Assembly (NCBI RefSeq): GCF_001517935.1 | Contig: NZ_LOQF01000001.1 | Coordinates: 62,001 to 126,000 of the forward strand | Source of the DNA: Sneathia sanguinegens | Lineage (GTDB): Bacteria > Fusobacteriota > Fusobacteriia > Fusobacteriales > Leptotrichiaceae | Length of the DNA stretch: 64,000 bases | Reading direction: 5' to 3' | Shown: positions 1 through 64,000 of the stretch, in pieces | How positions within the stretch are numbered: position 1 is the first letter of the stretch | Layout: each line of letters starts with the position of its first letter | Made by a program: the position numbers and the translations under genes | Notes under the pieces: generated by a model | Told to the model about the DNA's origin: nothing | Seen by the model: only the letters and a program-made list of their open reading frames with translations | Databases searched by the model: none

Positions 1-786
1 TCTGAATTAATGAAACCTTTAGTAATATATATTTTTGCTACCCTATTTTCTGAAACAAAATTATTAATAGATTGGGGCATTATTACTTTTAAGGAAGAAA
101 CAAAATTATTAATAGGTTGGGGCATTATTACTTTTTTTGTAGTTGGTATTGTAGTTTTACAAAAATCAAAGACTTCGGCTATTCAATTGGCTCTAATATC
201 TTATCTTATGCTTTGTATTTGCAGTAAGGTGAAAGAAATAAAAAAATTTATATTTGGAGCTGTAGGTCTATTCGGCGGTATAATTGGTATAATGATTATA
301 AAAGATTATAGTACAAATAGGTTGAATAATTTTTTAAATGGTAGCTCTGTTCAAGTAAATGCTGCTATTTTAGCAATAAAAAGTGGTGGTATTTTTGGTC
401 GAGGTATAGGAAATGGACTTCAAAAATATTTCTATTTACCAGAAGCACATAATGACTATGTATTTGCTTCAATTTGCGAAGAAGGGGGCTTGATATTTGC
501 TGCATTAATAATAATAATATTTGTAGTTTTAATATTTAATATGTTAGTAATAGCATTTAAAATGAAAGAATCTTTTAATAAATATTTGATTTATGGGGTT
601 ATATTTTCAATATTAAATCAAGCAATTTTAAATATTGGAATTAATCTTAATTGCCTACCATCAACAGGAATTACTTTACCCTTTATAAGTTATGGAGGAA
701 GTTCTTATGTTTCTAATATGATTTGTATGGGTTTACTGTTTTCGGCAATAAATATAGCCCAAGCTAAGAAAGGAATGTATCAATGA
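1..786 (+). CDS. ftsW: FtsW, SEDS-family septal peptidoglycan polymerase (5' truncated)
   Basis: This is the C-terminal part of a polytopic SEDS glycosyltransferase that polymerises lipid II at the division septum. The frame is open to the first base (S-E-L precedes the first Met at 10), matching the family's QPSE..K motif, so the true start lies upstream. Recognisable blocks are LPEAHND (the family's PEAHTD, carrying the essential Asp) and LPSTG.TLPFISYGGSS near the C-terminus. The normally conserved QPDLGT segment is not recognisable; the aligned stretch reads VLQKSKTS. A 45-base in-frame direct repeat duplicates about 15 residues in the loop before the next membrane segment. Position directly upstream of murG favours FtsW over RodA. 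It overlaps murG by four bases (ATGA). Confidence 0.85.
   Translation, partial: SELMKPLVIYIFATLFSETKLLIDWGIITFKEETKLLIGWGIITFFVVGIVVLQKSKTSAIQLALISYLMLCICSKVKEIKKFIFGAVGLFGGIIGIMIIKDYSTNRLNNFLNGSSVQVNAAILAIKSGGIFGRGIGNGLQKYFYLPEAHNDYVFASICEEGGLIFAALIIIIFVVLIFNMLVIAFKMKESFNKYLIYGVIFSILNQAILNIGINLNCLPSTGITLPFISYGGSSYVSNMICMGLLFSAINIAQAKKGMYQ
52..135 (+). repeat. 45-base-period tandem duplication inside ftsW
   Basis: Bases 52-90 and 97-135 are identical over 39 bases except one A/G difference (position 79 against 124), with a period of 45 bases. The duplication is in frame and repeats the residues ETKLLI.WGIITF. It falls in a loop and the start of a membrane helix of FtsW, a place where extra length may be tolerated. 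It may be fixed in the species, strain-specific, or slippage-prone. Confidence 0.9.
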
Positions 787-1835
787 AAAGGATAGCATTA
801 ACTACTGGAGGTACTGGAGGACATATTTATCCAGCACTTGCACTTGCTAAAGAAATGAGAAAAAAAGGTTATGAAGTAATCTTTATAGGAACTTCACATA
901 GAATGGAAAAAGAAATAGTTCCTAAAGAAAAATTTAAATTTTATGGCTTAGATATTTTACCATTTAGTAGTATTAAAGCAGTAATTAAAGGTATAAAGGC
1001 TGTATTTGAAATTAAAAAAATTTTGAAAAATGAAAAAATTGATACAGTAGTAGGTTTTGGAAACTATATTTCTATACCTACAATACTTTCAGCAAAGTTA
1101 CTAGGTTTAAATATTTATTTACAAGAACAAAATATAGTTATGGGAAAGGCAAATAAATATTGTTTACCTTTTGCTAAAAAAATATTTTTGGCTTTTGGTC
1201 AAAGTCTTGAACAAATAAAGAATAAGAAAAAATGTGTAGTAACAGGGAACCCTTTAAGACAAGAATTCTATAATATCACAAAAGAGGATGCAAGAGAAAT
1301 TTTAGGTATACCTAAAAAAAATAAGGTAGTTTTAGTTATGGGTGGAAGTTTGGGAGCAAAAGTCCTTAATGAAGCTATTATAGCTAATATTGAATATATA
1401 AATAAAAAGAAAGATTTTAATTTATATTGGTCTACAGGTGAGAGCCTATATAAAGAAAGTATGCTTAGAATAAAGGATTTTAAAAATATAATAGTGATGC
1501 CATATTTTGAAAATGTTTATGAAATAATGGCAGCATCAGATTTAGTAATTTGTAGATCTGGAGCTTCAACAATATCAGAGCTATTACAATTAGAAAAACC
1601 AGCAATATTTATACCTTATGATTTTGTTGGGCAAAAAGAAAATGCAGAAATGCTAGAATATGCAAATGCTGCAAAAAGTTATTCAAATGAAGAAGCCAAA
1701 AATGCTGTAAAGGAAGCTTTAGCTCTTTGTGAACAACAAGAAATGCTTGATTTTATGAAAGGGAATATAAAAGAGTTGAATCCTGGAAATGCAATAAATA
1801 ATATATTAAAAGAAATGGAAGATGATGCAAAGTGA
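783..1835 (+). CDS. murG: MurG, UDP-GlcNAc:lipid I N-acetylglucosaminyltransferase
   Basis: MurG adds GlcNAc to lipid I on the inner face of the cytoplasmic membrane to make lipid II. It is 350 residues, the usual length, with the GT-B fold N-terminal glycine-rich loop TTGGTGGHIYPALALA, a second loop VMGGSLGA near residue 187, and the C-terminal donor-site region CRSGASTISELLQLEKPAIFIPY. The ATG overlaps the ftsW stop, and the 3' end overlaps the murC GTG start, so translation of ftsW, murG and murC is probably coupled. Confidence 0.97.
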   Translation: MKRIALTTGGTGGHIYPALALAKEMRKKGYEVIFIGTSHRMEKEIVPKEKFKFYGLDILPFSSIKAVIKGIKAVFEIKKILKNEKIDTVVGFGNYISIPTILSAKLLGLNIYLQEQNIVMGKANKYCLPFAKKIFLAFGQSLEQIKNKKKCVVTGNPLRQEFYNITKEDAREILGIPKKNKVVLVMGGSLGAKVLNEAIIANIEYINKKKDFNLYWSTGESLYKESMLRIKDFKNIIVMPYFENVYEIMAASDLVICRSGASTISELLQLEKPAIFIPYDFVGQKENAEMLEYANAAKSYSNEEAKNAVKEALALCEQQEMLDFMKGNIKELNPGNAINNILKEMEDDAK

Positions 1836-3187
1836 GAAGAATATATTTTAGTGGGATAAATGGAATAGGAATGAGTGGAATAGCAAAAATACTTAAGCAA
1901 CAAGGTAATATTGTTGAAGGATCAGACTTAGAATATAAAGATATTACAAAATCTTTGGAAGATTTGGGTATAAAGGTACATATAGGTCAAAGAGTGGAAA
2001 ATATAGAAAATTTCAACGCTGATCTTTATGTTTATTCTACAGCAATAAAGACTACTAATCCAGAATATATTTATGCTAAAAGTAAAGGTATAAAGATGGA
2101 AAGAAGAGGACAAGTTTTAGCAGATATAGCGAATAAATTTGAAAATAGTATAGCTGTAGCTGGAACACATGGAAAAACAACAACTTCATCAATGCTATCT
2201 TTGTGTTTTTTACCTAAAGACCCTTATGTTGTTGTAGGAGGTATAGTTCCTAAGTTAAATAGTAATAGTAGACTTGGAAATAGTTCATATTTTGTAATGG
2301 AGGCAGATGAAAGCGATAATTCTTTCCTTTATCTTTATCCAAGCTATTCAGTAATTACAAATATAGAACCAGATCATTTGGAACATCATGGAAATTTTGA
2401 AAATTTAGAAGGTTCTTTTATTAAATTTATAGAACAAACAAAGAATAAGGTTCTTTTATCAGCAGATTGCCCTAATATAAAGAAACTTGATTTGGAAAAA
2501 TATAAAGAAAAATTAATATATTATAGTATCGAAAAAGAAGCACAAATATATGCTAAAAATATTAGAGTTGTAGATGGTTTGACAAAATATGATGTAGTTA
2601 TTGATGGTGAAAACTTGGGAGAATTTAGTTTGAAAGTTCCAGGTTTACATAATGTTAAGAATAGTTTACCAGTAATATATTTATCAAAACTTTATGGTAT
2701 TGATATTGATTATATAAAAGAAAGTTTGAAAACATTTACTGGAGCTAAAAGAAGATATCAAGTTATTTATGATGAAGAAATTAAAGTTATAGATGATTAT
2801 GCACATCATCCTACAGAAATTAAGGCTACTATAAAAGCAGCTAGATCAAATGAAGAAGGAGAATTAACAGTAGTTTTTGAACCACATAGATATACAAGAA
2901 CACACTTCTTTATGAATGATTTTGCAAAAGCTTTATCGCTTGCAGATAAAATTATTCTACTTCCTATATACGCAGCTAGTGAAGATAATGTTCTTGGAAT
3001 AAGTTCTGAAGATTTATGTGAAAAAATAAAGGAAATTGATAAAAATAAGGAAGTTTATGTTATGCTACCTAATGAAGTTATGGAATATATTTATTCAAAT
3101 AGCAAGAAAAAAGATGTATATATCTTCATGGGTGCAGGGACAGTTTCAAAATTTGCTTATAGATTAGTTAATAAGATTAAGGAGTAG
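1832..3187 (+). CDS. murC: MurC, UDP-N-acetylmuramate--L-alanine ligase
   Basis: ATP-dependent Mur ligase that adds L-alanine to UDP-MurNAc, the first amino acid of the stem peptide. It is 451 residues with the N-terminal Rossmann motif SGINGIGMSGIA, the P-loop GTHGKTTTS near residue 110, EADESD, and the C-terminal VIDDYAHHPTEI and FEPHRYTRT signatures of MurC. The start is a GTG overlapping the murG stop codon (GTGA), so coupled translation is likely. Murein genes on both sides support the assignment. Confidence 0.97.
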   Translation: MRRIYFSGINGIGMSGIAKILKQQGNIVEGSDLEYKDITKSLEDLGIKVHIGQRVENIENFNADLYVYSTAIKTTNPEYIYAKSKGIKMERRGQVLADIANKFENSIAVAGTHGKTTTSSMLSLCFLPKDPYVVVGGIVPKLNSNSRLGNSSYFVMEADESDNSFLYLYPSYSVITNIEPDHLEHHGNFENLEGSFIKFIEQTKNKVLLSADCPNIKKLDLEKYKEKLIYYSIEKEAQIYAKNIRVVDGLTKYDVVIDGENLGEFSLKVPGLHNVKNSLPVIYLSKLYGIDIDYIKESLKTFTGAKRRYQVIYDEEIKVIDDYAHHPTEIKATIKAARSNEEGELTVVFEPHRYTRTHFFMNDFAKALSLADKIILLPIYAASEDNVLGISSEDLCEKIKEIDKNKEVYVMLPNEVMEYIYSNSKKKDVYIFMGAGTVSKFAYRLVNKIKE

Positions 3188-3191
3188 TAAG

Positions 3192-4028
3192 TTGATAGAA
3201 AAAGAAAATATTTCTATGAAAGAATTTTCAAATATGAAAATTGGAGGAATAGCAAAAAAATTAATTGAAATAGAAGATGAAAAAGAATTAATAAATTTAT
3301 TTAAACCTAATGAAAGATACTATTTATTAGGAAATGGTACTAATACCTTAATATATGATGGATACTTAGATATTATTTTTGTTAGCCTAAAGAAACTTAA
3401 TAAAATAAAGAGATTAGATGAAACTAGAGTATATGTTGAAGCTGGAGTTAATTTGACAGAATTTATGGCATATATGAGAGAAAATGATTTAGGAGGACTT
3501 GAAAATATTTCAGGTATACCTGGTTGTATAGGTGGCTTAGTTAATATGAATGCTGGAGCTTATGGTACAACAATATTTGATAGAATAGAAGCTGTAAAGG
3601 TATTGAAAGATAATGAAATAGTAACTCTTAATAAGGAAGAATTAGATTATAGATATAGAAGTACAAAAATTAAGGATAATAAATGGATAGTTATAGCAGC
3701 AATATTTAATCTAAAAAAAGGGTTTGATGTAGAAGCTAGTGAAGATAAATTGAATAAAAGACAACATAATCATCCCTTAGATTTTCCTAATTTAGGTTCA
3801 ACTTTTAAAAATCCCGAAGGGCAATTTGCTGCTCAATTAATTTCTGACTGCGGTTTAAAGAATTTTAGAATAGGAGATATGGAAGTATCTTCAAAACATC
3901 CGAATTTTTTAATAAATCATGGAAAAGGTAAATTTTCAGAAGTTATAGAACTTATAGAGCATATAAAAAAAGTTGTTTATGAAAAAAAAGGGATACAATT
4001 AAATACTGAAATAATAATTCTTAAATAA
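3192..4028 (+). CDS. murB: MurB, UDP-N-acetylenolpyruvoylglucosamine reductase
   Basis: FAD-dependent reductase that completes UDP-MurNAc synthesis. It is 278 residues with FAD-binding motifs LLGNGTNTLI and ENISGIPGCIGGLVNMNAGAYG, the YRYRS motif, and the active-site segment NLGSTFKNPEG. Its length and the FKNPEG.FAAQLI.DCGLK pattern resemble the shorter type II MurB of Gram-positives rather than the longer E. coli type. The start is TTG at 3192, with GGAG seven bases upstream, overlapping the murC end region. It follows murC by four bases in the same operon. Confidence 0.95.
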   Translation: MIEKENISMKEFSNMKIGGIAKKLIEIEDEKELINLFKPNERYYLLGNGTNTLIYDGYLDIIFVSLKKLNKIKRLDETRVYVEAGVNLTEFMAYMRENDLGGLENISGIPGCIGGLVNMNAGAYGTTIFDRIEAVKVLKDNEIVTLNKEELDYRYRSTKIKDNKWIVIAAIFNLKKGFDVEASEDKLNKRQHNHPLDFPNLGSTFKNPEGQFAAQLISDCGLKNFRIGDMEVSSKHPNFLINHGKGKFSEVIELIEHIKKVVYEKKGIQLNTEIIILK

Positions 4029-4040
4029 GGAGATTAACTT

Positions 4041-4487
4041 ATGAGTTTTTTTCTAATAATTCCATTTATACTGTTAATTTTATTCATGGTATTGATAAGC
4101 ATAATTCCTTATTGGGTATATTTTTTACTAGCTATATTTTCTGTGATTTCAACAGGTAAAATTTTTAATATTTGGACAATTATATATTTTATAATAGGTG
4201 TGTGGCTATATTCTAGAAGAAATGTGTATCATAGAACTTTTTATTATAGAACAAATTATAATTTTGATGATAATTTTTCTTTTAATACAGTTAACAAAAC
4301 TGAAAATGAATATGAAAAAGCTTGTGAGTATTTCGGCTTTAGTCCTGATACTCCTTATGAACAAAAAAAGAAAATATATAGAGAATTTGCTAAAAAGTAT
4401 CATCCAGATATAAATAAGGATCCAGGAGCAGAAGAAAAATTCAAAGAGATTAATAATTACTGGGATATAATAGAAAAGTATGCTTGA
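4041..4487 (+). CDS. Membrane-anchored J-domain protein
   Basis: A 148-residue protein with hydrophobic segments over about residues 3-55 (two or three membrane helices), a basic and aromatic linker, and a C-terminal J domain from about residue 88 to the end. The diagnostic HPD tripeptide lies in KKYHPDINKDPGAEEKF, so it should stimulate a DnaK-type chaperone at the membrane. It lacks the G/F region and zinc fingers of DnaJ. A clear AAGGAG precedes the ATG. It sits between murB and ftsQ, so co-transcription with division genes is likely, but a role in division is only inferred. Confidence 0.8.
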   Translation: MSFFLIIPFILLILFMVLISIIPYWVYFLLAIFSVISTGKIFNIWTIIYFIIGVWLYSRRNVYHRTFYYRTNYNFDDNFSFNTVNKTENEYEKACEYFGFSPDTPYEQKKKIYREFAKKYHPDINKDPGAEEKFKEINNYWDIIEKYA

Positions 4488-4512
4488 ATAGCATAAAAAT
4501 ATATGTTAAAAT
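4484..4512 (+). promoter_or_regulatory. Candidate promoter for ftsQ-ftsZ
   Basis: TTGAAT (4484-4489) and TAAAAT (4507-4512) are separated by 17 bases in the only real gap of the division cluster, giving a start site near 4519 and an SD (AGAGGGA) just before ftsQ. AT-rich DNA makes chance matches common, so this is tentative. Confidence 0.4.
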
Positions 4513-4539
4513 ATATAAAATGTACAAAAAAGAGGGAAT

Positions 4540-5205
4540 ATGAAAGAAAGATTAAAAAAAGATTTAATGCTTTTAATATTTTTTTTAATAGTAATTTTTG
4601 GTTTGACATTAGTTCAATCTAAATTCTTTTATGTTACACAAATAGAAGTAGAAGGTAAAAATGAAATTTTGCAAAGAGATATAATTAGTAAATTATCTGA
4701 ATTTAATAATAAGTCTATTGTGTATATTAATACTAATTTACTAGAGGAAGAAATATCAAAAGATGCAAGAGTAAAAACTGTTATAATAAAAAAAAGGTAT
4801 CCTAATAAATTAATAGTAGAATTAAATGAAAGGGAACCAGTTGCATATATAAGTAAAAATAATGAACTTTATGTTGTAGATTCTGATTTAAATATATTTA
4901 GTAATTATAATGAAATGGTTAATAAGGCTTTACCACTTGTGTACTATGATGAAAAATCAGAAAAAGATATAACAAATATATTAAAAGTTTTAATCAAAAG
5001 TAATCTTTATTCTCTATCTTCTGAAATTTATAAAGAAGATAATAAATATGTTATCATTTTAAATGATGGTGTAAAAATATATATAAATAATTTAGTAGAT
5101 ACTAAAAAATTAAATCAAGGCTACATAGTTTATAACAAAGAAAAAGAGCTTAACAACACTATGGATTATATTGATTTAAGATTTGAATTTATAAGTGTTA
5201 AATAG
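4540..5205 (+). CDS. ftsQ: FtsQ/DivIB, division protein with POTRA domain
   Basis: Bitopic division protein that links early and late divisome components. It is 221 residues: a short basic cytoplasmic tail, one membrane helix at about residues 10-27, then a POTRA domain beginning YVTQIEVEGKNEI with the typical RVKTVIIKKRYPNKLIVELNEREPVAYI strand-helix-strand pattern, and a beta-rich region to the end. Sequence identity in this family is always low, so the call rests on topology, the POTRA pattern and position directly before ftsZ. Confidence 0.85.
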   Translation: MKERLKKDLMLLIFFLIVIFGLTLVQSKFFYVTQIEVEGKNEILQRDIISKLSEFNNKSIVYINTNLLEEEISKDARVKTVIIKKRYPNKLIVELNEREPVAYISKNNELYVVDSDLNIFSNYNEMVNKALPLVYYDEKSEKDITNILKVLIKSNLYSLSSEIYKEDNKYVIILNDGVKIYINNLVDTKKLNQGYIVYNKEKELNNTMDYIDLRFEFISVK

Positions 5206-5216
5206 TAGGAGGAACT

Positions 5217-6278
5217 ATGAACGAAGAAAATGAAGTTTATGAAACAAAAGGGACTAAAATTAAAATCATCGGTATTGGTGGTGCAGGAGGAAATGCAATA
5301 AATGATATGATTTCTTCTAATATTATAGGTGTTGATTATGTTGCTATAAACACAGATGAACAAGATTTAAAAGGTTCAAAAGCAAAAACAAAAATAGCTT
5401 TGGGTCACTTAGGTGCAGGAGGTAATCCTGAAGTATCAAGAGCAGCTGCAGAAGATAATGCCCAAGACATAAAGAAAGTTATAAAAGGTCAAGATATGGT
5501 CTTTATTACAGCTGGTATGGGAGGCGGAACTGGTACAGGTGCTGCACCAGTAGTTGCAAAATTAGCAAAAGAAGAAGGAATTTTGACAGTTGCGATAGTA
5601 ACAAAACCTTTCAGATTTGAAGGAAAGAAAAGAATACAAAGTGCAGAAAAAGGTTTAGATGAATTGAAAAAATATGTAGATACTTTAATAGTAATTCCTA
5701 ATCAAAAATTGCTTGATTTGGAAGGAGCTAAACAAAAACCTTTTAAAGAACATTTAAAGACATCAAATAATATATTAACTTATGGAGTAAAAGGTATTTC
5801 TGAATTAATAACAAAAGAAGGAATAATAAACTTAGACTTTTCAGATGTTAAATCAATAATGGAAGATTCTGGAGTTGCTTTATTTGGCTTTGTAGAATCA
5901 AATGAAGGAGAATCTGTAGAAGATATAGTAGAAAGAACTGTAACTAATCCATTGCTTGAAAAAGATATTAAAGGAGCAACTAAGATACTTGTTAATGTTA
6001 CTTCAGGAGATAATGTTACAATGGATGATGTTATTAAGATACAAGAATTAATTTCACAAAAGGCTTGTGGAACAGATTCAGATGTTGAAAATTTAATCTT
6101 TGGTGCTATTTATGAACAAGATAGAACTAATATAGTATTATCAGTTATAGCTACAGGTTTTGATGCTGAAAATAATGAAGAAGAAAAAAAAGAAGAAGAA
6201 ACAATGAATAATTTGTTTAATACTGAAAATAGTGATGAAAATAGTTTTTTACCAAATTTTGATGGATATAAATTGTAA
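5217..6278 (+). CDS. ftsZ: FtsZ, tubulin-like division GTPase
   Basis: Polymerising GTPase that forms the Z ring. It is 353 residues, slightly short, with IKIIGIGGAGGNA at the N-terminus, the GTP-binding GGGTGTGAAP loop near residue 100, and the T7 synergy loop NLDFSDVKSIM that supplies catalytic acid residues. Several normally invariant positions differ (NQKLL for NDRLL; DSGVALFGF for NGG.ALMG). An acidic linker follows residue 310 and the C-terminal tail reads SFLPNFDGYKL, keeping the P-x-F core of the peptide that normally binds FtsA and ZipA. The SD AGGAGG precedes the ATG. No ftsA lies between ftsQ and this gene. Confidence 0.97.
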   Translation: MNEENEVYETKGTKIKIIGIGGAGGNAINDMISSNIIGVDYVAINTDEQDLKGSKAKTKIALGHLGAGGNPEVSRAAAEDNAQDIKKVIKGQDMVFITAGMGGGTGTGAAPVVAKLAKEEGILTVAIVTKPFRFEGKKRIQSAEKGLDELKKYVDTLIVIPNQKLLDLEGAKQKPFKEHLKTSNNILTYGVKGISELITKEGIINLDFSDVKSIMEDSGVALFGFVESNEGESVEDIVERTVTNPLLEKDIKGATKILVNVTSGDNVTMDDVIKIQELISQKACGTDSDVENLIFGAIYEQDRTNIVLSVIATGFDAENNEEEKKEEETMNNLFNTENSDENSFLPNFDGYKL

Positions 6279-6294
6279 TAGGAGTTAATTAAAG

Positions 6295-6924
6295 ATGAAC
6301 ATAGTATTATTTGGAGCACCAGGTGCAGGTAAGGGAACACAAGCCAAGAAAATGGTTGAAAAATATAATATACCTCAAATATCAACAGGAGATATTTTAA
6401 GAGAAGCTATAAAACAAGAAACAAAATTAGGTTTAGAAGCAAAAGAATACATGAATAAGGGTAACTTAGTTCCAGATGAAGTAGTTAATGGCTTAGTAAA
6501 AGAAAGATTAGCACAAGCAGATTGTAATAAAGGCTTTATCTTAGACGGTTATCCAAGAACTCTTGAACAAGCTAAAAAATTAGACGAAATTTTAAAAGAT
6601 TTAAATAAAAAAATAGATAAGGTTTTAGCTTTAGTTGTAGAAGATAAAGATATTATAGAAAGAATAACAGGAAGAAGAACTTCTAGAAAAACAGGTAAAA
6701 TTTATCACATTAAATTTAATCCACCTGTTGACGAAAAGGAAGAAGATTTATTCCAAAGACCAGATGATGCAAAGGAAGTTGTAATTAAGAGAATAGAAAA
6801 TTATAACTTGCAAACAGCACCAGTTTTAGATTATTATAAACAACAAAATAAAGTAATAGAAATAGATGGTTCAAAGAAACCTGATGAAATAACAGAGGAA
6901 ATAATTAGAATACTAGGTGAATAA
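6295..6924 (+). CDS. adk: Adenylate kinase
   Basis: Interconverts ATP plus AMP and two ADP in the cytoplasm. It is 209 residues with P-loop GAPGAGKGTQ at residue 7, the AMP-binding QISTGDILREA and LDGYPRTLEQA motifs, and a LID domain starting GRRTSRKTGKIYH. The LID lacks the four cysteines of zinc-binding Gram-positive enzymes and resembles the E. coli type, slightly shortened. In many bacteria adk and map sit in the ribosomal protein cluster with secY; here the pair follows ftsZ. Confidence 0.97.
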   Translation: MNIVLFGAPGAGKGTQAKKMVEKYNIPQISTGDILREAIKQETKLGLEAKEYMNKGNLVPDEVVNGLVKERLAQADCNKGFILDGYPRTLEQAKKLDEILKDLNKKIDKVLALVVEDKDIIERITGRRTSRKTGKIYHIKFNPPVDEKEEDLFQRPDDAKEVVIKRIENYNLQTAPVLDYYKQQNKVIEIDGSKKPDEITEEIIRILGE

Positions 6925-6927
6925 TAA

Positions 6928-7698
6928 ATGTTTAAATTAAAAACATTAGAAGATATAAAAAAAATAAAGAAAGCAAATGAAATAATAGCAAGAATTTTTA
7001 GAGATGTAATACCCCAATATATTAAACCGGGTATTAGTACATGGGAAATAGATCAAATTTGTGAAGACTATATTTTATCTCAAGGAGCAATCTGTGCAAC
7101 TAAGGGTTATGATATAGGTTGGCCATATCCTCCTTATCCTGCAGCAACTTGTATATCAGTTAATGAAGAAGTAGTACATGGTATACCTAAAAAAACTAAG
7201 ATATTAAAAGAAGGAGATATAGTTAGTTTAGATATAGTTACAAAATTAGATGGCTATTATGGAGATTCAGCTTTTACTTTTCCAGTTGGAAAAATAGAAA
7301 AGAAATATCAAAATTTAATAGATGTTACAAGAAAAAGTAGAGATTTAGGAATTATGCAAGCTATAGCAGGCAATAGACTTGGAGATATAGGTCATGCAAT
7401 ACAAAGTTTTTGTGAACCTAAAGGTTATTCTATAGTTAGAGATTTCTGTGGACATGGTGTAGGCTTTGAATTACATGAAGATCCTTATGTTATGAATTAT
7501 GGAGTAAAAGGACAAGGACTATTAATTCAAGAAGGTTTAGTTATAGCTATAGAACCTATGGTTAATATGGGAACACATAAGGTTAAAATACAAAAAGATG
7601 GATGGACAGTTAAAACTTTGGATAAAAAAAGATCGGCACATTTTGAACATAGTATAGCTATAGTTGATGGTAAACCTTTAATTTTATCTGAGTTATAG
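6928..7698 (+). CDS. map: Methionine aminopeptidase, type I
   Basis: Removes initiator methionine from nascent proteins. It is 256 residues with the pita-bread fold metal ligands visible: the Asp of SLDIVTKLDGYYGDSA (two Asp), the His of GHGVGFELHEDP, the Glu of AIEPMV, and the Glu of EHSIAI. The N-terminal SH3-binding extension of some homologues is absent. It lies three bases after adk. Confidence 0.96.
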   Translation: MFKLKTLEDIKKIKKANEIIARIFRDVIPQYIKPGISTWEIDQICEDYILSQGAICATKGYDIGWPYPPYPAATCISVNEEVVHGIPKKTKILKEGDIVSLDIVTKLDGYYGDSAFTFPVGKIEKKYQNLIDVTRKSRDLGIMQAIAGNRLGDIGHAIQSFCEPKGYSIVRDFCGHGVGFELHEDPYVMNYGVKGQGLLIQEGLVIAIEPMVNMGTHKVKIQKDGWTVKTLDKKRSAHFEHSIAIVDGKPLILSEL

Positions 7699-7709
7699 AA
7701 AGGATAAAT

Positions 7710-9104
7710 ATGTGTACAACAGTTATAGTTGGAAAAAAAGCTAGCTTGAGTGGAAAAAATATTATAGCAAGAAATGAAGATTCTCATGAAACTACTAATC
7801 CAAAAAGATTTGAGTTTGTGAAAAATACACTTGCAAAAGATGGAATTTATGATTCTTATCTTACAAAGGTTAAAATAGCTTTGCCTAAAAGTGGAATGAA
7901 ATATACTGCTATGCCAGATGTTACATCAGATACATATAATAGAGGAAGATTTGGAGAAGCAAGTATAAATGAAGCTAATGTTGCTATTAGTTCAACTGAA
8001 AGTTTATATGGTAATGAAAGAGTATTAGCTTATGATCCTTTAGTTAAAGAGGGAATAGCAGAAGATGCAATAAATGATATATTGGCACCCTATGTTAAAA
8101 CAGCTAGAGAAGCTGTTGAAATGTTAGGTTCTTTAATAGAAAAATATGGTTCAGCTGAAGGAAATGGAATACTTTTTGCAGATGAAGATGAAGTGTGGTA
8201 TATGGAAATACCAACAGGGCATCATTATGTAGCAATTAGATTGCCAGAAGATATGTACGGCGTTGCACCTAATTGTGTTTGTATAGAAGAAATAGATTTT
8301 TCAGATAAAGAAAATTTTATTTGGTCAAAAAATATTCAAGAATTTGTTGAAAAATATAGACTTAATGTTGATAGGGAAGGTTTTAATTTCAGACATATAT
8401 TTGGAACATATTCAGAATTGGATAGAGTGTATAATACTTCAAGGGCTTGGTATGCACATAGATACTTAGATAAAACTTTTAAAATGGGGCCTACTGATAA
8501 GGATATACCATTTTTAAATAAGGCAGATAGATTGATTTCTATTGAAGATGTTCAATTTATATTAAGCTCACATTATAATGAAACTGAATTTGATCCTATA
8601 GGTAAGGGAACTGAAGAGGAAAAAACAAGATTCAGAGCTATTTCTTTGTCTAGAACTCAACAATCACATGTTTTGGAAGTAGATACATATTCAGTACAAT
8701 GGATAGCTTTTGCAACAACAGCATTTACACCTTATGTTCCATTCTTTGTGGATATTAATGATACACCTGAAGAATATAGAGATACAAGTTTTGAATTAGA
8801 TATGAAATATGCTTATTGGTTATTTAAGGTATTTTCATATTATGTAGAAACACATTATGGAGCATTTTCAAAAGAAAATACTCAATATCTTGAAGAACTT
8901 CGTTCATATGGAAGAAAAAGAGTATGTGAAATAAAAGAAAAGTTAAAGGGATATACTAAGCAAAATTGTAGAGAATTTTTGACAAAAGAAAATGAAAAAA
9001 CGGCTAAATTTGTTTTAGAAAAAACAAGAAGATTATTAAATAATTTTATGACAAGAGCCTTATCAGCTTCAAAAATGTCATTTACTATGGATGAAAATCT
9101 GTAA
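7710..9104 (+). CDS. C69-family dipeptidase (PepD-like Ntn hydrolase)
   Basis: A 464-residue cytoplasmic dipeptidase of the peptidase C69 family. It begins M-C-T-T, so removal of Met would expose Cys2 as the N-terminal nucleophile, as expected for this Ntn-hydrolase family. Further family features are GKNIIARNEDS at residues 18-28, EANVAISSTES near 90, and EGNGILFADEDEVWYMEI near 150. There is no signal peptide. It fits with the opp peptide importer in the window as part of peptide use. A rho-independent terminator follows at 9133. Confidence 0.88.
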   Translation: MCTTVIVGKKASLSGKNIIARNEDSHETTNPKRFEFVKNTLAKDGIYDSYLTKVKIALPKSGMKYTAMPDVTSDTYNRGRFGEASINEANVAISSTESLYGNERVLAYDPLVKEGIAEDAINDILAPYVKTAREAVEMLGSLIEKYGSAEGNGILFADEDEVWYMEIPTGHHYVAIRLPEDMYGVAPNCVCIEEIDFSDKENFIWSKNIQEFVEKYRLNVDREGFNFRHIFGTYSELDRVYNTSRAWYAHRYLDKTFKMGPTDKDIPFLNKADRLISIEDVQFILSSHYNETEFDPIGKGTEEEKTRFRAISLSRTQQSHVLEVDTYSVQWIAFATTAFTPYVPFFVDINDTPEEYRDTSFELDMKYAYWLFKVFSYYVETHYGAFSKENTQYLEELRSYGRKRVCEIKEKLKGYTKQNCREFLTKENEKTAKFVLEKTRRLLNNFMTRALSASKMSFTMDENL

Positions 9105-9132
9105 TTTATTAAGAAAAATATAGAAATAATTA

Positions 9133-9158
9133 ACATCAGTTTGACTGATGTTTTTTTT
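9133..9158 (+). terminator. Rho-independent terminator after the division-to-dipeptidase block
   Basis: Perfect 8-base stem ACATCAGT/ACTGATGT with loop TTG, followed directly by eight T residues. It ends the transcript covering the C69 dipeptidase and genes upstream. The next promoter overlaps it. Confidence 0.85.
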
Positions 9159-9168
9159 ATGGTATACT
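9141..9168 (+). promoter_or_regulatory. Promoter for the glucan-degradation genes, embedded in the terminator
   Basis: TTGACT (9141-9146) and TATACT (9163-9168) are 16 bases apart. The -35 box is formed by the loop and right arm of the terminator hairpin. The predicted start near 9175 leaves a leader of about 14 bases that holds the SD (AAAGGTGG) for the ATG at 9189. Confidence 0.7.
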
Positions 9169-9188
9169 AAAGTGGAAAGGTGGCGAAT

Positions 9189-10790
9189 ATGAAAAAAATA
9201 GCAATACAGCATATACCAGATTCTAATTATGCATATGCAATAAGTGAAGATAAGTTTGTTATTCGTTTAAGAGTAGCTAGAAATGATGATATATCAGAAA
9301 TATTTGTAGAATATGGATGTAAATATAGTTTTTATACAAAGGAAAATAGAAAATTAAAACAAATGAGTATAAAATATGAAGATGATCTATATTCATATTA
9401 TGAGGTAGAACTAGAATTGGAAGATCCTAGGTTAGGATATATTTTTGTAATAGTATCAAATGGTAAAAAATATTTTTATTCAGAGCAAGGAATAGAAGAA
9501 AAATTTGATTATGAAAAAGCATTTTATACATATTTTCAATATGCTCATATCAATAAAATTGATATAATAAAGGAAGTTGAATGGTTTAAAAAAGCAGTAT
9601 TTTATCAAATATTTATAGATAGATTTAATAGAGGTTCATATAAAAAAGATACAAGCTATATTGATATGAAATCTACAGATTTACCTACACCAACATCATT
9701 TTATGGAGGAGATTTACAAGGTATAGTTGAAAAATTAGACTATTTAAAAAATATAGGCATATCAGCCCTATATTTAACACCAATATTTAAGTCTATAAGT
9801 AATCATAAATATGATATTATAGATTATAATCTTATAGATCCACAATTTGGTACGGAGGACATTTTTAAAGACTTAGTAAAGAGAGCTCATGAAAGAGGAA
9901 TAAAGATAGTTATTGATGTTGTTTTTAACCATTGCAGTAATAAGCATGAATTTGTGCAAGATGTATTGAAAAATGGGAAAAATTCAAAATACTATGATTA
10001 TTTCAGAAGAAAAAATGGAAAATTTATGAATTTTGCAGACTGTGAATATATGATAGAATGGGATGCTAATAATCCTAAAGTTATGGAATATTTAATAGAT
10101 TTAACTTTGAATTGGATAAAAAAATATGATATTGATGGTTTAAGATTAGATGTAGCAGATGAATTACCTCATGAATTTTGGAGAAGATATAGAAAGGCAG
10201 TTAGAGGACTTAAAGAAGACTGTGTAATAATAGCAGAAGATTGGCATATATCAAATTCATATTTAGGTGGAGATCAATATGATAGTGTTATGAATTATGC
10301 CTTTACAAAGGCTTGCTTTGACTATTTTTCAAAAGAAGAAATAGATGAAAAAGGTTTAGCAAATAGGTTGAATTCTTTATTAGTTAGATATAGAGGACAA
10401 GTAAATAATACATTATTTAATTTATTAGATTCTCATGATAAACCTAGATTTATAACAGAAGTTAAGGATAATAAAAAGAAATTTTTAGCTGGTCTATATC
10501 TATTATTCTTCTATGCAGGAACACCATGTATTTATTATGGTACAGAAATAGCATTACAAGGTGAAGGGGATCCAGATTCAAGAAGAGTTTTTGACTGGTC
10601 TAAAGAACCAATTAAAGAAGTTTTAGATATATTAAAATATAGAACTAATGAAGATTTCATAAATGCAGATTTAAGAATTTATGAAAAGGATTCTAGGGTA
10701 TATCTTGAAAGAAGAGGTAAGAAAAATCAATATATCTTAATATTAAGCGATAAGGGTAATAAATATGAAGTTTTAATCAAGGAGGCTTAG
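9189..10790 (+). CDS. Cytoplasmic GH13 alpha-glucosidase (neopullulanase/cyclomaltodextrinase type)
   Basis: Hydrolyses alpha-glucan oligosaccharides inside the cell. It has 533 residues and no signal peptide. An N-terminal beta-sandwich of about 120 residues precedes the (beta/alpha)8 barrel, as in neopullulanase and cyclomaltodextrinase. All four GH13 regions are present: DVVFNHCS near residue 243, GLRLDVADE near 318 (nucleophile Asp), IIAEDWH near 347 (acid/base Glu), and LLDSHDKPR near 413 (transition-state Asp). A GTG at 9180 is in frame, but it lies within the SD and almost at the predicted transcription start, so ATG 9189 is preferred. It is co-transcribed with the exported pullulanase and would digest imported products. 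Confidence 0.88.
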   Translation: MKKIAIQHIPDSNYAYAISEDKFVIRLRVARNDDISEIFVEYGCKYSFYTKENRKLKQMSIKYEDDLYSYYEVELELEDPRLGYIFVIVSNGKKYFYSEQGIEEKFDYEKAFYTYFQYAHINKIDIIKEVEWFKKAVFYQIFIDRFNRGSYKKDTSYIDMKSTDLPTPTSFYGGDLQGIVEKLDYLKNIGISALYLTPIFKSISNHKYDIIDYNLIDPQFGTEDIFKDLVKRAHERGIKIVIDVVFNHCSNKHEFVQDVLKNGKNSKYYDYFRRKNGKFMNFADCEYMIEWDANNPKVMEYLIDLTLNWIKKYDIDGLRLDVADELPHEFWRRYRKAVRGLKEDCVIIAEDWHISNSYLGGDQYDSVMNYAFTKACFDYFSKEEIDEKGLANRLNSLLVRYRGQVNNTLFNLLDSHDKPRFITEVKDNKKKFLAGLYLLFFYAGTPCIYYGTEIALQGEGDPDSRRVFDWSKEPIKEVLDILKYRTNEDFINADLRIYEKDSRVYLERRGKKNQYILILSDKGNKYEVLIKEA

Positions 10791-10797
10791 TGTAAAT

Positions 10798-13700
10798 ATG
10801 AAAAAGGTTATTGGAATATTTTCAATTTTAATTGTAAGTAATTTAATGTTTGCTCTTCCAACAATTGAACAAACAAAGGCTAATGTTCAAAATATTACGC
10901 AACAAGAAAAAGATAAAATAGAAAAAGGCTATATTAGAGTTCATTTGAAAAATATAGGTTCAGATAAGATAGAAAATAATGGTTTATGGCTTTGGGGTGG
11001 AGTAGAAAAAGCTAGTACAAATTGGCCTACTGGTGCAACAAAAATCACAAAAAAAGATGCCTATGGTTGGTATGTAGATATTAAAAAATCAAAAAAAATT
11101 GAAGATATAGGATTTTTAGTACTTAATGGTGATAAAAAAATTACAGAAAAGGATCAAAAAATTCCTGTAAAAAATGAAAAGATAAATGAAGTTTGGTTAG
11201 ATGAAGATTTTAATGTAAATATGGTAGAGCCACTAAAAGAAAAAAATGTAATGAGGGTCTATTATTATAGATCAGATAATGATTACAAGAATAAGTCTTT
11301 ATGGTTTTGGAATGATACTGAAGAAAGTTTAACTAAGTGGCCAGATGGTAAAGATTTTGATCAAATAGGTAAATATGGGCATTATGTAGATATAAAACTT
11401 AAACCTAACGCAAGTAAATTAGGGCTTCTTTTGCTTGATGAAAGTAAAAAAGGGGATGATGTAAAAATAGTAAAAAAAGATATCATCTTTGATAATGTTA
11501 AAAACTATAAGCAAATTTTTTTAAGAGATGATGATGCAAGCGTTTACACAAACCCATATTTCATAAGTGATGTTAGAATGATAGGTGCAAATCATATAAG
11601 TGAAAATGAAATGCAATTAAAATTTACAAGTTTAAAAGCTGTACAAAAAGAAGAAATATTAAAAAATTTACTTATTAAAGATAAAAATAACAATACTATT
11701 AGTATAGAAGATATAATAATAGAACCAGAAACTAAGCTTGTAAAGGTTAGGGCAAAATTCCCAATAAGTGAAAGTCCTTATCAAGTGAAATATGCTAATG
11801 ATGAAATTGATACAATAATAGGATGGCAATTAAAGGATTCCTTATATAGCTATGACGGAGTATTAGGTTCTGAAATTTTAAAACAAGGGAAAGAAGTTAA
11901 ATTACATTTATGGGCACCAAGTGCTGAAAATGTTAATGTTTTAATTTTTGATAAAAATAATCAAGATAAATTAGTAGCTAAATTTAAGTTAGAAAAAAAA
12001 CAAAGAGGTGTATTTGAAACAACTTTAAAAGCAAATAAGCTAATAAAAAATTACACAGATTATTACTATCAATATGAAGTAGAACGAAATAATGATAAAT
12101 TTATTTGTTTAGATCCTTATGCAAAAGCACTAGGTTTGTGGGATAAATCAAAAAATGAACCTATAGCTAAGGGAGTATTTTTAGATCCAAATAAAATAGG
12201 CTTACAAAATTTAAATTTTGCAAAAATAAAAAATTATGATAAAAGAGAAGATGCGATTATTTATGAAGTACATGTTAGAGATTTTACTTCAGACAAAAAT
12301 CTTAAATTAAAAGCTCCATATGGTACTTTCAAGGCTTTTATTGAAAAATTAGATTATATCAAAAGTTTGGGTGTAACTCATATACAATTACTACCAATAT
12401 TAAGTTATTATAACATAGATGAATCAAAAAGAAATTTAAGATCATATGATTATTTACAAAAAGATACAAACTATAATTGGGGTTATGATCCACAAAATTA
12501 TTTCTCATTAACAGGTATGTATTCAATTAATCCAAAAAATCCTGAAGAAAGAATCAAAGAATTTAAAGAGTTAGTCAATGAAATACATAAAAGAGGTATG
12601 GGAGTAATATTAGATGTAGTGTATAACCATACAGCAAAAGCCTCTATATTTGATGATATAGAACCAAATTATTATTACTTCATGGATGAAAATGGAAATA
12701 CAAAAACAAATTTTGGTGGAGGAAGATTAGGAACTACACACTATATGTCAAGAAGAATTTTACTAGATTCAATTAAATATCTTATGAATGAATATAAGGT
12801 AGATGGATTTAGATTTGATATGATGGGTGACCATGATGCAAAAACCATAGAAATGGCATATAATGAAGCAAAAAAGATAAATAAAAATGTATTGATGTTA
12901 GGTGAAGGATGGAGAACTTATGAAGGAGATACTAATATTAAAGTTCAACCAGCTGATCAAACTTGGATGAAAGACACAAATTCAGTTGCAGTATTTTCTG
13001 ATGATATTAGAAATAAGCTTAAATCAGGTTTCCCTAATGAAGGTACACCTGCCTTTTTGACAGGTAAAAAATCTAATATTCAAGAATTATTTAGTAATAT
13101 TAAGGCACAACCAACAAACTTTGTTGCTGATGAACCTGGAGATGTAATTCAATATGCTGAAGCACATGATAATTTAACTTTATTTGATGTTATAGTTAAA
13201 TCAACTAAACTTGATCCAAGTATAGCTAAAGATTATAAGGAAATAATTAAGAGAGTTAAATTAGGAAATTTCATAATTCTAACATCACAAGGTACACCAT
13301 TTTTACATGCTGGGCAAGAATTTGGTAGAACAAAACAAATTATGGTAGATGTTCCAAAAGATAAAGTTCCTGAAAAGGCAACATTTGTAGAAGGTATAAA
13401 ATATCCATATTTCATACATGATTCATACAACGCACCAGATGCTATTAATAAATTTGACTGGGAAAGAATGAAAAATAGCGAAATTGTGCCATATACAAGA
13501 GGCTTGATACAACTTCGTAGAAATATAGAAAGCTTTAGATTAAAATCAAAAGAAGAAATAGATAAAAAACTTAAATTATTGACAGAAAATAAGGAAGATC
13601 TTTTATTGGCTTATGAAATTAATGATGGTAAAGCTCATTATCTTGTAATAGTAAATGCTGATTCAAAGGATAGATTGGTATATTATTCTAATGTTGATAA

Positions 13701-13824
13701 GGCAAAAGTATTAGTTGATGCTAACAAGGTAGACATTAATGGAATAAAAAATGTTGAAGGTTTAAAGATAAATAAAAATTCTATATTAATAAAACCTTTA
13801 ACTGCAACAATTTTGAAATTCTAA
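10798..13824 (+). CDS. Exported type I pullulanase with two CBM41 modules
   Basis: A 1008-residue debranching enzyme cleaving alpha-1,6 links of pullulan, amylopectin or glycogen. A signal peptide of about 19 residues ends near MFA-LPT. Two consecutive CBM41-type modules follow (about 47-145 and 147-240; repeated LWLWG..E and LWFWNDTEES patterns). Then come a linker domain, a CBM48-like module (about 355-465) and the GH13 barrel. The pullulanase hallmark YNWGYDPQNYF is near residue 559; GFRFDMMGDHD near 672 carries the nucleophile, GEGWR near 702 the acid and AEAHDN near 788 the third acid. No anchor or lipobox is visible. The SD AAGGAGG lies in the preceding gene, 12 bases from the ATG. Confidence 0.93.
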   Translation: MKKVIGIFSILIVSNLMFALPTIEQTKANVQNITQQEKDKIEKGYIRVHLKNIGSDKIENNGLWLWGGVEKASTNWPTGATKITKKDAYGWYVDIKKSKKIEDIGFLVLNGDKKITEKDQKIPVKNEKINEVWLDEDFNVNMVEPLKEKNVMRVYYYRSDNDYKNKSLWFWNDTEESLTKWPDGKDFDQIGKYGHYVDIKLKPNASKLGLLLLDESKKGDDVKIVKKDIIFDNVKNYKQIFLRDDDASVYTNPYFISDVRMIGANHISENEMQLKFTSLKAVQKEEILKNLLIKDKNNNTISIEDIIIEPETKLVKVRAKFPISESPYQVKYANDEIDTIIGWQLKDSLYSYDGVLGSEILKQGKEVKLHLWAPSAENVNVLIFDKNNQDKLVAKFKLEKKQRGVFETTLKANKLIKNYTDYYYQYEVERNNDKFICLDPYAKALGLWDKSKNEPIAKGVFLDPNKIGLQNLNFAKIKNYDKREDAIIYEVHVRDFTSDKNLKLKAPYGTFKAFIEKLDYIKSLGVTHIQLLPILSYYNIDESKRNLRSYDYLQKDTNYNWGYDPQNYFSLTGMYSINPKNPEERIKEFKELVNEIHKRGMGVILDVVYNHTAKASIFDDIEPNYYYFMDENGNTKTNFGGGRLGTTHYMSRRILLDSIKYLMNEYKVDGFRFDMMGDHDAKTIEMAYNEAKKINKNVLMLGEGWRTYEGDTNIKVQPADQTWMKDTNSVAVFSDDIRNKLKSGFPNEGTPAFLTGKKSNIQELFSNIKAQPTNFVADEPGDVIQYAEAHDNLTLFDVIVKSTKLDPSIAKDYKEIIKRVKLGNFIILTSQGTPFLHAGQEFGRTKQIMVDVPKDKVPEKATFVEGIKYPYFIHDSYNAPDAINKFDWERMKNSEIVPYTRGLIQLRRNIESFRLKSKEEIDKKLKLLTENKEDLLLAYEINDGKAHYLVIVNADSKDRLVYYSNVDKAKVLVDANKVDINGIKNVEGLKINKNSILIKPLTATILKF

Positions 13825-13831
13825 TAAAAAA

Positions 13832-13859
13832 ATGGAATTATACAAAAGTATAGTTCCAT
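13832..13859. terminator. Bidirectional terminator between convergent genes
   Basis: A 12-base stem (ATGGAATTATAC/GTATAGTTCCAT, one G-U pair) with loop AAAA, flanked by an A-run on the left and a T-run on the right. It can terminate the pullulanase transcript from the left and the opp/HAD transcript from the right. Confidence 0.85.
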
Positions 13860-13864
13860 TTTTG

Positions 13865-14656
13865 TTAATCTAATATTTTTAATTCTTTTAATATTTCATA
13901 AAAACCATCATCATATACTGATTTTGTTACATATTTTGCATGACTTTTTACAATTTCACTAGCATTGCCCATTGCAACAGAATTTGTAACAATATCCAAC
14001 ATAGAGATGTCATTATTACCGTCACCTATAGCCAAAATTTCATCTTTATTTAAGCCATAATAAGACATTATAAATTTCAAACCATTAGCTTTACTAGAAT
14101 TTTTTGAAAGTAATTCTAAGCTTGTAGGTATATTGCTAATTGCATAATAATCTTTTTCAAATGTACTTAGATATTTTTCCTTAAATTTATTAAGTTCCTC
14201 TTCTTTTCCCATAAAATTAATTCTACAGATATTACCTATAAAATTTTGATCCGTTATAGCTTTTATAGGATCTTTAAGAGCAGAAGCATCACTTAAAAAT
14301 TCATCACTAAGTAGAGAATAGTATAAAAATTCAGTAGTATAAACATAGATATGAATATTTTCTGTTTCATATTTTTTTAATTTTATAAAATCTGCTACTG
14401 TTAAAAAATTTCCATTTAAAATCTGCTTAGTATTTAAATTTTGTACAAGAGCTCCAGTAGTTAAAACTGTTAAATCTCTATTTTGTATATTAGCCATATC
14501 TAATATTTCAAGAGTAGATTTCAATGATCTTCCAGTTATTGGAAGTAATTTAATATTCTTTTTTTGTAATTCAGAAAAAGCTAATTTTACTTTTTCTGAA
14601 ACTTTGTTTGTAAAGATTGTGCCATCTAAATCAAAGGCTATAAGTTTAATTTTCAT
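13865..14656 (-). CDS. Cof-type HAD-family phosphatase
   Basis: A 263-residue cytoplasmic hydrolase of the Cof/YidA group (HAD superfamily, type IIB cap). Motif I AFDLDGTIF is at residue 7, motif II PITGRS near 40, and motif IV IGDGNNDISML near 210 carries the Mg-binding acids. Likely substrates are sugar phosphates or similar small phosphates, but this cannot be told from sequence. It is the last gene of the opp transcription unit, immediately after the second oppA. Confidence 0.9.
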   Translation of the reverse strand: MKIKLIAFDLDGTIFTNKVSEKVKLAFSELQKKNIKLLPITGRSLKSTLEILDMANIQNRDLTVLTTGALVQNLNTKQILNGNFLTVADFIKLKKYETENIHIYVYTTEFLYYSLLSDEFLSDASALKDPIKAITDQNFIGNICRINFMGKEEELNKFKEKYLSTFEKDYYAISNIPTSLELLSKNSSKANGLKFIMSYYGLNKDEILAIGDGNNDISMLDIVTNSVAMGNASEIVKSHAKYVTKSVYDDGFYEILKELKILD

Positions 14657-16249
14657 CTATTTTATCACCGTTTCAGCAAACATGTCACTATTAACAGGAG
14701 AGAAAGCATAGTTTGAAATTCTATCATTTACAACATAGTATTTATTTACTTGATAAAGTACAGTAATTGGTACATCATTTGCTATTATTTCTTCTACTTT
14801 CTTCAAGTATTCAAATCTCTTAGCCTTGTCTGGTTCAGATTTAGCTAATTGAACATATTTGTCATATTCTGGATTAGAATATTTACCATTGTTATTACCA
14901 TTTTTAGTCATGAATAAATCAAGGAATGTCATAGCATCTTGATAGTCAGCACCCCAACGAGTAAGAGCTATATCAAAGTCACCACTAGTTTGTCTTGATA
15001 ATCTTTCCTTATATGTCATAACTTGGATATCAAATTCTATACCAAGATTTGTTCTAAGTTGTTCTTGTATATTTTCAGCAACTTTCTTGTTGTTGTCCAT
15101 ATCATTAACTATTATAGATAATTTAGGAAATTCAGTTAAACCAAGTTCTTTCATACCTTCTTTAAATAGTTCTTTAGCTTTATCTGCATTGTATTTTTCT
15201 ATAATATCTCCAACTTCACTACCAAAGTCATTTGTCTTATTACCTGGCATACCAACTTTGTGTGGAGTAAAATTGTATATAACAGTATTTAAACTATTGA
15301 ATGCAGATTTGTTTATATCATCCTTATTTAATGCAAGATCAAATGCTTTTCTTATCTTCAAGTTAGTTAATACTTTGTTTTGGAAGTTGTACATTAAGAA
15401 GTACATTTGAGCTTGAGGAAGAACTTTTAATCTCTTATCATCTTTAAATTCGTCATATTGTTCAGAACTTATATTAGTAAAATCAATTTCATCATTCTTA
15501 AATGCATTTAATGCAGCAGCATTATCCATTATGAATTTAATCTTAACACCATCAAGTGAGATTTTATCTTTAGCATAGTAGTTAGGATTTTTTTCTAGAT
15601 ACATTTCAGAGTTATGTGTCCATTTTTTTAATATGAATGGACCAGAAGATAAAATATCTTCAGGTTCTAATGCATACTTTTCACCTTTTTCTTCTACGAA
15701 TTTTTCATTTGCAGGTAAGTAAGTTACAAATGCAGTTAATGATGGGAAGTAAGGTGTAACATTTTCAAGTTTAACTTCTAATGTTTTATCGTCTAATACA
15801 TTTATTCCTACTTCATCTTTACTACATTTTCCGTCATTGAATTTTTCAGCATTTTTTATTGGGAAAAGTATGAATGCATATTCTGAAGCAGTTTTAGGAT
15901 CTAATGCACGCAACCATGCATATTTGAAATCATTTGCAGTTAATTTATCACCATTTGACCATTTAAGATTATCTCTTAAGTGGAAAGTCCATGTTAAACC
16001 ATCAGCACTAACTTCATATTTTTCTGCTAAACCTGGTTTAGGTTGCTTTGTTTCCATATCAAGTTTAGTTAAACCTTCACTAAGTAATTGGTGTATGTTA
16101 CAACCAGTGTGATCAGTTAATAATTGCGGGTCTAAACTTTTACCTTCTTCAGGAAGTCTGTAATTTAATACTTTTCCTGTGGAAGTAGAACTCCCACAAG
16201 AAAACAGGGTAATAAAAAGAAATAGTGATAATAAAAATTTCTTAATCAT
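14657..16249 (-). CDS. oppA: Oligopeptide-binding lipoprotein OppA (second copy)
   Basis: Substrate-binding protein (SBP_bac_5 family) of the adjacent oligopeptide importer, about 530 residues. The signal peptide ends in a lipobox (LFS-C-GSS), so it is a lipoprotein. The family signature WTFHLRDNLKWSNGDKLTANDF lies near residue 90. A GTG three codons upstream sits inside the SD (AGAGGTG), so the ATG at 16249 is the better start. It is closely related to the oppA just upstream, evidently by tandem duplication; the two diverge in ligand-facing regions and may bind different peptides. Confidence 0.92.
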   Translation of the reverse strand: MIKKFLLSLFLFITLFSCGSSTSTGKVLNYRLPEEGKSLDPQLLTDHTGCNIHQLLSEGLTKLDMETKQPKPGLAEKYEVSADGLTWTFHLRDNLKWSNGDKLTANDFKYAWLRALDPKTASEYAFILFPIKNAEKFNDGKCSKDEVGINVLDDKTLEVKLENVTPYFPSLTAFVTYLPANEKFVEEKGEKYALEPEDILSSGPFILKKWTHNSEMYLEKNPNYYAKDKISLDGVKIKFIMDNAAALNAFKNDEIDFTNISSEQYDEFKDDKRLKVLPQAQMYFLMYNFQNKVLTNLKIRKAFDLALNKDDINKSAFNSLNTVIYNFTPHKVGMPGNKTNDFGSEVGDIIEKYNADKAKELFKEGMKELGLTEFPKLSIIVNDMDNNKKVAENIQEQLRTNLGIEFDIQVMTYKERLSRQTSGDFDIALTRWGADYQDAMTFLDLFMTKNGNNNGKYSNPEYDKYVQLAKSEPDKAKRFEYLKKVEEIIANDVPITVLYQVNKYYVVNDRISNYAFSPVNSDMFAETVIK

Positions 16250-16260
16250 AAAATTCACCT

Positions 16261-17856
16261 CTATTTAATGTCAGCATAATTCATAAAGAAATCAGGACCT
16301 ACTGCTGAGAAAGTAAAGTTAGATAGTTTTTCATTTACTATATAATTTTTCTTTGCTTGGAATAATAAAGCAATAGGTACATCAGAAGCTATTATTTCTT
16401 CTGCTTTTTTCATAGCTGCATATCTTTCTTCTTTATTTGAAGTTGATTTTGCAAGTCTTATACACTTGTCATATTCAGTATTTGAATATTTACCATGGTT
16501 ATTACCATTAGTTGATTCTAATAAGTCTAAGAAAGTCATAGCATCTTGATAATCTGCACCCCAACCAGCTAATACTACATCAAATTGTCCACTTTCCATT
16601 CTTGAAAGTCTTTCTTTAAATGCCATTGTTTCTATATTAAGGGTAATACCTAAATTAACTCTTAAATATTCTTGTATAGATTCACCAATTTTCTTGTTTA
16701 AACCAGAATCATTAAGAATTATTGAAAGAGTTGGAGCCTTATCAAGACCTAGTTCTTTTAATCCTTTTTCAAGATAAGCTTTTGCTTCAGTAGCATTGAA
16801 TTTTGGAGCACTTACTCCTATTTCTGTTGCAAAATCATTTGTTTTAAGACCAGGCATACCAACACCTTTAGGAGTAAATGTATAAGCAGGATCATTTATT
16901 CCATTGAAAACAGTTTTAGTTAATTCTTCTTTATTAATAGCCATAAGTATAGCTTTTCTTACATTGCTATTAGCTAAGAATTTATTTTTGTGATTAAATT
17001 CTAAATACCAATTTGTAGCCATTAAAACCTTATGTAAGTTAGGATTATCTTTGTATTCTTCATATTGTTCAGCAGTTAATGAAGTAAAATCAATTTCATC
17101 ATTTTTAAATGCATTTAATGCAGCAGCAGGATTAGCTATGAATTTTATATTAACACCATCTAAGTTAATTTTGTCTTTGTCATAATAATTTTCATTTTTA
17201 ACTAATTTTATTTCAGAGTTATGTGTCCATGATACCATTTTGAATGGACCTGAATAAAGTAATTTGTCAGGTTCTAATGCAAATTTATCTCCACATTCAG
17301 TTACAAATTTTTCATTTAATGGCATATATGTAACAAAGGCTGTTAGTGATAAGAAATATGGTGTAGAAGCTTCTAGTTTAACTTCTAATGTTTTATCATC
17401 TAAAACTTTTATTCCTACTTCATCTTTAGTAGCTTTTCCAGTGTTAAATTTTTCAGCATTTTTAATAGGATATAGCATATATGCATAAGGAGCTGCTGTA
17501 TTAGGATCTAAAGCACGAAGCCAAGCAAATTTAAAGTCATTTGCTGTAATTTTTTCTCCATTAGACCATTTTATTCCATCTCTTAAATGGAAAGTATATG
17601 TAAGTCCATCTTCAGATATGTCATATTTTTCAGCTAAACCAGGTATAGGTTGTTTAGTTTTAGTATCAATTTTTGTTAAACCTTCACTTAAAAAAGTGTG
17701 TAAATCACCAGATGAAACATCAGTTTGTAGAGCAGTATCTATTGTTTTACCTTCTTCATTTAAGTTAATGGTTAAATATTTTCCGTTAGATGAAGAATTA
17801 GATCCGCAACTAAATAAGGCTAAAAAGCAAACAAATATTGCTAATAATTTTTTCAT
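16261..17856 (-). CDS. oppA: Oligopeptide-binding lipoprotein OppA (first copy)
   Basis: Substrate-binding lipoprotein of 531 residues: signal peptide, lipobox LFS-C-GSN, then the SBP_bac_5 fold with TFHLRDGIKWSNGEKITANDF near residue 90 and a C-terminal FLDLLESTNGNNHGKYSN.EYD segment shared with its neighbour. It overlaps oppF by four bases, so its translation is coupled to the ATPase. It sits in a complete oppB-C-D-F-A-A unit. Confidence 0.93.
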   Translation of the reverse strand: MKKLLAIFVCFLALFSCGSNSSSNGKYLTINLNEEGKTIDTALQTDVSSGDLHTFLSEGLTKIDTKTKQPIPGLAEKYDISEDGLTYTFHLRDGIKWSNGEKITANDFKFAWLRALDPNTAAPYAYMLYPIKNAEKFNTGKATKDEVGIKVLDDKTLEVKLEASTPYFLSLTAFVTYMPLNEKFVTECGDKFALEPDKLLYSGPFKMVSWTHNSEIKLVKNENYYDKDKINLDGVNIKFIANPAAALNAFKNDEIDFTSLTAEQYEEYKDNPNLHKVLMATNWYLEFNHKNKFLANSNVRKAILMAINKEELTKTVFNGINDPAYTFTPKGVGMPGLKTNDFATEIGVSAPKFNATEAKAYLEKGLKELGLDKAPTLSIILNDSGLNKKIGESIQEYLRVNLGITLNIETMAFKERLSRMESGQFDVVLAGWGADYQDAMTFLDLLESTNGNNHGKYSNTEYDKCIRLAKSTSNKEERYAAMKKAEEIIASDVPIALLFQAKKNYIVNEKLSNFTFSAVGPDFFMNYADIK

Positions 17857-18785
17857 AAGTTACCTCCGTTATTTTCTATATATTCTTTTTCTACATAATG
17901 ATCTTTTTTATATTCAACAAGACCAGAGTTTGGCATAATATTTTTTACTTCACTCATGCTTCCTACTGGACTTCTCAAATATGATTCATCCATTTGTATA
18001 CGATGAGTTTTATTATGATGAGGATCAGGTATAGGTACAGCTGATATTAATGATTTTGTATAAATATGTATAGGATTATTATACACTTCATCAGGTGAAC
18101 CTAATTCGACGATTCTTCCTCTGAACATAACAGCTACTCTATCTGATATATATTTAACCATTGATAGATCGTGAGCTATAAAAATTAAAGTTAGTTGTCT
18201 TTCTTTTTGTAATTTTTTTAAAAGATTTACAACTTGTGCTTGTATAGAAACATCTAAGGCTGAAATAGGCTCATCACAAATTAAAACTTTAGGATTTACT
18301 GCTAAAGCACGAGCTATACCAATTCTTTGTCTTTGCCCTCCAGAAAATTCATGTGGGAATCTATTAGCATGTTCTCTACTTAAACCTACTAATTCAAGTA
18401 AGGAATATATTTTATCTTGTCTTTCACTTTTTGATTTGTACAATTTATGTATATCCATGCCTTCAGCTACTATATCTCCCACAGTCATTCTTGGATTTAG
18501 TGAAGCTTGAGGGTCTTGAAAAATCATTTGTACATTTTTTGTAAAATCTTTTTTTGAATATTTTTCAATAGGTTTTCCAAAAAATTCTACAGTACCAAAA
18601 GTTTTTTCATATAATTTGCAGATAGTTCTACCAAAGGTAGTTTTACCACTACCAGATTCACCAACTAAACTTAATACTTCTCCTTTATATATATCTATGC
18701 TAACATCATCAACAGCTTTTAAGACTTCTTTGCCTTCTAAGGGGAAATATTTTTTTAAATTTTTAATTTCAAATACTTTTTCCAT
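17853..18785 (-). CDS. oppF: Oligopeptide ABC transporter ATPase OppF
   Basis: One of two cytoplasmic ATPases that power the peptide importer, 310 residues. Walker A is GESGSGKTT near residue 41, the Q-loop region QDPQASLNPRMT near 90, signature EFSGGQRQRIGIARAL near 143, Walker B VLICDEPISALD near 163, and an H-loop in IFIAHDLSMV. The C-terminal PVGSMSEVKNIMP region is the oligopeptide/dipeptide transporter extension. It overlaps oppD and oppA at both ends. Confidence 0.95.
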   Translation of the reverse strand: MEKVFEIKNLKKYFPLEGKEVLKAVDDVSIDIYKGEVLSLVGESGSGKTTFGRTICKLYEKTFGTVEFFGKPIEKYSKKDFTKNVQMIFQDPQASLNPRMTVGDIVAEGMDIHKLYKSKSERQDKIYSLLELVGLSREHANRFPHEFSGGQRQRIGIARALAVNPKVLICDEPISALDVSIQAQVVNLLKKLQKERQLTLIFIAHDLSMVKYISDRVAVMFRGRIVELGSPDEVYNNPIHIYTKSLISAVPIPDPHHNKTHRIQMDESYLRSPVGSMSEVKNIMPNSGLVEYKKDHYVEKEYIENNGGNL

Positions 18786-19882
18786 TATTTCCCTCCCTTT
18801 ATATTAGCCATTTTTAAATTTGAAAAGCTTGTTTTAATAATATATGAATCTCCTACTTTTGGTTGCATTAGTATATTTCCATCTTGTAAAAAAGTCATTG
18901 TAGGAGCACCATCTGTATAATGCCAACATTTAACAAAGTGATTTTTTGTAACTTCAACTAAAGGTGGTTTTCTTTCATAATCAATTTTTAATGAAAATTC
19001 AGATCTTGCTGCAAAAGGATCACCTTTAGGTGGATTTAATAAATCTGGTGGAGTACCATTTATTGAAAATAGTTCGGTACTTGAATCAGTATCTAATCTA
19101 GGTAAAGATTTTAATAAGCCCCAAGTATATGAGTGTAAAGGATTATTAAATAGGTCTTCAACACTAGCTTCTTCTAATTTTTCACCAGCATACATAACAA
19201 TTACCTTATCAGCAGTTTCAGCTACAACTCCCAAATCATGTGTTATTAGTATAACAGCTATATTTAATGATTTTTTAAGTTCATTAATTAAGTCTAATAT
19301 TTGAGCTTGTATAGTGACATCTAGTGCTGTTGTAGGTTCGTCACAAATAAGTAAATCAGGTTCACAAGCAAGAGCTATAGCAATTACGACTCTTTGTCTC
19401 ATACCTCCAGAAAATTGGTGAGGATATTGATCAAATCTTTCTTCAGGTTTAGGTATTCCAACCTTTCTTAACATTTCAATAGCTAATTTCTTTGCTTCTG
19501 CTTTTGATACTTTTTTATGTATTAAGATACCTTCCATTATTTGTTTACCAATTTTTATAACGGGATTTAAAGAAGTCATAGGATCTTGAAATATCATTCC
19601 TATTCTTCCACCACGATATTTTCTCATTTCTTTTGAGTTTAATTTTAATAAATCAACACCATCAAAAATAATTTGCCCATTTTTAATTTCACAGGGTGGA
19701 GTTGGAAGCAATCTCATTATTGTTTGTACAGTGACAGATTTTCCACTACCAGATTCTCCAACTATTGCAAGTGTTTCACCTCTTTTAACAGAAAAGCTAA
19801 TATCTCTTAATGCTTTTACTTCACCAGCATAGGTGTTGAATGACACACTTAAATTTTTAACTTCTAAAATATTTTCTTCCAT
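18785..19882 (-). CDS. oppD: Oligopeptide ABC transporter ATPase OppD
   Basis: Second ATPase of the importer, 365 residues. Walker [11 protein letters not shown] near residue 40, [14 protein letters not shown], signature [15 protein letters not shown], Walker [13 protein letters not shown], and H-loop [10 protein letters not shown] are all intact. The C-terminal oligopeptide-transporter extension ([18 protein letters not shown]) is present. After it comes an extra tail of about 35 residues that I do not see in typical OppD and whose role is unknown. Confidence 0.95.
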
Positions 19883-19893
19883 TTTGTTCCTTT

Positions 19894-20844
19894 CTAATCT
19901 CTAAGTTTTGGATTCAAAGCATCACTTAAGGCATCACCAATAATATTAAAAGATAAAGTAATTAGTGATATTGCAACTGAAGGTATTAAGAATAAGTAAA
20001 CATGTGAATTTATTTCTTTAAAACCATCTGCGGCAAGATTACCTAGTGAAGCCTGAGGTATTGGGACTCCTAAACCAATGAAACTTAAGAAAGCTTCAGA
20101 GAAAATTATTGAGGGTATATCCATTGTTAATTTTACTATAATAACACTTAGAGTATTGGGTATTAGATGTTTAAACATTATTCTTGTAAAACTTGCACCT
20201 AGTGCAGTTGAAGCCATAACATATTCATTTTCTTTTAATTTTAATACTTCACCTCTAACAAGTAGGGCATAACCTAGCCATCTTGTTAGTGAAAGAGCAA
20301 TTACAATAGTTTTAACACTATTTCCCATAACTACCATTAAAAGTATTATATATATCATTGAAGGTACAGCAATTACAATTTCTATAAATCTTACCATCAA
20401 CATATCAATTATTCCACCAAAATATGCAGCTATTGAACCATAAATTGTACCTATAACTACACAAACAGTGGCAACTATAATAGCAAGCTCCATAGATACT
20501 CTAATACCTTGAGATATACGAGCAAATAAGTCACGACCTAAAGTATCTGTTCCAAGATAATGACCTAGTGAAAAACCTTTAAAAGGTGTTAAAAATCTTA
20601 ATTTTGTATTTTGTTCAAAATATGAATATTTTGTAATTTGTTGTCCAAATATAGCTAGAAAAAGTACAAAGCCTAGGAAAATTAAGAATGACATTGCTAA
20701 TTTATTTTTCTTAAATCTTCTCCATGCATCTTGCCAATAAGTAAGGCTTGGTTTAGTTATTTCTTCTCTTTTATTTTTGTCAGGACCAACGAAGGTAAAA
20801 TCTTCAGGTGTAGTTTTATATTTTTCTCTATCGTATTTAACCAT
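19894..20844 (-). CDS. oppC: Oligopeptide ABC transporter permease OppC
   Basis: Inner-membrane permease of 316 residues in the BPD_transp_1 family. A hydrophilic N-terminal tail with a WRRFKKNK amphipathic segment precedes six predicted membrane helices. LGTDTLGRDLFAR near residue 97 and the cytoplasmic EAA loop (STALGASFTRIMFKHLIPN) are typical of OppC. It starts immediately after oppB, sharing one base. Confidence 0.94.
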   Translation of the reverse strand: MVKYDREKYKTTPEDFTFVGPDKNKREEITKPSLTYWQDAWRRFKKNKLAMSFLIFLGFVLFLAIFGQQITKYSYFEQNTKLRFLTPFKGFSLGHYLGTDTLGRDLFARISQGIRVSMELAIIVATVCVVIGTIYGSIAAYFGGIIDMLMVRFIEIVIAVPSMIYIILLMVVMGNSVKTIVIALSLTRWLGYALLVRGEVLKLKENEYVMASTALGASFTRIMFKHLIPNTLSVIIVKLTMDIPSIIFSEAFLSFIGLGVPIPQASLGNLAADGFKEINSHVYLFLIPSVAISLITLSFNIIGDALSDALNPKLRD

Positions 20845-21815
20845 TATTTACCTCCTTCAATTTTAATTTTAGGATCAACTAAAGCATAAACTAAATCCAT
20901 TATTATCATCATAAGGATTAAAAATGCTGCGTAGAAGATTGTAACTCCTAAAACCATAGTATAATCTCTATCTATGATACTACCTATATAGTATTTACCA
21001 AGACCTGGTATACCAAACATTGTTTCTATAACAAATGATCCTGTTAGAACTCCTGCGATAGTTGGAGATATTATTGTTATTATTGGAAGCAAGGCATTTC
21101 TAAGTGCATGTGTTAAAACTATTTTTAAAGGACTTACTCCTTTAGCTATAGCTAGTTTAATATAATCTTGTTCCATTATTTCTATCATTTTACTTCTCAT
21201 AAGTCTTGCAATTTCTGCTACTATGAATAAGCCTAAGGCAATGACTGGTAATATTTTTTTAGCGGGGCTATCCCAACCAGTTAATAGAATTCTACCTAAG
21301 GGTAAATGTAATTTGTTTATTAAAATTTCTTTATGAATATTTACTGCATATAATTGTAATAAACCAGCTATTATAAAGCTAGGTACGGAAATACCAATTA
21401 CAGCAATTATCATTGAAAATCTATCTATTAATTTATTTCTAAATAAGGCTGAAAAAATACCTAAAGGTATACCTACAATTAGTCCAAATAAGATAGCTCT
21501 TAATCCTAAATCAGCTGATACAGGAAAACTATTTTTTATAACGGAATTAACACTTCTTCCTCTTTCTTTCATTGATAAACCTAAATCACCCTTGCTTAAT
21601 TGTTTTAAATAAGTTAAATATTGAATAGATAAAGGTTTATCTAAATCATATTTAGCCATTAAATTAGCTTTAATTTGTGGCGGAATCGCTTTCTCCCCTT
21701 GAAAAGGATCCCCTGGCAATTGATGTAATAGTACAAATGTAATACTAATTATTAAAAGTAAAGTAACAAAGCTTGCCAAAATTCTTTTAATTATGAATTT
21801 AGAAATATTCTTCAT
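20844..21815 (-). CDS. oppB: Oligopeptide ABC transporter permease OppB
   Basis: First gene of the opp unit: a 323-residue inner-membrane permease with six predicted helices. The first helix is at the N-terminus, followed by LHQLPGDPF, and the EAA loop is AIAKGVSPLKIVLTHALRNALLP. Its SD (AAAGGAT) and a good promoter lie just upstream. Confidence 0.94.
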   Translation of the reverse strand: MKNISKFIIKRILASFVTLLLIISITFVLLHQLPGDPFQGEKAIPPQIKANLMAKYDLDKPLSIQYLTYLKQLSKGDLGLSMKERGRSVNSVIKNSFPVSADLGLRAILFGLIVGIPLGIFSALFRNKLIDRFSMIIAVIGISVPSFIIAGLLQLYAVNIHKEILINKLHLPLGRILLTGWDSPAKKILPVIALGLFIVAEIARLMRSKMIEIMEQDYIKLAIAKGVSPLKIVLTHALRNALLPIITIISPTIAGVLTGSFVIETMFGIPGLGKYYIGSIIDRDYTMVLGVTIFYAAFLILMMIIMDLVYALVDPKIKIEGGK

Positions 21816-21863
21816 TTTTATCCTTTCTATTGCTATGCAATTTATATGTATGAAATATAGTTT

Positions 21864-21892
21864 ATTATATATTAATTGATATTTTAAGACAA
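21864..21892 (-). promoter_or_regulatory. oppB: Promoter of the opp operon
   Basis: On the minus strand TTGTCT (21887-21892) and TATAAT (21864-21869) are separated by 17 bases, with a predicted start about 40 bases before the oppB ATG. Confidence 0.6.
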
Positions 21893-22075
21893 TAAGGTAA
21901 AAAAGTGAAAAAATAAAAAAAAATAAAAATATATTTTACAATATATATACAAAATAGAGTTAAGTAAATAAAAATGGAAAGAGTTAGGTATATTTTTTTA
22001 TTTAAGTATAAATAAAATTAATGCTTCTATAAATATTTTGAATAAATATTTAATATAGTTAAAAAAGTAAAATAT
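21893..22075. other. AT-rich spacer between two minus-strand units
   Basis: Together with the opp promoter this forms the largest gap of the window (21816-22097). It is almost wholly A and T with homopolymer A runs. I see no open reading frame of useful length, no RNA gene and no clear inverted repeat apart from the terminator at its right end. Confidence 0.6.
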
Positions 22076-22099
22076 AAAAAAAAAGAGCTTACACTCTTT
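22076..22099 (-). terminator. Terminator after the DUF1439-like gene
   Basis: On the minus strand AAAGAG/CTCTTT closes a six-base loop and is followed by a run of T residues. A longer GCTTACAC/GTGTAAGC pairing overlaps it. The stem includes the stop codon of the 22098 gene. Confidence 0.7.
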
Positions 22100-22595
22100 A
22101 AAATTCAATGTGTAAGCCGTCATTTTCTATAAGAATATTTTTAATAGGTAATAAGTTGGTTAACTTATTCTCCTTAGTATTATAAATACTTTTGCTTTCT
22201 GCCATTTTATACATAGCTTGAACTAAGGTATTAGTTGCAAATTTCTCTGTTGGTACATAGGTTTCACCACGATCTGTTAATTCAATAAGTTTTACATTAC
22301 TTAAATATATATCAGAGGTATTATTATCAAATCTAATATCTGATTCAAAAAGCATAGTTCCAGAAAAATCTTTGAATAAAGTATCAATAACATAGTCTGT
22401 TTTTATTAAAAACTTGTTATTATATATAGCTAGACTAGGATTAGATATAGTTAATTTACCTCCCAATTTTTCTTTTTCTATTGGAAAAATTTTTGAAATT
22501 CCTGAATAAACAACAGAAATGGGTACTTTAACTGTTGAAGATAAAGAAATTATTGGTAAAAATAAAAAAACTAATAGTATTTTTTTAATTTTCAT
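22098..22595 (-). CDS. Exported protein resembling DUF1439 (YceB-like)
   Basis: A 165-residue protein with an N-terminal signal peptide (about 19 residues, cleavage near SLS-STV) and no lipobox cysteine, so it is probably periplasmic. The alternating pattern KLGGKLTISNPSLAIYNNK, DFSGTMLFESDIRFD and the ending LLPIKNILIENDGLHIEF recall the DUF1439/YceB family of E. coli. This is pattern resemblance only. An SD (AAGGAGG) precedes the ATG. It lies downstream of the HXXEE gene but has native-looking composition. Confidence 0.5.
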   Translation of the reverse strand: MKIKKILLVFLFLPIISLSSTVKVPISVVYSGISKIFPIEKEKLGGKLTISNPSLAIYNNKFLIKTDYVIDTLFKDFSGTMLFESDIRFDNNTSDIYLSNVKLIELTDRGETYVPTEKFATNTLVQAMYKMAESKSIYNTKENKLTNLLPIKNILIENDGLHIEF

Positions 22596-22632
22596 TTTTT
22601 AACCTCCTTGAAAATTTGCGATTTGTTAGTAA

Positions 22633-23154
22633 TTAAATTTCCCACTTCTTGATAAAAGTTTCAAACGATTTCATACATCTATGCAAAACAGCCACCATTA
22701 AGAGCATCAAAATAGCGCCTACTACACAACTAATCCATAATTGAGCTGTGGTAAAAGAAAGTAATTTATTTGAAACCCAAAGGATATAAAAGCATAACGG
22801 AATGAACGGGATTGCGGTGACCGCTCCGGGTACATAGCCATTAAATTGTAACGCCAACATACAATGCACAATCAGGTGAATGGTAAATCCAAAAAATAAT
22901 CCCATCCACAAAAAGTACCAATCAAAGATACAAGCAGAGAGGGATAAAGCTGAAATAATTAAAAATTCAATCAATACACCAATGGAAAATGACGGTGTGC
23001 TTCCCAAATCGGCAAATGGAATCTTCTTCATTTTTGTTGTTTGTATTTTTCTTTTATATTTCCGTTTCCATGCCTCCACAAAAATAATCTCCTCGAAGTC
23101 ATGTAGCATAAAAATAACCGGGAACAGCCAAACAATCGTATTTATTGTATTCAT
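22633..23154 (-). CDS. HXXEE-domain membrane protein, probably acquired
   Basis: A 173-residue integral membrane protein with four or five hydrophobic helices. The motif HDFEE in the first helix (residues 18-22, MLHDFEEIIF) defines the HXXEE family, whose biochemical role is unknown. Base composition is visibly different from its surroundings: roughly 40% GC by eye, with codons such as ccg, gcg and gcc that are rare elsewhere in the window. This points to recent transfer, probably from a Firmicute. A palindrome overlaps its promoter region. Family members often sit near TetR-type regulators, but none is present here. Confidence 0.8.
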   Translation of the reverse strand: MNTINTIVWLFPVIFMLHDFEEIIFVEAWKRKYKRKIQTTKMKKIPFADLGSTPSFSIGVLIEFLIISALSLSACIFDWYFLWMGLFFGFTIHLIVHCMLALQFNGYVPGAVTAIPFIPLCFYILWVSNKLLSFTTAQLWISCVVGAILMLLMVAVLHRCMKSFETFIKKWEI

Positions 23155-23181
23155 AAAATTGAACCTCCTTTATCTGTCTGG

Positions 23182-23204
23182 TACTGTAAAGTATACAGCA
23201 CCTT
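23182..23204 (-). promoter_or_regulatory. Palindromic operator over the HXXEE promoter
   Basis: GGTACTGTA-AAGTA-TACAGCACC is an inverted repeat with nine-base arms and one mismatch. On the minus strand it contains TATACT (23192-23197), a good -10 box for the HXXEE gene that starts about 40 bases downstream. A repressor bound here would block transcription. The -35 region is weak. Confidence 0.5.
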
Positions 23205-23316
23205 CTTTATTTATATAATTTAATTTATATATTTTTTTTATTTGCTAATTTTTAAGTGTATTTTCATATGTTTTTTCATTCATTACTTTCCATTGCCTGT
23301 ATTATAACACATACTT

Positions 23317-23341
23317 GCATATATGTGAAAAATATGCAAAA
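23317..23341. promoter_or_regulatory. Perfect inverted repeat upstream of the OsmC-like gene
   Basis: TTGCATAT and ATATGCAA, eight-base perfect arms nine bases apart, end about ten bases before the SD of the OsmC-like gene. A TATAAC box (23305-23310) lies just upstream, so the repeat would sit at the start of the transcript, as an operator or leader hairpin. Confidence 0.4.
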
Positions 23342-23363
23342 ATATAATCGGAGGTTGATTTTT

Positions 23364-23720
23364 ATGTATAAAGTAAAAGGAATTACAAAAAAAGATTTTG
23401 TTGTTAAAGCAAATACTGAAGATTTTTCATATTTGTTGGATAAGGATAAATTCTTTGGAACAACACCAGTTGGCTATGTTGTAGTAGGTATGACAAGTTG
23501 TGCTTTAATGTGTGTTAGAGGATATTATCTAAAACAAAAATTAGCTAATATATATGTAGAAGCTGATGTAGTATATGATGGGAAATTTGTATTAAATATT
23601 AAAGTAGATAAAAAACTTGTAGAAGGTGAAAAAGAAGAAATTGTAGAATATATAAAGAAATATTGTACTGTATCAAAAATGTTAGCTACGGAGATAGAAT
23701 ATAATATCGAAGGAAAATAA
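23364..23720 (+). CDS. OsmC-like protein
   Basis: A short (118-residue) protein resembling the OsmC/Ohr thiol-peroxidase fold. One conserved cysteine region is TSCALMCVRGYYLKQK near residue 50 and the second is YIKKYCTVSKML near residue 100, matching the family's C-P-V-H..L pattern. Ohr and OsmC reduce organic hydroperoxides through these cysteines, but many short family members have no proven activity. An upstream in-frame Met at 23256 exists, but the SD (GGAGG) eight to nine bases before ATG 23364 and the lack of homology-like sequence upstream favour the later start. It is two bases from uvrC. Confidence 0.7.
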   Translation: MYKVKGITKKDFVVKANTEDFSYLLDKDKFFGTTPVGYVVVGMTSCALMCVRGYYLKQKLANIYVEADVVYDGKFVLNIKVDKKLVEGEKEEIVEYIKKYCTVSKMLATEIEYNIEGK

Positions 23721-23721
23721 A

Positions 23722-25467
23722 ATGGATATTAAAAAAATTAATATCCCATTAAATCCCGGTGTATATTTAATGAAGGATATTGAAGGAAAGATAATATATA
23801 TAGGTAAAGCAAAAAATTTGAAAAATAGAGTTAGTTCATATTTCGTTGGTGCACATAATATAAAAACAATGGAATTAGTTAAAAACATAGAAAGTATAGA
23901 TTTTTTTATATGTACCTCAGAAGTAGAAGCCTTTATATTAGAAAATAATTTAATAAAAAAACATAAACCAAAATATAATATCTTATTAAAAGATCAAAAG
24001 ACTTATCCATATATTAAAATAACAAAGGAAGAGTATCCAAGAATATTGGTAGTTAGAAAGGTAACAGATGATGCCTATTATTTTGGACCTTTTCCTAATG
24101 TTAATATGAAGGAAGTAGTTAATAATATAATGAAGGTATTTAAGATAAGAGATTGTAAGATAGATATGAGAAAAAATACAAAGGTCTGCCTTAAATATTA
24201 TATGAAATTATGCAATGGACCTTGTTATTATAAGCTACCAGAAATTAAAGAAGAGTATCTAGAAAATGTTAAACATCTCTTAGATTTTTTAGAAAATAAA
24301 GATATAGAGGTTTTAAAATATTTAGAAAAAAGAATGGAAACTTTTAGTCAAAATTTGGAATATGAAAGAGCTATTATAGAAAGAGAAAGAATAAAATCTT
24401 TGAAAAAATTATTGTCATATCAAATAACAGAAACTAATACAAAAAATGATGAAGATATTTTCTCTATTAAAAAAAATAAAGATGATATATTTATTTGTGT
24501 TTTAAGTATTAGAGCTGGAAAATTAATAGCAAAAGATTCGAAGCGAATTGATAATATGATAGATAATGATATAATTGACAGTATTATTCCACAATATTAC
24601 GATAAAAAATTATTACCTAGTAAAATAGTACTTTCTTCTAATTTTGAGGATAAAAAGGAAGTTTTGAGTGCTTGGTTTAAAGAAGAAAAGAAAAAAAATG
24701 TTAAAATAGTTTTTCCAAAAAGGGGTAGGCTTGCAAAACTTTTAAATTTGGCTGAGGTAAATTTGATTAATGAACAAGAAAGATACTATAATGAAAAGCA
24801 AAATCTAACGAAAGACTTAGAGGAATTAAAAAAATTATTAAATTTGGATAAATATCCTAGATTTATAGAATGTTATGATATGTCTAATATACAAGGAAGC
24901 GATAATGTTGGCGTTGGAGTAGCTTTTATTAATGGAAAAAGAGCTACAAAACTTTATAGAAAATATAAAATAAAGACTGTAGTTGGGGCAAATGATTATG
25001 ATTCTATGAAAGAAGTAATTCTAAGAAGAATGGAACATAATCCATATCCAGACTTAATTTTATTAGATGGCGGTAAAGCACATGTTAGTGTAATAAAAAG
25101 GGCTTTGAAAGAAAATGATATAGATCTTCCTGTCTTTGGAATGTATAAGGATGATCATCATAAAACTTATGGTATTTGTGATGAAAAAAAAGTGTTTGAT
25201 TTACAAAGTAAAGAAGAATTATTTAAATTAATTACTAGATTTCAAGACGAAGTTCATAGATTTGCTATAAACTATCATAAAGTTTTAAGAGAGAAAAGAG
25301 TGCTTCATAGTAAATTAGATGAAATAAAGGGAATAGGAAAAAAGAGAAAAAAAGAACTATTAGAAAAATTTGGTACTGTAAAGGCAGTTTTAGAAGCTGA
25401 TTTAGAAGAATTAGAAAAGATTTTACCCAAAAATATTGCAAAAGAAATAAATAAAATAAATGATTGA
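23722..25467 (+). CDS. uvrC: UvrC, excinuclease ABC subunit C
   Basis: Makes both incisions during nucleotide excision repair. It is 581 residues, with the N-terminal GIY-YIG nuclease (PGVYLM and IIYIGKAKNLKNRVSSYF), a UVR domain near 195-235, the RNase H-like nuclease region (ECYDMSNIQGSDNVG and LILLDGGKAHV), and a C-terminal helix-hairpin-helix pair (LDEIKGIGKKRKKELLEKFG). It follows the OsmC-like gene closely, suggesting co-transcription. Confidence 0.96.
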   Translation: MDIKKINIPLNPGVYLMKDIEGKIIYIGKAKNLKNRVSSYFVGAHNIKTMELVKNIESIDFFICTSEVEAFILENNLIKKHKPKYNILLKDQKTYPYIKITKEEYPRILVVRKVTDDAYYFGPFPNVNMKEVVNNIMKVFKIRDCKIDMRKNTKVCLKYYMKLCNGPCYYKLPEIKEEYLENVKHLLDFLENKDIEVLKYLEKRMETFSQNLEYERAIIERERIKSLKKLLSYQITETNTKNDEDIFSIKKNKDDIFICVLSIRAGKLIAKDSKRIDNMIDNDIIDSIIPQYYDKKLLPSKIVLSSNFEDKKEVLSAWFKEEKKKNVKIVFPKRGRLAKLLNLAEVNLINEQERYYNEKQNLTKDLEELKKLLNLDKYPRFIECYDMSNIQGSDNVGVGVAFINGKRATKLYRKYKIKTVVGANDYDSMKEVILRRMEHNPYPDLILLDGGKAHVSVIKRALKENDIDLPVFGMYKDDHHKTYGICDEKKVFDLQSKEELFKLITRFQDEVHRFAINYHKVLREKRVLHSKLDEIKGIGKKRKKELLEKFGTVKAVLEADLEELEKILPKNIAKEINKIND

Positions 25468-25473
25468 TTATGG

Positions 25474-25501
25474 TTGTTTTTTATGAAAAAATGGGTATAA
25501 T
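25474..25501 (+). promoter_or_regulatory. Promoter of the nucleoside import and salvage block
   Basis: TTGTTT (25474-25479), 16-base spacer, TATAAT (25496-25501). The predicted start near 25508 leaves a usable leader only if translation begins at the ATG at 25534. Confidence 0.65.
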
Positions 25502-25533
25502 AATAGGAGTAAATGATGGGAGGATCAGAAATA

Positions 25534-27051
25534 ATGAGTGACTATATTTTGGAAATGAGAAATATACGAAAAGAATTTTTTGGCGGTAAAATAGTCGCAA
25601 ATGATGATATAAACCTTAAAATTCGTCAAGGCGAAATACATGCCATTGTTGGAGAAAATGGTGCAGGTAAATCAACTTTGATGAAAATATTAAATGGCTT
25701 GTATGATTTGACATCAGGTGAAATATTCTACAAGGGTAAAAAAGTAGATATTGCAACACCTACAATAGCAGCTCATTTGGGCATAGGTATGGTATATCAA
25801 CATTTTATGTTAGTTGAAACCTTAACAGTTGCAGAAAATATGGTTTTAGGATTTGAACCTAAAAAAGCTGGAATATTTTTTGATTTAGATAGAGCAAGAA
25901 AAAAAGTAAAGGAAGTTTCAGAAAGATATGGTTTAAATATTGACCCAGATGCAAAAGTTGGAGATTTATCAGTAGGTATACAACAAAGAGTAGAAATACT
26001 TAAAATCTTATTCAAAGGAGCAGAATTATTAGTTTTTGATGAACCTAGTGCAGTTTTGACACCACAAGAAGTAATAGAACTATATGGAATTATGAGAAAT
26101 TTAATAAAAGAAGGTAAAACTATTATTTTTATAACTCATAAATTACAAGAAGTTTTAGATTTGTCAGATAATATTACTGTTATAAGAAGAGGAAAAGATG
26201 TTGGTGAACTTAAAACAAGTGAAGCAACAAAAGAAACTATAGCTAATATGATGGTTGGAAGACAAGTACTATTTAATATTAAAAAAGAAGAAGTTAAAAT
26301 AGGTGATACTTTAGTAAAAGTAGAAAATCTTAGAGCAAAAAATGATTTAGGTATTGAAAAAGTTAAGGGTATTAGCTTTGAAATAAGAGAAGGTGAAGTT
26401 TTTGGAATTGCCGGAGTTGAAGGTAATGGACAAACAGAGTTAATTGAAGTTTTGGCAGGACTTAGAAAGGCTTTGTCAGGATCATATACAATAGATGGAG
26501 TAAGTGCAGTAAATAAATCACCTAAATTTATAAGACATAATGGGCTAGCACATATACCTGAAGATAGACATAAAAGAGCAACAATAGATGAATTTACAGT
26601 TAAAGAAAATTTAATTTTAGGAGTTTTAGATCCTTATGTAAATTGTGGAATTTTAAATCAAAGTAAAATTGATAGCAAGGTAAACGAATATATTAAAACT
26701 TTTGATATAAGACCAACAGATCCTAATGTAATATATGGTGGTCTATCAGGTGGAAATCAACAAAAAGTAGTTGTAGCAAGAGAACTTGAAAAAGAAAATA
26801 AATTTATAATAGCAGCTCAACCAACAAGAGGGGTTGATATAGGAGCTATTGAAATGATACATAATACTATTTTACATGAAAGAACAAAGGGTAAAGCTAT
26901 TTTAGTTGTTTCAGCTGAATTATCAGAAATTATGGCTTTAAGTGATAGAATAGGAGTTATGTATTCAGGAGAAATTATAGGTGTTCTAAATAGAGAAGAT
27001 GCTACAATTGAAAAGCTAGGAATACTTATGGCAGGAGGAAAAATTCAATGA
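25534..27051 (+). CDS. Nucleoside ABC importer, double ATPase subunit
   Basis: About 505 residues with two fused ABC domains, as in the BMP/PnrA-type nucleoside importers (YufO-like) and ribose-type RbsA. The first domain has GENGAGKSTLMK near residue 38, YQHFMLVE, LSVGIQQRVEILK and VFDEPSAVLTP. The second has the degenerate GVEGNGQTE, YGGLSGGNQQKVVVARE and AAQPTRGVDIGA. Met codons at 25513 and 25516 are in frame, but the predicted transcript starts near 25508, and GGGAGG at about 25518-25523 serves the ATG at 25534. Confidence 0.92.
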   Translation: MSDYILEMRNIRKEFFGGKIVANDDINLKIRQGEIHAIVGENGAGKSTLMKILNGLYDLTSGEIFYKGKKVDIATPTIAAHLGIGMVYQHFMLVETLTVAENMVLGFEPKKAGIFFDLDRARKKVKEVSERYGLNIDPDAKVGDLSVGIQQRVEILKILFKGAELLVFDEPSAVLTPQEVIELYGIMRNLIKEGKTIIFITHKLQEVLDLSDNITVIRRGKDVGELKTSEATKETIANMMVGRQVLFNIKKEEVKIGDTLVKVENLRAKNDLGIEKVKGISFEIREGEVFGIAGVEGNGQTELIEVLAGLRKALSGSYTIDGVSAVNKSPKFIRHNGLAHIPEDRHKRATIDEFTVKENLILGVLDPYVNCGILNQSKIDSKVNEYIKTFDIRPTDPNVIYGGLSGGNQQKVVVARELEKENKFIIAAQPTRGVDIGAIEMIHNTILHERTKGKAILVVSAELSEIMALSDRIGVMYSGEIIGVLNREDATIEKLGILMAGGKIQ

Positions 27052-28127
27052 ATAAAAAAATAAATAATATGATATATTCATTACTTCCATCACTATTAGC
27101 AGTATTGGTAGCCTTGATTATAGGTGCTATGATTATAATTGCAAGAGGGGTCAATCCTTTGGTAGCATATGGAAGTATGATAAAAGCAGCTTTTTATCAA
27201 ACATCAAGAGTATTTAAATTTAATGGGTTAGCTAAGACATTAGTTTATGCAACACCACTATTATTCTCATCTTTGGCAGTTCTATTTTCATTCAAAGGTG
27301 GAATGTTTAATATCGGTGTTCAAGGGCAAATGATGGCAGGAGGAATAGGAGCAACTTTAATAGGTTTATACTGTGGAAATATGTTTGGTAGTATGTTACT
27401 AGCTCTTATAGTTGCAGCACTTTTTGGTTTTATATGGGCAGGTATAGCAGGTTTATTAAAATCAATTTTTGGAATAAATGAAGTAATTAGTACAATAATG
27501 TTGAACTATATTATAGCGCCTTTCCAAAATTTCCTATTAACAGGGCCTATAAAAGATCCAAATTCAGGAAATACTCAATCAGCACCAATATTAGAACATG
27601 CTAGACTTACATCATTATTCGGTTTAGAAAAAATAACTAAGCAATCACTTAATATTGGTTTGTTAATAGCAGTAGCACTATGTATTTTAACTTACTATTT
27701 CTTTAAGAAAACATCATTAGGATATAAGATAAGAGCAGTGGGATATAATACAACATCAGCAGAAAATGCAGGAATAAGTCCTAAATTAATTTCATTCATA
27801 TCAATAGGAATAGCAGGTGCAATAGCAGGTCTAGGAGGAGCAGAAAGAATATTAGGAGGATCAACTTTCTATATTTATACTGATGGAATCATGGGTGATT
27901 TTGGATTTACAGGTATAGCAGTTTCACTATTAGGTAAAAATAATCCAATAGGTATTATCTTTGCTTCAATTTTCTATGCATCACTAGAAATAGGTGGTCA
28001 AACATTACAAATAGATTATAAATTAGATAAAGAAATAGTTTATATAATGCAAGCATTAATAGTTATCTTGGTAGCAGCTGAAAATCTGTTCTATTACATG
28101 TTGAAAAAGAAAGAAGGTAAGTTATGA
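27048..28127 (+). CDS. Nucleoside ABC importer permease 1 (YufP-like)
   Basis: A 359-residue inner-membrane permease of the branched-chain amino acid/ribose permease superfamily. Eight to ten predicted helices are present, with the segment FKGGMFNIGVQGQMMAGG and the motif GINEVISTIMLNYI typical of BMP-type nucleoside importers. IRAVGYNTTSAENAGIS forms the cytoplasmic coupling region. It overlaps the ATPase gene by four bases and the next permease by four bases. Confidence 0.92.
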   Translation: MNKKINNMIYSLLPSLLAVLVALIIGAMIIIARGVNPLVAYGSMIKAAFYQTSRVFKFNGLAKTLVYATPLLFSSLAVLFSFKGGMFNIGVQGQMMAGGIGATLIGLYCGNMFGSMLLALIVAALFGFIWAGIAGLLKSIFGINEVISTIMLNYIIAPFQNFLLTGPIKDPNSGNTQSAPILEHARLTSLFGLEKITKQSLNIGLLIAVALCILTYYFFKKTSLGYKIRAVGYNTTSAENAGISPKLISFISIGIAGAIAGLGGAERILGGSTFYIYTDGIMGDFGFTGIAVSLLGKNNPIGIIFASIFYASLEIGGQTLQIDYKLDKEIVYIMQALIVILVAAENLFYYMLKKKEGKL

Positions 28128-28987
28128 TGGGAACACTATTATTTATATTAAAACAAACAATAATTATAGCTCCACCTATTCTAATAACAGCAGTAGGAGC
28201 ATGTTTATGTGAATTATCAGGAGTAGTTAATATAGGACTAGAAGGTATGATGTTAGCTGGGGCCTATGCGGCAACTTGTGTAAATCTATATACAGGTAAT
28301 CCATATTTAGGAATTTTAGCAGGGATAATAATTGGTGGTTTAGTATCATTGATACATGCTGTTATAAGCATACACCTTAAGGGAAATCAAATAGTTAGTG
28401 GAGTAGCAATAAACTTATTTGCTGTTTCAACAACAAGCTTCCTTATAAAAGTAATGTTCCATGCAGCGGGGTCAACAGAAAAAGCTAAACATGGAGCCAA
28501 TAGTTTGATAGTTTTATCAGTAGTATATATTCTAGCAATATTAACATATTTCATAGTATATAAGACAGTATTTGGATTAAGATTAAGAACAGTAGGAGAA
28601 CATCCATTAGCAGCCGATACAGTAGGTATAAATGTATATAAATATAGATATATAGGAGTTCTTTTATCAGGTATGTATGCAGGACTTGGTGGAGCATATA
28701 TGTCAACAGTTATTTTGCAACATTTTGTTCAAAATATGACAGCAGGTAGAGGATTTATGGCTTTGGCAGCTATGATATTTGGTAAATGGAATCCATTAGG
28801 AGCTATTATAGCATCGCTATTATTCTCATTTGGGCAATCATTTGCATATAATGCAAAAGCTTTAGAATTACCTATACCTCAACAATTCTTAGAAATGATA
28901 CCATATATTTTAACAATATTTGTATTAATTGGTTTCGTCGGAAAGGCAAGAGCACCTAAGGCTGATGGAAAACCATATGAAAAATAA
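28124..28987 (+). CDS. Nucleoside ABC importer permease 2 (YufQ-like)
   Basis: A 287-residue permease partner with about eight helices. ELSGVVNIGLEGMMLAGAYAA and LRTVGEHPLAADTVGINVYKYRY are the characteristic segments, parallel to those of the first permease. It would pair with it to form the membrane channel. After its stop, a separate promoter precedes the binding-protein gene. Confidence 0.92.
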   Translation: MMGTLLFILKQTIIIAPPILITAVGACLCELSGVVNIGLEGMMLAGAYAATCVNLYTGNPYLGILAGIIIGGLVSLIHAVISIHLKGNQIVSGVAINLFAVSTTSFLIKVMFHAAGSTEKAKHGANSLIVLSVVYILAILTYFIVYKTVFGLRLRTVGEHPLAADTVGINVYKYRYIGVLLSGMYAGLGGAYMSTVILQHFVQNMTAGRGFMALAAMIFGKWNPLGAIIASLLFSFGQSFAYNAKALELPIPQQFLEMIPYILTIFVLIGFVGKARAPKADGKPYEK

Positions 28988-28991
28988 TAAT

Positions 28992-29020
28992 TTGCAATTG
29001 TACTTGTTTCAAGGTATAAT
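28992..29020 (+). promoter_or_regulatory. Promoter of the BMP lipoprotein gene
   Basis: TTGCAA (28992-28997), 17-base spacer, TATAAT (29015-29020), followed by an SD (AGGAGGG) before the ATG at 29056. It would allow the binding protein to be made in excess over the membrane subunits. Confidence 0.65.
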
Positions 29021-29055
29021 TTACTAGCTATGATTAAATATAGGAGGGAAAGTTA

Positions 29056-30084
29056 ATGAAAAAAATTTTAGCTTTTATGGGAACTGTGTTAACATTGATA
29101 ACATTAGTTTCATGTAAACCTAAAGAAGAAGCAAAGGCAGCTGATACTAAAGCTCCAGCAAATGCTAAGAAAGTTGCTATTGTTTATTCAACAGGTGGTA
29201 AAGGAGATAAATCATTCAATGATTCAGCATATCGTGGATTACAAATGGCAAAAGACAAATTAGGTATTGAATTTAGTGAATACGAACCTAAAGATCCTTC
29301 AGCTGAAGCACAAAATCAATTATTCCAATATGCTGAAAAAGGTGAATATGAATTAATAATTGGTGTTGGATTTACAATGAAAGATGCTGTAGTAGCAGCA
29401 GCAAAAGCATTTCCAGATCAAAAATTTGCATTAGTAGATGACGAAATATCAGATTTACCAAATGTAGTTTCTCTATTATTTAAAGAACAAGAAGGATCAT
29501 TCTTACTTGGTGCAATGTCAGCAATGGTTACAAAGACAAATACTTTAGGATTTGTTGGTGGAGTTGAAGCCCCAGTTATTTGGAGATTCCAAGCTGGATT
29601 TGAACAAGGTGCAAAATATGTTAATCCAAATATTAAAATCTTACCAGTATTCATAAATGGTAATAATCCATTTAATGATCCACAAACTGCTAAGACTTTA
29701 ACAGAAACTTTAATTGGTAAAAATGCAGATATAGTATTCCAAGTAGCAGGAGCATCTGGTTCAGGAGTATTCCAAGCAGCTAAAGAAAAGGGAGTTTATG
29801 CTTTAGGTGTTGACTCAAATCAAGATGGTGAAGAACCAGGAGTTATCTTAACATCAATGGTTAAAAGAGTTGACAATGCTGTATTTAATCAAATTAAAGA
29901 CACTTTAGATGGTAATTTCAAATCTGGAATTAAATACTTTGGATTAAAAGAAGATGGTGTTGGAACTACAGACTTTGAATTTAGTAAGAAAGTTGTTACA
30001 GAAGAAATAAGAAATAAGATTAAAGAAATAGCTGAAAAGATTAAATCAGGAGAAATAAAAGTTTCAGACAAAGTTCAAAAATAG
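29056..30084 (+). CDS. BMP-family nucleoside-binding lipoprotein
   Basis: Solute-binding lipoprotein of 342 residues (Bmp/PnrA/Med family), which captures purine or pyrimidine nucleosides for the adjacent importer. The lipobox is LVS-C-KPK at residue 20. Family blocks are STGGKGDKSFNDSAYRGLQ near residue 50, IIGVGFTMKDAV, the EGSFLLGAMSAM and GFVGGVEAPVI region, and GVDSNQDGEEPG with its acidic ligand-site residues. The link to nucleosides is reinforced by the pdp, deoC, deoD and cdd genes that follow. Confidence 0.93.
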   Translation: MKKILAFMGTVLTLITLVSCKPKEEAKAADTKAPANAKKVAIVYSTGGKGDKSFNDSAYRGLQMAKDKLGIEFSEYEPKDPSAEAQNQLFQYAEKGEYELIIGVGFTMKDAVVAAAKAFPDQKFALVDDEISDLPNVVSLLFKEQEGSFLLGAMSAMVTKTNTLGFVGGVEAPVIWRFQAGFEQGAKYVNPNIKILPVFINGNNPFNDPQTAKTLTETLIGKNADIVFQVAGASGSGVFQAAKEKGVYALGVDSNQDGEEPGVILTSMVKRVDNAVFNQIKDTLDGNFKSGIKYFGLKEDGVGTTDFEFSKKVVTEEIRNKIKEIAEKIKSGEIKVSDKVQK

Positions 30085-30095
30085 AACCTAAATGG

Positions 30096-30119
30096 AAAAA
30101 ACAGCTTATGCTGTTTTTT
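30096..30119 (+). terminator. Terminator between the BMP gene and pdp
   Basis: AAAAAACAGC/GCTGTTTTTT, a ten-base perfect stem with a TTAT loop, whose right arm is also the T-run. The hairpin ends about 20 bases before the pdp ATG. No separate promoter for pdp is evident, so it may be a partial terminator that lowers pdp-cdd expression relative to the binding protein. Confidence 0.75.
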
Positions 30120-30139
30120 CTTTTCTTGAAAGGATAGAC

Positions 30140-31444
30140 ATGAGAATCGTTGATATTATTCAAAATAAAAGAGACAATATTGAATTAACAAAAGAAGAAA
30201 TAGATTTTTTACTTGATGAATGTCAAGCACAAAGAGTACCAGATTACCAATTATCTGCATTCTTGATGGCTACATATTTTAATGGAATGACAGATAAAGA
30301 ATTAATAGAATTTACATTGAAAATGCGTGATTCAGGAGATATCATTAAATTTGATAAAATAAATAAATTTTTAGTTGATAAACATAGTACTGGAGGGGTT
30401 GGAGATAAAGTTACAGTAGTTATAGCTCCAATAATAGCAGCATTAGGTATGGCAACAGCAAAATTATCTGGTAAGGGCTTAGGTCATACTGGAGGTACAA
30501 TAGACAAATTTGAATCTATAAAGAATTTTAAGTTCTCTAGTACAAAAGAAGAATTAATGGATATAGCAAATAAAACAGGTATAGGACTTATGGGATATAG
30601 TGATAAAATAGTTCCACTTGATAAAAAAATATATTCATTAAGAGATGTTAGTGCAACAGTGCCATCTATCCCACTTATAGCAAGTAGTATAATGAGTAAG
30701 AAACTAGCAGTAGAAGCTAATATAATAATATTAGATGTTAAAGTTGGTGATGGAGCTTTTATGAAAGATATAGAACATGCAAAAGAACTTGCTAGAAGAA
30801 TGATAACAATAGGAAAAGGAGCAAAAAGACATACCAATGTAGTTTTATCTAATATGGATGAACCTTTAGGAAGAAATATAGGTAATGCCAATGAAATAAT
30901 AGAAGGTATTGAAGCTTTAAAAGGTAATATAATGCCAGATTTAAAAGAAGTAGTTTATACTATAGTTGGTCTTGCATTAAAGGCATATGGTAAGGTTAAA
31001 TCTATTAAAGAGGCTGAACCTTTAATAGATGAAGTTATAAGCTCAGGAAAGGCTTTAGAAAAATTAGCTGATTTTATTGAACAAAGTGGTGGAGATAGAA
31101 ATTTAGTTAATGATTATAGTCTATTACCAAAAGCAAAAAATTTATATCAAGTTAGAGCTCAAAAATCTGGTTATGTAAAGAAGATAAAGACAGAAGAAAT
31201 AGGTAAGGCAGCTATGGTAATAGGTGCAGGAAGAGCAACAAAGGAATCTATAATTGATCATAGTGTTGGATTAAAGGTAATAAAAAAGGTTGCAGATAAA
31301 GTAGAAAAGGGAGAAGTTATCTGCGAAATAGAATATAATTCAGATGAATTCTTAAAAGAATCTGAAAATTTAATCCAAGATTCTTATGTTATATCAGAAG
31401 AAAAGGTTAATGAACCTAAAACAATATTAGAAATAATAGAATAG
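30140..31444 (+). CDS. pdp: Pyrimidine-nucleoside phosphorylase
   Basis: Phosphorolyses uridine, thymidine or deoxyuridine to the base and (deoxy)ribose 1-phosphate. The protein is 434 residues, the usual family length, beginning MRIVDIIQNKRDN. The family signature is KLSGKGLGHTGGTIDKFES near residue 107 (normally S-G-R-G; Lys replaces Arg), and DKHSTGGVGDK near 80 binds phosphate. An in-frame ATG at 30092 lies before the terminator hairpin and would add 16 unrelated residues, so ATG 30140 with SD AAAGGAT is chosen. It could equally be called deoA. Confidence 0.92.
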   Translation: MRIVDIIQNKRDNIELTKEEIDFLLDECQAQRVPDYQLSAFLMATYFNGMTDKELIEFTLKMRDSGDIIKFDKINKFLVDKHSTGGVGDKVTVVIAPIIAALGMATAKLSGKGLGHTGGTIDKFESIKNFKFSSTKEELMDIANKTGIGLMGYSDKIVPLDKKIYSLRDVSATVPSIPLIASSIMSKKLAVEANIIILDVKVGDGAFMKDIEHAKELARRMITIGKGAKRHTNVVLSNMDEPLGRNIGNANEIIEGIEALKGNIMPDLKEVVYTIVGLALKAYGKVKSIKEAEPLIDEVISSGKALEKLADFIEQSGGDRNLVNDYSLLPKAKNLYQVRAQKSGYVKKIKTEEIGKAAMVIGAGRATKESIIDHSVGLKVIKKVADKVEKGEVICEIEYNSDEFLKESENLIQDSYVISEEKVNEPKTILEIIE

Positions 31445-31460
31445 AAAGAGACAAGATAAA

Positions 31461-32105
31461 ATGGAAATAAACAAATATATTGATCATACAGTATTAAAAG
31501 CTACAACAACACCTAAGGATATAGAAAAACTTTGTAATGAAGCAAAGGAATATAAATTTTATTCTGTGTGTGTTAATGGTTGTTATGTGTCATTATGTAA
31601 AAAATTATTAGTTAATACAGAAGTTAAGGTAGCAGCTGTTATAGGTTTTCCTTTAGGAGCAATGTCTACAGAAGCAAAAGTATATGAAGCAAAGAAATGT
31701 ATAGAAGATGGTGCAAATGAAATAGACATGGTTATAAATGTTGGAATGTTAAAAGCAAAAGAATATGACTATGTAAGAGAAGAAATAAGACAAATAAAAG
31801 AAGCTATAGGGACTAATGTATTAAAAGTAATAATAGAAACTTGTTATTTGACAGATGATGAAAAGGTAAAAGCTTGCGAATTAGCAGTAGAAGCTAAGGC
31901 AGACTTTGTAAAGACTTCAACTGGCTTTGGAACAAATGGTGCAACATTTGAAGATGTTACTTTAATGAAAAAAACTGTAGGAAATAGAGCAAAGGTCAAG
32001 GCATCTGGGGGAGTAAAAACTTATGAAACAGCTGTTAAATATATTGAATTAGGAGCTGAAAGATTAGGAACTTCATCAGGTATACAAATTATGAATAAAA
32101 AGTAG
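31461..32105 (+). CDS. deoC: Deoxyribose-phosphate aldolase
   Basis: Splits 2-deoxyribose 5-phosphate into glyceraldehyde 3-phosphate and acetaldehyde, feeding nucleoside sugar into glycolysis. It has 214 residues, a TIM-barrel class I aldolase with IDHTVLKATTT at the N-terminus, EIDMVINVGMLK near 90, VLKVIIETCYL, and the Schiff-base lysine in FVKTSTGFGTNGAT. Its neighbours supply deoxyribose 1-phosphate; the phosphopentomutase needed to link them is not in this window. Confidence 0.96.
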   Translation: MEINKYIDHTVLKATTTPKDIEKLCNEAKEYKFYSVCVNGCYVSLCKKLLVNTEVKVAAVIGFPLGAMSTEAKVYEAKKCIEDGANEIDMVINVGMLKAKEYDYVREEIRQIKEAIGTNVLKVIIETCYLTDDEKVKACELAVEAKADFVKTSTGFGTNGATFEDVTLMKKTVGNRAKVKASGGVKTYETAVKYIELGAERLGTSSGIQIMNKK

Positions 32106-32114
32106 GAGGATAAA

Positions 32115-32825
32115 ATGGCAACACCACATTTAGGAGCAAATAAAGGAGATATTGCAGAAATAGTCTTATTACCAGGAGATCCATTAAGAGCAAAATATAT
32201 AGCTGAAACATTTTTGGAAGATGTACATCAATATACAAATGTAAGAGGAATGTTAGGATTTACAGGTACATATAAGGGAAAAAGAGTATCTGTTCAAGGA
32301 ACAGGTATGGGAGTACCTTCAATAGGAATTTATGTAAATGAATTAATTATAGAATATGGTTGTAAAATTTTAATGAGAATAGGGACAGCTGGTTCTACTC
32401 ATGAAAGTGTAAAAATTAGAGATGTAGTTTTAGCAATGTCAAGTTCAACAGATTCAGCTATTAATAAATTAAGATTTAATGGAGCAGATTATGCACCTTG
32501 TGCAGATTCAGATTTATTTATTACTGCATATAATATTGCAAAAGAAAAAGGTATTAATGTTAAAGCAGGTAATATCTTAACAAGTGATACTTTCTACAAT
32601 GATAAGCCAGATTCATGGAAGCATTGGTCAGAATTTGGAGTTTTATGTGTTGAAATGGAAACAGCTCAATTATATACTTTAGCTGCTAAATATAATGTTA
32701 AGGCATTGACTTTACTAACAATAAGTGATTCATTGGTTACAGGTGAAAGTACTACAGCAGAAGAAAGACAATTAACATTTAATGATATGATAATTACAGC
32801 ATTGGAGACAGCACGAAAATTTTAA
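32115..32825 (+). CDS. deoD: Purine-nucleoside phosphorylase (DeoD type)
   Basis: Hexameric PNP of 236 residues that converts purine (deoxy)nucleosides to base and pentose 1-phosphate. It begins [31 protein letters not shown], the standard DeoD N-terminus containing a phosphate-site Gly and Arg. The RIGTAGS segment near 88, [11 protein letters not shown] near 180 and the catalytic Asp in [10 protein letters not shown] near 204 are conserved. It is nine bases after deoC with an SD AGGAGG. Confidence 0.97.
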
Positions 32826-32843
32826 TAAAGAGGGTAGATAAAC

Positions 32844-33248
32844 ATGGTACATGAAAAATATATAGAAAAAGCCAATAAATTATTGGAAAAGGCTTATGTT
32901 CCTTATTCAAAGTTTTCAGTTGCAGCTATTGTTATAGATCAAGATGGAAATGAGTATGAAGGAGTAAATGTTGAAAATGCAGCATATGGACTATGTTTGT
33001 GTGCAGAAAGAAATGCTATAACTACAGGAGTTACAAAAAATTTAAAAAAGATTAAGGCAATTTATATAACTGGAAAGACACAAGAACCTATTAGTCCTTG
33101 TGGTTCATGTAGACAGGTTATAGCAGAATTTGGAGATGAAAATACTAGGATAATTTTAGGAACTTCAAATAATAAAAAGTATAGTGAATATACATTAGAA
33201 GGAATAATACCTTATTATTTTTCTTCTCATTCAATGACAAAAAAATAG
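32844..33248 (+). CDS. cdd: Cytidine deaminase
   Basis: Deaminates cytidine and deoxycytidine to uridine forms, which pdp can then cleave. It has 134 residues, the homotetrameric type, with YVPYSKFSVAA, NVENAAYGLCLCAERNAI (zinc Cys and catalytic Glu) and SPCGSCRQV (two further zinc Cys). It is the last gene of the nucleoside block; a bidirectional terminator overlaps its stop codon. Confidence 0.96.
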   Translation: MVHEKYIEKANKLLEKAYVPYSKFSVAAIVIDQDGNEYEGVNVENAAYGLCLCAERNAITTGVTKNLKKIKAIYITGKTQEPISPCGSCRQVIAEFGDENTRIILGTSNNKKYSEYTLEGIIPYYFSSHSMTKK

Positions 33249-33269
33249 TAGCATTTGCTACTATTTTTT
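33241..33269. terminator. Bidirectional terminator between cdd and lysS
   Basis: Twelve-base perfect stem AAAAATAGTAGC/GCTACTATTTTT with an ATTT loop. It covers the stop codons of both convergent genes, so it can serve either strand. Confidence 0.85.
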
Positions 33270-34746
33270 AGTCTATATTTTTTTCTTTTTTTAATGTTGG
33301 GAAGAGAATAACATCTCTTATTGACATAGAATTAGTTAATAACATAGTTAATCTATCTATACCTATACCAAGTCCACCAGCAGGAGGCATTCCATATTCT
33401 AAAGCTCTAATATAGTCTAAATCCATATCACAAGCTTCGTCATCTCCTTGTTGTTTTTTCTTAACTTGATCTTCAAATCTAGCTTTTTGTTCAATAGGAT
33501 CATTTAATTCTGAATAAGCATTACCATATTCACGACCTGTTATAAATAATTCAAATCTATCTACCCAATCTTCACTTTTATATGAATTCTTTGAAAGTGG
33601 AGAAATTTCCTTTGGATAAGTTGTAATAAAAGTAGGATTAATAAGGGTTTCTTCTACTTTTTCTTCAAATAAAAGATTTAATATACCATATTTAGTGTAT
33701 TTAACTTTTTCGTCTAATTCTATACCTAAATTTTTTGCAAAATCTACAGCTTCTTCATCATTTGAAATAGCATTTATATCAAAACCAGTTTTTTCTTTAA
33801 CAATATCGCTCATGGTAACACGACGCCAAGGTTTAGCTAAATTTATACTTTTTCCTTCATATTCAATTTCATATTTACCATATAATTTAAAGGTAAGTGA
33901 TGAGATTAAATCTTCAGCAAGATTCATCATAGTATTAAAATCAGCATAAGCTTGATATAGTTCCATCATTGTAAACTCAGGATTATGTTTGATTGAGATA
34001 CCCTCATTTCTGAAAGAACGATTTATTTCAAATATTTTTTCAAAGCCTCCTACAAGTAATCTTTTAAGATAAAGTTCTGGAGCTATTCTTAGATACATTT
34101 CTTGATCTAAGGCATTATGATATGTAATAAAAGGTTTAGCAGCAGCTCCACCAGCAATAGGATGTAACATTGGTGTTTCTACTTCATAAAAACCTTTTGA
34201 ACTAAGATAATTTCTAATAAATTTAATTATCTCAAATCTTTTTTTCATAGTATCCATTACTTCATCATTCATTATTAAATCTACATATCTTTGTCTATAT
34301 CTTAATTCAACATCAGAAAGACCATGGAATTTGTCAGGAAGAGGTCTAGTATTTTTAGATAAAATAACATATTTTATAGCTCTTAAAGTTAATTCTCCTG
34401 TTTGAGTATAAAAAAGTTTACCTTCGATACCTATAAAATCTCCAACACTCATATTTTTGAAAATTTCATATTCGCTTTCTCCAACTTCAGCCTTATTAAC
34501 ATAAATTTGTATTTTACCACTATCGTCTTTTAAATGAGCAAAGCCATTTTTACCTATTCTTCTATAAGAAACTAGTCTACCGGCAGTAATAAAGATTCTA
34601 TTTTCATCATCTTTATTAGAAATAATATCTTTAATAGTATCCTTTTTATCAAAAAATCTACCATAGGGTTCTAAGCCCATATCACGCAATTCTTTAACTT
34701 TTTTTAATTTTTCACCCATGATATAGCTTGTTTTTTGTTCAGCCAT
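33268..34746 (-). CDS. lysS: Lysyl-tRNA synthetase, class II
   Basis: Charges tRNA-Lys. It is 492 residues: an N-terminal OB-fold anticodon-binding domain (IFITAGRLVSYRRIGKNGFAHLKD near residue 50) and a class II catalytic core with motif 2 FRNEGISIKHNPEFTMMELYQAYADFN near 243 and motif 3 GLGIGIDRLTML near 463. The SD AAAGGAG precedes the ATG. It is the last gene of the rlmH unit and slightly overlaps the preceding small gene. Confidence 0.97.
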   Translation of the reverse strand: MAEQKTSYIMGEKLKKVKELRDMGLEPYGRFFDKKDTIKDIISNKDDENRIFITAGRLVSYRRIGKNGFAHLKDDSGKIQIYVNKAEVGESEYEIFKNMSVGDFIGIEGKLFYTQTGELTLRAIKYVILSKNTRPLPDKFHGLSDVELRYRQRYVDLIMNDEVMDTMKKRFEIIKFIRNYLSSKGFYEVETPMLHPIAGGAAAKPFITYHNALDQEMYLRIAPELYLKRLLVGGFEKIFEINRSFRNEGISIKHNPEFTMMELYQAYADFNTMMNLAEDLISSLTFKLYGKYEIEYEGKSINLAKPWRRVTMSDIVKEKTGFDINAISNDEEAVDFAKNLGIELDEKVKYTKYGILNLLFEEKVEETLINPTFITTYPKEISPLSKNSYKSEDWVDRFELFITGREYGNAYSELNDPIEQKARFEDQVKKKQQGDDEACDMDLDYIRALEYGMPPAGGLGIGIDRLTMLLTNSMSIRDVILFPTLKKEKNID

Positions 34747-35122
34747 TATTATTTTTCTCCTTTAATAATAATTTTATAGAAATAAAGCAAAGAAATTCAT
34801 CGGACATTGAATATTCTTTTGCCCTGATTTCAATAAAATTATTGTATTTTTTTAAAAATGTTGTTATTATTTTTGTTTCAATTAGAGTAGAATTTAATTT
34901 TAAACTTGATTTTGTAGAGTTATTTAATGAAAAAATTTTTTTATAACTTATGTCTGCAAGTTTTTCTATAATCAATTCTTGTTCATTTAGGCAAAGTTTT
35001 AAATTTTCATTCTTACAAATATATGTGTTTTCACTTATTTTTTCAAAAAATAAATCAGTTAATTCAACATTTTCTTTTGCTTTATTGTAATAGATAAAAG
35101 AACTTTTAATAGAAATAAGCAT
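34739..35122 (-). CDS. Small conserved-looking protein of unknown function (possibly DUF1934-like)
   Basis: A 127-residue cytoplasmic protein without signal peptide or membrane helix. Alternating strand-like segments such as LKLCLNEQELIIEKL and the C-terminal IEIRAKEYSMSDEFLCFISIKLL suggest a small beta-barrel like the DUF1934/YwiB family, but I do not recognise it firmly. Its start lies four bases from the end of the upstream acidic-protein gene and its end overlaps lysS by eight bases, so it is translated as part of this operon. Confidence 0.5.
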   Translation of the reverse strand: MLISIKSSFIYYNKAKENVELTDLFFEKISENTYICKNENLKLCLNEQELIIEKLADISYKKIFSLNNSTKSSLKLNSTLIETKIITTFLKKYNNFIEIRAKEYSMSDEFLCFISIKLLLKEKNNNG

Positions 35123-35125
35123 AAA

Positions 35126-35572
35126 TTATTCACTATCTAATAGATCGTTGATGAAATTATCATCATCTTCAAAATCATTTGCTTTATTATCAACATTTGA
35201 ATTATTATCATCTTCATAATCATAAGTAAAATCTGGTTTATCGTCTTCAACGAAATTATCAAATTCATCATTATCATTATTATTACCTTCTATGAATTTT
35301 GTTTCATATTCATAATCATCATCGATTTCACCAAAATCTGTATCTTCATCTAAGGCCATTCTTTGATAATAGTCAAATACTAATTCTTCATTGTCTTCAT
35401 CTAGTAAATAAAGTTCTTCTTCATCTTCATCCACTCTAAATGCTCTTTTTTGTCCATATTCACTTTCTGCTATAATATATTCAGTATCTTTTATTTTAAC
35501 AGTTCCTATGCAAGTAAAATATTCTAATTCTCCATTAATAGTGTAAGTAAACTCATCATCGTATGAGTACAT
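35126..35572 (-). CDS. Acidic protein with disordered C-terminal tail
   Basis: About 148 residues. The N-terminal half (residues 1-70) is beta-rich with FTCIGTVKIKDTEYIIAESEYGQ, loosely recalling the DUF1292 family. The C-terminal half is almost only Asp, Glu and Asn (for example FVEDDKPDFTYDYEDDNNSN) and should be disordered. The in-frame ATG at 35584 overlaps the rlmH end, but GGAGG five bases before ATG 35572 marks the likely start. Function is unknown; such tails can bind basic proteins or mimic nucleic acid. Confidence 0.6.
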   Translation of the reverse strand: MYSYDDEFTYTINGELEYFTCIGTVKIKDTEYIIAESEYGQKRAFRVDEDEEELYLLDEDNEELVFDYYQRMALDEDTDFGEIDDDYEYETKFIEGNNNDNDEFDNFVEDDKPDFTYDYEDDNNSNVDNKANDFEDDDNFINDLLDSE

Positions 35573-35583
35573 TGTAACCTCCA

Positions 35584-36042
35584 TTATTTGTGATATTTTA
35601 TATTTTTAGATATACAAATAGCTCTATATATCTGTTCTAATAGGATGAGTCTAAATAATTGATGTGGGAAGGTTAATTTTGAAAAAGCTAATAAGTAGTC
35701 CGCCTTCTCTTTTACTTCTCTACTAACGCCCCTAGAACCTCCTATTATAAAGGATATTTCACTGTAATTTAATGTTAAATCAAATAATTTATTAGATAAT
35801 TCTATTGAATCTATAAATTTACCTTTTAGATCTAAAAGAATATTATATGATTTAGTTTTAGAAAGATATGCTAAAATCTTGTCAGATTCTTTTTTTATAG
35901 CAGTAGAATTATCTACTTCTTCCTGTAATTCAATAATATTTAAATTAATATATTTAGATAAGCGTTTAGAAAATTCAGCTATTCCATCTATAATATATTT
36001 TTCTTTAATTTTGCCAATGGCAATAATATTAATTTTCAACAT
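35584..36042 (-). CDS. rlmH: RlmH, 23S rRNA pseudouridine-1915 N3-methyltransferase
   Basis: SPOUT-class methyltransferase acting on assembled 70S ribosomes. It is 152 residues with the knotted C-terminal half: FIIGGSRGVSREVKEKADYLLAFSKLTFPHQLFRLILLEQIYRA and the invariant ending KYHK. Its promoter at 36064-36091 suggests it leads the operon rlmH, acidic protein, small protein, lysS. Confidence 0.96.
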   Translation of the reverse strand: MLKINIIAIGKIKEKYIIDGIAEFSKRLSKYINLNIIELQEEVDNSTAIKKESDKILAYLSKTKSYNILLDLKGKFIDSIELSNKLFDLTLNYSEISFIIGGSRGVSREVKEKADYLLAFSKLTFPHQLFRLILLEQIYRAICISKNIKYHK

Positions 36043-36063
36043 AAAAATATCCTACTTTAATTA

Positions 36064-36091
36064 TTATACATATTTTAAAAAAAAATACAAG
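36064..36091 (-). promoter_or_regulatory. rlmH: Candidate promoter of the rlmH-lysS unit
   Basis: Minus strand TTGTAT (36086-36091), 16-base spacer, TATAAT (36064-36069), between the mutL stop and rlmH. Confidence 0.5.
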
Positions 36092-36097
36092 TAAAAT

Positions 36098-37756
36098 TTA
36101 TATTTTTCTTTTTGATAATTTATCTAAATAATTTTTTGTAATACTTGATATAATAGGTCTACCATGAGGACAGTTAAATTTATTAATTTCATGTATCCTT
36201 TTTACGAGATCTTTCATTTCTGGCATTGATAATTTTTGACCTGCCATAATAGAATAACGACAAGCCATAGAAATTATTACTTTTTCTCTAATATCGGTTA
36301 AAGTTTTATTGGACATTAAACATTCTATTATACTTTTTATTATCTTTTCATTTGTAGTACGAAGTTCAAAATCAGGAACAGCTCGTAATACAATTTCATT
36401 TTCAGATAATTCATCAATTTCAAAACAAAAATCAGAAAAAATTTGTATATTATTAAATAATATATTTTTTTCAGTTAATGATAATTCAAATACTTCAGGT
36501 ATCAATAATTGTTTTTTTGTCATTGTTTGATTATAATATTTTTCTTTTAAGGCTTCATAATTAAGTCTTTCATGTAAGGCGTGTTGATCATAAAAATCAA
36601 TACTATCTTTTTTTTGAACAACAATATATGTATCAAAGACTTGAGCTAAAATATTATATGATTTGTTTTCTTCAATAGTATCAGTATAAGAAAATAGTTC
36701 TTGAACTTTAGCTTCACTATGTTTAAAAGTATTTTCTTCTAAGACCTGTGAAACCTGTGTTGTTTTAGGTATAGAAGAAATAGTATAATTTTTTCTATCG
36801 TCTTCATAGAAAAAATCTTCTATAGCCTTTCTAATTTGTCTGTAGACTATTTTATCATCTGAAAATTTAATAATCTTTTTTGAAGGATGTACATTTACAT
36901 CAATTTCCGAAGGATTAATATCATATAAGATTATTGCAAAAGGGTATTTATGTTTCATAAGTTTTGTATAATAACCATCAATTACACTTCTTTCTATAAT
37001 ATTAGATTTACAATATCTCTTATTTATAAAGGTATAAATATAATTTTTAGAACCTCTATATATTTCTTGATTACCTAAATAACCATATTTGAATTTTTTT
37101 AAATTTCTATAAATATTTTTTCCTAATAATTCTATTATTGCATTATCAAGAGAAGTACCTGAACTTGAAAAAATAACTTTATCATCTATTATTAATTTTG
37201 TAGCTATTTCAAAATTAGCTAGGGCAAGTTTAAGTAAAATATCTTTTATAGCAGTTAATTCAGTTTGTTCTTTTCTTAAAAATTTTTTTCTTGCAGGGGT
37301 ATTATAGAACAAATCTCTTATTTCAATAATAGTACCAGTCTTCATTGCAACATCTGAAGAATTTACAATATTTCCCCCAAATATTGATATTTTTAAACCT
37401 AATTTGTTAGTTTCAGTTTTGGAAGAAATATTCATTTTTGAAACTGCAGCTATAGATGCTAAAGCCTCACCACGAAAGCCATAGGTATTTAGATTGAAAA
37501 TATCTTCTTTTGTATGTAATTTTGAAGTAGCATGTCGCTCTATACATAAGAAAAGGTCTTCTTTTACCATTCCTATACCATCATCTAGTATTTTAAAATA
37601 ACTAAGATCAGATTTAATATGAATTTCTATATTCTTTGCCTGTGCATCTATACTATTTTCATAAAGTTCTTTTATCATAGAAGCTGGATTGTCAACTACT
37701 TCACCAGCAGCTATAATATTTGAAACATTTTCATCAAGTATTTTTATAATACTCAT
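36098..37756 (-). CDS. mutL: MutL, DNA mismatch-repair protein with nicking motif
   Basis: GHKL-type ATPase that couples mismatch recognition to strand incision. It is 552 residues, on the short side. ATPase motifs are AAGEVV, KELYENSIDA (catalytic Glu, Asn), DDGIGM and GFRGEALASIAAVS. The C-terminal dimerisation domain carries the endonuclease motif DQHALHERLNYE (form DQHA-x2-E-x4-E), plus MACRYSI and FNCPHGRPI. MutL proteins with this set nick DNA, as in MutH-less bacteria. The SD lies directly after the T-run of the upstream ncRNA. Confidence 0.96.
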   Translation of the reverse strand: MSIIKILDENVSNIIAAGEVVDNPASMIKELYENSIDAQAKNIEIHIKSDLSYFKILDDGIGMVKEDLFLCIERHATSKLHTKEDIFNLNTYGFRGEALASIAAVSKMNISSKTETNKLGLKISIFGGNIVNSSDVAMKTGTIIEIRDLFYNTPARKKFLRKEQTELTAIKDILLKLALANFEIATKLIIDDKVIFSSSGTSLDNAIIELLGKNIYRNLKKFKYGYLGNQEIYRGSKNYIYTFINKRYCKSNIIERSVIDGYYTKLMKHKYPFAIILYDINPSEIDVNVHPSKKIIKFSDDKIVYRQIRKAIEDFFYEDDRKNYTISSIPKTTQVSQVLEENTFKHSEAKVQELFSYTDTIEENKSYNILAQVFDTYIVVQKKDSIDFYDQHALHERLNYEALKEKYYNQTMTKKQLLIPEVFELSLTEKNILFNNIQIFSDFCFEIDELSENEIVLRAVPDFELRTTNEKIIKSIIECLMSNKTLTDIREKVIISMACRYSIMAGQKLSMPEMKDLVKRIHEINKFNCPHGRPIISSITKNYLDKLSKRKI

Positions 37757-37766
37757 AATTCACCTC

Positions 37767-37961
37767 AAAAAAAAACTAGAGCTAGTACAAAATTTTTGGC
37801 TGCCTTTTACAATAAGACAAGTGGCAGGTATTTAATAGATATGTACAGAATCCGTTTAAGCTCATTGTCTTTCGTGATTAACCTGAGGCATATCTATCAG
37901 GGATCCCTCCAGTAAATATGAGTAAAGCCCAAAAATTAGTAGTACTCTTAGCTCTAGCTTA
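37767..37961 (-). ncRNA. ssrS: Structured non-coding RNA, 6S RNA candidate
   Basis: About 195 bases between aspS and mutL with no reading frame. On the minus strand it starts at a strong promoter and ends in nine T residues. The ends pair in a long closing stem: 37926-37957 with 37776-37801 (CTAGAGCTA..GTAC and the complementary AATTTTTGG/CCAAAAATT blocks). Inside, 37889-37897 pairs with 37835-37843 over nine bases, and 37823-37827 pairs with 37800-37804 as a side hairpin. A rod with open central region of this size is the architecture of 6S RNA, which binds sigma-70 RNA polymerase. I identify it by shape, size and promoter, not by conserved primary sequence, so another sRNA or a mutL leader remains possible. 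Confidence 0.6.
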
Positions 37962-37967
37962 TAATTA

Positions 37968-37996
37968 ATTATAACAATTAAAAATAAAATTGTCTA
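37968..37996 (-). promoter_or_regulatory. Promoter of the ncRNA
   Basis: Minus strand TAGACA (37991-37996), exactly 17 bases, TATAAT (37968-37973), with predicted start near 37961 where the closing stem begins. The -35 box includes the aspS stop codon. Confidence 0.7.
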
Positions 37997-39721
37997 TAAT
38001 TTTTTTAATTGTAAGTCTTTTTCTAATTGTGTAAGATCTACATCAGCTGGAGCACCAGTTAATAAATCTTGTCCCTTATTTGTTTTAGGGAAAGGAATAA
38101 CTTCCTTTATTGAATTTTCTTTTAGCATAACCATTAGCCATCTATCCAAACCGAAGGCTATACCACCATGAGGTGGAACTCCATATTTTAAGGCTTCTAA
38201 TAAGAAACCGAATTTATCAATTTGTTGTTCTTTTGAAATTAGTAGTCTATCAAATACAAGAGATTGTAATTTAGAATCATGTATTCTAATACCTCCTCCA
38301 CCAATTTCAAAACCATTTAAGACAAGGTCATAGGTATCAGATTTAATATTTGCTAAGTCATTTTTTTCAAGTAAGTCTATATCAGCTTTTTTTAACATAG
38401 TGAAAGGATGATGACAAGCCTTATATCTATTTTCTTCTTCACTAAATTCAAACATAGGGAAGTCTACTATCCATAAGAAATTAAATTTGTTTTTATCAAT
38501 TAAATTAAGTTCTTCAGCAATTTTAAGTCTTAGTGCTGAAAGAGAACTAAGAACTATTTCTTTTTTACCTGAAATAATTAGGGCTGTTTGATTATTTTTT
38601 AAATTCAATTTTTTTTCTAAATTTTTAATAGTATCTTCATCAAAAAATTTAAGTATAGAAGAATTTAATTCATCATTTTCTTTTTTTATAAAGGCAAGAC
38701 CTTTAGCTTTGAAATATGTTTTTACATAATCTTCATAGTCTTTTATATTTTTTCTTGAAAATATTTTATCGCAAACTATAGCTTTTATATATTCAGCTTC
38801 ATCAAAGATAGAAAAGCCTTTATTTTTTACACAATCTTTTATATCAATTAATTTCATATCAAATCTTGTATCAGGTTTGTCACAACCATAAAATTCCATT
38901 GCATCATCATAAGACATTTTAGGGAAGTCATAATTTGCTTCAAGACCTGTCACATCATGAAAAACTTTTTTAGCTAATTTTTCAATAATATTCATAATAT
39001 CTTCTTGTTCTACAAAAGACATTTCTATATCTACTTGAGTAAATTCAGGTTGTCTATCAGCTCTTAAATCTTCATCTCTAAAACATTTTGCAAGTTGATA
39101 ATACTTATCAAGACCAGCTATCATAAGAGTTTGTTTAAATAATTGTGGAGATTGAGGAAGAGCATAAAAACTACCTTTTTGTATTCTTGATGGAACAATA
39201 AAATCACGAGCACCTTCTGGGGTAGCCTTAGCAAGAACAGGTGTATCTAAGTCCAAAAAGCCATTATTATTTAAAAATTCTCTTATAGAAAAAAGCATAG
39301 TATTTCTTTTTATTAAATTATTTAACATACGAGGTTTTCTTAAATCAAGATATCTATATTTTAATCTAAGATTTTCATTGCTTGTTTCAGTATCATTAAT
39401 TTCAAAAGGTAAAGCTTTAGCCTCACTTAAAATATTAATATTAGTTGCAAGAACTTCTATATCACCAGTAGCCAATTTTGGGTTTTTTGAAGTTCTTTCT
39501 TGAACCAAACCTGTAATTTGTAAAACAAATTCATTTTTAATATTCTTAACTTTTTCAATTAAATCTTCTTTTATTAAAATTTGTGTTATGCCATATCTAT
39601 CACGAAGATCTATAAAGGCAAAAGCACCTAAATTTCTGATTGTATTAACCCAACCAGCTAAGGTTACTGTAGAACCACAATCTTTTAGTCTTAATTCATT
39701 TAATTTATGTGTTCTATACAT
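37994..39721 (-). CDS. aspS: Aspartyl-tRNA synthetase
   Basis: Class II synthetase of 575 residues, bacterial type. It has an N-terminal OB-fold domain (VTLAGWVNTIRNLGAFAFIDLRDRYGITQ), catalytic core with motif 2 FRDEDLRADRQPEFTQVDIEMSF near residue 213, the inserted GAD domain (about 285-400) and motif 3 GGIAFGLDRWLM near 525. It overlaps hisS by eight bases, a common aspS-hisS pairing. Whether it also charges tRNA-Asn cannot be told here; asnA two genes upstream makes free asparagine. Confidence 0.97.
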   Translation of the reverse strand: MYRTHKLNELRLKDCGSTVTLAGWVNTIRNLGAFAFIDLRDRYGITQILIKEDLIEKVKNIKNEFVLQITGLVQERTSKNPKLATGDIEVLATNINILSEAKALPFEINDTETSNENLRLKYRYLDLRKPRMLNNLIKRNTMLFSIREFLNNNGFLDLDTPVLAKATPEGARDFIVPSRIQKGSFYALPQSPQLFKQTLMIAGLDKYYQLAKCFRDEDLRADRQPEFTQVDIEMSFVEQEDIMNIIEKLAKKVFHDVTGLEANYDFPKMSYDDAMEFYGCDKPDTRFDMKLIDIKDCVKNKGFSIFDEAEYIKAIVCDKIFSRKNIKDYEDYVKTYFKAKGLAFIKKENDELNSSILKFFDEDTIKNLEKKLNLKNNQTALIISGKKEIVLSSLSALRLKIAEELNLIDKNKFNFLWIVDFPMFEFSEEENRYKACHHPFTMLKKADIDLLEKNDLANIKSDTYDLVLNGFEIGGGGIRIHDSKLQSLVFDRLLISKEQQIDKFGFLLEALKYGVPPHGGIAFGLDRWLMVMLKENSIKEVIPFPKTNKGQDLLTGAPADVDLTQLEKDLQLKKL

Positions 39722-40949
39722 TTTCCAAAACTCCTTTCAATTCAGTTAATGGAACTGTTATTTGTTGACCATCTTTAAAGTTTTTAATAGATATTTCCCT
39801 ATTTTTTTGTTCATTTTCTCCAAGTATAAGAACAATATCAGCATTTAACTTGTTAGCTTTTTTCATTTGAGAACTGAAATTCTTAATAGAGTATTCATAA
39901 CAAATTTCGTAATTAATATTCTTTAATTCTTCTAAAATATCAAATAAATAGTCCTTAGTTTCTTCAAAATATGCTATAAATATTTTATGCTTAGGCTTAG
40001 GTAATAATGTTTCATCAAGTAAAAGCATTATTCTTTCGATACCTGCTGCAAAACCTATAGCTGGTACAGATTTATTTGATAGATATTCTATTAATTTATC
40101 ATATCTACCTCCACCTAAGACAGTTGCTTGAGCACCAAGTAAATTAGATTTAATTTCAAATACTGTATCAGAGTAATAATCAAGACCTCTAACTAATTTA
40201 TCATTTATGATATAATTAATTTTAAATTTATTAAGATAATTTAAAACTTTGTCAAAATATTCTTTGCTTTCTTCGTCAAAATAATCATGAAGTTTTGGGG
40301 CATTAGCTACAATTTCATCATCTTCCTTTGAATCAAGGACTCTTAATGGATTTTTATAGCATCTAACTTTTGAATTTTCAGATAAAGCTTCATAATTAGC
40401 TATTAAATATTTTTGAAGGTCAGCAATATATTTTTTACGAGATTCGATATTTCCTAAGCTATTTATTTCTACAGTTAAATTTTTAATACCTAATTTTTCT
40501 AAAAATTCACAAGCAATAGAAATTATTTGTGCATCAAGAAAAGGATCTCTTACTCCAAAACATTCAAGACCTGTTTGGTAAAATTCTCTATAACGACCTT
40601 TTTGAGGTGCTTCATAACGGTACATTGGACCATAATAATACCATTTAGTAATATTTTGAACATTATATAATTTTGCTTCAAGAAAAGCACGAACTGAACT
40701 TGCAGTTCCTTCTGGTCTTAGGGCAACTTCACGCCCTCCTTTATCAGTGAAAGAATACATTTCCTTAGAAACAACATCTGTTTCATCTCCAACACTTCTT
40801 TTGAATAGTGCTAATTCTTCAAGTATAGGAGTTATAAGGCGAGAATAACCATATTTTTTAAAGACACTATCTGCAGTATTAGTTATAAATTCAAATTTTT
40901 GCATATCTAAATAGTGAATATCCTTCATACCTTTTAAAATTTGTATCAT
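39714..40949 (-). CDS. hisS: Histidyl-tRNA synthetase
   Basis: Class II synthetase of 411 residues. Motif 2 is MYRYEAPQKGRYREFYQTGLECFG near residue 110, the histidine-binding motif LVRGLDYYSDTVFEI near 258, and motif 3 PAIGFAAGIERI near 300. The C-terminal anticodon-binding domain starts near 320. It overlaps both tmk and aspS. Confidence 0.97.
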   Translation of the reverse strand: MIQILKGMKDIHYLDMQKFEFITNTADSVFKKYGYSRLITPILEELALFKRSVGDETDVVSKEMYSFTDKGGREVALRPEGTASSVRAFLEAKLYNVQNITKWYYYGPMYRYEAPQKGRYREFYQTGLECFGVRDPFLDAQIISIACEFLEKLGIKNLTVEINSLGNIESRKKYIADLQKYLIANYEALSENSKVRCYKNPLRVLDSKEDDEIVANAPKLHDYFDEESKEYFDKVLNYLNKFKINYIINDKLVRGLDYYSDTVFEIKSNLLGAQATVLGGGRYDKLIEYLSNKSVPAIGFAAGIERIMLLLDETLLPKPKHKIFIAYFEETKDYLFDILEELKNINYEICYEYSIKNFSSQMKKANKLNADIVLILGENEQKNREISIKNFKDGQQITVPLTELKGVLENV

Positions 40950-41626
40950 ACCAATATCTCCTCTTTTACAAATTTCATTATATCTTTTTGAATATCATCA
41001 ATACTTCTTAAAGAAGAAGCATCAATGCAATTTACAATTTTCATATCATATAGTTTTGCAATTTTAATTGCAACGGTATATGCACGCTTTTTTTGTTCTT
41101 CATCAGCTTCTAAAATATCTTTTGTTGAAGAACCATCTATTTTATTTTTTCTATTTTTTAAGATTTTATTAGAAAATTCATAAGGCATATCTAATAAAAT
41201 CATTAAATCAGGTTTTGGAAGAGCAAATTTATTCCACTCTAAATCAATTAACCAATTATTATATTCCATGAATTTATTTTCATCATCTATTCTATTAGCC
41301 TGATGAATAATATTTGAAATTGTATATCTATCAGCTATAATAATATAGCCTTCATTATATAGCTTTTCCCAATCAGACTTAAATGAGGCGTATCTATCTA
41401 TGGCGAAGAAGCTAGAAGATGCAAAAATATTTACATCTTCATTTTTACCAAATTCTCCATTTAGATACATTTTGACTGGTTCACAAGCAGGACTGTTATA
41501 ATTAGGGAAGCTAATTTTAGCTACTTTTAGCCCTAAATTAATTAGATTTTTGTATAAATAATCAGTTTGAGTTTGCTTACCACAACCATCAGTACCTTCT
41601 ATAACTATTAATTTTCCTTTTATCAT
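40946..41626 (-). CDS. tmk: Thymidylate kinase
   Basis: Phosphorylates dTMP to dTDP. It is 226 residues with P-loop [13 protein letters not shown] at residue 9, the DRY motif in [10 protein letters not shown] near 98, and a region with DMPYEFS near 146. The segment between DRY and the lid carries an insertion ([22 protein letters not shown]) seen in longer thymidylate kinases. The four-base overlaps with asnA and hisS indicate coupled translation. Confidence 0.93.
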
Positions 41627-42627
41627 AATAAATTTATACCTGCTTTTTCACAATTATCTTCAATATCTTTAGTCCATATTGAAGCTTGAACTTCACCAAT
41701 GTGTGCAGCTTTTAAGAAGAGCATACATATTCTTGATTGACCTATACCTCCACCAATAGTTAAAGGTAGTTGATCAGAAAGTAACATTTCATGGAATTTT
41801 GATAGAGTAGTTATGCCAGCCTTAGCTAATTGTTCTTTTAAGGCAGTCTTATCAACTCTTATACCCATAGAAGACAATTCAAAAGCAATATCAAGAACTT
41901 CATTGTAGACAATAATATCTCCATTCAATTTCCAATCGTCATAATCTGGAGCACGACCATCGTGTTTTTCACCATTAGTCAATAAATCTCCAATTTGCAT
42001 TATAAATACAGAACCGTATTTTTTAACAATTTCTTTTTCTCTTTCTTTAGGATCTAAAGTAGGATATAGATCAAGTAATTCTTGTGAAGTAATAAAATGT
42101 ATTTCATCTGTTAAAAAAGGCTTGTAGTTAGGAATTTTTTTACAAAGCATTTCTTGAGTACGAAGAAAAACAGAATATATTTTTTTAACCATGTGTTGTA
42201 AAAATTCAATATTTCTATTTTCTTTTGTAATTATAGCTTCCCAATCCCATTGATCTACATAAATAGAATGAAGATTGTCTAGTTCTTCATCACGACGAAT
42301 AGCATTCATATCTGTATAAATACCATAACCAGTTTTAACACCATATCTTTTTAAAGCATATCTTTTCCATTTTGCAAGAGAATGTACAATTTCTATTTCC
42401 TTTGCAGGATCTTCTAACATTTCAAAACGAACAGGTCTTTCAACACCATTTAAATTATCATTTAAACCTGTATCAGTTCTTACAAAAAGTGGGGCTGAAA
42501 TTCTTGTTAATTTAAGTTCTTTTGCTAATTCAATTTCAAAAAAATCTTTTATAATTTTAATTAATATTTCAGTTTCAAGTATAGTTCTTTTTGATTTGTA
42601 TCCAGCGGGTATTAATGTTTTTGACAT
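41623..42627 (-). CDS. asnA: AsnA, ammonia-dependent asparagine synthetase
   Basis: Makes asparagine from aspartate, ammonia and ATP. It is 334 residues with a class II synthetase-like fold related to AspRS. Family blocks are [23 protein letters not shown] near residue 45, [12 protein letters not shown] near 82, [25 protein letters not shown] near 108, and [12 protein letters not shown] near 293. It is followed within the same operon by tmk, hisS and aspS. Confidence 0.96.
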
Positions 42628-42637
42628 AAGTTCTCCT

Positions 42638-44629
42638 TTATTTTTTATTTTCTAAAATGTTTATAAAATCTGTTTCATTTAAAATTTGTATGTTTAATTT
42701 TTTAGCTTTTTCTAATTTAGAACCAGCCTTGGCACCAACTATTAAATAGTTTAAATTTTTTGAAATGGTAGTTAAATATTTACCGCCATATGTTTCAATA
42801 ATATCCTTAATTTCTTCTCTTTTGAAATTTTCAAGAGTTCCTGTTGCAAGGAAAGTTTTTCCACTAATATATTTATTATATTTTGTTATTTTTTCCTGAG
42901 TTTCTAAGATAAAACCTATTTCTTTTAAGCCTTTTATTAATCTTAAATTATTTTTATCTTTAAAAAATTCTATAATAGAAGAGGCTACTTTTTCTCCAAC
43001 TCCTTTAATTTGAGCTAATTTTTCATAATCAGCTTGTATAAGTTCATCAATATTTGAAATATTATTACAAATAAGGTTTGCTGTTGTTTTACCAACATAA
43101 GGTATTCCAAGAGAGTAAAGAACTTGATTAAAGCTATTATTTTTAGATTTTTCAATATTTTCAATTAAGTTATCGACATTTTTTTGACCTAACTTATCAA
43201 AAGTAATTAGATCATTTTTAAAATTCTTTAAATTATATATATCAAGTATATTGGTTATAAAGCCTAGTTTAATAAGTTTTTTTACTATTTTTTCTCCTAA
43301 GCCCTTTATATTCATACATTCTCTTGAAACAAAATATTCAATAGAACGCATAATTTTTTCTGGGCAAAAGGCATTCAAACATTTTATTGCTACCAAATTA
43401 TCAAAAGTATGTAAGATTTCATTACAACTAGGACAATGTGTAGGTATTTTTACTTCAACTTGACTCTTATCTCTTTTTGAAAAGACAACATTTATAACTT
43501 GTGGGATAATTTCAGCAGCTTTTTCTACAACAACAATATCATTTATTCTTATATCTTTTTTTCTAAGTTCATCAAAATTATGTAAAGATGCTCTTTTTAC
43601 AATAGAACCAGATAAGTCAATAGGTTCAAAATTTGCTACAGGAGTAATAACTCCAGTACGACCTACTTGAAAATCAATAGATAAAATTCTTGTTTCCTTT
43701 TGATCAGGTTTAAATTTATATGCTATTGCCCATCTAGGACTTTTTGCTGTATAACCAAGAGTTTCATAAGTTGATAAATCATTGACTTTCAGTACTAAAC
43801 CATCAGTTTCAAAATTTAATTTTTTTCTTGCAACATTCCAATAATCAATAGATTTTTTTAAAGAATCAAAATCATTATGTAATTCGAAGACATTTGCTGT
43901 ATCAAAGCCTAAATCCTTTAAAAGTTTAATACTATCAAGATGAGTTGAAAGTCCAAAATCTTCTGTATTTATTACATAGTAAAGAAAACAAGCTAAATTT
44001 CTATTAGCTACTATTTTTGAGTCTAGTTGTCTTATTGTACCACTAGCAGCATTTCTAGGATTTGAAAAAACTTCTTCTCCATTAGCCTCTCTATCTTTAT
44101 TTATTCTATTAAATTCAGAAATTGGAAAAATAATTTCTCCACGAACTTCTATATCGATATCTTTTTTTAATATCTTAGGTATATTTTTTATTTGATAAAT
44201 ATTATCAGTAACATCTTCACCATAAATACCGTCTCCTCTAGTTAAAGCTTGAACTAATCTTCCATTTTTATATTGTAAATCAATGCTTAAACCATCTAAT
44301 TTTAATTCTAAGACATAACTAATAGGGCTATTTAGAATTTTTCTTACTCTTAAATCAAAGTCTTTAATATCATCAATACTATAAGTATTAGCTAAACTTA
44401 ACATAGGTCTTTTATGTTTTACCTTATGAAATTTTGTATTAATAGAACCACCAACTTTTTGGCTAGGTGAATATTCATTTTTAAATTGAGGATATTCTTT
44501 TTCAATTTGTTCTAATTCTTTGAGTAAAAGATCGAATTCTTTATCAGAAATTAAACTTTCATTTTTTTCATAATAATAATATGAGTATTTTTCTATTAAA
44601 TCTTTTAATTCTTTATATCTTTCTAACAT
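42638..44629 (-). CDS. ligA: NAD-dependent DNA ligase LigA
   Basis: Seals nicks during replication and repair using NAD. It is 663 residues: Ia domain at the N-terminus, adenylation lysine in ELKLDGLS near 114, OB-fold, a zinc finger C-x2-C-x14-C-x4-C (CPSC to CLNAFC) near 400-423, helix-hairpin-helix repeats near 500-560, and a C-terminal BRCT domain starting near 588 ([19 protein letters not shown]). It begins at the guaB stop. Confidence 0.98.
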
Positions 44630-46089
44630 TAATTTGCTCCAGAATAATTAGGTGCTTCCTTTGTTATAATAACATCATGAGGGTGAGATTCTTTAAGACC
44701 AGCATTAGTAATTTTTACAAAAACACCATTTTCTTTTAATTCTTGGATAGTCTTAGAACCACAGTAACCCATACCAGCACGAAGACCACCACATAATTGA
44801 AATACTGTATCTTTTAATTTACCTTTAGCAGGAACCATAGATTCTATTCCTTCAGGTACAAGTTTATCTGTTGCAGCTTCTAATTGGAAATATCTATCTT
44901 TACTTCCTCTTTTCATTGCTATAAGTGAACCCATACCTACATAGCTTTTATAGCTTCTACCATTATATAAGATTTCTTCACCTGGGGCTTCTTTTGTACC
45001 TGCAAGTAAACCACCAAGCATTACACAATCAGCTCCAGCTGCAATGGCTTTTACAATATCACCAGATAATTTTATACCACCATCAGCAATAACACCTATT
45101 CCTAATGGATTACAATATTCACTAACTTCCATAACAGCACTTAGTTGAGGCATACCAACACCAGCTACTACCCGAGTAGTACAAATAGATCCAGGACCTA
45201 TACCAACTTTTACAGCATTACAACCAGCTTCAACAAGGGCTTGTGCAGCTTCTTTAGTTACTATATTACCTCCAATAATTTGTAAATTAGGGAATTTTTG
45301 TCTTATTTCTTTAATTTTTTCTAGGACTCCTTTAGAATGTCCATGTGCAGAGTCAACAGTAATTATATCAACACCAGCTTCAACAAGGGCAGTAACCCTC
45401 TTAAGTGTATCTGTACCTATACCAACAGCAGCACCAACACGAAGTCTTCCTTTTTTATCCTTACAAGCGTTAGGATAGTTTACTATATTATCAATATCTT
45501 TTATAGTAATTAAACCTTTTAAAATCTTCCCTTCAACTATAGGTAATTTTTCAATTCTATTTTCCAATAGTATTTTTTTAGCTTCTTCAAAAGTAATATT
45601 TGGATTAGCAGTTATTAAATTTTCCTTTGTCATAACATCAGTAACTTTAAGAGATAAATCTTCACGATATTTTAAATCACGATTAGTAATAATACCTAAT
45701 AATTCATTTTTATCATTTATTACAGGTAAACCAGAGATTCTATATTTTCTCATAAGATCATCAGCATCTTTTAGTATAGAATTAACATTAAGTGTAATAG
45801 GATTTGTAATCATACCACTTTCAGAACGCTTAACTTTATGAACTTCTTCAGCCTGTCTATCTATAGTCATATTCTTGTGTATAAAACCTATACCACCAAC
45901 TCTAGCTAAGGCAATTGCAAGATTAGATTCTGTTACAGTATCCATAGCAGCACTAAGAATAGGCACATTAAGTGTAATTTCTTTTGTTAATTTAGTTTTT
46001 AAAATAACTTCACTAGGAATAACATTTGAAGCTTGTGGTATTAAAAGTACATCATCAAAGGTCAAACCTTCTTTAATAATTTTATTCAA
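44629..46089 (-). CDS. guaB: IMP dehydrogenase
   Basis: Oxidises IMP to XMP, the committed step to guanine nucleotides. It is 486 residues with a TIM barrel interrupted by two CBS domains (about 93-205). The catalytic loop is GPGSICTTRVVAGVG near 298 (Cys nucleophile). GGLLAGTKEAPGE and the flap region MGSLIAMKRGSKDRY follow. The start is TTG at 46089 with an SD (AGGAGGG) seven bases upstream; the 5' end overlaps the WD40-UDG gene. Confidence 0.97.
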   Translation of the reverse strand: MNKIIKEGLTFDDVLLIPQASNVIPSEVILKTKLTKEITLNVPILSAAMDTVTESNLAIALARVGGIGFIHKNMTIDRQAEEVHKVKRSESGMITNPITLNVNSILKDADDLMRKYRISGLPVINDKNELLGIITNRDLKYREDLSLKVTDVMTKENLITANPNITFEEAKKILLENRIEKLPIVEGKILKGLITIKDIDNIVNYPNACKDKKGRLRVGAAVGIGTDTLKRVTALVEAGVDIITVDSAHGHSKGVLEKIKEIRQKFPNLQIIGGNIVTKEAAQALVEAGCNAVKVGIGPGSICTTRVVAGVGMPQLSAVMEVSEYCNPLGIGVIADGGIKLSGDIVKAIAAGADCVMLGGLLAGTKEAPGEEILYNGRSYKSYVGMGSLIAMKRGSKDRYFQLEAATDKLVPEGIESMVPAKGKLKDTVFQLCGGLRAGMGYCGSKTIQELKENGVFVKITNAGLKESHPHDVIITKEAPNYSGAN

Positions 46090-47707
46090 TTTTAGTCCCT
46101 CCTAACCAATTTATTATATTTTTTGTTTCAATAAAAGATTTACCATAAAAGAAATCTTTAGGATTATCTAACATTCCAGCATTAGCTGGATGATTGTGTA
46201 TTATTTTTTTACCAGATAGTATATATTTTCCAAATTGAGCTGCATCTTTTCCCCAAATAAGATAAGTTATATTTGGATTTTTAAGAGAAATATATTTTAT
46301 TAAATCTTTAAAAATATTATCCCAAAATTTATGGTGAGAGCCAGACTCTCCAATTTCAACAGTTAAGGCAGAATTTAAGAGTAGAGCTCCTTGACTTTCC
46401 CAAGATTTAAATAATTTATCTGGAGGTAAAATTTTAAATTTACCTACTTCTATGTCGAGTAAAATATCAGCAATATCCTTATATTCATTATTGTATGAAA
46501 AATAAAGTAATTTTAATATATTTTTAAGTGTTTTATTAACTAATTTGGTACCCCAAGATTTTGTCTTTATTTCAAAGGCAAGACCAGTAGCTATATTATA
46601 TTGATAATAGGGATCTTTACCTATGATACATATCTTTTTATCAAAAAGACTGGTTTCAAAAGCTTTGAATATATTACTTTCATGTGGAGCATAATTTTTA
46701 TTATTCATATTTAATTTTTTTATGAAGTTTTCAATAGTCGAGACCCTTTCTGTTGTGAAAAATTCTGTATAATCTGGATGAATATTGTACATTTTCATAA
46801 ATTTACCTATAACAGAAGTATTGTCGTCATCAACTATTAATAAGGTTGCAATTTCTCCATCCTCACTTAGAGCATAAAGAGTATCTTCTTGATAAATTAA
46901 TTTTTTTACTTCACTTTTGAAAATTTGAATTTTATTAATAACTTTGAATTTGTCGTTAGTAACTATAATTTCTCCCATAGAATTACCAAAATAGAACCAT
47001 TCATCATCATTGGTTAAATAGGTTATTTTATAATCTGAAATGTGCTTATAATCATAAATTTCGCTAGTAGAAGCATCCCATATTTCAAGATAACCATTAA
47101 ATTTTGTAGTTAATAAATTGATACCAACTAATTTCATAAATATATTGTTATCCAATGAAGTAATATTACTTATTTCTTCTAAGTCAGAAGTAAATATTTT
47201 AATATTATTTGAATTTTCATCAGTTTTTCTATTTTTTAGTATAATATTTTCATTATAGATACAAACAGAATAATTGTTTGAATATTCTTGTGAAAGTTTA
47301 AGGCTTAATCTTTTATTTGATAAAGTATCTATTAAATAAAGTGTTGAATCACTAGAGTTAATATATACAATTTTACCTAAAGGGCTAATAGCCATCGAGA
47401 GAATAGTGGCACTAGGTTTAAAAATACAAGCCATTATCTTTTTTGTAGAACTATCACATTTGTACACTTCATTTTTATTATTTGTTATATAAAAAGTAGA
47501 AGAAGCAAATAATTGATTCTCCTCTTTTATATAATTTATACTATCACAAAAACTTATTTTTCTTTTTAAGCACTTTGTTTCTTTATATTCATCATTGTAG
47601 AATATTAATTTTTCTCCTACGGTAATTAGATTATTCGTAAGAGGGTTTATTTCAAAATCTTTTGTTTTACAACTTGGTTTTATATAACATTTTAAGATAA
47701 GTTTCAT
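46082..47707 (-). CDS. WD40-like propeller fused to uracil-DNA glycosylase
   Basis: About 541 residues. Residues 1-300 show repeated four-strand blade patterns ending in hydrophobic-hydrophobic-D or W-D (for example FNGYLEIWDASTSEIYDY and ISPLGKIVYINSSDSTLYLID), which read as a beta-propeller. Residues from about 335 form a family 1 UDG: IIGKDPYYQ near 364 (normally GQDPYH; catalytic Asp and Tyr kept, Gln to Lys and His to Tyr), LLLNSALTV near 443 (uracil-binding Asn), LIWGKDAAQFG, and HNHPANAGM near 505 (normally HPSPLS; catalytic His kept). ATG 47707 is preferred over GTG 47722. I know of no standard UDG with this N-terminal module. Confidence 0.78.
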   Translation of the reverse strand: MKLILKCYIKPSCKTKDFEINPLTNNLITVGEKLIFYNDEYKETKCLKRKISFCDSINYIKEENQLFASSTFYITNNKNEVYKCDSSTKKIMACIFKPSATILSMAISPLGKIVYINSSDSTLYLIDTLSNKRLSLKLSQEYSNNYSVCIYNENIILKNRKTDENSNNIKIFTSDLEEISNITSLDNNIFMKLVGINLLTTKFNGYLEIWDASTSEIYDYKHISDYKITYLTNDDEWFYFGNSMGEIIVTNDKFKVINKIQIFKSEVKKLIYQEDTLYALSEDGEIATLLIVDDDNTSVIGKFMKMYNIHPDYTEFFTTERVSTIENFIKKLNMNNKNYAPHESNIFKAFETSLFDKKICIIGKDPYYQYNIATGLAFEIKTKSWGTKLVNKTLKNILKLLYFSYNNEYKDIADILLDIEVGKFKILPPDKLFKSWESQGALLLNSALTVEIGESGSHHKFWDNIFKDLIKYISLKNPNITYLIWGKDAAQFGKYILSGKKIIHNHPANAGMLDNPKDFFYGKSFIETKNIINWLGGTKIE

Positions 47708-47709
47708 AG

Positions 47710-48411
47710 TTAATTCCCACACTTAGATATTTCTATATATTTAATTTTAATTTTTAATTTATTAGTAAATAAATGTTCAAATTCTGTCATAATATTTTCA
47801 TTTACTAAATCTGTACTATGTAAATCAGCTGTATGATAAGCAACTTTAAAATTTTTATGTTTATCTACAAGTTCAAGTACGGAATTATAATAAGCTAAAT
47901 GGTCTGTTTTAAAGTATATTTTACCCCCAGCTTTTAGCAGAGGGTAAATTTTATCTAACAAATCATTTGAAATTATTCTCTTTTTTTCATTTTTTTCCCA
48001 AGGATCTGGAAAATTTATATAAAGACCAGCCAATTCATTTTCTGAAAATAGTTTATCTAATTGACTTGCATCAAAGCGAATAAATTTAATATTTTTAAGT
48101 TCTTTATTTTTAGCCTTTCTAGCTGAAAAGATAAGGCGTTTAAATCTTAATTCATCACCTATATAATTACAATTTGGTCTTCTTGTAGCTAGTTCTAATA
48201 AGAAATTAGCACTACCAGAACCTATTTCAAAATAAATATCATTTGTATTAGCAAAAATACTAGACCATTTGCCTTTGAATGAAAGTATTTCTTCTTGTGA
48301 GAAATATAGTAAATCTTCATAATTAGGCATTTGAAACATATAGGGATTATAATTAATCTTTTGTTTATTGAAAAAATATGTCCAAAGTTCTTTTCCCTTA
48401 TATTCTATCAT
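47710..48411 (-). CDS. trmB: tRNA (guanine-N7-)-methyltransferase
   Basis: Methylates G46 in the tRNA variable loop using SAM. It is 233 residues with the SAM motif IYFEIGSGSANFLLELA near residue 56, the DELRFKR region, and the signature LYINFPDPWEKNEKKRI near 130. The C-terminal DLHSTDLVNENIMTEFE carries the family's substrate-recognition motif. It overlaps the upstream gene by one base. Confidence 0.95.
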   Translation of the reverse strand: MIEYKGKELWTYFFNKQKINYNPYMFQMPNYEDLLYFSQEEILSFKGKWSSIFANTNDIYFEIGSGSANFLLELATRRPNCNYIGDELRFKRLIFSARKAKNKELKNIKFIRFDASQLDKLFSENELAGLYINFPDPWEKNEKKRIISNDLLDKIYPLLKAGGKIYFKTDHLAYYNSVLELVDKHKNFKVAYHTADLHSTDLVNENIMTEFEHLFTNKLKIKIKYIEISKCGN

Positions 48412-49202
48412 TAGTTTGCAACAGCTCCATCATCTACATATTTTTTTACTTCAGCATCCAAATTATATTTTTCTTTAATATCTTCTAAATATTTAGCAGT
48501 TTTTTCATTTAATTCTTTTTGGAATAAGTAACTTGAAATACGATTATATGCTTCTTGCATATCCATATTTTCAAAATCCTTTGTGTTGTCTACATAGTAT
48601 CTACTAACTTTTTCTTCATTTATAACGATATCTTTTGAACAAATAACATTAACAAAGAATTTTAATCTGACTTCCTTTTTTAAAATATCAATATCATTTG
48701 CATTTTTATTATAAAAATCAGATTTTTTAGCTTCTTTATCTAGTAATTCAAAAAGAAGCATAGTTTTAATTAAATTAGGATCACCCTTTGTAAATACAAT
48801 GTCTTCTTTCTTTAAAGTAACTGTATCTTCCATATTATGTACTAAAGAACTAACTAAGTCTTGTTCCAAACCGTAGTTAACTTCATTATTTAATTCATTT
48901 TTTATAATATCATGAGCCTTAGAAAAAGGTATTTTACTCTTTTCAAAGAATTCTTTATTTTCATTATATTTGTCAATAATAGCATTTTCAGTAACAATTA
49001 CACGGGGTTCTACAGTTTTATGCATATAGAAATGGATAAGTTCATTTTTTTCAAGATATTTTAAATCTCTAAGTTCTGTTTCAGAAAAGTTGTAATTGTA
49101 ACTTTCATTATATATAGCTCTTGAAACTAATAGATTAGTAATAGCCTCTTTGTTGTATTTCATGGCTTTTAATTCATCTTCAGTTAGTTCAAGTGTTAAC
49201 AT
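48411..49202 (-). CDS. SurA/PpiC-like helical protein without PPIase domain or signal peptide
   Basis: A 263-residue mostly helical protein. The segment VTENAIIDKYNENKEFFEKSKIPFSKAHDIIKNEL and the later repeat VINEEKVSRYYVDNTKDFENMDMQEAYNRISSYLFQKELNEKTAKYLEDIKEKY match the chaperone-like helices of SurA or PpiC proteins. No parvulin domain is present, and no signal peptide, so it would be cytoplasmic. The frame stays open upstream through the tRNA-Leu gene; the real start is ATG 49202 with SD AGGAGG. Function is inferred from pattern only. Confidence 0.6.
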   Translation of the reverse strand: MLTLELTEDELKAMKYNKEAITNLLVSRAIYNESYNYNFSETELRDLKYLEKNELIHFYMHKTVEPRVIVTENAIIDKYNENKEFFEKSKIPFSKAHDIIKNELNNEVNYGLEQDLVSSLVHNMEDTVTLKKEDIVFTKGDPNLIKTMLLFELLDKEAKKSDFYNKNANDIDILKKEVRLKFFVNVICSKDIVINEEKVSRYYVDNTKDFENMDMQEAYNRISSYLFQKELNEKTAKYLEDIKEKYNLDAEVKKYVDDGAVAN

Positions 49203-49228
49203 AAATATTCCTCCTTTATATATAAAAA

Positions 49229-49312
49229 TGGTACCTAGGAAGGGACTTGAACCCTTATGGATTTCTCCGTCAGATTTTGAGTCTGATGCGTCTACCATTT
49301 CGCCACCCAGGC
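49229..49312 (-). tRNA. tRNA-Leu (anticodon CAA)
   Basis: An 84-base class II tRNA with CCA encoded. The acceptor GCCTGGG pairs with CCTAGGT, followed by discriminator A and CCA. The anticodon stem TCAGA/TCTGA encloses loop CTCAAAA, anticodon CAA, reading UUG. A short variable arm and the T-arm GGGTTCAAGTCCC follow. A false protein extension is readable across it from the downstream gene. Confidence 0.95.
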
Positions 49313-49330
49313 ACCTAAAATTTATATCTT

Positions 49331-49359
49331 ATTTTATAAGATTTTAATTAAAAAGTCAA
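49331..49359 (-). promoter_or_regulatory. Promoter of tRNA-Leu and the genes downstream
   Basis: Minus strand TTGACT (49354-49359), 17-base spacer, TAAAAT (49331-49336), about 20 bases before the tRNA 5' end. The -35 box lies in the last codons of exoA. Confidence 0.6.
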
Positions 49360-50112
49360 GTCCATATTTAATTCAATTGGGCAGTGATCTGAGCCTAAAA
49401 TATCTGAATGTATTTTAGAATCTATAAGTAAGGGTTTTAAATTGTCAGAGATTAAGAAATAGTCTATTCTCCAACCTGTATTTTTCGCTCTAGCATTTGC
49501 TCTATAAGACCACCAAGTATAAGCAAATTCCTTTGTTGGATAAAGATATCTAAAAGTATCTATATAAGCATTAGATATTAAATTATCAAATTTATTTCTT
49601 TCTTCTTTTGTGAAACCTGCATTTTTTGTATTGCTTTTTGGATTTTTAAGGTCAATTTCATTGTGAGCTACATTAAGATCACCACAAATAATAACTGCTT
49701 TTTTTTCTTTTAAGCTATTTAAATAGTCAAGAAATGCATCTTCCCAAGTCATTCTGTAATCTAATCTTAATAAACCATCTTTTGAATTAGGTGTATAAAC
49801 AGTGACAAAGAAAAAAGTGTCATACTCAAGTGTTATAACCCGACCTTCTTTATCGTGTTCTTCTATTCCAATTCCATAGGTTATTGATAAGGGTTTTTTC
49901 TTTGTAAATATTGCTGTTCCTGAATAACCCTTTCTTTCTGCATAATTCCAATATATATAATAGTCATCTAGTGAAAAGTCAATTTGATTTGCAGAAAGTT
50001 TAATTTCTTGTAAGGCAATAATATCTGGCTTACTTTCAGCTAAAAAATCTAAAAAGCCTTTTTTTAAAACAGCTCTAAAACCATTCACATTCCATGAAAT
50101 ACATTTTAACAT
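49348..50112 (-). CDS. exoA: Exodeoxyribonuclease III / AP endonuclease
   Basis: Cleaves at abasic sites during base-excision repair, in line with the nearby UDG fusion. It is 254 residues of the exonuclease-endonuclease-phosphatase fold with ISWNVNGFRAVLKKGF at the N-terminus, ALQEIKL (metal Glu) near 37, CGDLNVAHNEIDL (catalytic Asp, Asn) near 145, WRIDYFLIS near 215, and GSDHCPIEL at the end with the catalytic Asp-His pair. It overlaps the transporter gene upstream. Confidence 0.96.
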   Translation of the reverse strand: MLKCISWNVNGFRAVLKKGFLDFLAESKPDIIALQEIKLSANQIDFSLDDYYIYWNYAERKGYSGTAIFTKKKPLSITYGIGIEEHDKEGRVITLEYDTFFFVTVYTPNSKDGLLRLDYRMTWEDAFLDYLNSLKEKKAVIICGDLNVAHNEIDLKNPKSNTKNAGFTKEERNKFDNLISNAYIDTFRYLYPTKEFAYTWWSYRANARAKNTGWRIDYFLISDNLKPLLIDSKIHSDILGSDHCPIELNMDLTF

Positions 50113-50819
50113 GTAGGATCACTATCCAATTCATGTATTAAATTATTTTTCTTCCAATATGCTGCTATGTATACAAAGGGTGTATCAGCAAGGGATACAA
50201 TAAATTTAAGAGCATAAGTTGAAAAGATAAATTGAAGTAGAGTAGGTGTATCTACGACTCCAATAAAGGCTATAAGTGTAAAAGTAACACTATCTATAAT
50301 TTGGCTGAAAATGGTACTAAAATTATTTCTTATCCAAATAGATCCAAAACTAGGAAATAGTTTTCTAATTGCTTGGTATGAGTACACATCTAAAAAGCTT
50401 GATATACCATAGGCAACAAGAGAGGCGAATGTTAGTCTATATAGAGGTGTAAATAGTACTTCTAAGTGAGGTTGTAATGTATCTATAGGAGTAGGTGAAA
50501 TTTTAAGTGCGATATTCATTATAATAGTAACAAAAATCATTGTTAAAAAGCCCATCCCTACAATATGTTGTGCATATTTTTTACCATAATTTTCTGATAA
50601 AATATCAGCCACTAGGAATATACCACCATAGGCAATATTTCCCATTGTTGCATTTATTCCAAATAGACATATAAATTTATTAACTTGTATATTTGCAATA
50701 ACAATTGAAAGAGGAATAAATAGCATAAGACCAATTTTCCCCCATTTTTTATAAGCATATAGTATGAAGCCATAATTAACAACTATGTATCCAAACCAAA
50801 TAAGTTCATTTTTACCCAT
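50106..50819 (-). CDS. Queuosine-precursor transporter (YhhQ/DUF165 family)
   Basis: An inner-membrane protein of about 237 residues with six predicted helices, resembling the QPTR family that imports preQ0 or preQ1. Key segments are NIQVNKFICLFGINATMGNIAYGGIFLVADILSENYGKKYA and IRNNFSTIFSQIIDSVTFTLIAF. The in-frame ATG 13 codons upstream lies before the SD; AAAGGAG six to seven bases before ATG 50819 decides the start. It implies queuosine salvage rather than full synthesis. Confidence 0.88.
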   Translation of the reverse strand: MGKNELIWFGYIVVNYGFILYAYKKWGKIGLMLFIPLSIVIANIQVNKFICLFGINATMGNIAYGGIFLVADILSENYGKKYAQHIVGMGFLTMIFVTIIMNIALKISPTPIDTLQPHLEVLFTPLYRLTFASLVAYGISSFLDVYSYQAIRKLFPSFGSIWIRNNFSTIFSQIIDSVTFTLIAFIGVVDTPTLLQFIFSTYALKFIVSLADTPFVYIAAYWKKNNLIHELDSDPTC

Positions 50820-50848
50820 CAAAGTCTCCTTTTTTTTCTTTTGGTTAA

Positions 50849-50877
50849 ATAATATCATAAAAGGTATGTAATTACAA
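50849..50877 (-). promoter_or_regulatory. Promoter of the queuosine-precursor transporter unit
   Basis: Minus strand TTGTAA (50872-50877), 17-base spacer, TATTAT (50849-50854), about 30 bases upstream of ATG 50819. Confidence 0.5.
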
Positions 50878-50900
50878 TATGATATATTAGTATAAATATA

Positions 50901-50934
50901 AAGGATTAACCCTTATTTATTTGAGTTAATCCTT
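50901..50934 (-). terminator. Terminator after the giant autotransporter
   Basis: Ten-base perfect stem AAGGATTAAC/GTTAATCCTT with a 14-base loop, eight bases after the autotransporter stop codon on the minus strand. The T-tract on the minus side is imperfect; the plus side has a better T-run. Confidence 0.7.
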
Positions 50935-50942
50935 CTTTTTTT

Positions 50943-53900
50943 TTAAAATTTATAATTAAATCTTAAACTATATTTTAGTTCTCTTTCATATGTAACACCA
51001 AATGTTGCTCCATATTTGTCTTTTTTATCTATTCCAACTTCTCCACCAACTTTTAAACTGTGTCTTCTATACCCAGGGATAGATAAATCATAATAATTAT
51101 CTACACTAGAGAATTTCACTTTATTGGCTGTTGGATATAAGCTATTAATATCATAATGATATTCTAGATTTCCTTTAAGTGATAGGCATAAATTATTTTT
51201 TAATTTAATATCATACTTAGTATCTATTCCTATTTTAGGTGTTATGAAAAAGTATGAATGTTGCTTAGCACTTAGTTTAAGTGTAGGATCTGTTAAAGCA
51301 GTTTCATTAATATCAAGTATTTTATTATAACTAAGATTTACATTAATATAAGGTGTTAGTGTAAAGTTTTTTAATATGTCAATGTTATAACTTAATTTAT
51401 TCTTAAAATCTATGTTATAACTCCAATAGTTTGCGTTATATTTATATTCTTTACCATTGATATTACTTACTCTATTAGTAATATGCTTGTTAATACCTAA
51501 TTCTAATCTTGCTAAATATTTAGCCTTATATTCAGTTATTTCATGGTGTAGTCCGAATTTACCTGAACGGATTTCTTCATTTGAACCTAGTGAAGTAGGA
51601 CCTGTAAATTTAAATTTAGAACAAATTAATCCAGCTGAGAAACCATATTTAGTAATTTTTGCTTCTCTATCATGTAAGTAAAGGAAACCATATGTAGTTT
51701 TATCATATGAAGATACACCAAAAGTTTCATCAATATGTTTATTCTTAGAATATATTATACTGAATTTATGAACTAAATCTGTAGCATTGTGAGAATTTAA
51801 AACTTCTTTATATGAATTATTAAATGTATCATCAACATCTAGCATTCTTTCTTGTATATTAGAGTATATGTCACCTCTTATATTAGCTATTGCATTTGTA
51901 AGTTCTTTTTTATTAGATATATTATCTAGATTTTTGAATATATCTGATTGCTTATATTTAGGTATATTAGCTCTTACTTTTTCTAAACTTTCACCTAATT
52001 TAATATTTTTTTCACCCTTAAGCATAATTGTATATGGTATACGAACCATCATAATATCATATGTCTTTGTATCAGGTTCAGTTTTACTAATTTTTGCTAC
52101 CCATGAAGCAGATTGTGATGTAACATCACCAGAGAATTTACCAAAACCATTTTCAGTTCTAGGTCTGAATACATCTTTATAAACCAGCTTATTAACACTA
52201 TTTCCCATAGAGAAATTAGAAGTTACAATAGCAGTACCAGCTATTGATTTTGCATCTATTATTGGTTTATTATCATGTTCAAAATCTAGGTACATATTGT
52301 TAATATCAACAGTTCCATTAACCTTTATTGTACCACCATTAACAACTTTAATATTGTTAGGGAATTTAACACTACCATTAAATTTAATATTTATATCCGC
52401 AATATTGGCTTTTTTATTCATTGTCTTTATTTTATCACTTGGAATATTACCAGCCCCACTTATAGTAGAGTCAAATGAGTGGAATATACCTGTAGAATTA
52501 GCATCAATATTAAATGTTCCTCTGTTAATTATTGTATTTTTACCATAAGCTGATATACCATATGATGATAGATTACTAATATTAAATGTAGCACCTTGTT
52601 CTATGGTAATATTACCAGTTGAGTCTTCATTAGTCATAATACCATAACTTCCATTTGAAACATTTATTGTACTACCATTTTTTATAGTTACATTTGAATG
52701 TCCCTTAGCAAAGATACCTATAGTTTCAGGTTTAGAAACATTTAAGGTACCTTTGAATGTAACATCTGAATTATCAGCATAAATACCTGCAGAATTTTTC
52801 TTTTCTCCAACAGTAATGTTACCGTTGTATGTTAAGTTACCATTTTTAGTATATATTCCTATGGCTTCACTACCAAGGTTCATATTTTCTATATTAGCAG
52901 TAATATTTCCTCTATTATTAGAGTCGTTTATATAATAAAGGGCATAACCTTTATTATCAACCTTAATATTTTTAGAAGTTATATTAACATTACCATTACC
53001 TTCTTTAAATATTCCAACAGCATCTTGACTAACAGTAATATCTCCACTTTGAGTAATATCTTTAGTACCTTTAGAATATATTCCTATACTATTAGAAGTA
53101 ATATTACCATTAGATACTATTTCTGCTTCTTCAGAGTAGATTCCAACTGCATCTTTACCTGTAACACTAATATCACCTGTAGAATTTATTTCACCATTTT
53201 TACCTGCTAGACCTATAGCATTTTCTCCATTAATAGTTACCTTTCCAGTTGAAATAAGTTTATTATTTTCAACATAGATACCCTTAGCATTTTTACTAGT
53301 TACATTTAAACTTCCAGCATTTTTTACTTCTGCACCCTTACTATATACTCCTATACCATTTTCCAAGATAGTGGTACTAGAACCATTAAGACTAATTGTG
53401 CCTGTTCCATTCTTGTATACTCCAATAATATCCTTATTAACTACTAAGTTGTTGTTAAAAGTAATATCTCCAGTTTCTTTAGAATATATTCCAGCAGCAC
53501 CTTCTTTTCCATCACTTATTGTCATAGCATTAGAAATAGTTACATTAGAATTTTTAGCCTTAACACCTATACCATCATTATTATCCAATGAAATCTTAGA
53601 ACCATTAAGTGTTACAGTACCATCTTCAGAGTATATTCCTAGTCCTTTACTTGTAATATCACCAGTTTGTGTGATAGTAGCATGTTTTGAGTAAATACCG
53701 GCACTATTTTCACCACTAACACTAATATTATTTACATTAATTTTTCCTGTACCAGTAGAATATATACCAAATGATGTAGAACCAGATATATTAAGATCTT
53801 TTGCAAGAATATCTTGATTAGCTAAGTTATATATTCCATAATTATCCAAGCCTTTAATTTCTAAATTAGAAGCCTTAATTCCCTTACCTGTTCCTTTTGA

Positions 53901-56900
53901 ATAAATATATATTTGGTTTGTTTTGTCAAGAGCAATATTGTTAACTTCAAATTCCTTATTTAAACTTTCTAGAACATAAGCTTTAGAGTTATTACCAATT
54001 AGGCTTACAGTAGGTAAAGTACCATTATAGTCATTTTGTATGTATAGACCTAAACCATTTTGAACATCTATTTTAAATTTGTCTATCTTACCTTCATTAA
54101 TATATGCACCAGTTCCACTCGTTACATTAATTGTTGTTTCTTTATCTGCAGTAATAGTTGCCTTATCAGCTCCTAAACCTAGACCACCATTTACAGTTAA
54201 ATTATCAAAATTATTTAAGGTTATAGTAGCCTTTTCTTTTGCATACACTAATTTTGAGTCTGTATCAGCTTTAATTTCACCTTCAAAAGTTACATTTTTT
54301 TCTCCTTGTGCATAAAGGGCAAGAGAGTTTTTACCTACAGTAATATTAGCTTTAACAGTAGCATCAGCATTTTTAAATGCTAAACCTGTACTCTTATCAC
54401 CTACAGATATTTTAGAGCCTTCATTTATTGTATAATGAGCATTTTGAAGTCCAACACCCTTAGAATTATTAGCTAAATGAATATCTAAATTTGAAAGAGT
54501 AATATTTTTATTTTCTTCATAAGTATCATTAAGGATAAATAAACCAGTTTGATTATCTTTTTCGCTTGTAATCTTACCTACTGAATAGTTTGAATCACCA
54601 GAAATATTTTCTGAATAAATACCAACAGAATGTTCGCCATTTAAAGTAATTTCTGTATTTTTAAGATCTACTTTTTTAGTTAAGTAGATACCAACACCAT
54701 TTTCTCCTATACTAATCTTATTACTTTCAACATTTACATTATCAGCATAAATACCTATAGTAGATTTCATACCATCTGAAGTAATGATTTCTCCGTTATT
54801 TTTTAATGTATTAGTACCAGTTCCAGTTGATTGTGCATATATTCCAGTAGCATTATCACTACATAGAGTTATTTTACCACTAGAAGAAAAATTATGATTT
54901 TTAGCATCTGTGTAATATAGCCCAATACCTAAAGAGTCTGTCTTAACAGAATATGAAATATCTGAAATAGCTTCTGCATTTCTAGAAATTAGCAGAGTAC
55001 CCATACTATTTTCATCAAAGGTTAGTTTAGGGCCTAAAGTAAGCTTACCACCATTTTGATATATTGCAGTCGCTCTATTTGATAGGTGCATCTTAGTATT
55101 TTCAGTACCTATTTTTACATCTGCAGTACTATCAACAAAAATACCTGTACCTCCATCTATATTAAAGGAACTATCTTTAGTAACCAAATTACCTTTTGCT
55201 AAAATACCTATAGAATCTTTGCTTGTTTTAATAGTACCTGAATAATTAACTGTTGAATTTTCACTTACAGCAATACCAATAGTATGTTTAGCCTTATTTT
55301 CAATATTAACTTTTAAATCACCATTATATGTACTATCTGCATAAACACCTGTATTGTAATTAACACCATTTTCATCTTTATGACCTTCAGTTACTTCTAC
55401 ACTAGCACCATCTTTAAATGAAACTTTATTGTCTTTTAGATAAACACCTATAGAAGTTCTACCATTTGCTGTAGAAATTTTACTACTTATTTCTGTATTA
55501 CCTGTAGCATAAAGGGATACTAGGTTATTAGGTAATTCTCCTTCTTTAACAGTTGGTTTTATTTCAAAATCAACTTTAGAATTATTTGCATAAACGGCAA
55601 CAGCATTGTCATTTGTTAGATTTATAGACCCTCCTGTAACCATGTCTTTTCCGGCTTCTTTTAAATATATTCCTATATTATCAGCACTAATCTTACCAGT
55701 ATTAGCAAATTTTGTTTCATTTCCATTAACATAAACACCTACTGAATTTTTCTTTTGTGAGACAATTTCTTTCGTATTAGTTCCTATAGAACCTTTATCT
55801 AAATACATTCCTATACTATTGTTAGATACACTAATTTTACCATTATTAGTTAAATTAACATTTTTACCAGTTTTCATACCTGTCATTGCTACAGAAGGTT
55901 TATTATCAACTTCATTATCTACAGTAATATTTCCTGTGTTTTCTACACTTCCATCATTTGCATAGATAGCATGGCTATCAGAACTAGTTAAGGTTAAATT
56001 GCCACTATTTGTAAAAGTAGATTCATTAGCTACAAAGGCTAGAGTATTAGATGAACCTAAAGTTGCCTTAATTTCACCTGTATTTGAAACTTTAGCTTTA
56101 TTTAAATAAAGTCCTATTAGTTTTGTATCATTATCTATTGATATGTTAGAAGTATTTTTACTAGATTTAGAATCTTTAAAATATACACCAACAAGGCTAT
56201 CTTTTTTATCAGTATCCTTATTTACAAGTTTAATATTACCTTCATTAAGGTTAGCTTCTTCTATATATATACCAGTACCTTTAGTAGATAAATTTAGTGA
56301 GTTATCACCTGAAAAAGTGATGTCTCCTGCTATACCATAAATACCTACAGCACTATTATTACTAAATATGTTGACATTATTTAATTTTGTACTTTTTTCG
56401 TTATATATTCCAATAGTATCTTGATTTTTAACTTCTATATTCTTAATTTCTACTGTATTATTATTCTTTGAATAAATACCTGTAGCCTTATCTGAAACTG
56501 TAATTTTGTCACCAGTTAATTTATTTTTTTCTTCTAAATAGATACCGGTAAATCCTTTTTTGCCATCTTCAGATTTAATTGAAATTTCATTAGTACCTAA
56601 ATTAATTTCATTTTCACTAAGTGCAAAAATATATGTATTATTTTGTGAACCCTTAGATTTAAGTTCAGTAAAACTAGCATTATTAAATTTAGAATTCTTA
56701 AATAGGTATGCAATACTATGGTCTGAATTTTCTCCAAAAGTAATAGGTGTAGTTAATTTCAATTTAGTTGAATCTGTAATATTAGCTATATATGAACCTA
56801 TTACATTTTTTGCATTTACATTAATATTTCCAGAAATATTTAAGTTTTTTTCACTAGAATCAAAGTATATACCTTTTCCTAATTCACCATCTAGTTGTAT

Positions 56901-59900
56901 ATTTCCATTAAGTGTAACATCACTATTACTACTTAAAATACCAAAAGATTTTTCAGAAACTTTTATTGTTTTATCTTTTCCATAAGTAATGCTACCATTA
57001 TCACCATTAATACCTACACCATCTTCACTTGTAGTTATATCGGCATTAACAGTTAATGCTTTGGACTTAGTATAGTATGAGGTTATCTTTTTACCTTTTG
57101 CATCTATAACAAGGTCAGTTTCTAAGTCATTTTCAGAATAAAGACCTACATTATCAATAAGCTCGCCATTATTTTCGATTTTAAGGGTTTTACCACTTTC
57201 TATTTTCGAAGAACCTTTTACAAATATTGCTGTACTATTATTACTATTAAATTTTATAGTACCCGGGTCTTTTATAATAGATGAATCAGAATATATTCCA
57301 ACATTTTTGTTACTAAGTTCTATAGTACCAGTATTAGAAACAGTTCCTTTATGTGAATAAATACCATTAGAATGTTCACCTGATGCTATGATCTTACCAG
57401 AGTTTACAACATTGTTATCAGTAGTTTCTTTATCAATATTGTTCGCATATATACCTGTAGAATTAGCTTTTTTAATTTGTATAGTTCCCTCATTGGTTAT
57501 ATTTATCTTTCCATCACCGAATTTATCATTTTCAATACTATTTGTAGCTTTTCTATAATTTTCACCTAATATACCTACAGAATTAGAACTTCCGACAGTT
57601 ATCTCACCTTTATTATTAACTTCTGAACCATTTACAGCATATATACCAACTGCTTGTTTATTATCAAACTTTTCTTCATTTTCAACTAAAATTTTAGATT
57701 CTTTATCTACATTTATTTTTCCATAATCGATAAATAGACCTATTGCACCATTACCTTCTTCAGTTCTATCAGCACTTATATTAGATTTAACTATATTAAT
57801 TTGAGTTTCATCATTAGATTGTGCAGAAGGTGATGAACTTAATTCAAGAGCAACTACTTGATTATTGAATTTACTAGCTTCGCTATTATTTAAAATAGCA
57901 GAAATCTTACTATTTTCATGTGTAGTAGCTTTTAATTTTTGTATAAGTAGACGATTATAGAATTGGAAACCATCTTTTTTAGCTTTCTTTTCGTCTGTAT
58001 CAGGAACACCATTTATGTCATCAGAAGAAATAGCAGACTTATCAAGACTACCTATTTGAATACTACCACCTTCTATAGCTGAAATCTTGTAAAATTCTCC
58101 AGGTTTTCCAACTCCAGGTTGAGTAATAAGTTGAGTTAAGTCTACATTTGGATTAGTTTTTTTAAGTTTTTCCTTTATGAGATTTATGATATATTCTCTT
58201 ATTCCACCTTTAGTATCTAAATTATTTGAATTTTTTAGATTAAATAGAATTACATCATCAGATTCAGGTTTAATTCTTGTTTTATTATTTAATATTACAT
58301 TTTGTTCGTTATTTTCATTTTGGTCTACATCAAAACCTAGAGCTTCTCCTTTTAGTGTAATAGTTGCATCAGATAAATCAATTTTACCCTTTCCATCGGT
58401 ATAAACAGAGTAACCTTTACCCTCATAAGTTAGTTGTCCACCATTAAAATTGATTTTAGAATTATCATCATTAGCAGAAAGCCCAGCCATTATATTTTTG
58501 GCAGTTATATTTGTCTTTTTAGCATCTATAATTCCACCTTTTTTAGCTTCAAGAGCAGTGCCATTAGAAAGAGTATCGTTATTTATTGCAATATTAGCCC
58601 CTTCTTTTAAGTTAATATGTCCATTATTTATAGCATAACCAGCAGCAACATCATCACCACTTATATTAATATTCAAATCAGCATTTGTTAAATCAATAGT
58701 ACCAGTATCAGCATAAATAGAAATAGAGCCCTTTGATGTACTTGAAACTTTACCCTTAATTGAAATATTCTTGTTATCAGTATATACTAATTTATTTCTC
58801 TTACCAGAAGCTGTAATATCACCAACATAATCAATACTTCCACTTTTATTATCCTTCTTTTGAGAAAGAAGACCAATATTATCTTCCCCATCAATATCTA
58901 TTTTACCTTCTGATATATGAAGTTCTCCATCAGAAGCAAATATTGCCGTACTATTTTTAGCAAATTTGCCCAACTTAATATCTGCAATTTTTATTTTAGC
59001 CGTATTAGAGTTTGCATAAAATAGACCAATACTGTTGTCGACATTGTCTTCACTATAGTCTTTATTTTTGTCTTCATCATTATCTTCAGTATTTTCTTCA
59101 CTATTGTCTTCGTTATTTTTCCCTATATTTCCCACATTAGGTATTTCCTTGACTTCTGGTTTGGCTTTTTCAGATTCATAATCTTCACCTTCTTCATTAC
59201 CTGGAAATTCATCAGTCCAAGTTACTTTCTCCTTATTATTCCCTTTTTCTCCAATATTAACTCTTAATTGTAGATTTTCTTCAGGAACTTTTGAAACATC
59301 ACCAGGTAGAAAAACCCCAACAGCTTCATCACCAAAAATATTTATGGGTTTAAGTAAATATATACCACTTTTTTCACCTAGAGCTGCAGGTCGTTTAAGA
59401 CTTACACCAGTACTATGGGCACCATAAATATTAAATTCACCGTTGTTAATAAAGGCAGTGGAAATCTTATTTTGAAATCCATCTATTCCTGATTCAGTAA
59501 AATACATTCCAATAGCGTTTTTACTATATATATTTATTTTACCTTTTTGTCCATTTGCATATATATATCTTTGAAAATCACTGTATTCAGGAGTACTATC
59601 AGGAGTACTATAAAATATTATTTGATTTTTAATGTCTGGATCATAATCTTCATCATTTGTTGTATAATTTAGGGCTGAAATATTTCCGTTATTATTAAAA
59701 ACACTTAGTCTTTTATTAGAGTGCTCATAATTCCGTTGAGTAGTTATTGTGATAAATTTAGCATAAGACCCTAATAGTTTTACAGTAGCTTCAGAATTAA
59801 ATAGAGTTATTCCAGTTGGAAAAATTTCACTTTCTTTTATTTTCCCATTTTTGTCTTTTTTTTCAAATTTAAAAGTATCATCATCTTTTAACTTACTAAG

Positions 59901-61229
59901 GTCTTTATATCCCTTAATTTCTTTATATAGATCATCTGGTACAACCTTATACTTATGCAAATTTTCTAAAGTTTGTGATGAGTTACTATCTGTTTCCATA
60001 TATATGACGGTATTAGGGTTTATATTTTCAAAACGATTTTGACTGTTAGGATCACTAGTGGTTTTATTTTCTGCATTAGATATATATGATATATCAACAT
60101 CTTTACTCAAATATCCATAAGCAGAACTATTTAATCCATAAAAAGTTTTGTAAGCATAATATTTAATAGTTCCTATATCTTTAGGTTCTAAAAAATCACT
60201 ATTTTTTTCTTTTGGATCTTTTAATGTAAATTGTTTAGGTTCTTTTAAATAGTTAGCATCATTTAGTTTTATAGGATTGCTGTAGGAAAGATCATTAGGA
60301 TTAGCATAATAGTTAGGTTTACTATCATAATTCTTATATGAAAAATATGTTTCGTCAGAATCAGCATAATTATTAATTTTAAATGTCCCCTTAGTTATAC
60401 TAACTTGTCCAACTATACCTCTGTTATAGTTATGATTTGGAGAACTATTAGCCTCATTACTTAAAAGTTTGTATGCTGTATTATTTATTACACTTTCAAA
60501 TCCAGTATCCCCTATTTCTACTGGAGTTTCTGGTTCTTGTAGGACTAATTCTTCAAAATGTGGGGGTGTTACTATTCTTTTATCAAATTTGATGTCAATG
60601 TTTTGTGGTTGTATATCGTTTTGTATTTTTGTTGCTGAAATATTTGTGTATGTAAGCTTTTTTGGTTGAATTTGATCGATTTTTTCAATATGTATATCTA
60701 CGTTATTTTGTAAAGTTATTGGAGTAATAGGGTTTATATCTATTTTTTGTATCTTAATAGGATCTTTTGTTTCTGGCTTGTTTTGTGGTTTATTAATTTT
60801 TTCGTCCTTTATTTCAGGATTATCAAAATTAATATTATCTAAAGCTTTAATTTTTAAAGTACTATTTTTAGGTTCTATTAAAGAAATATTAGGTGCTTTT
60901 TTTGGAACTAAACCAGCTGAAAAACTTACAAAATCCGTATATTTTGTATTAATCTTTTTTACTCCATATGAACCAAAGCTAGAGTAATTTTGTTTTGTGC
61001 TTAAAGTCTTTGGATAGTCAGGATAAGAAAAATTTTTAAGAGTATTATCAAAATTCGCATTTCTATTAAAATTACCATTAAAAAATATTTGATATGAAGT
61101 TTCATTTGCATAAGAGCATACTCCACCGGTAATTAAAAAAGAAATGAGCAAGCCCATTGAAAAACTGATTTTTCTATTATTTTTCATACATCTTTTGAGA
61201 TTTTTTTGTATATTAGATATTTTATCCAT
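50943..61229 (-). CDS. Giant type Va autotransporter adhesin-like protein
   Basis: A 3428-residue protein exported across both membranes. Residues 1-43 form an extended signal peptide (basic N-region NIQKNLKRCMKNN, then FSMGLLISFLITGG). About 108-240 is Pro/Lys/Asp-rich and likely unstructured. About 660-735 is a strongly acidic spacer (runs such as NNEDNSEENTEDNDEDKNKD). Most of 735-2950 is a long series of degenerate 18-25-residue beta-strand repeats marked by [VIT]-G-I-[YF], typical of a beta-helix passenger. The RGDIYSN segment near 3110 is the usual pre-barrel linker. Residues from about 3165 form the beta-barrel domain, ending in aromatic YSLRFNYKF. Cysteines are almost absent. The role is probably adhesion or coaggregation; the partner is unknown. 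A strong promoter and terminator flank it as a single-gene unit. Confidence 0.93.
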   Translation of the reverse strand: MDKISNIQKNLKRCMKNNRKISFSMGLLISFLITGGVCSYANETSYQIFFNGNFNRNANFDNTLKNFSYPDYPKTLSTKQNYSSFGSYGVKKINTKYTDFVSFSAGLVPKKAPNISLIEPKNSTLKIKALDNINFDNPEIKDEKINKPQNKPETKDPIKIQKIDINPITPITLQNNVDIHIEKIDQIQPKKLTYTNISATKIQNDIQPQNIDIKFDKRIVTPPHFEELVLQEPETPVEIGDTGFESVINNTAYKLLSNEANSSPNHNYNRGIVGQVSITKGTFKINNYADSDETYFSYKNYDSKPNYYANPNDLSYSNPIKLNDANYLKEPKQFTLKDPKEKNSDFLEPKDIGTIKYYAYKTFYGLNSSAYGYLSKDVDISYISNAENKTTSDPNSQNRFENINPNTVIYMETDSNSSQTLENLHKYKVVPDDLYKEIKGYKDLSKLKDDDTFKFEKKDKNGKIKESEIFPTGITLFNSEATVKLLGSYAKFITITTQRNYEHSNKRLSVFNNNGNISALNYTTNDEDYDPDIKNQIIFYSTPDSTPEYSDFQRYIYANGQKGKINIYSKNAIGMYFTESGIDGFQNKISTAFINNGEFNIYGAHSTGVSLKRPAALGEKSGIYLLKPINIFGDEAVGVFLPGDVSKVPEENLQLRVNIGEKGNNKEKVTWTDEFPGNEEGEDYESEKAKPEVKEIPNVGNIGKNNEDNSEENTEDNDEDKNKDYSEDNVDNSIGLFYANSNTAKIKIADIKLGKFAKNSTAIFASDGELHISEGKIDIDGEDNIGLLSQKKDNKSGSIDYVGDITASGKRNKLVYTDNKNISIKGKVSSTSKGSISIYADTGTIDLTNADLNINISGDDVAAGYAINNGHINLKEGANIAINNDTLSNGTALEAKKGGIIDAKKTNITAKNIMAGLSANDDNSKINFNGGQLTYEGKGYSVYTDGKGKIDLSDATITLKGEALGFDVDQNENNEQNVILNNKTRIKPESDDVILFNLKNSNNLDTKGGIREYIINLIKEKLKKTNPNVDLTQLITQPGVGKPGEFYKISAIEGGSIQIGSLDKSAISSDDINGVPDTDEKKAKKDGFQFYNRLLIQKLKATTHENSKISAILNNSEASKFNNQVVALELSSSPSAQSNDETQINIVKSNISADRTEEGNGAIGLFIDYGKINVDKESKILVENEEKFDNKQAVGIYAVNGSEVNNKGEITVGSSNSVGILGENYRKATNSIENDKFGDGKINITNEGTIQIKKANSTGIYANNIDKETTDNNVVNSGKIIASGEHSNGIYSHKGTVSNTGTIELSNKNVGIYSDSSIIKDPGTIKFNSNNSTAIFVKGSSKIESGKTLKIENNGELIDNVGLYSENDLETDLVIDAKGKKITSYYTKSKALTVNADITTSEDGVGINGDNGSITYGKDKTIKVSEKSFGILSSNSDVTLNGNIQLDGELGKGIYFDSSEKNLNISGNINVNAKNVIGSYIANITDSTKLKLTTPITFGENSDHSIAYLFKNSKFNNASFTELKSKGSQNNTYIFALSENEINLGTNEISIKSEDGKKGFTGIYLEEKNKLTGDKITVSDKATGIYSKNNNTVEIKNIEVKNQDTIGIYNEKSTKLNNVNIFSNNSAVGIYGIAGDITFSGDNSLNLSTKGTGIYIEEANLNEGNIKLVNKDTDKKDSLVGVYFKDSKSSKNTSNISIDNDTKLIGLYLNKAKVSNTGEIKATLGSSNTLAFVANESTFTNSGNLTLTSSDSHAIYANDGSVENTGNITVDNEVDNKPSVAMTGMKTGKNVNLTNNGKISVSNNSIGMYLDKGSIGTNTKEIVSQKKNSVGVYVNGNETKFANTGKISADNIGIYLKEAGKDMVTGGSINLTNDNAVAVYANNSKVDFEIKPTVKEGELPNNLVSLYATGNTEISSKISTANGRTSIGVYLKDNKVSFKDGASVEVTEGHKDENGVNYNTGVYADSTYNGDLKVNIENKAKHTIGIAVSENSTVNYSGTIKTSKDSIGILAKGNLVTKDSSFNIDGGTGIFVDSTADVKIGTENTKMHLSNRATAIYQNGGKLTLGPKLTFDENSMGTLLISRNAEAISDISYSVKTDSLGIGLYYTDAKNHNFSSSGKITLCSDNATGIYAQSTGTGTNTLKNNGEIITSDGMKSTIGIYADNVNVESNKISIGENGVGIYLTKKVDLKNTEITLNGEHSVGIYSENISGDSNYSVGKITSEKDNQTGLFILNDTYEENKNITLSNLDIHLANNSKGVGLQNAHYTINEGSKISVGDKSTGLAFKNADATVKANITVGKNSLALYAQGEKNVTFEGEIKADTDSKLVYAKEKATITLNNFDNLTVNGGLGLGADKATITADKETTINVTSGTGAYINEGKIDKFKIDVQNGLGLYIQNDYNGTLPTVSLIGNNSKAYVLESLNKEFEVNNIALDKTNQIYIYSKGTGKGIKASNLEIKGLDNYGIYNLANQDILAKDLNISGSTSFGIYSTGTGKINVNNISVSGENSAGIYSKHATITQTGDITSKGLGIYSEDGTVTLNGSKISLDNNDGIGVKAKNSNVTISNAMTISDGKEGAAGIYSKETGDITFNNNLVVNKDIIGVYKNGTGTISLNGSSTTILENGIGVYSKGAEVKNAGSLNVTSKNAKGIYVENNKLISTGKVTINGENAIGLAGKNGEINSTGDISVTGKDAVGIYSEEAEIVSNGNITSNSIGIYSKGTKDITQSGDITVSQDAVGIFKEGNGNVNITSKNIKVDNKGYALYYINDSNNRGNITANIENMNLGSEAIGIYTKNGNLTYNGNITVGEKKNSAGIYADNSDVTFKGTLNVSKPETIGIFAKGHSNVTIKNGSTINVSNGSYGIMTNEDSTGNITIEQGATFNISNLSSYGISAYGKNTIINRGTFNIDANSTGIFHSFDSTISGAGNIPSDKIKTMNKKANIADINIKFNGSVKFPNNIKVVNGGTIKVNGTVDINNMYLDFEHDNKPIIDAKSIAGTAIVTSNFSMGNSVNKLVYKDVFRPRTENGFGKFSGDVTSQSASWVAKISKTEPDTKTYDIMMVRIPYTIMLKGEKNIKLGESLEKVRANIPKYKQSDIFKNLDNISNKKELTNAIANIRGDIYSNIQERMLDVDDTFNNSYKEVLNSHNATDLVHKFSIIYSKNKHIDETFGVSSYDKTTYGFLYLHDREAKITKYGFSAGLICSKFKFTGPTSLGSNEEIRSGKFGLHHEITEYKAKYLARLELGINKHITNRVSNINGKEYKYNANYWSYNIDFKNKLSYNIDILKNFTLTPYINVNLSYNKILDINETALTDPTLKLSAKQHSYFFITPKIGIDTKYDIKLKNNLCLSLKGNLEYHYDINSLYPTANKVKFSSVDNYYDLSIPGYRRHSLKVGGEVGIDKKDKYGATFGVTYERELKYSLRFNYKF
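52420..59020 (-). repeat. Degenerate beta-helix repeat array of the autotransporter passenger
   Basis: Protein-level repeats, several dozen in all, of form N-x-[VI]-G-I-Y-[AS]-x-N followed by alternating hydrophobic strand residues. DNA copies have diverged, so long exact nucleotide repeats are rare. Clusters such as GIYSKGTKDITQSGDI show the unit clearly. Confidence 0.75.
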
Positions 61230-61268
61230 AAATTCTCCTTTTTTTAAAATAACATTAATATATGTACA

Positions 61269-61298
61269 ATATTAGCATTATATAGTACAAAAAGTCAA
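61269..61298 (-). promoter_or_regulatory. Promoter of the autotransporter gene
   Basis: Minus strand TTGACT (61293-61298), 18-base spacer, TAATAT (61269-61274) preceded by TGC, an extended -10. The SD AAAGGAG lies just before the ATG. Confidence 0.6.
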
Positions 61299-61358
61299 TT
61301 ATGTAGAGGAGTGGAAAATATAGTTTTAAAAAATTTTTTTAATATTTTATCAGCTAAG

Positions 61359-61388
61359 TTAGCATACCATATTATGGATTTATGCTAA
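61359..61388. promoter_or_regulatory. Inverted repeat between the divergent autotransporter and mnmG genes
   Basis: TTAGCATA (61359-61366) and TATGCTAA (61381-61388) are perfect eight-base arms, with an inner CCAT/ATGG pair. It ends two bases before the mnmG -35 box and is too far from either gene end to be a terminator, so an operator is plausible. Confidence 0.45.
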
Positions 61389-61390
61389 GG

Positions 61391-61419
61391 TTGATTTTTA
61401 AATGAAAAAATAGTAAAAT
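61391..61419 (+). promoter_or_regulatory. mnmG: Promoter of mnmG
   Basis: TTGATT (61391-61396), 17-base spacer, TAAAAT (61414-61419). The SD GGAAAGGA precedes the ATG at 61447. Confidence 0.6.
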
Positions 61420-61446
61420 TTAAGGGTAAAATGGAAAGGAATATTT

Positions 61447-63303
61447 ATGAATAAATATGATGTAATTGTTGTAGGAGCAGGACATGCAGGTGTGGAAGCA
61501 GCTCTTGCTAGTGCAAGGTTAGGTTTAAAAACAGGTTTGTTTACTATATATCTAAATACAATAGCACTTATGAGTTGTAATCCTTCTATTGGAGGACCTG
61601 GTAAAAGTCATTTGGTGTCTGAATTAGGTATGCTAGGTGGACAAATGGCAAAGCACATAGATAAGTATAACCTACAATTAAAAAAATTAAATCATACAAA
61701 GGGGCTTGCAGCTAGGATAATTAGAGCTCAGGCTGATAAGTATGAGTATAGAATTAAGATGAGAGAAGTTGTTGAAAAACAAAAAAATTTATCTGTAGTT
61801 CAAGCTCATGTGAATGAATTAATAATAGAAGATGGCAAGATAAAAGGACTTATAGATAATTTAGGAATAAAATATGAAGCAAAGGCTGTTATTTTATGCA
61901 CAGGGACTTTTCTAGAAGGTAAGTATATTATAGGGGATGTTAAATATAGTTCAGGGCGAGCAGGTGAAGTAGCATCAAATAGTTTAGCTAACTCTTTAAG
62001 AAAAGCTGGAATAGAATTAGATAGATACCAAACAGCAACTCCACCTAGACTTTTAAAAAGTTCTATTGATTTTAGTTCAATGGAAAGATTAGAAGGTGAA
62101 AAAGAACCAGAATATTTTTCTTATGAAACTGAAAAGAAAAATGAGGATATGCGGGCAACATATTTAACTTATACTACAAAAGAAACTATAGAAGTGGCAA
62201 AAGAATTACTTAAATATTCACCTATAGTTACGGGAATTGTTAGTACAAAGGGACCAAGACATTGTCCTTCATTAGATAGAAAAGTTTTAAATTTCCCTGA
62301 TAAATACGATCATCAAATATTTCTTGAAGAAGAATCAAGAGAAAGTGATGAAATATACATAAATGGATTTACTACAGCTATGCCACCTTTTGCTCAAGAA
62401 AAAATGTTGAAGACTATAAAGGGATTAGAAAATGCAAAAATAGTTAGATATGGATATGCAGTTGAGTATGACTATATACCAGCACATCAAATAAAGTACA
62501 CTTTAGAATCAAAAATAGTTGATGGTCTATATACTGCAGGTACATTAAATGGTACAAGTGGTTATGAGGAAGCAGCAGCACAGGGCTTTTTAGCTGGAGT
62601 TAATGCAAGTAGAAAAATATTAGGTAAAAGTCCAATTATTTTAGATAGAAATGAAGCATATATTGGAGTTATGATAGATGATCTTATTACCAAAAACACT
62701 CCAGAACCTTATAGGGTATTGCCATCAAGAGCAGAATATAGGCTAACTTTAAGACAGGATAATACTTTTTTAAGATTATTAGAAATTTCAAAAGAAATAG
62801 GAATATTTCCTAAAGAAAAAATAGCTTATTTGGAAAAATGCAAAAAAGAAATAGAAGAAGAAATTTCAAGATTAAAGTCTATAAAAATATATCCTAGCAA
62901 AGAAACTAATGAAAAATTAAAAAAGATAGATGAAAAGGTTTCAATGTCAAGTCCTATGACTGCCTTTGATTTTTTAGGAAGACAAGAAATTAACTACACT
63001 AATCTAGCGAATTTTGTGGAAATTAAAAATTTAGATAAAATAGTTATAGAGCAGGTAGTTATAAACGCAAAGTATTTTAATTTTATTGAAAGAGAAAAAA
63101 AACAAATAGAGGAATATAGGAAATTAGAAAATATGAAGATACCAGAAGATATAGTTTATGATGAAATAAAAGGTATTAGTAATATAGCAAAATCTAGTTT
63201 GAAATACTATAGACCTGAGAGTATAGCTAAGGCTAGTCGTATAAGTGGGGTAACACATAATGATATAGCTTTATTGATAGGATATATAAATGGAATATGC
63301 TAA
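61447..63303 (+). CDS. mnmG: MnmG (GidA), tRNA uridine-34 carboxymethylaminomethyl modification enzyme
   Basis: FAD-dependent partner of MnmE that modifies wobble uridine. It is 618 residues with the FAD motif [19 protein letters not shown] near residue 8, [14 protein letters not shown] near 45, the second dinucleotide region [29 protein letters not shown] near 265, [17 protein letters not shown] near 363, and the C-terminal MnmE-interacting helices. It overlaps the next frame by 14 bases. Confidence 0.97.
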
Positions 63304-63634
63304 ATTTGATTATACCTTGAAGTATAATAAAGAGGAAATATATAAGGCGATAATAAAGACAAGAAGAAAAGTTGTTTTTAGAAATGAAAAACTTATAGAA
63401 GTTTGGTTGAAAGAAAAAAAATATGAAAAAATTTCAATTTTTATGGAAGATAAGACTAAGAAAATAGGTGTAGATTTTGAAATAAAAGAAATAACAGCTG
63501 GAAAATGCAAATTGTATATAACTTATGAGTATAAGAAAAGATCAGTTGTATTAGATGTTTTTTCATATTTGATTGTTAATATAAAAAGGGAAATTGAAGA
63601 TTATATAAAAATTTTAGAAAAGGAGCTAGAAAAG
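63290..63634 (+). CDS. Unknown 115-residue domain continuous with pgi
   Basis: An ATG at 63290, inside the end of mnmG, opens a frame of 115 codons that reaches the pgi start with no stop codon. The sequence begins [17 protein letters not shown] and has alternating strands and a C-terminal charged helix ([19 protein letters not shown]), which could be a small helix-grip or START-like fold, though I do not recognise it. No strong SD is visible for this ATG, but overlap with mnmG permits reinitiation. Either it is an N-terminal extension of PGI or a separate gene whose stop codon has been lost. Confidence 0.55.
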
Positions 63635-64000
63635 ATGAGATTTGATTACAAGTACACAAAAAATGCAATAAAAGAAAGTGAATTAGAAGCATTGAAACCT
63701 TTTGCATATACTGCAAAAGAAATTTTAGAAGAGGCTAAGGGACAAGGTAATGATTTTCTTGGTTGGATAGATTTACCAAGAGATTATGATAAAGAAGAAT
63801 TTGAAAGAATAAAGAAAGCAGCTGCAAAAATTAGAAAAGATAGCGAAGCATTAGTGGTAATAGGTATAGGAGGGTCTTATTTAGGAGCTAGAGCAGCAAT
63901 AGAATTTTTATTACCAACTTACTATAATCAAACTAAAAAACCTGAAATATATTTTGTAGGAACAAGTATAAGCTCTAATTATTTACATGACATAATAGAA
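63635..64000 (+). CDS. pgi: Glucose-6-phosphate isomerase (3' truncated by window end)
   Basis: Interconverts glucose 6-phosphate and fructose 6-phosphate. The first 122 residues are visible: [43 protein letters not shown] near 38-70, and the phosphosugar-binding [19 protein letters not shown] near 78, all typical of the short bacterial PGI of about 450 residues. GGAG at 63622-63625, nine bases before ATG 63635, supports an independent start even though the frame is open upstream. It fits downstream of the glucan-degradation genes metabolically. Confidence 0.9.

Follow-up and report, generated by a model that had tools for sequence, protein, structure and literature searches.

The gap between aspS and mutL in Sneathia sanguinegens raises two questions: whether it holds a gene for 6S RNA, the small RNA by which bacteria restrain RNA polymerase, and whether transcription of this gene continues into mutL. 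A preliminary description of the 64,000-nucleotide stretch of DNA analysed here (the window) had proposed both. The host belongs to the Leptotrichiaceae and has a genome of 1.29 Mb; its order includes Leptotrichia and Fusobacterium, and the nearest named relative among the compared records is Oceanivirga miroungae. We are highly confident that the element is a 6S RNA (ssrS) gene that is located immediately behind aspS and has a sigma-70 promoter of its own. The proposed link to mutL is plausible and concerns few genomes.

The gene and its immediate surroundings

No open frame spans the gap between aspS and mutL on either strand, which bears out the claimed lack of coding potential. Promoter, gene and T-run are all arranged on the minus strand, a detail absent from the preliminary description. 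On this strand, the gene order is ligA, asnA, tmk, hisS, aspS, 6S gene and mutL, with names read from the translations. The promoter matches the sigma-70 consensus in 11 of 12 positions, carries a TG preceding the −10 box and overlaps the aspS stop codon with its −35 box. Near-consensus boxes at 17-base spacing had been described and are present, but the site lies just outside the segment 37767-37961 to which they had been assigned. The positions of the promoter and the T-run gave the presumed 5′ and 3′ ends of the RNA gene. The RNA ends in nine T as described, and the run indeed touches the ribosome binding site of mutL: GAGGTG begins one base past the ninth T, and the ATG (37756..37754) follows four bases beyond it.

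Features of the 6S RNA locus, in positions of the window
Feature	Position	Strand	Details or basis
aspS	37994..39721	−	Co-directional, directly upstream of the 6S gene
Promoter	37968..37996	−	−35 TAGACA 37996..37991, 17 bases, −10 TATAAT 37973..37968
6S RNA gene, about 190-195 nt	37767..37961	−	R1 match and orthologous RF00013-positive loci
Closing stem, 5′ strand	37950..37960	−	Partner ~37782..37772, reaching into the T-run; minimum-energy fold
Inner helix, nine pairs	AAUUUUUGG 37937..37929 / CCAAAAAUU 37799..37791	−	Helix 2 of A5
Central bubble, 5′ side, predicted pRNA template UGGGCUUUACUC	37912..37931	−	Conservation of TTTTGGGCTTTACT
Apical arm	37828..37911	−	Helices 3-7 of A5
Hairpin CUGCC...GGCAG, 3′ side of the central bubble	37800..37827	−	Helix 8 of A5
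Nine-T run at the RNA end	37767..37775	−	Separate terminator hairpin absent
mutL Shine-Dalgarno GAGGTG	37761..37766	−	Starts at the base right after the T-run
mutL	36098..37756	−	ORF, co-directional, directly downstream of the 6S gene

Homology to 6S RNA across the order

The covariance search that had been proposed as a check gave a negative result on the window's own genome: RF00013 had no match at E ≤ 10, and Rfam scans, run with the gathering threshold and with relaxed ones, yielded only chance matches at the locus. This miss reflects the sensitivity of the model and not a property that defines 6S RNA. A DNA search of 40 relatives detected clear homologs of the window RNA throughout the family. 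Among the same relatives, RF00013 scored above the gathering cut-off in 11 genomes from two families, ten of them in the family of the window. The scores of these ten loci, 47.5-55.5 bits, are close to the cut-off of 46.4, and the Rfam alignment of the positive loci spans the full model. The ten places coincide with those of the DNA homologs; in G003:C1, for instance, 927604-927806 stands against 927632-927774. A few of these DNA matches are no more than a short piece.

A covariance model, R1, was built solely from the ten Rfam-positive loci of the family. Its match in the window, at 37784-37950, scores 93.1 bits (E about 3e-22) and is the only one in the genome; neither RF00013 nor R1 found another 6S candidate there. 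All held-out relatives that were tried were recovered, save G010, an incomplete genome. Across the order, 93 of 96 genomes have a single strong match each. Among the R1-positive genomes are those of the Fusobacterium type, in which RF00013 is nearly silent. The window RNA is structured, conserved and present as a single copy, and it has orthologs above the Rfam 6S cut-off. The identity proposed in the preliminary description gains its support by this route: the orthologs pass RF00013, and the model made from them matches the window. It is a divergent and for the most part unannotated member of a nearly universal family, which escapes the standard model in this order.

In the Fusobacteriales genomes G027-G039 and others, RF00013 finds few 6S genes within the Fusobacterium family; R1 finds one clear locus per genome, with few exceptions. 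6S RNA has probably been overlooked throughout by automated annotation. A search of the accessible literature retrieved no description of a fusobacterial 6S RNA; an RNA map of Fusobacterium published in Nature Microbiology in 2021 may already report one. The search with R1 fills an annotation gap. Under the standard model, the order, Fusobacterium included, mostly appears to be devoid of 6S RNA, yet all 77 good-quality genomes (≥ 90% completeness, ≤ 5% contamination) carry one conserved candidate with one strong match, at a mostly conserved place. The conserved candidate allows testing of 6S biology in medically interesting anaerobes.

Fold, covariation and the predicted product RNA

The window RNA has the layout of a 6S RNA: a closing stem, an inner helix, an open 5′ bubble, a hairpin on the 3′ side and an apical arm. 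Its minimum free energy is −52.1 kcal/mol, compared with −41.0 ± 4.3 for shuffled sequences (z = −2.6; 3 of 200 shuffles as low). The fold of the single sequence is just moderately unusual and too weak as proof by itself. In this fold, the 5′ bubble is partly paired, which counts against the 6S reading, and the CUGCC/GGCAG side hairpin is absent. The other structural claims of the preliminary description were confirmed: the fold is a long rod of about 190 nt as in 6S RNA, the long terminal pairing exists with its 3′ bases entering the T-run, and the inner helix has its nine base pairs. The outer closing stem falls outside model R1; visual comparison of the window with L002 showed compensatory changes in it.

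Conservation is the decisive evidence that the structured RNA is real. In a set of 25 sequences aligned to R1, 92.4% of the cells form standard pairs and 34 of the 51 pairs have changes on both sides; the alignment is fitted to the structure and leans towards it by construction. Doubly changed cells number 216, as against 65.5 ± 7.3 in shuffles and at most 42 in slid structures. With covariation far above both controls, pairing is conserved in related genomes. Changes on both sides occur in all eight modelled helices, and the closing stem, the large central bubble and the apical arm are supported by the covariation of the 25 sequences. The inner helix is paired in 93% of the cells, with both sides changed in four of nine pairs; the corresponding values for the 3′-side hairpin are 86% and four of six pairs. 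This side hairpin, which had also been claimed, is thus supported by comparison, and in the fold model a hairpin arises there on blocking of the template strand. An independent fold of a MAFFT alignment, which was not fitted to the structure, recovered the apical arm, including 17 pairs with changes on both sides. RNAalifold did not retrieve the outer helices from this alignment, probably owing to its gaps in that part.

Two motifs of the apical arm are near-invariant, AAUCACG (37879..37873) and ACGGAUUCUG (37855..37846). This conservation of UCACG and ACGGA exceeds what a rod shape alone would need and, together with RF00013 scores near the cut-off, it could point to a fusobacteria-specific RNA that binds polymerase or acts in trans and is only similar to 6S RNA, as Ms1 is in actinobacteria. 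Such an RNA would hardly give full-length matches above the Rfam cut-off in eleven genomes of two families, share aspS synteny with the 6S-1 gene of Bacillus subtilis and reside in a genome that has no other 6S candidate. We consider it very improbable and retain the assignment to 6S RNA.

Published 6S RNAs have the same layout, with the start of the product RNA (pRNA) within the 5′ bubble (PMC8414754). In the window RNA, the near-invariant strand UGGGCUUUACU sits where the pRNA template is expected. The string TTTTGGGCTTTACT is nearly invariant across the Leptotrichiaceae loci, and so is the bubble strand UUUUGGGCUUUACU in loci of the family, in both cases with the exception of the Sebaldella type. 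By analogy to published 6S RNAs, from which the start was inferred, the predicted pRNA is 5′-GUAAAGCCCAAAAAUU, with a predicted start of GUAAAGCCC; its positions 5/6 are AG, where GG is usual, which also counts against the 6S reading. Blocking of the template strand in the fold model opens the inner helix, and the 3′ hairpin forms, which fits within the model what the known release mechanism requires. In the Sebaldella-type loci of genus g9 (L046, L048, L049 and L052), the bubble strand is altered to UUUUUGUUCUAACA, and the 85 bases that precede the model match contain no clear promoter.

From the properties of the 6S family, a sequence of events may be proposed. The RNA would be transcribed from its own sigma-70 promoter just past aspS and would mimic an open promoter. 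On declining nutrients, it may bind the housekeeping RNA polymerase holoenzyme. The polymerase would copy the short predicted pRNA off the bubble strand UGGGCUUUAC, and the 6S RNA would be released, its 3′ side presumably refolding into the hairpin during pRNA synthesis. Part of the transcription may pass the weak T-run end into mutL.

Neighbouring genes and read-through into mutL

The upstream side of the gene is conserved. A promoter with at least 10 of 12 consensus positions within 85 bases upstream was present at 35 of 46 orthologous loci, as against 36 of 824 background windows. The gene aspS lies upstream on the same strand at 28 of the 46 loci, in four families, and is directly adjacent at 27; most loci outside Leptotrichia have kept it directly upstream. 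The sole near relative without this adjacency is L055, where a 283-aa ORF resembling an M48 (HtpX-type) membrane protease lies between aspS and the 6S gene (G004, L055:5286-6137). In Oceanivirga miroungae (L056, L031), aspS and the 6S gene have remained together and mutL is located elsewhere on the chromosome.

The downstream gene differs in most of the order. Only the window, L053, L054 and L055, four genomes of three genera, have mutL directly behind the 6S gene on the same strand, with 28-32 bases between the end of the model and the start codon. The arrangement, with the T-run abutting the Shine-Dalgarno sequence of mutL, could be read as a structured mRNA leader of mutL, a riboswitch or an autoregulatory element, and not a free-standing RNA. 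We rejected this reading, as most relatives do not have mutL as their downstream neighbour: 42 of the 46 orthologous loci have no mutL directly downstream on the same strand, and in four of them it is divergent. The RNA is conserved where other genes follow and it matches 6S RNA, so that a mere leader is scarcely credible, the least probable reading that we considered. In genus g5 (L010, L012, L013 and L014), mutL is the divergent neighbour of the 6S gene; the distance between the two starts is 124-148 bases in three of these genomes and about 710 bases in the fourth.

For the 6S RNA of the window, the relation to mutL depends on how transcripts start and end. Within the 6S gene, no promoter-like site was seen on the minus strand of the window, and the window scan revealed no terminator-like hairpin between the 6S RNA and mutL. 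As the Shine-Dalgarno sequence follows the T-run and no inner promoter was seen, a transcript from which mutL is translated would start at the 6S promoter, further upstream or at a promoter invisible to the scan. Sneathia-type loci end in a T-run alone, without the extra hairpin of many Fusobacterium-type loci; in the latter (L087-L092), a separate hairpin and T-run lie beyond the closing stem, L087 having GGGACTTTGTCCCTTTTTTTT, for example. The preliminary description had suggested that read-through from the 6S RNA drives mutL. For the window this is plausible and agrees with the anatomy of the sequence, but the claim cannot be extended to the family as a whole. On the Sneathia-type branch, mutL may have come to use the 6S gene as its promoter region and 5′ leader, and would then be transcribed only through the 6S gene, with transcripts starting at the 6S promoter or reading through from aspS; we put forward this scenario tentatively, at somewhat less than even chances. 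If true, the growth-phase signal for 6S RNA synthesis would also raise the repair capacity. The arrangement offers a simple and testable tie between growth-phase control and mismatch repair.

A variant of this explanation leaves the 6S identity unchanged: the RNA could always be cut from a longer aspS-6S-mutL transcript, with no true terminator and the promoter playing a minor role. The lack of a terminator-like hairpin between aspS and mutL would fit, as would the observation that B. subtilis polymerase binds extended 6S-1 transcripts that include aspS and yrvM sequence (PMC11077062). The near-consensus promoter, conserved at the right distance in most loci, and the T-run behind the closing stem in near relatives make obligatory processing unlikely, and we favour a 6S RNA transcribed from its own promoter.

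Among known systems, the E. coli ssrS RNA and RF00013 share with the window RNA the rod with closing stem, inner helix, central bubble and apical arm and a size of ~190 nt. A co-directional gene lies right behind the 6S gene in both organisms; it is ygfA in E. coli (PMC9130861) and mutL in the window. The window RNA differs from RF00013 by falling below its detection and by an apical arm with near-invariant UCACG and ACGGA. Ms1 of actinobacteria has a 6S-like shape. It associates with the core polymerase in the absence of sigma (PMC9130861), and a HAD hydrolase gene is linked to it; the comparison with the window RNA covered these properties and the Rfam scan.

The predicted pRNA resembles the pRNA of B. 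subtilis 6S-1, GUUCGGUCAAAACU, with the difference of AG in place of GG at positions 5/6. A hairpin faces the 5′ bubble in both RNAs (PMC8414754). The neighbours of bsrA, the 6S-1 gene, are aspS and yrvM, and 6S-1 transcripts extended into these genes are still bound by the polymerase (PMC11077062). The 3′ neighbour in the window is mutL and not yrvM, but aspS is the 5′ neighbour in both, and this common neighbourhood suggests an old gene order.
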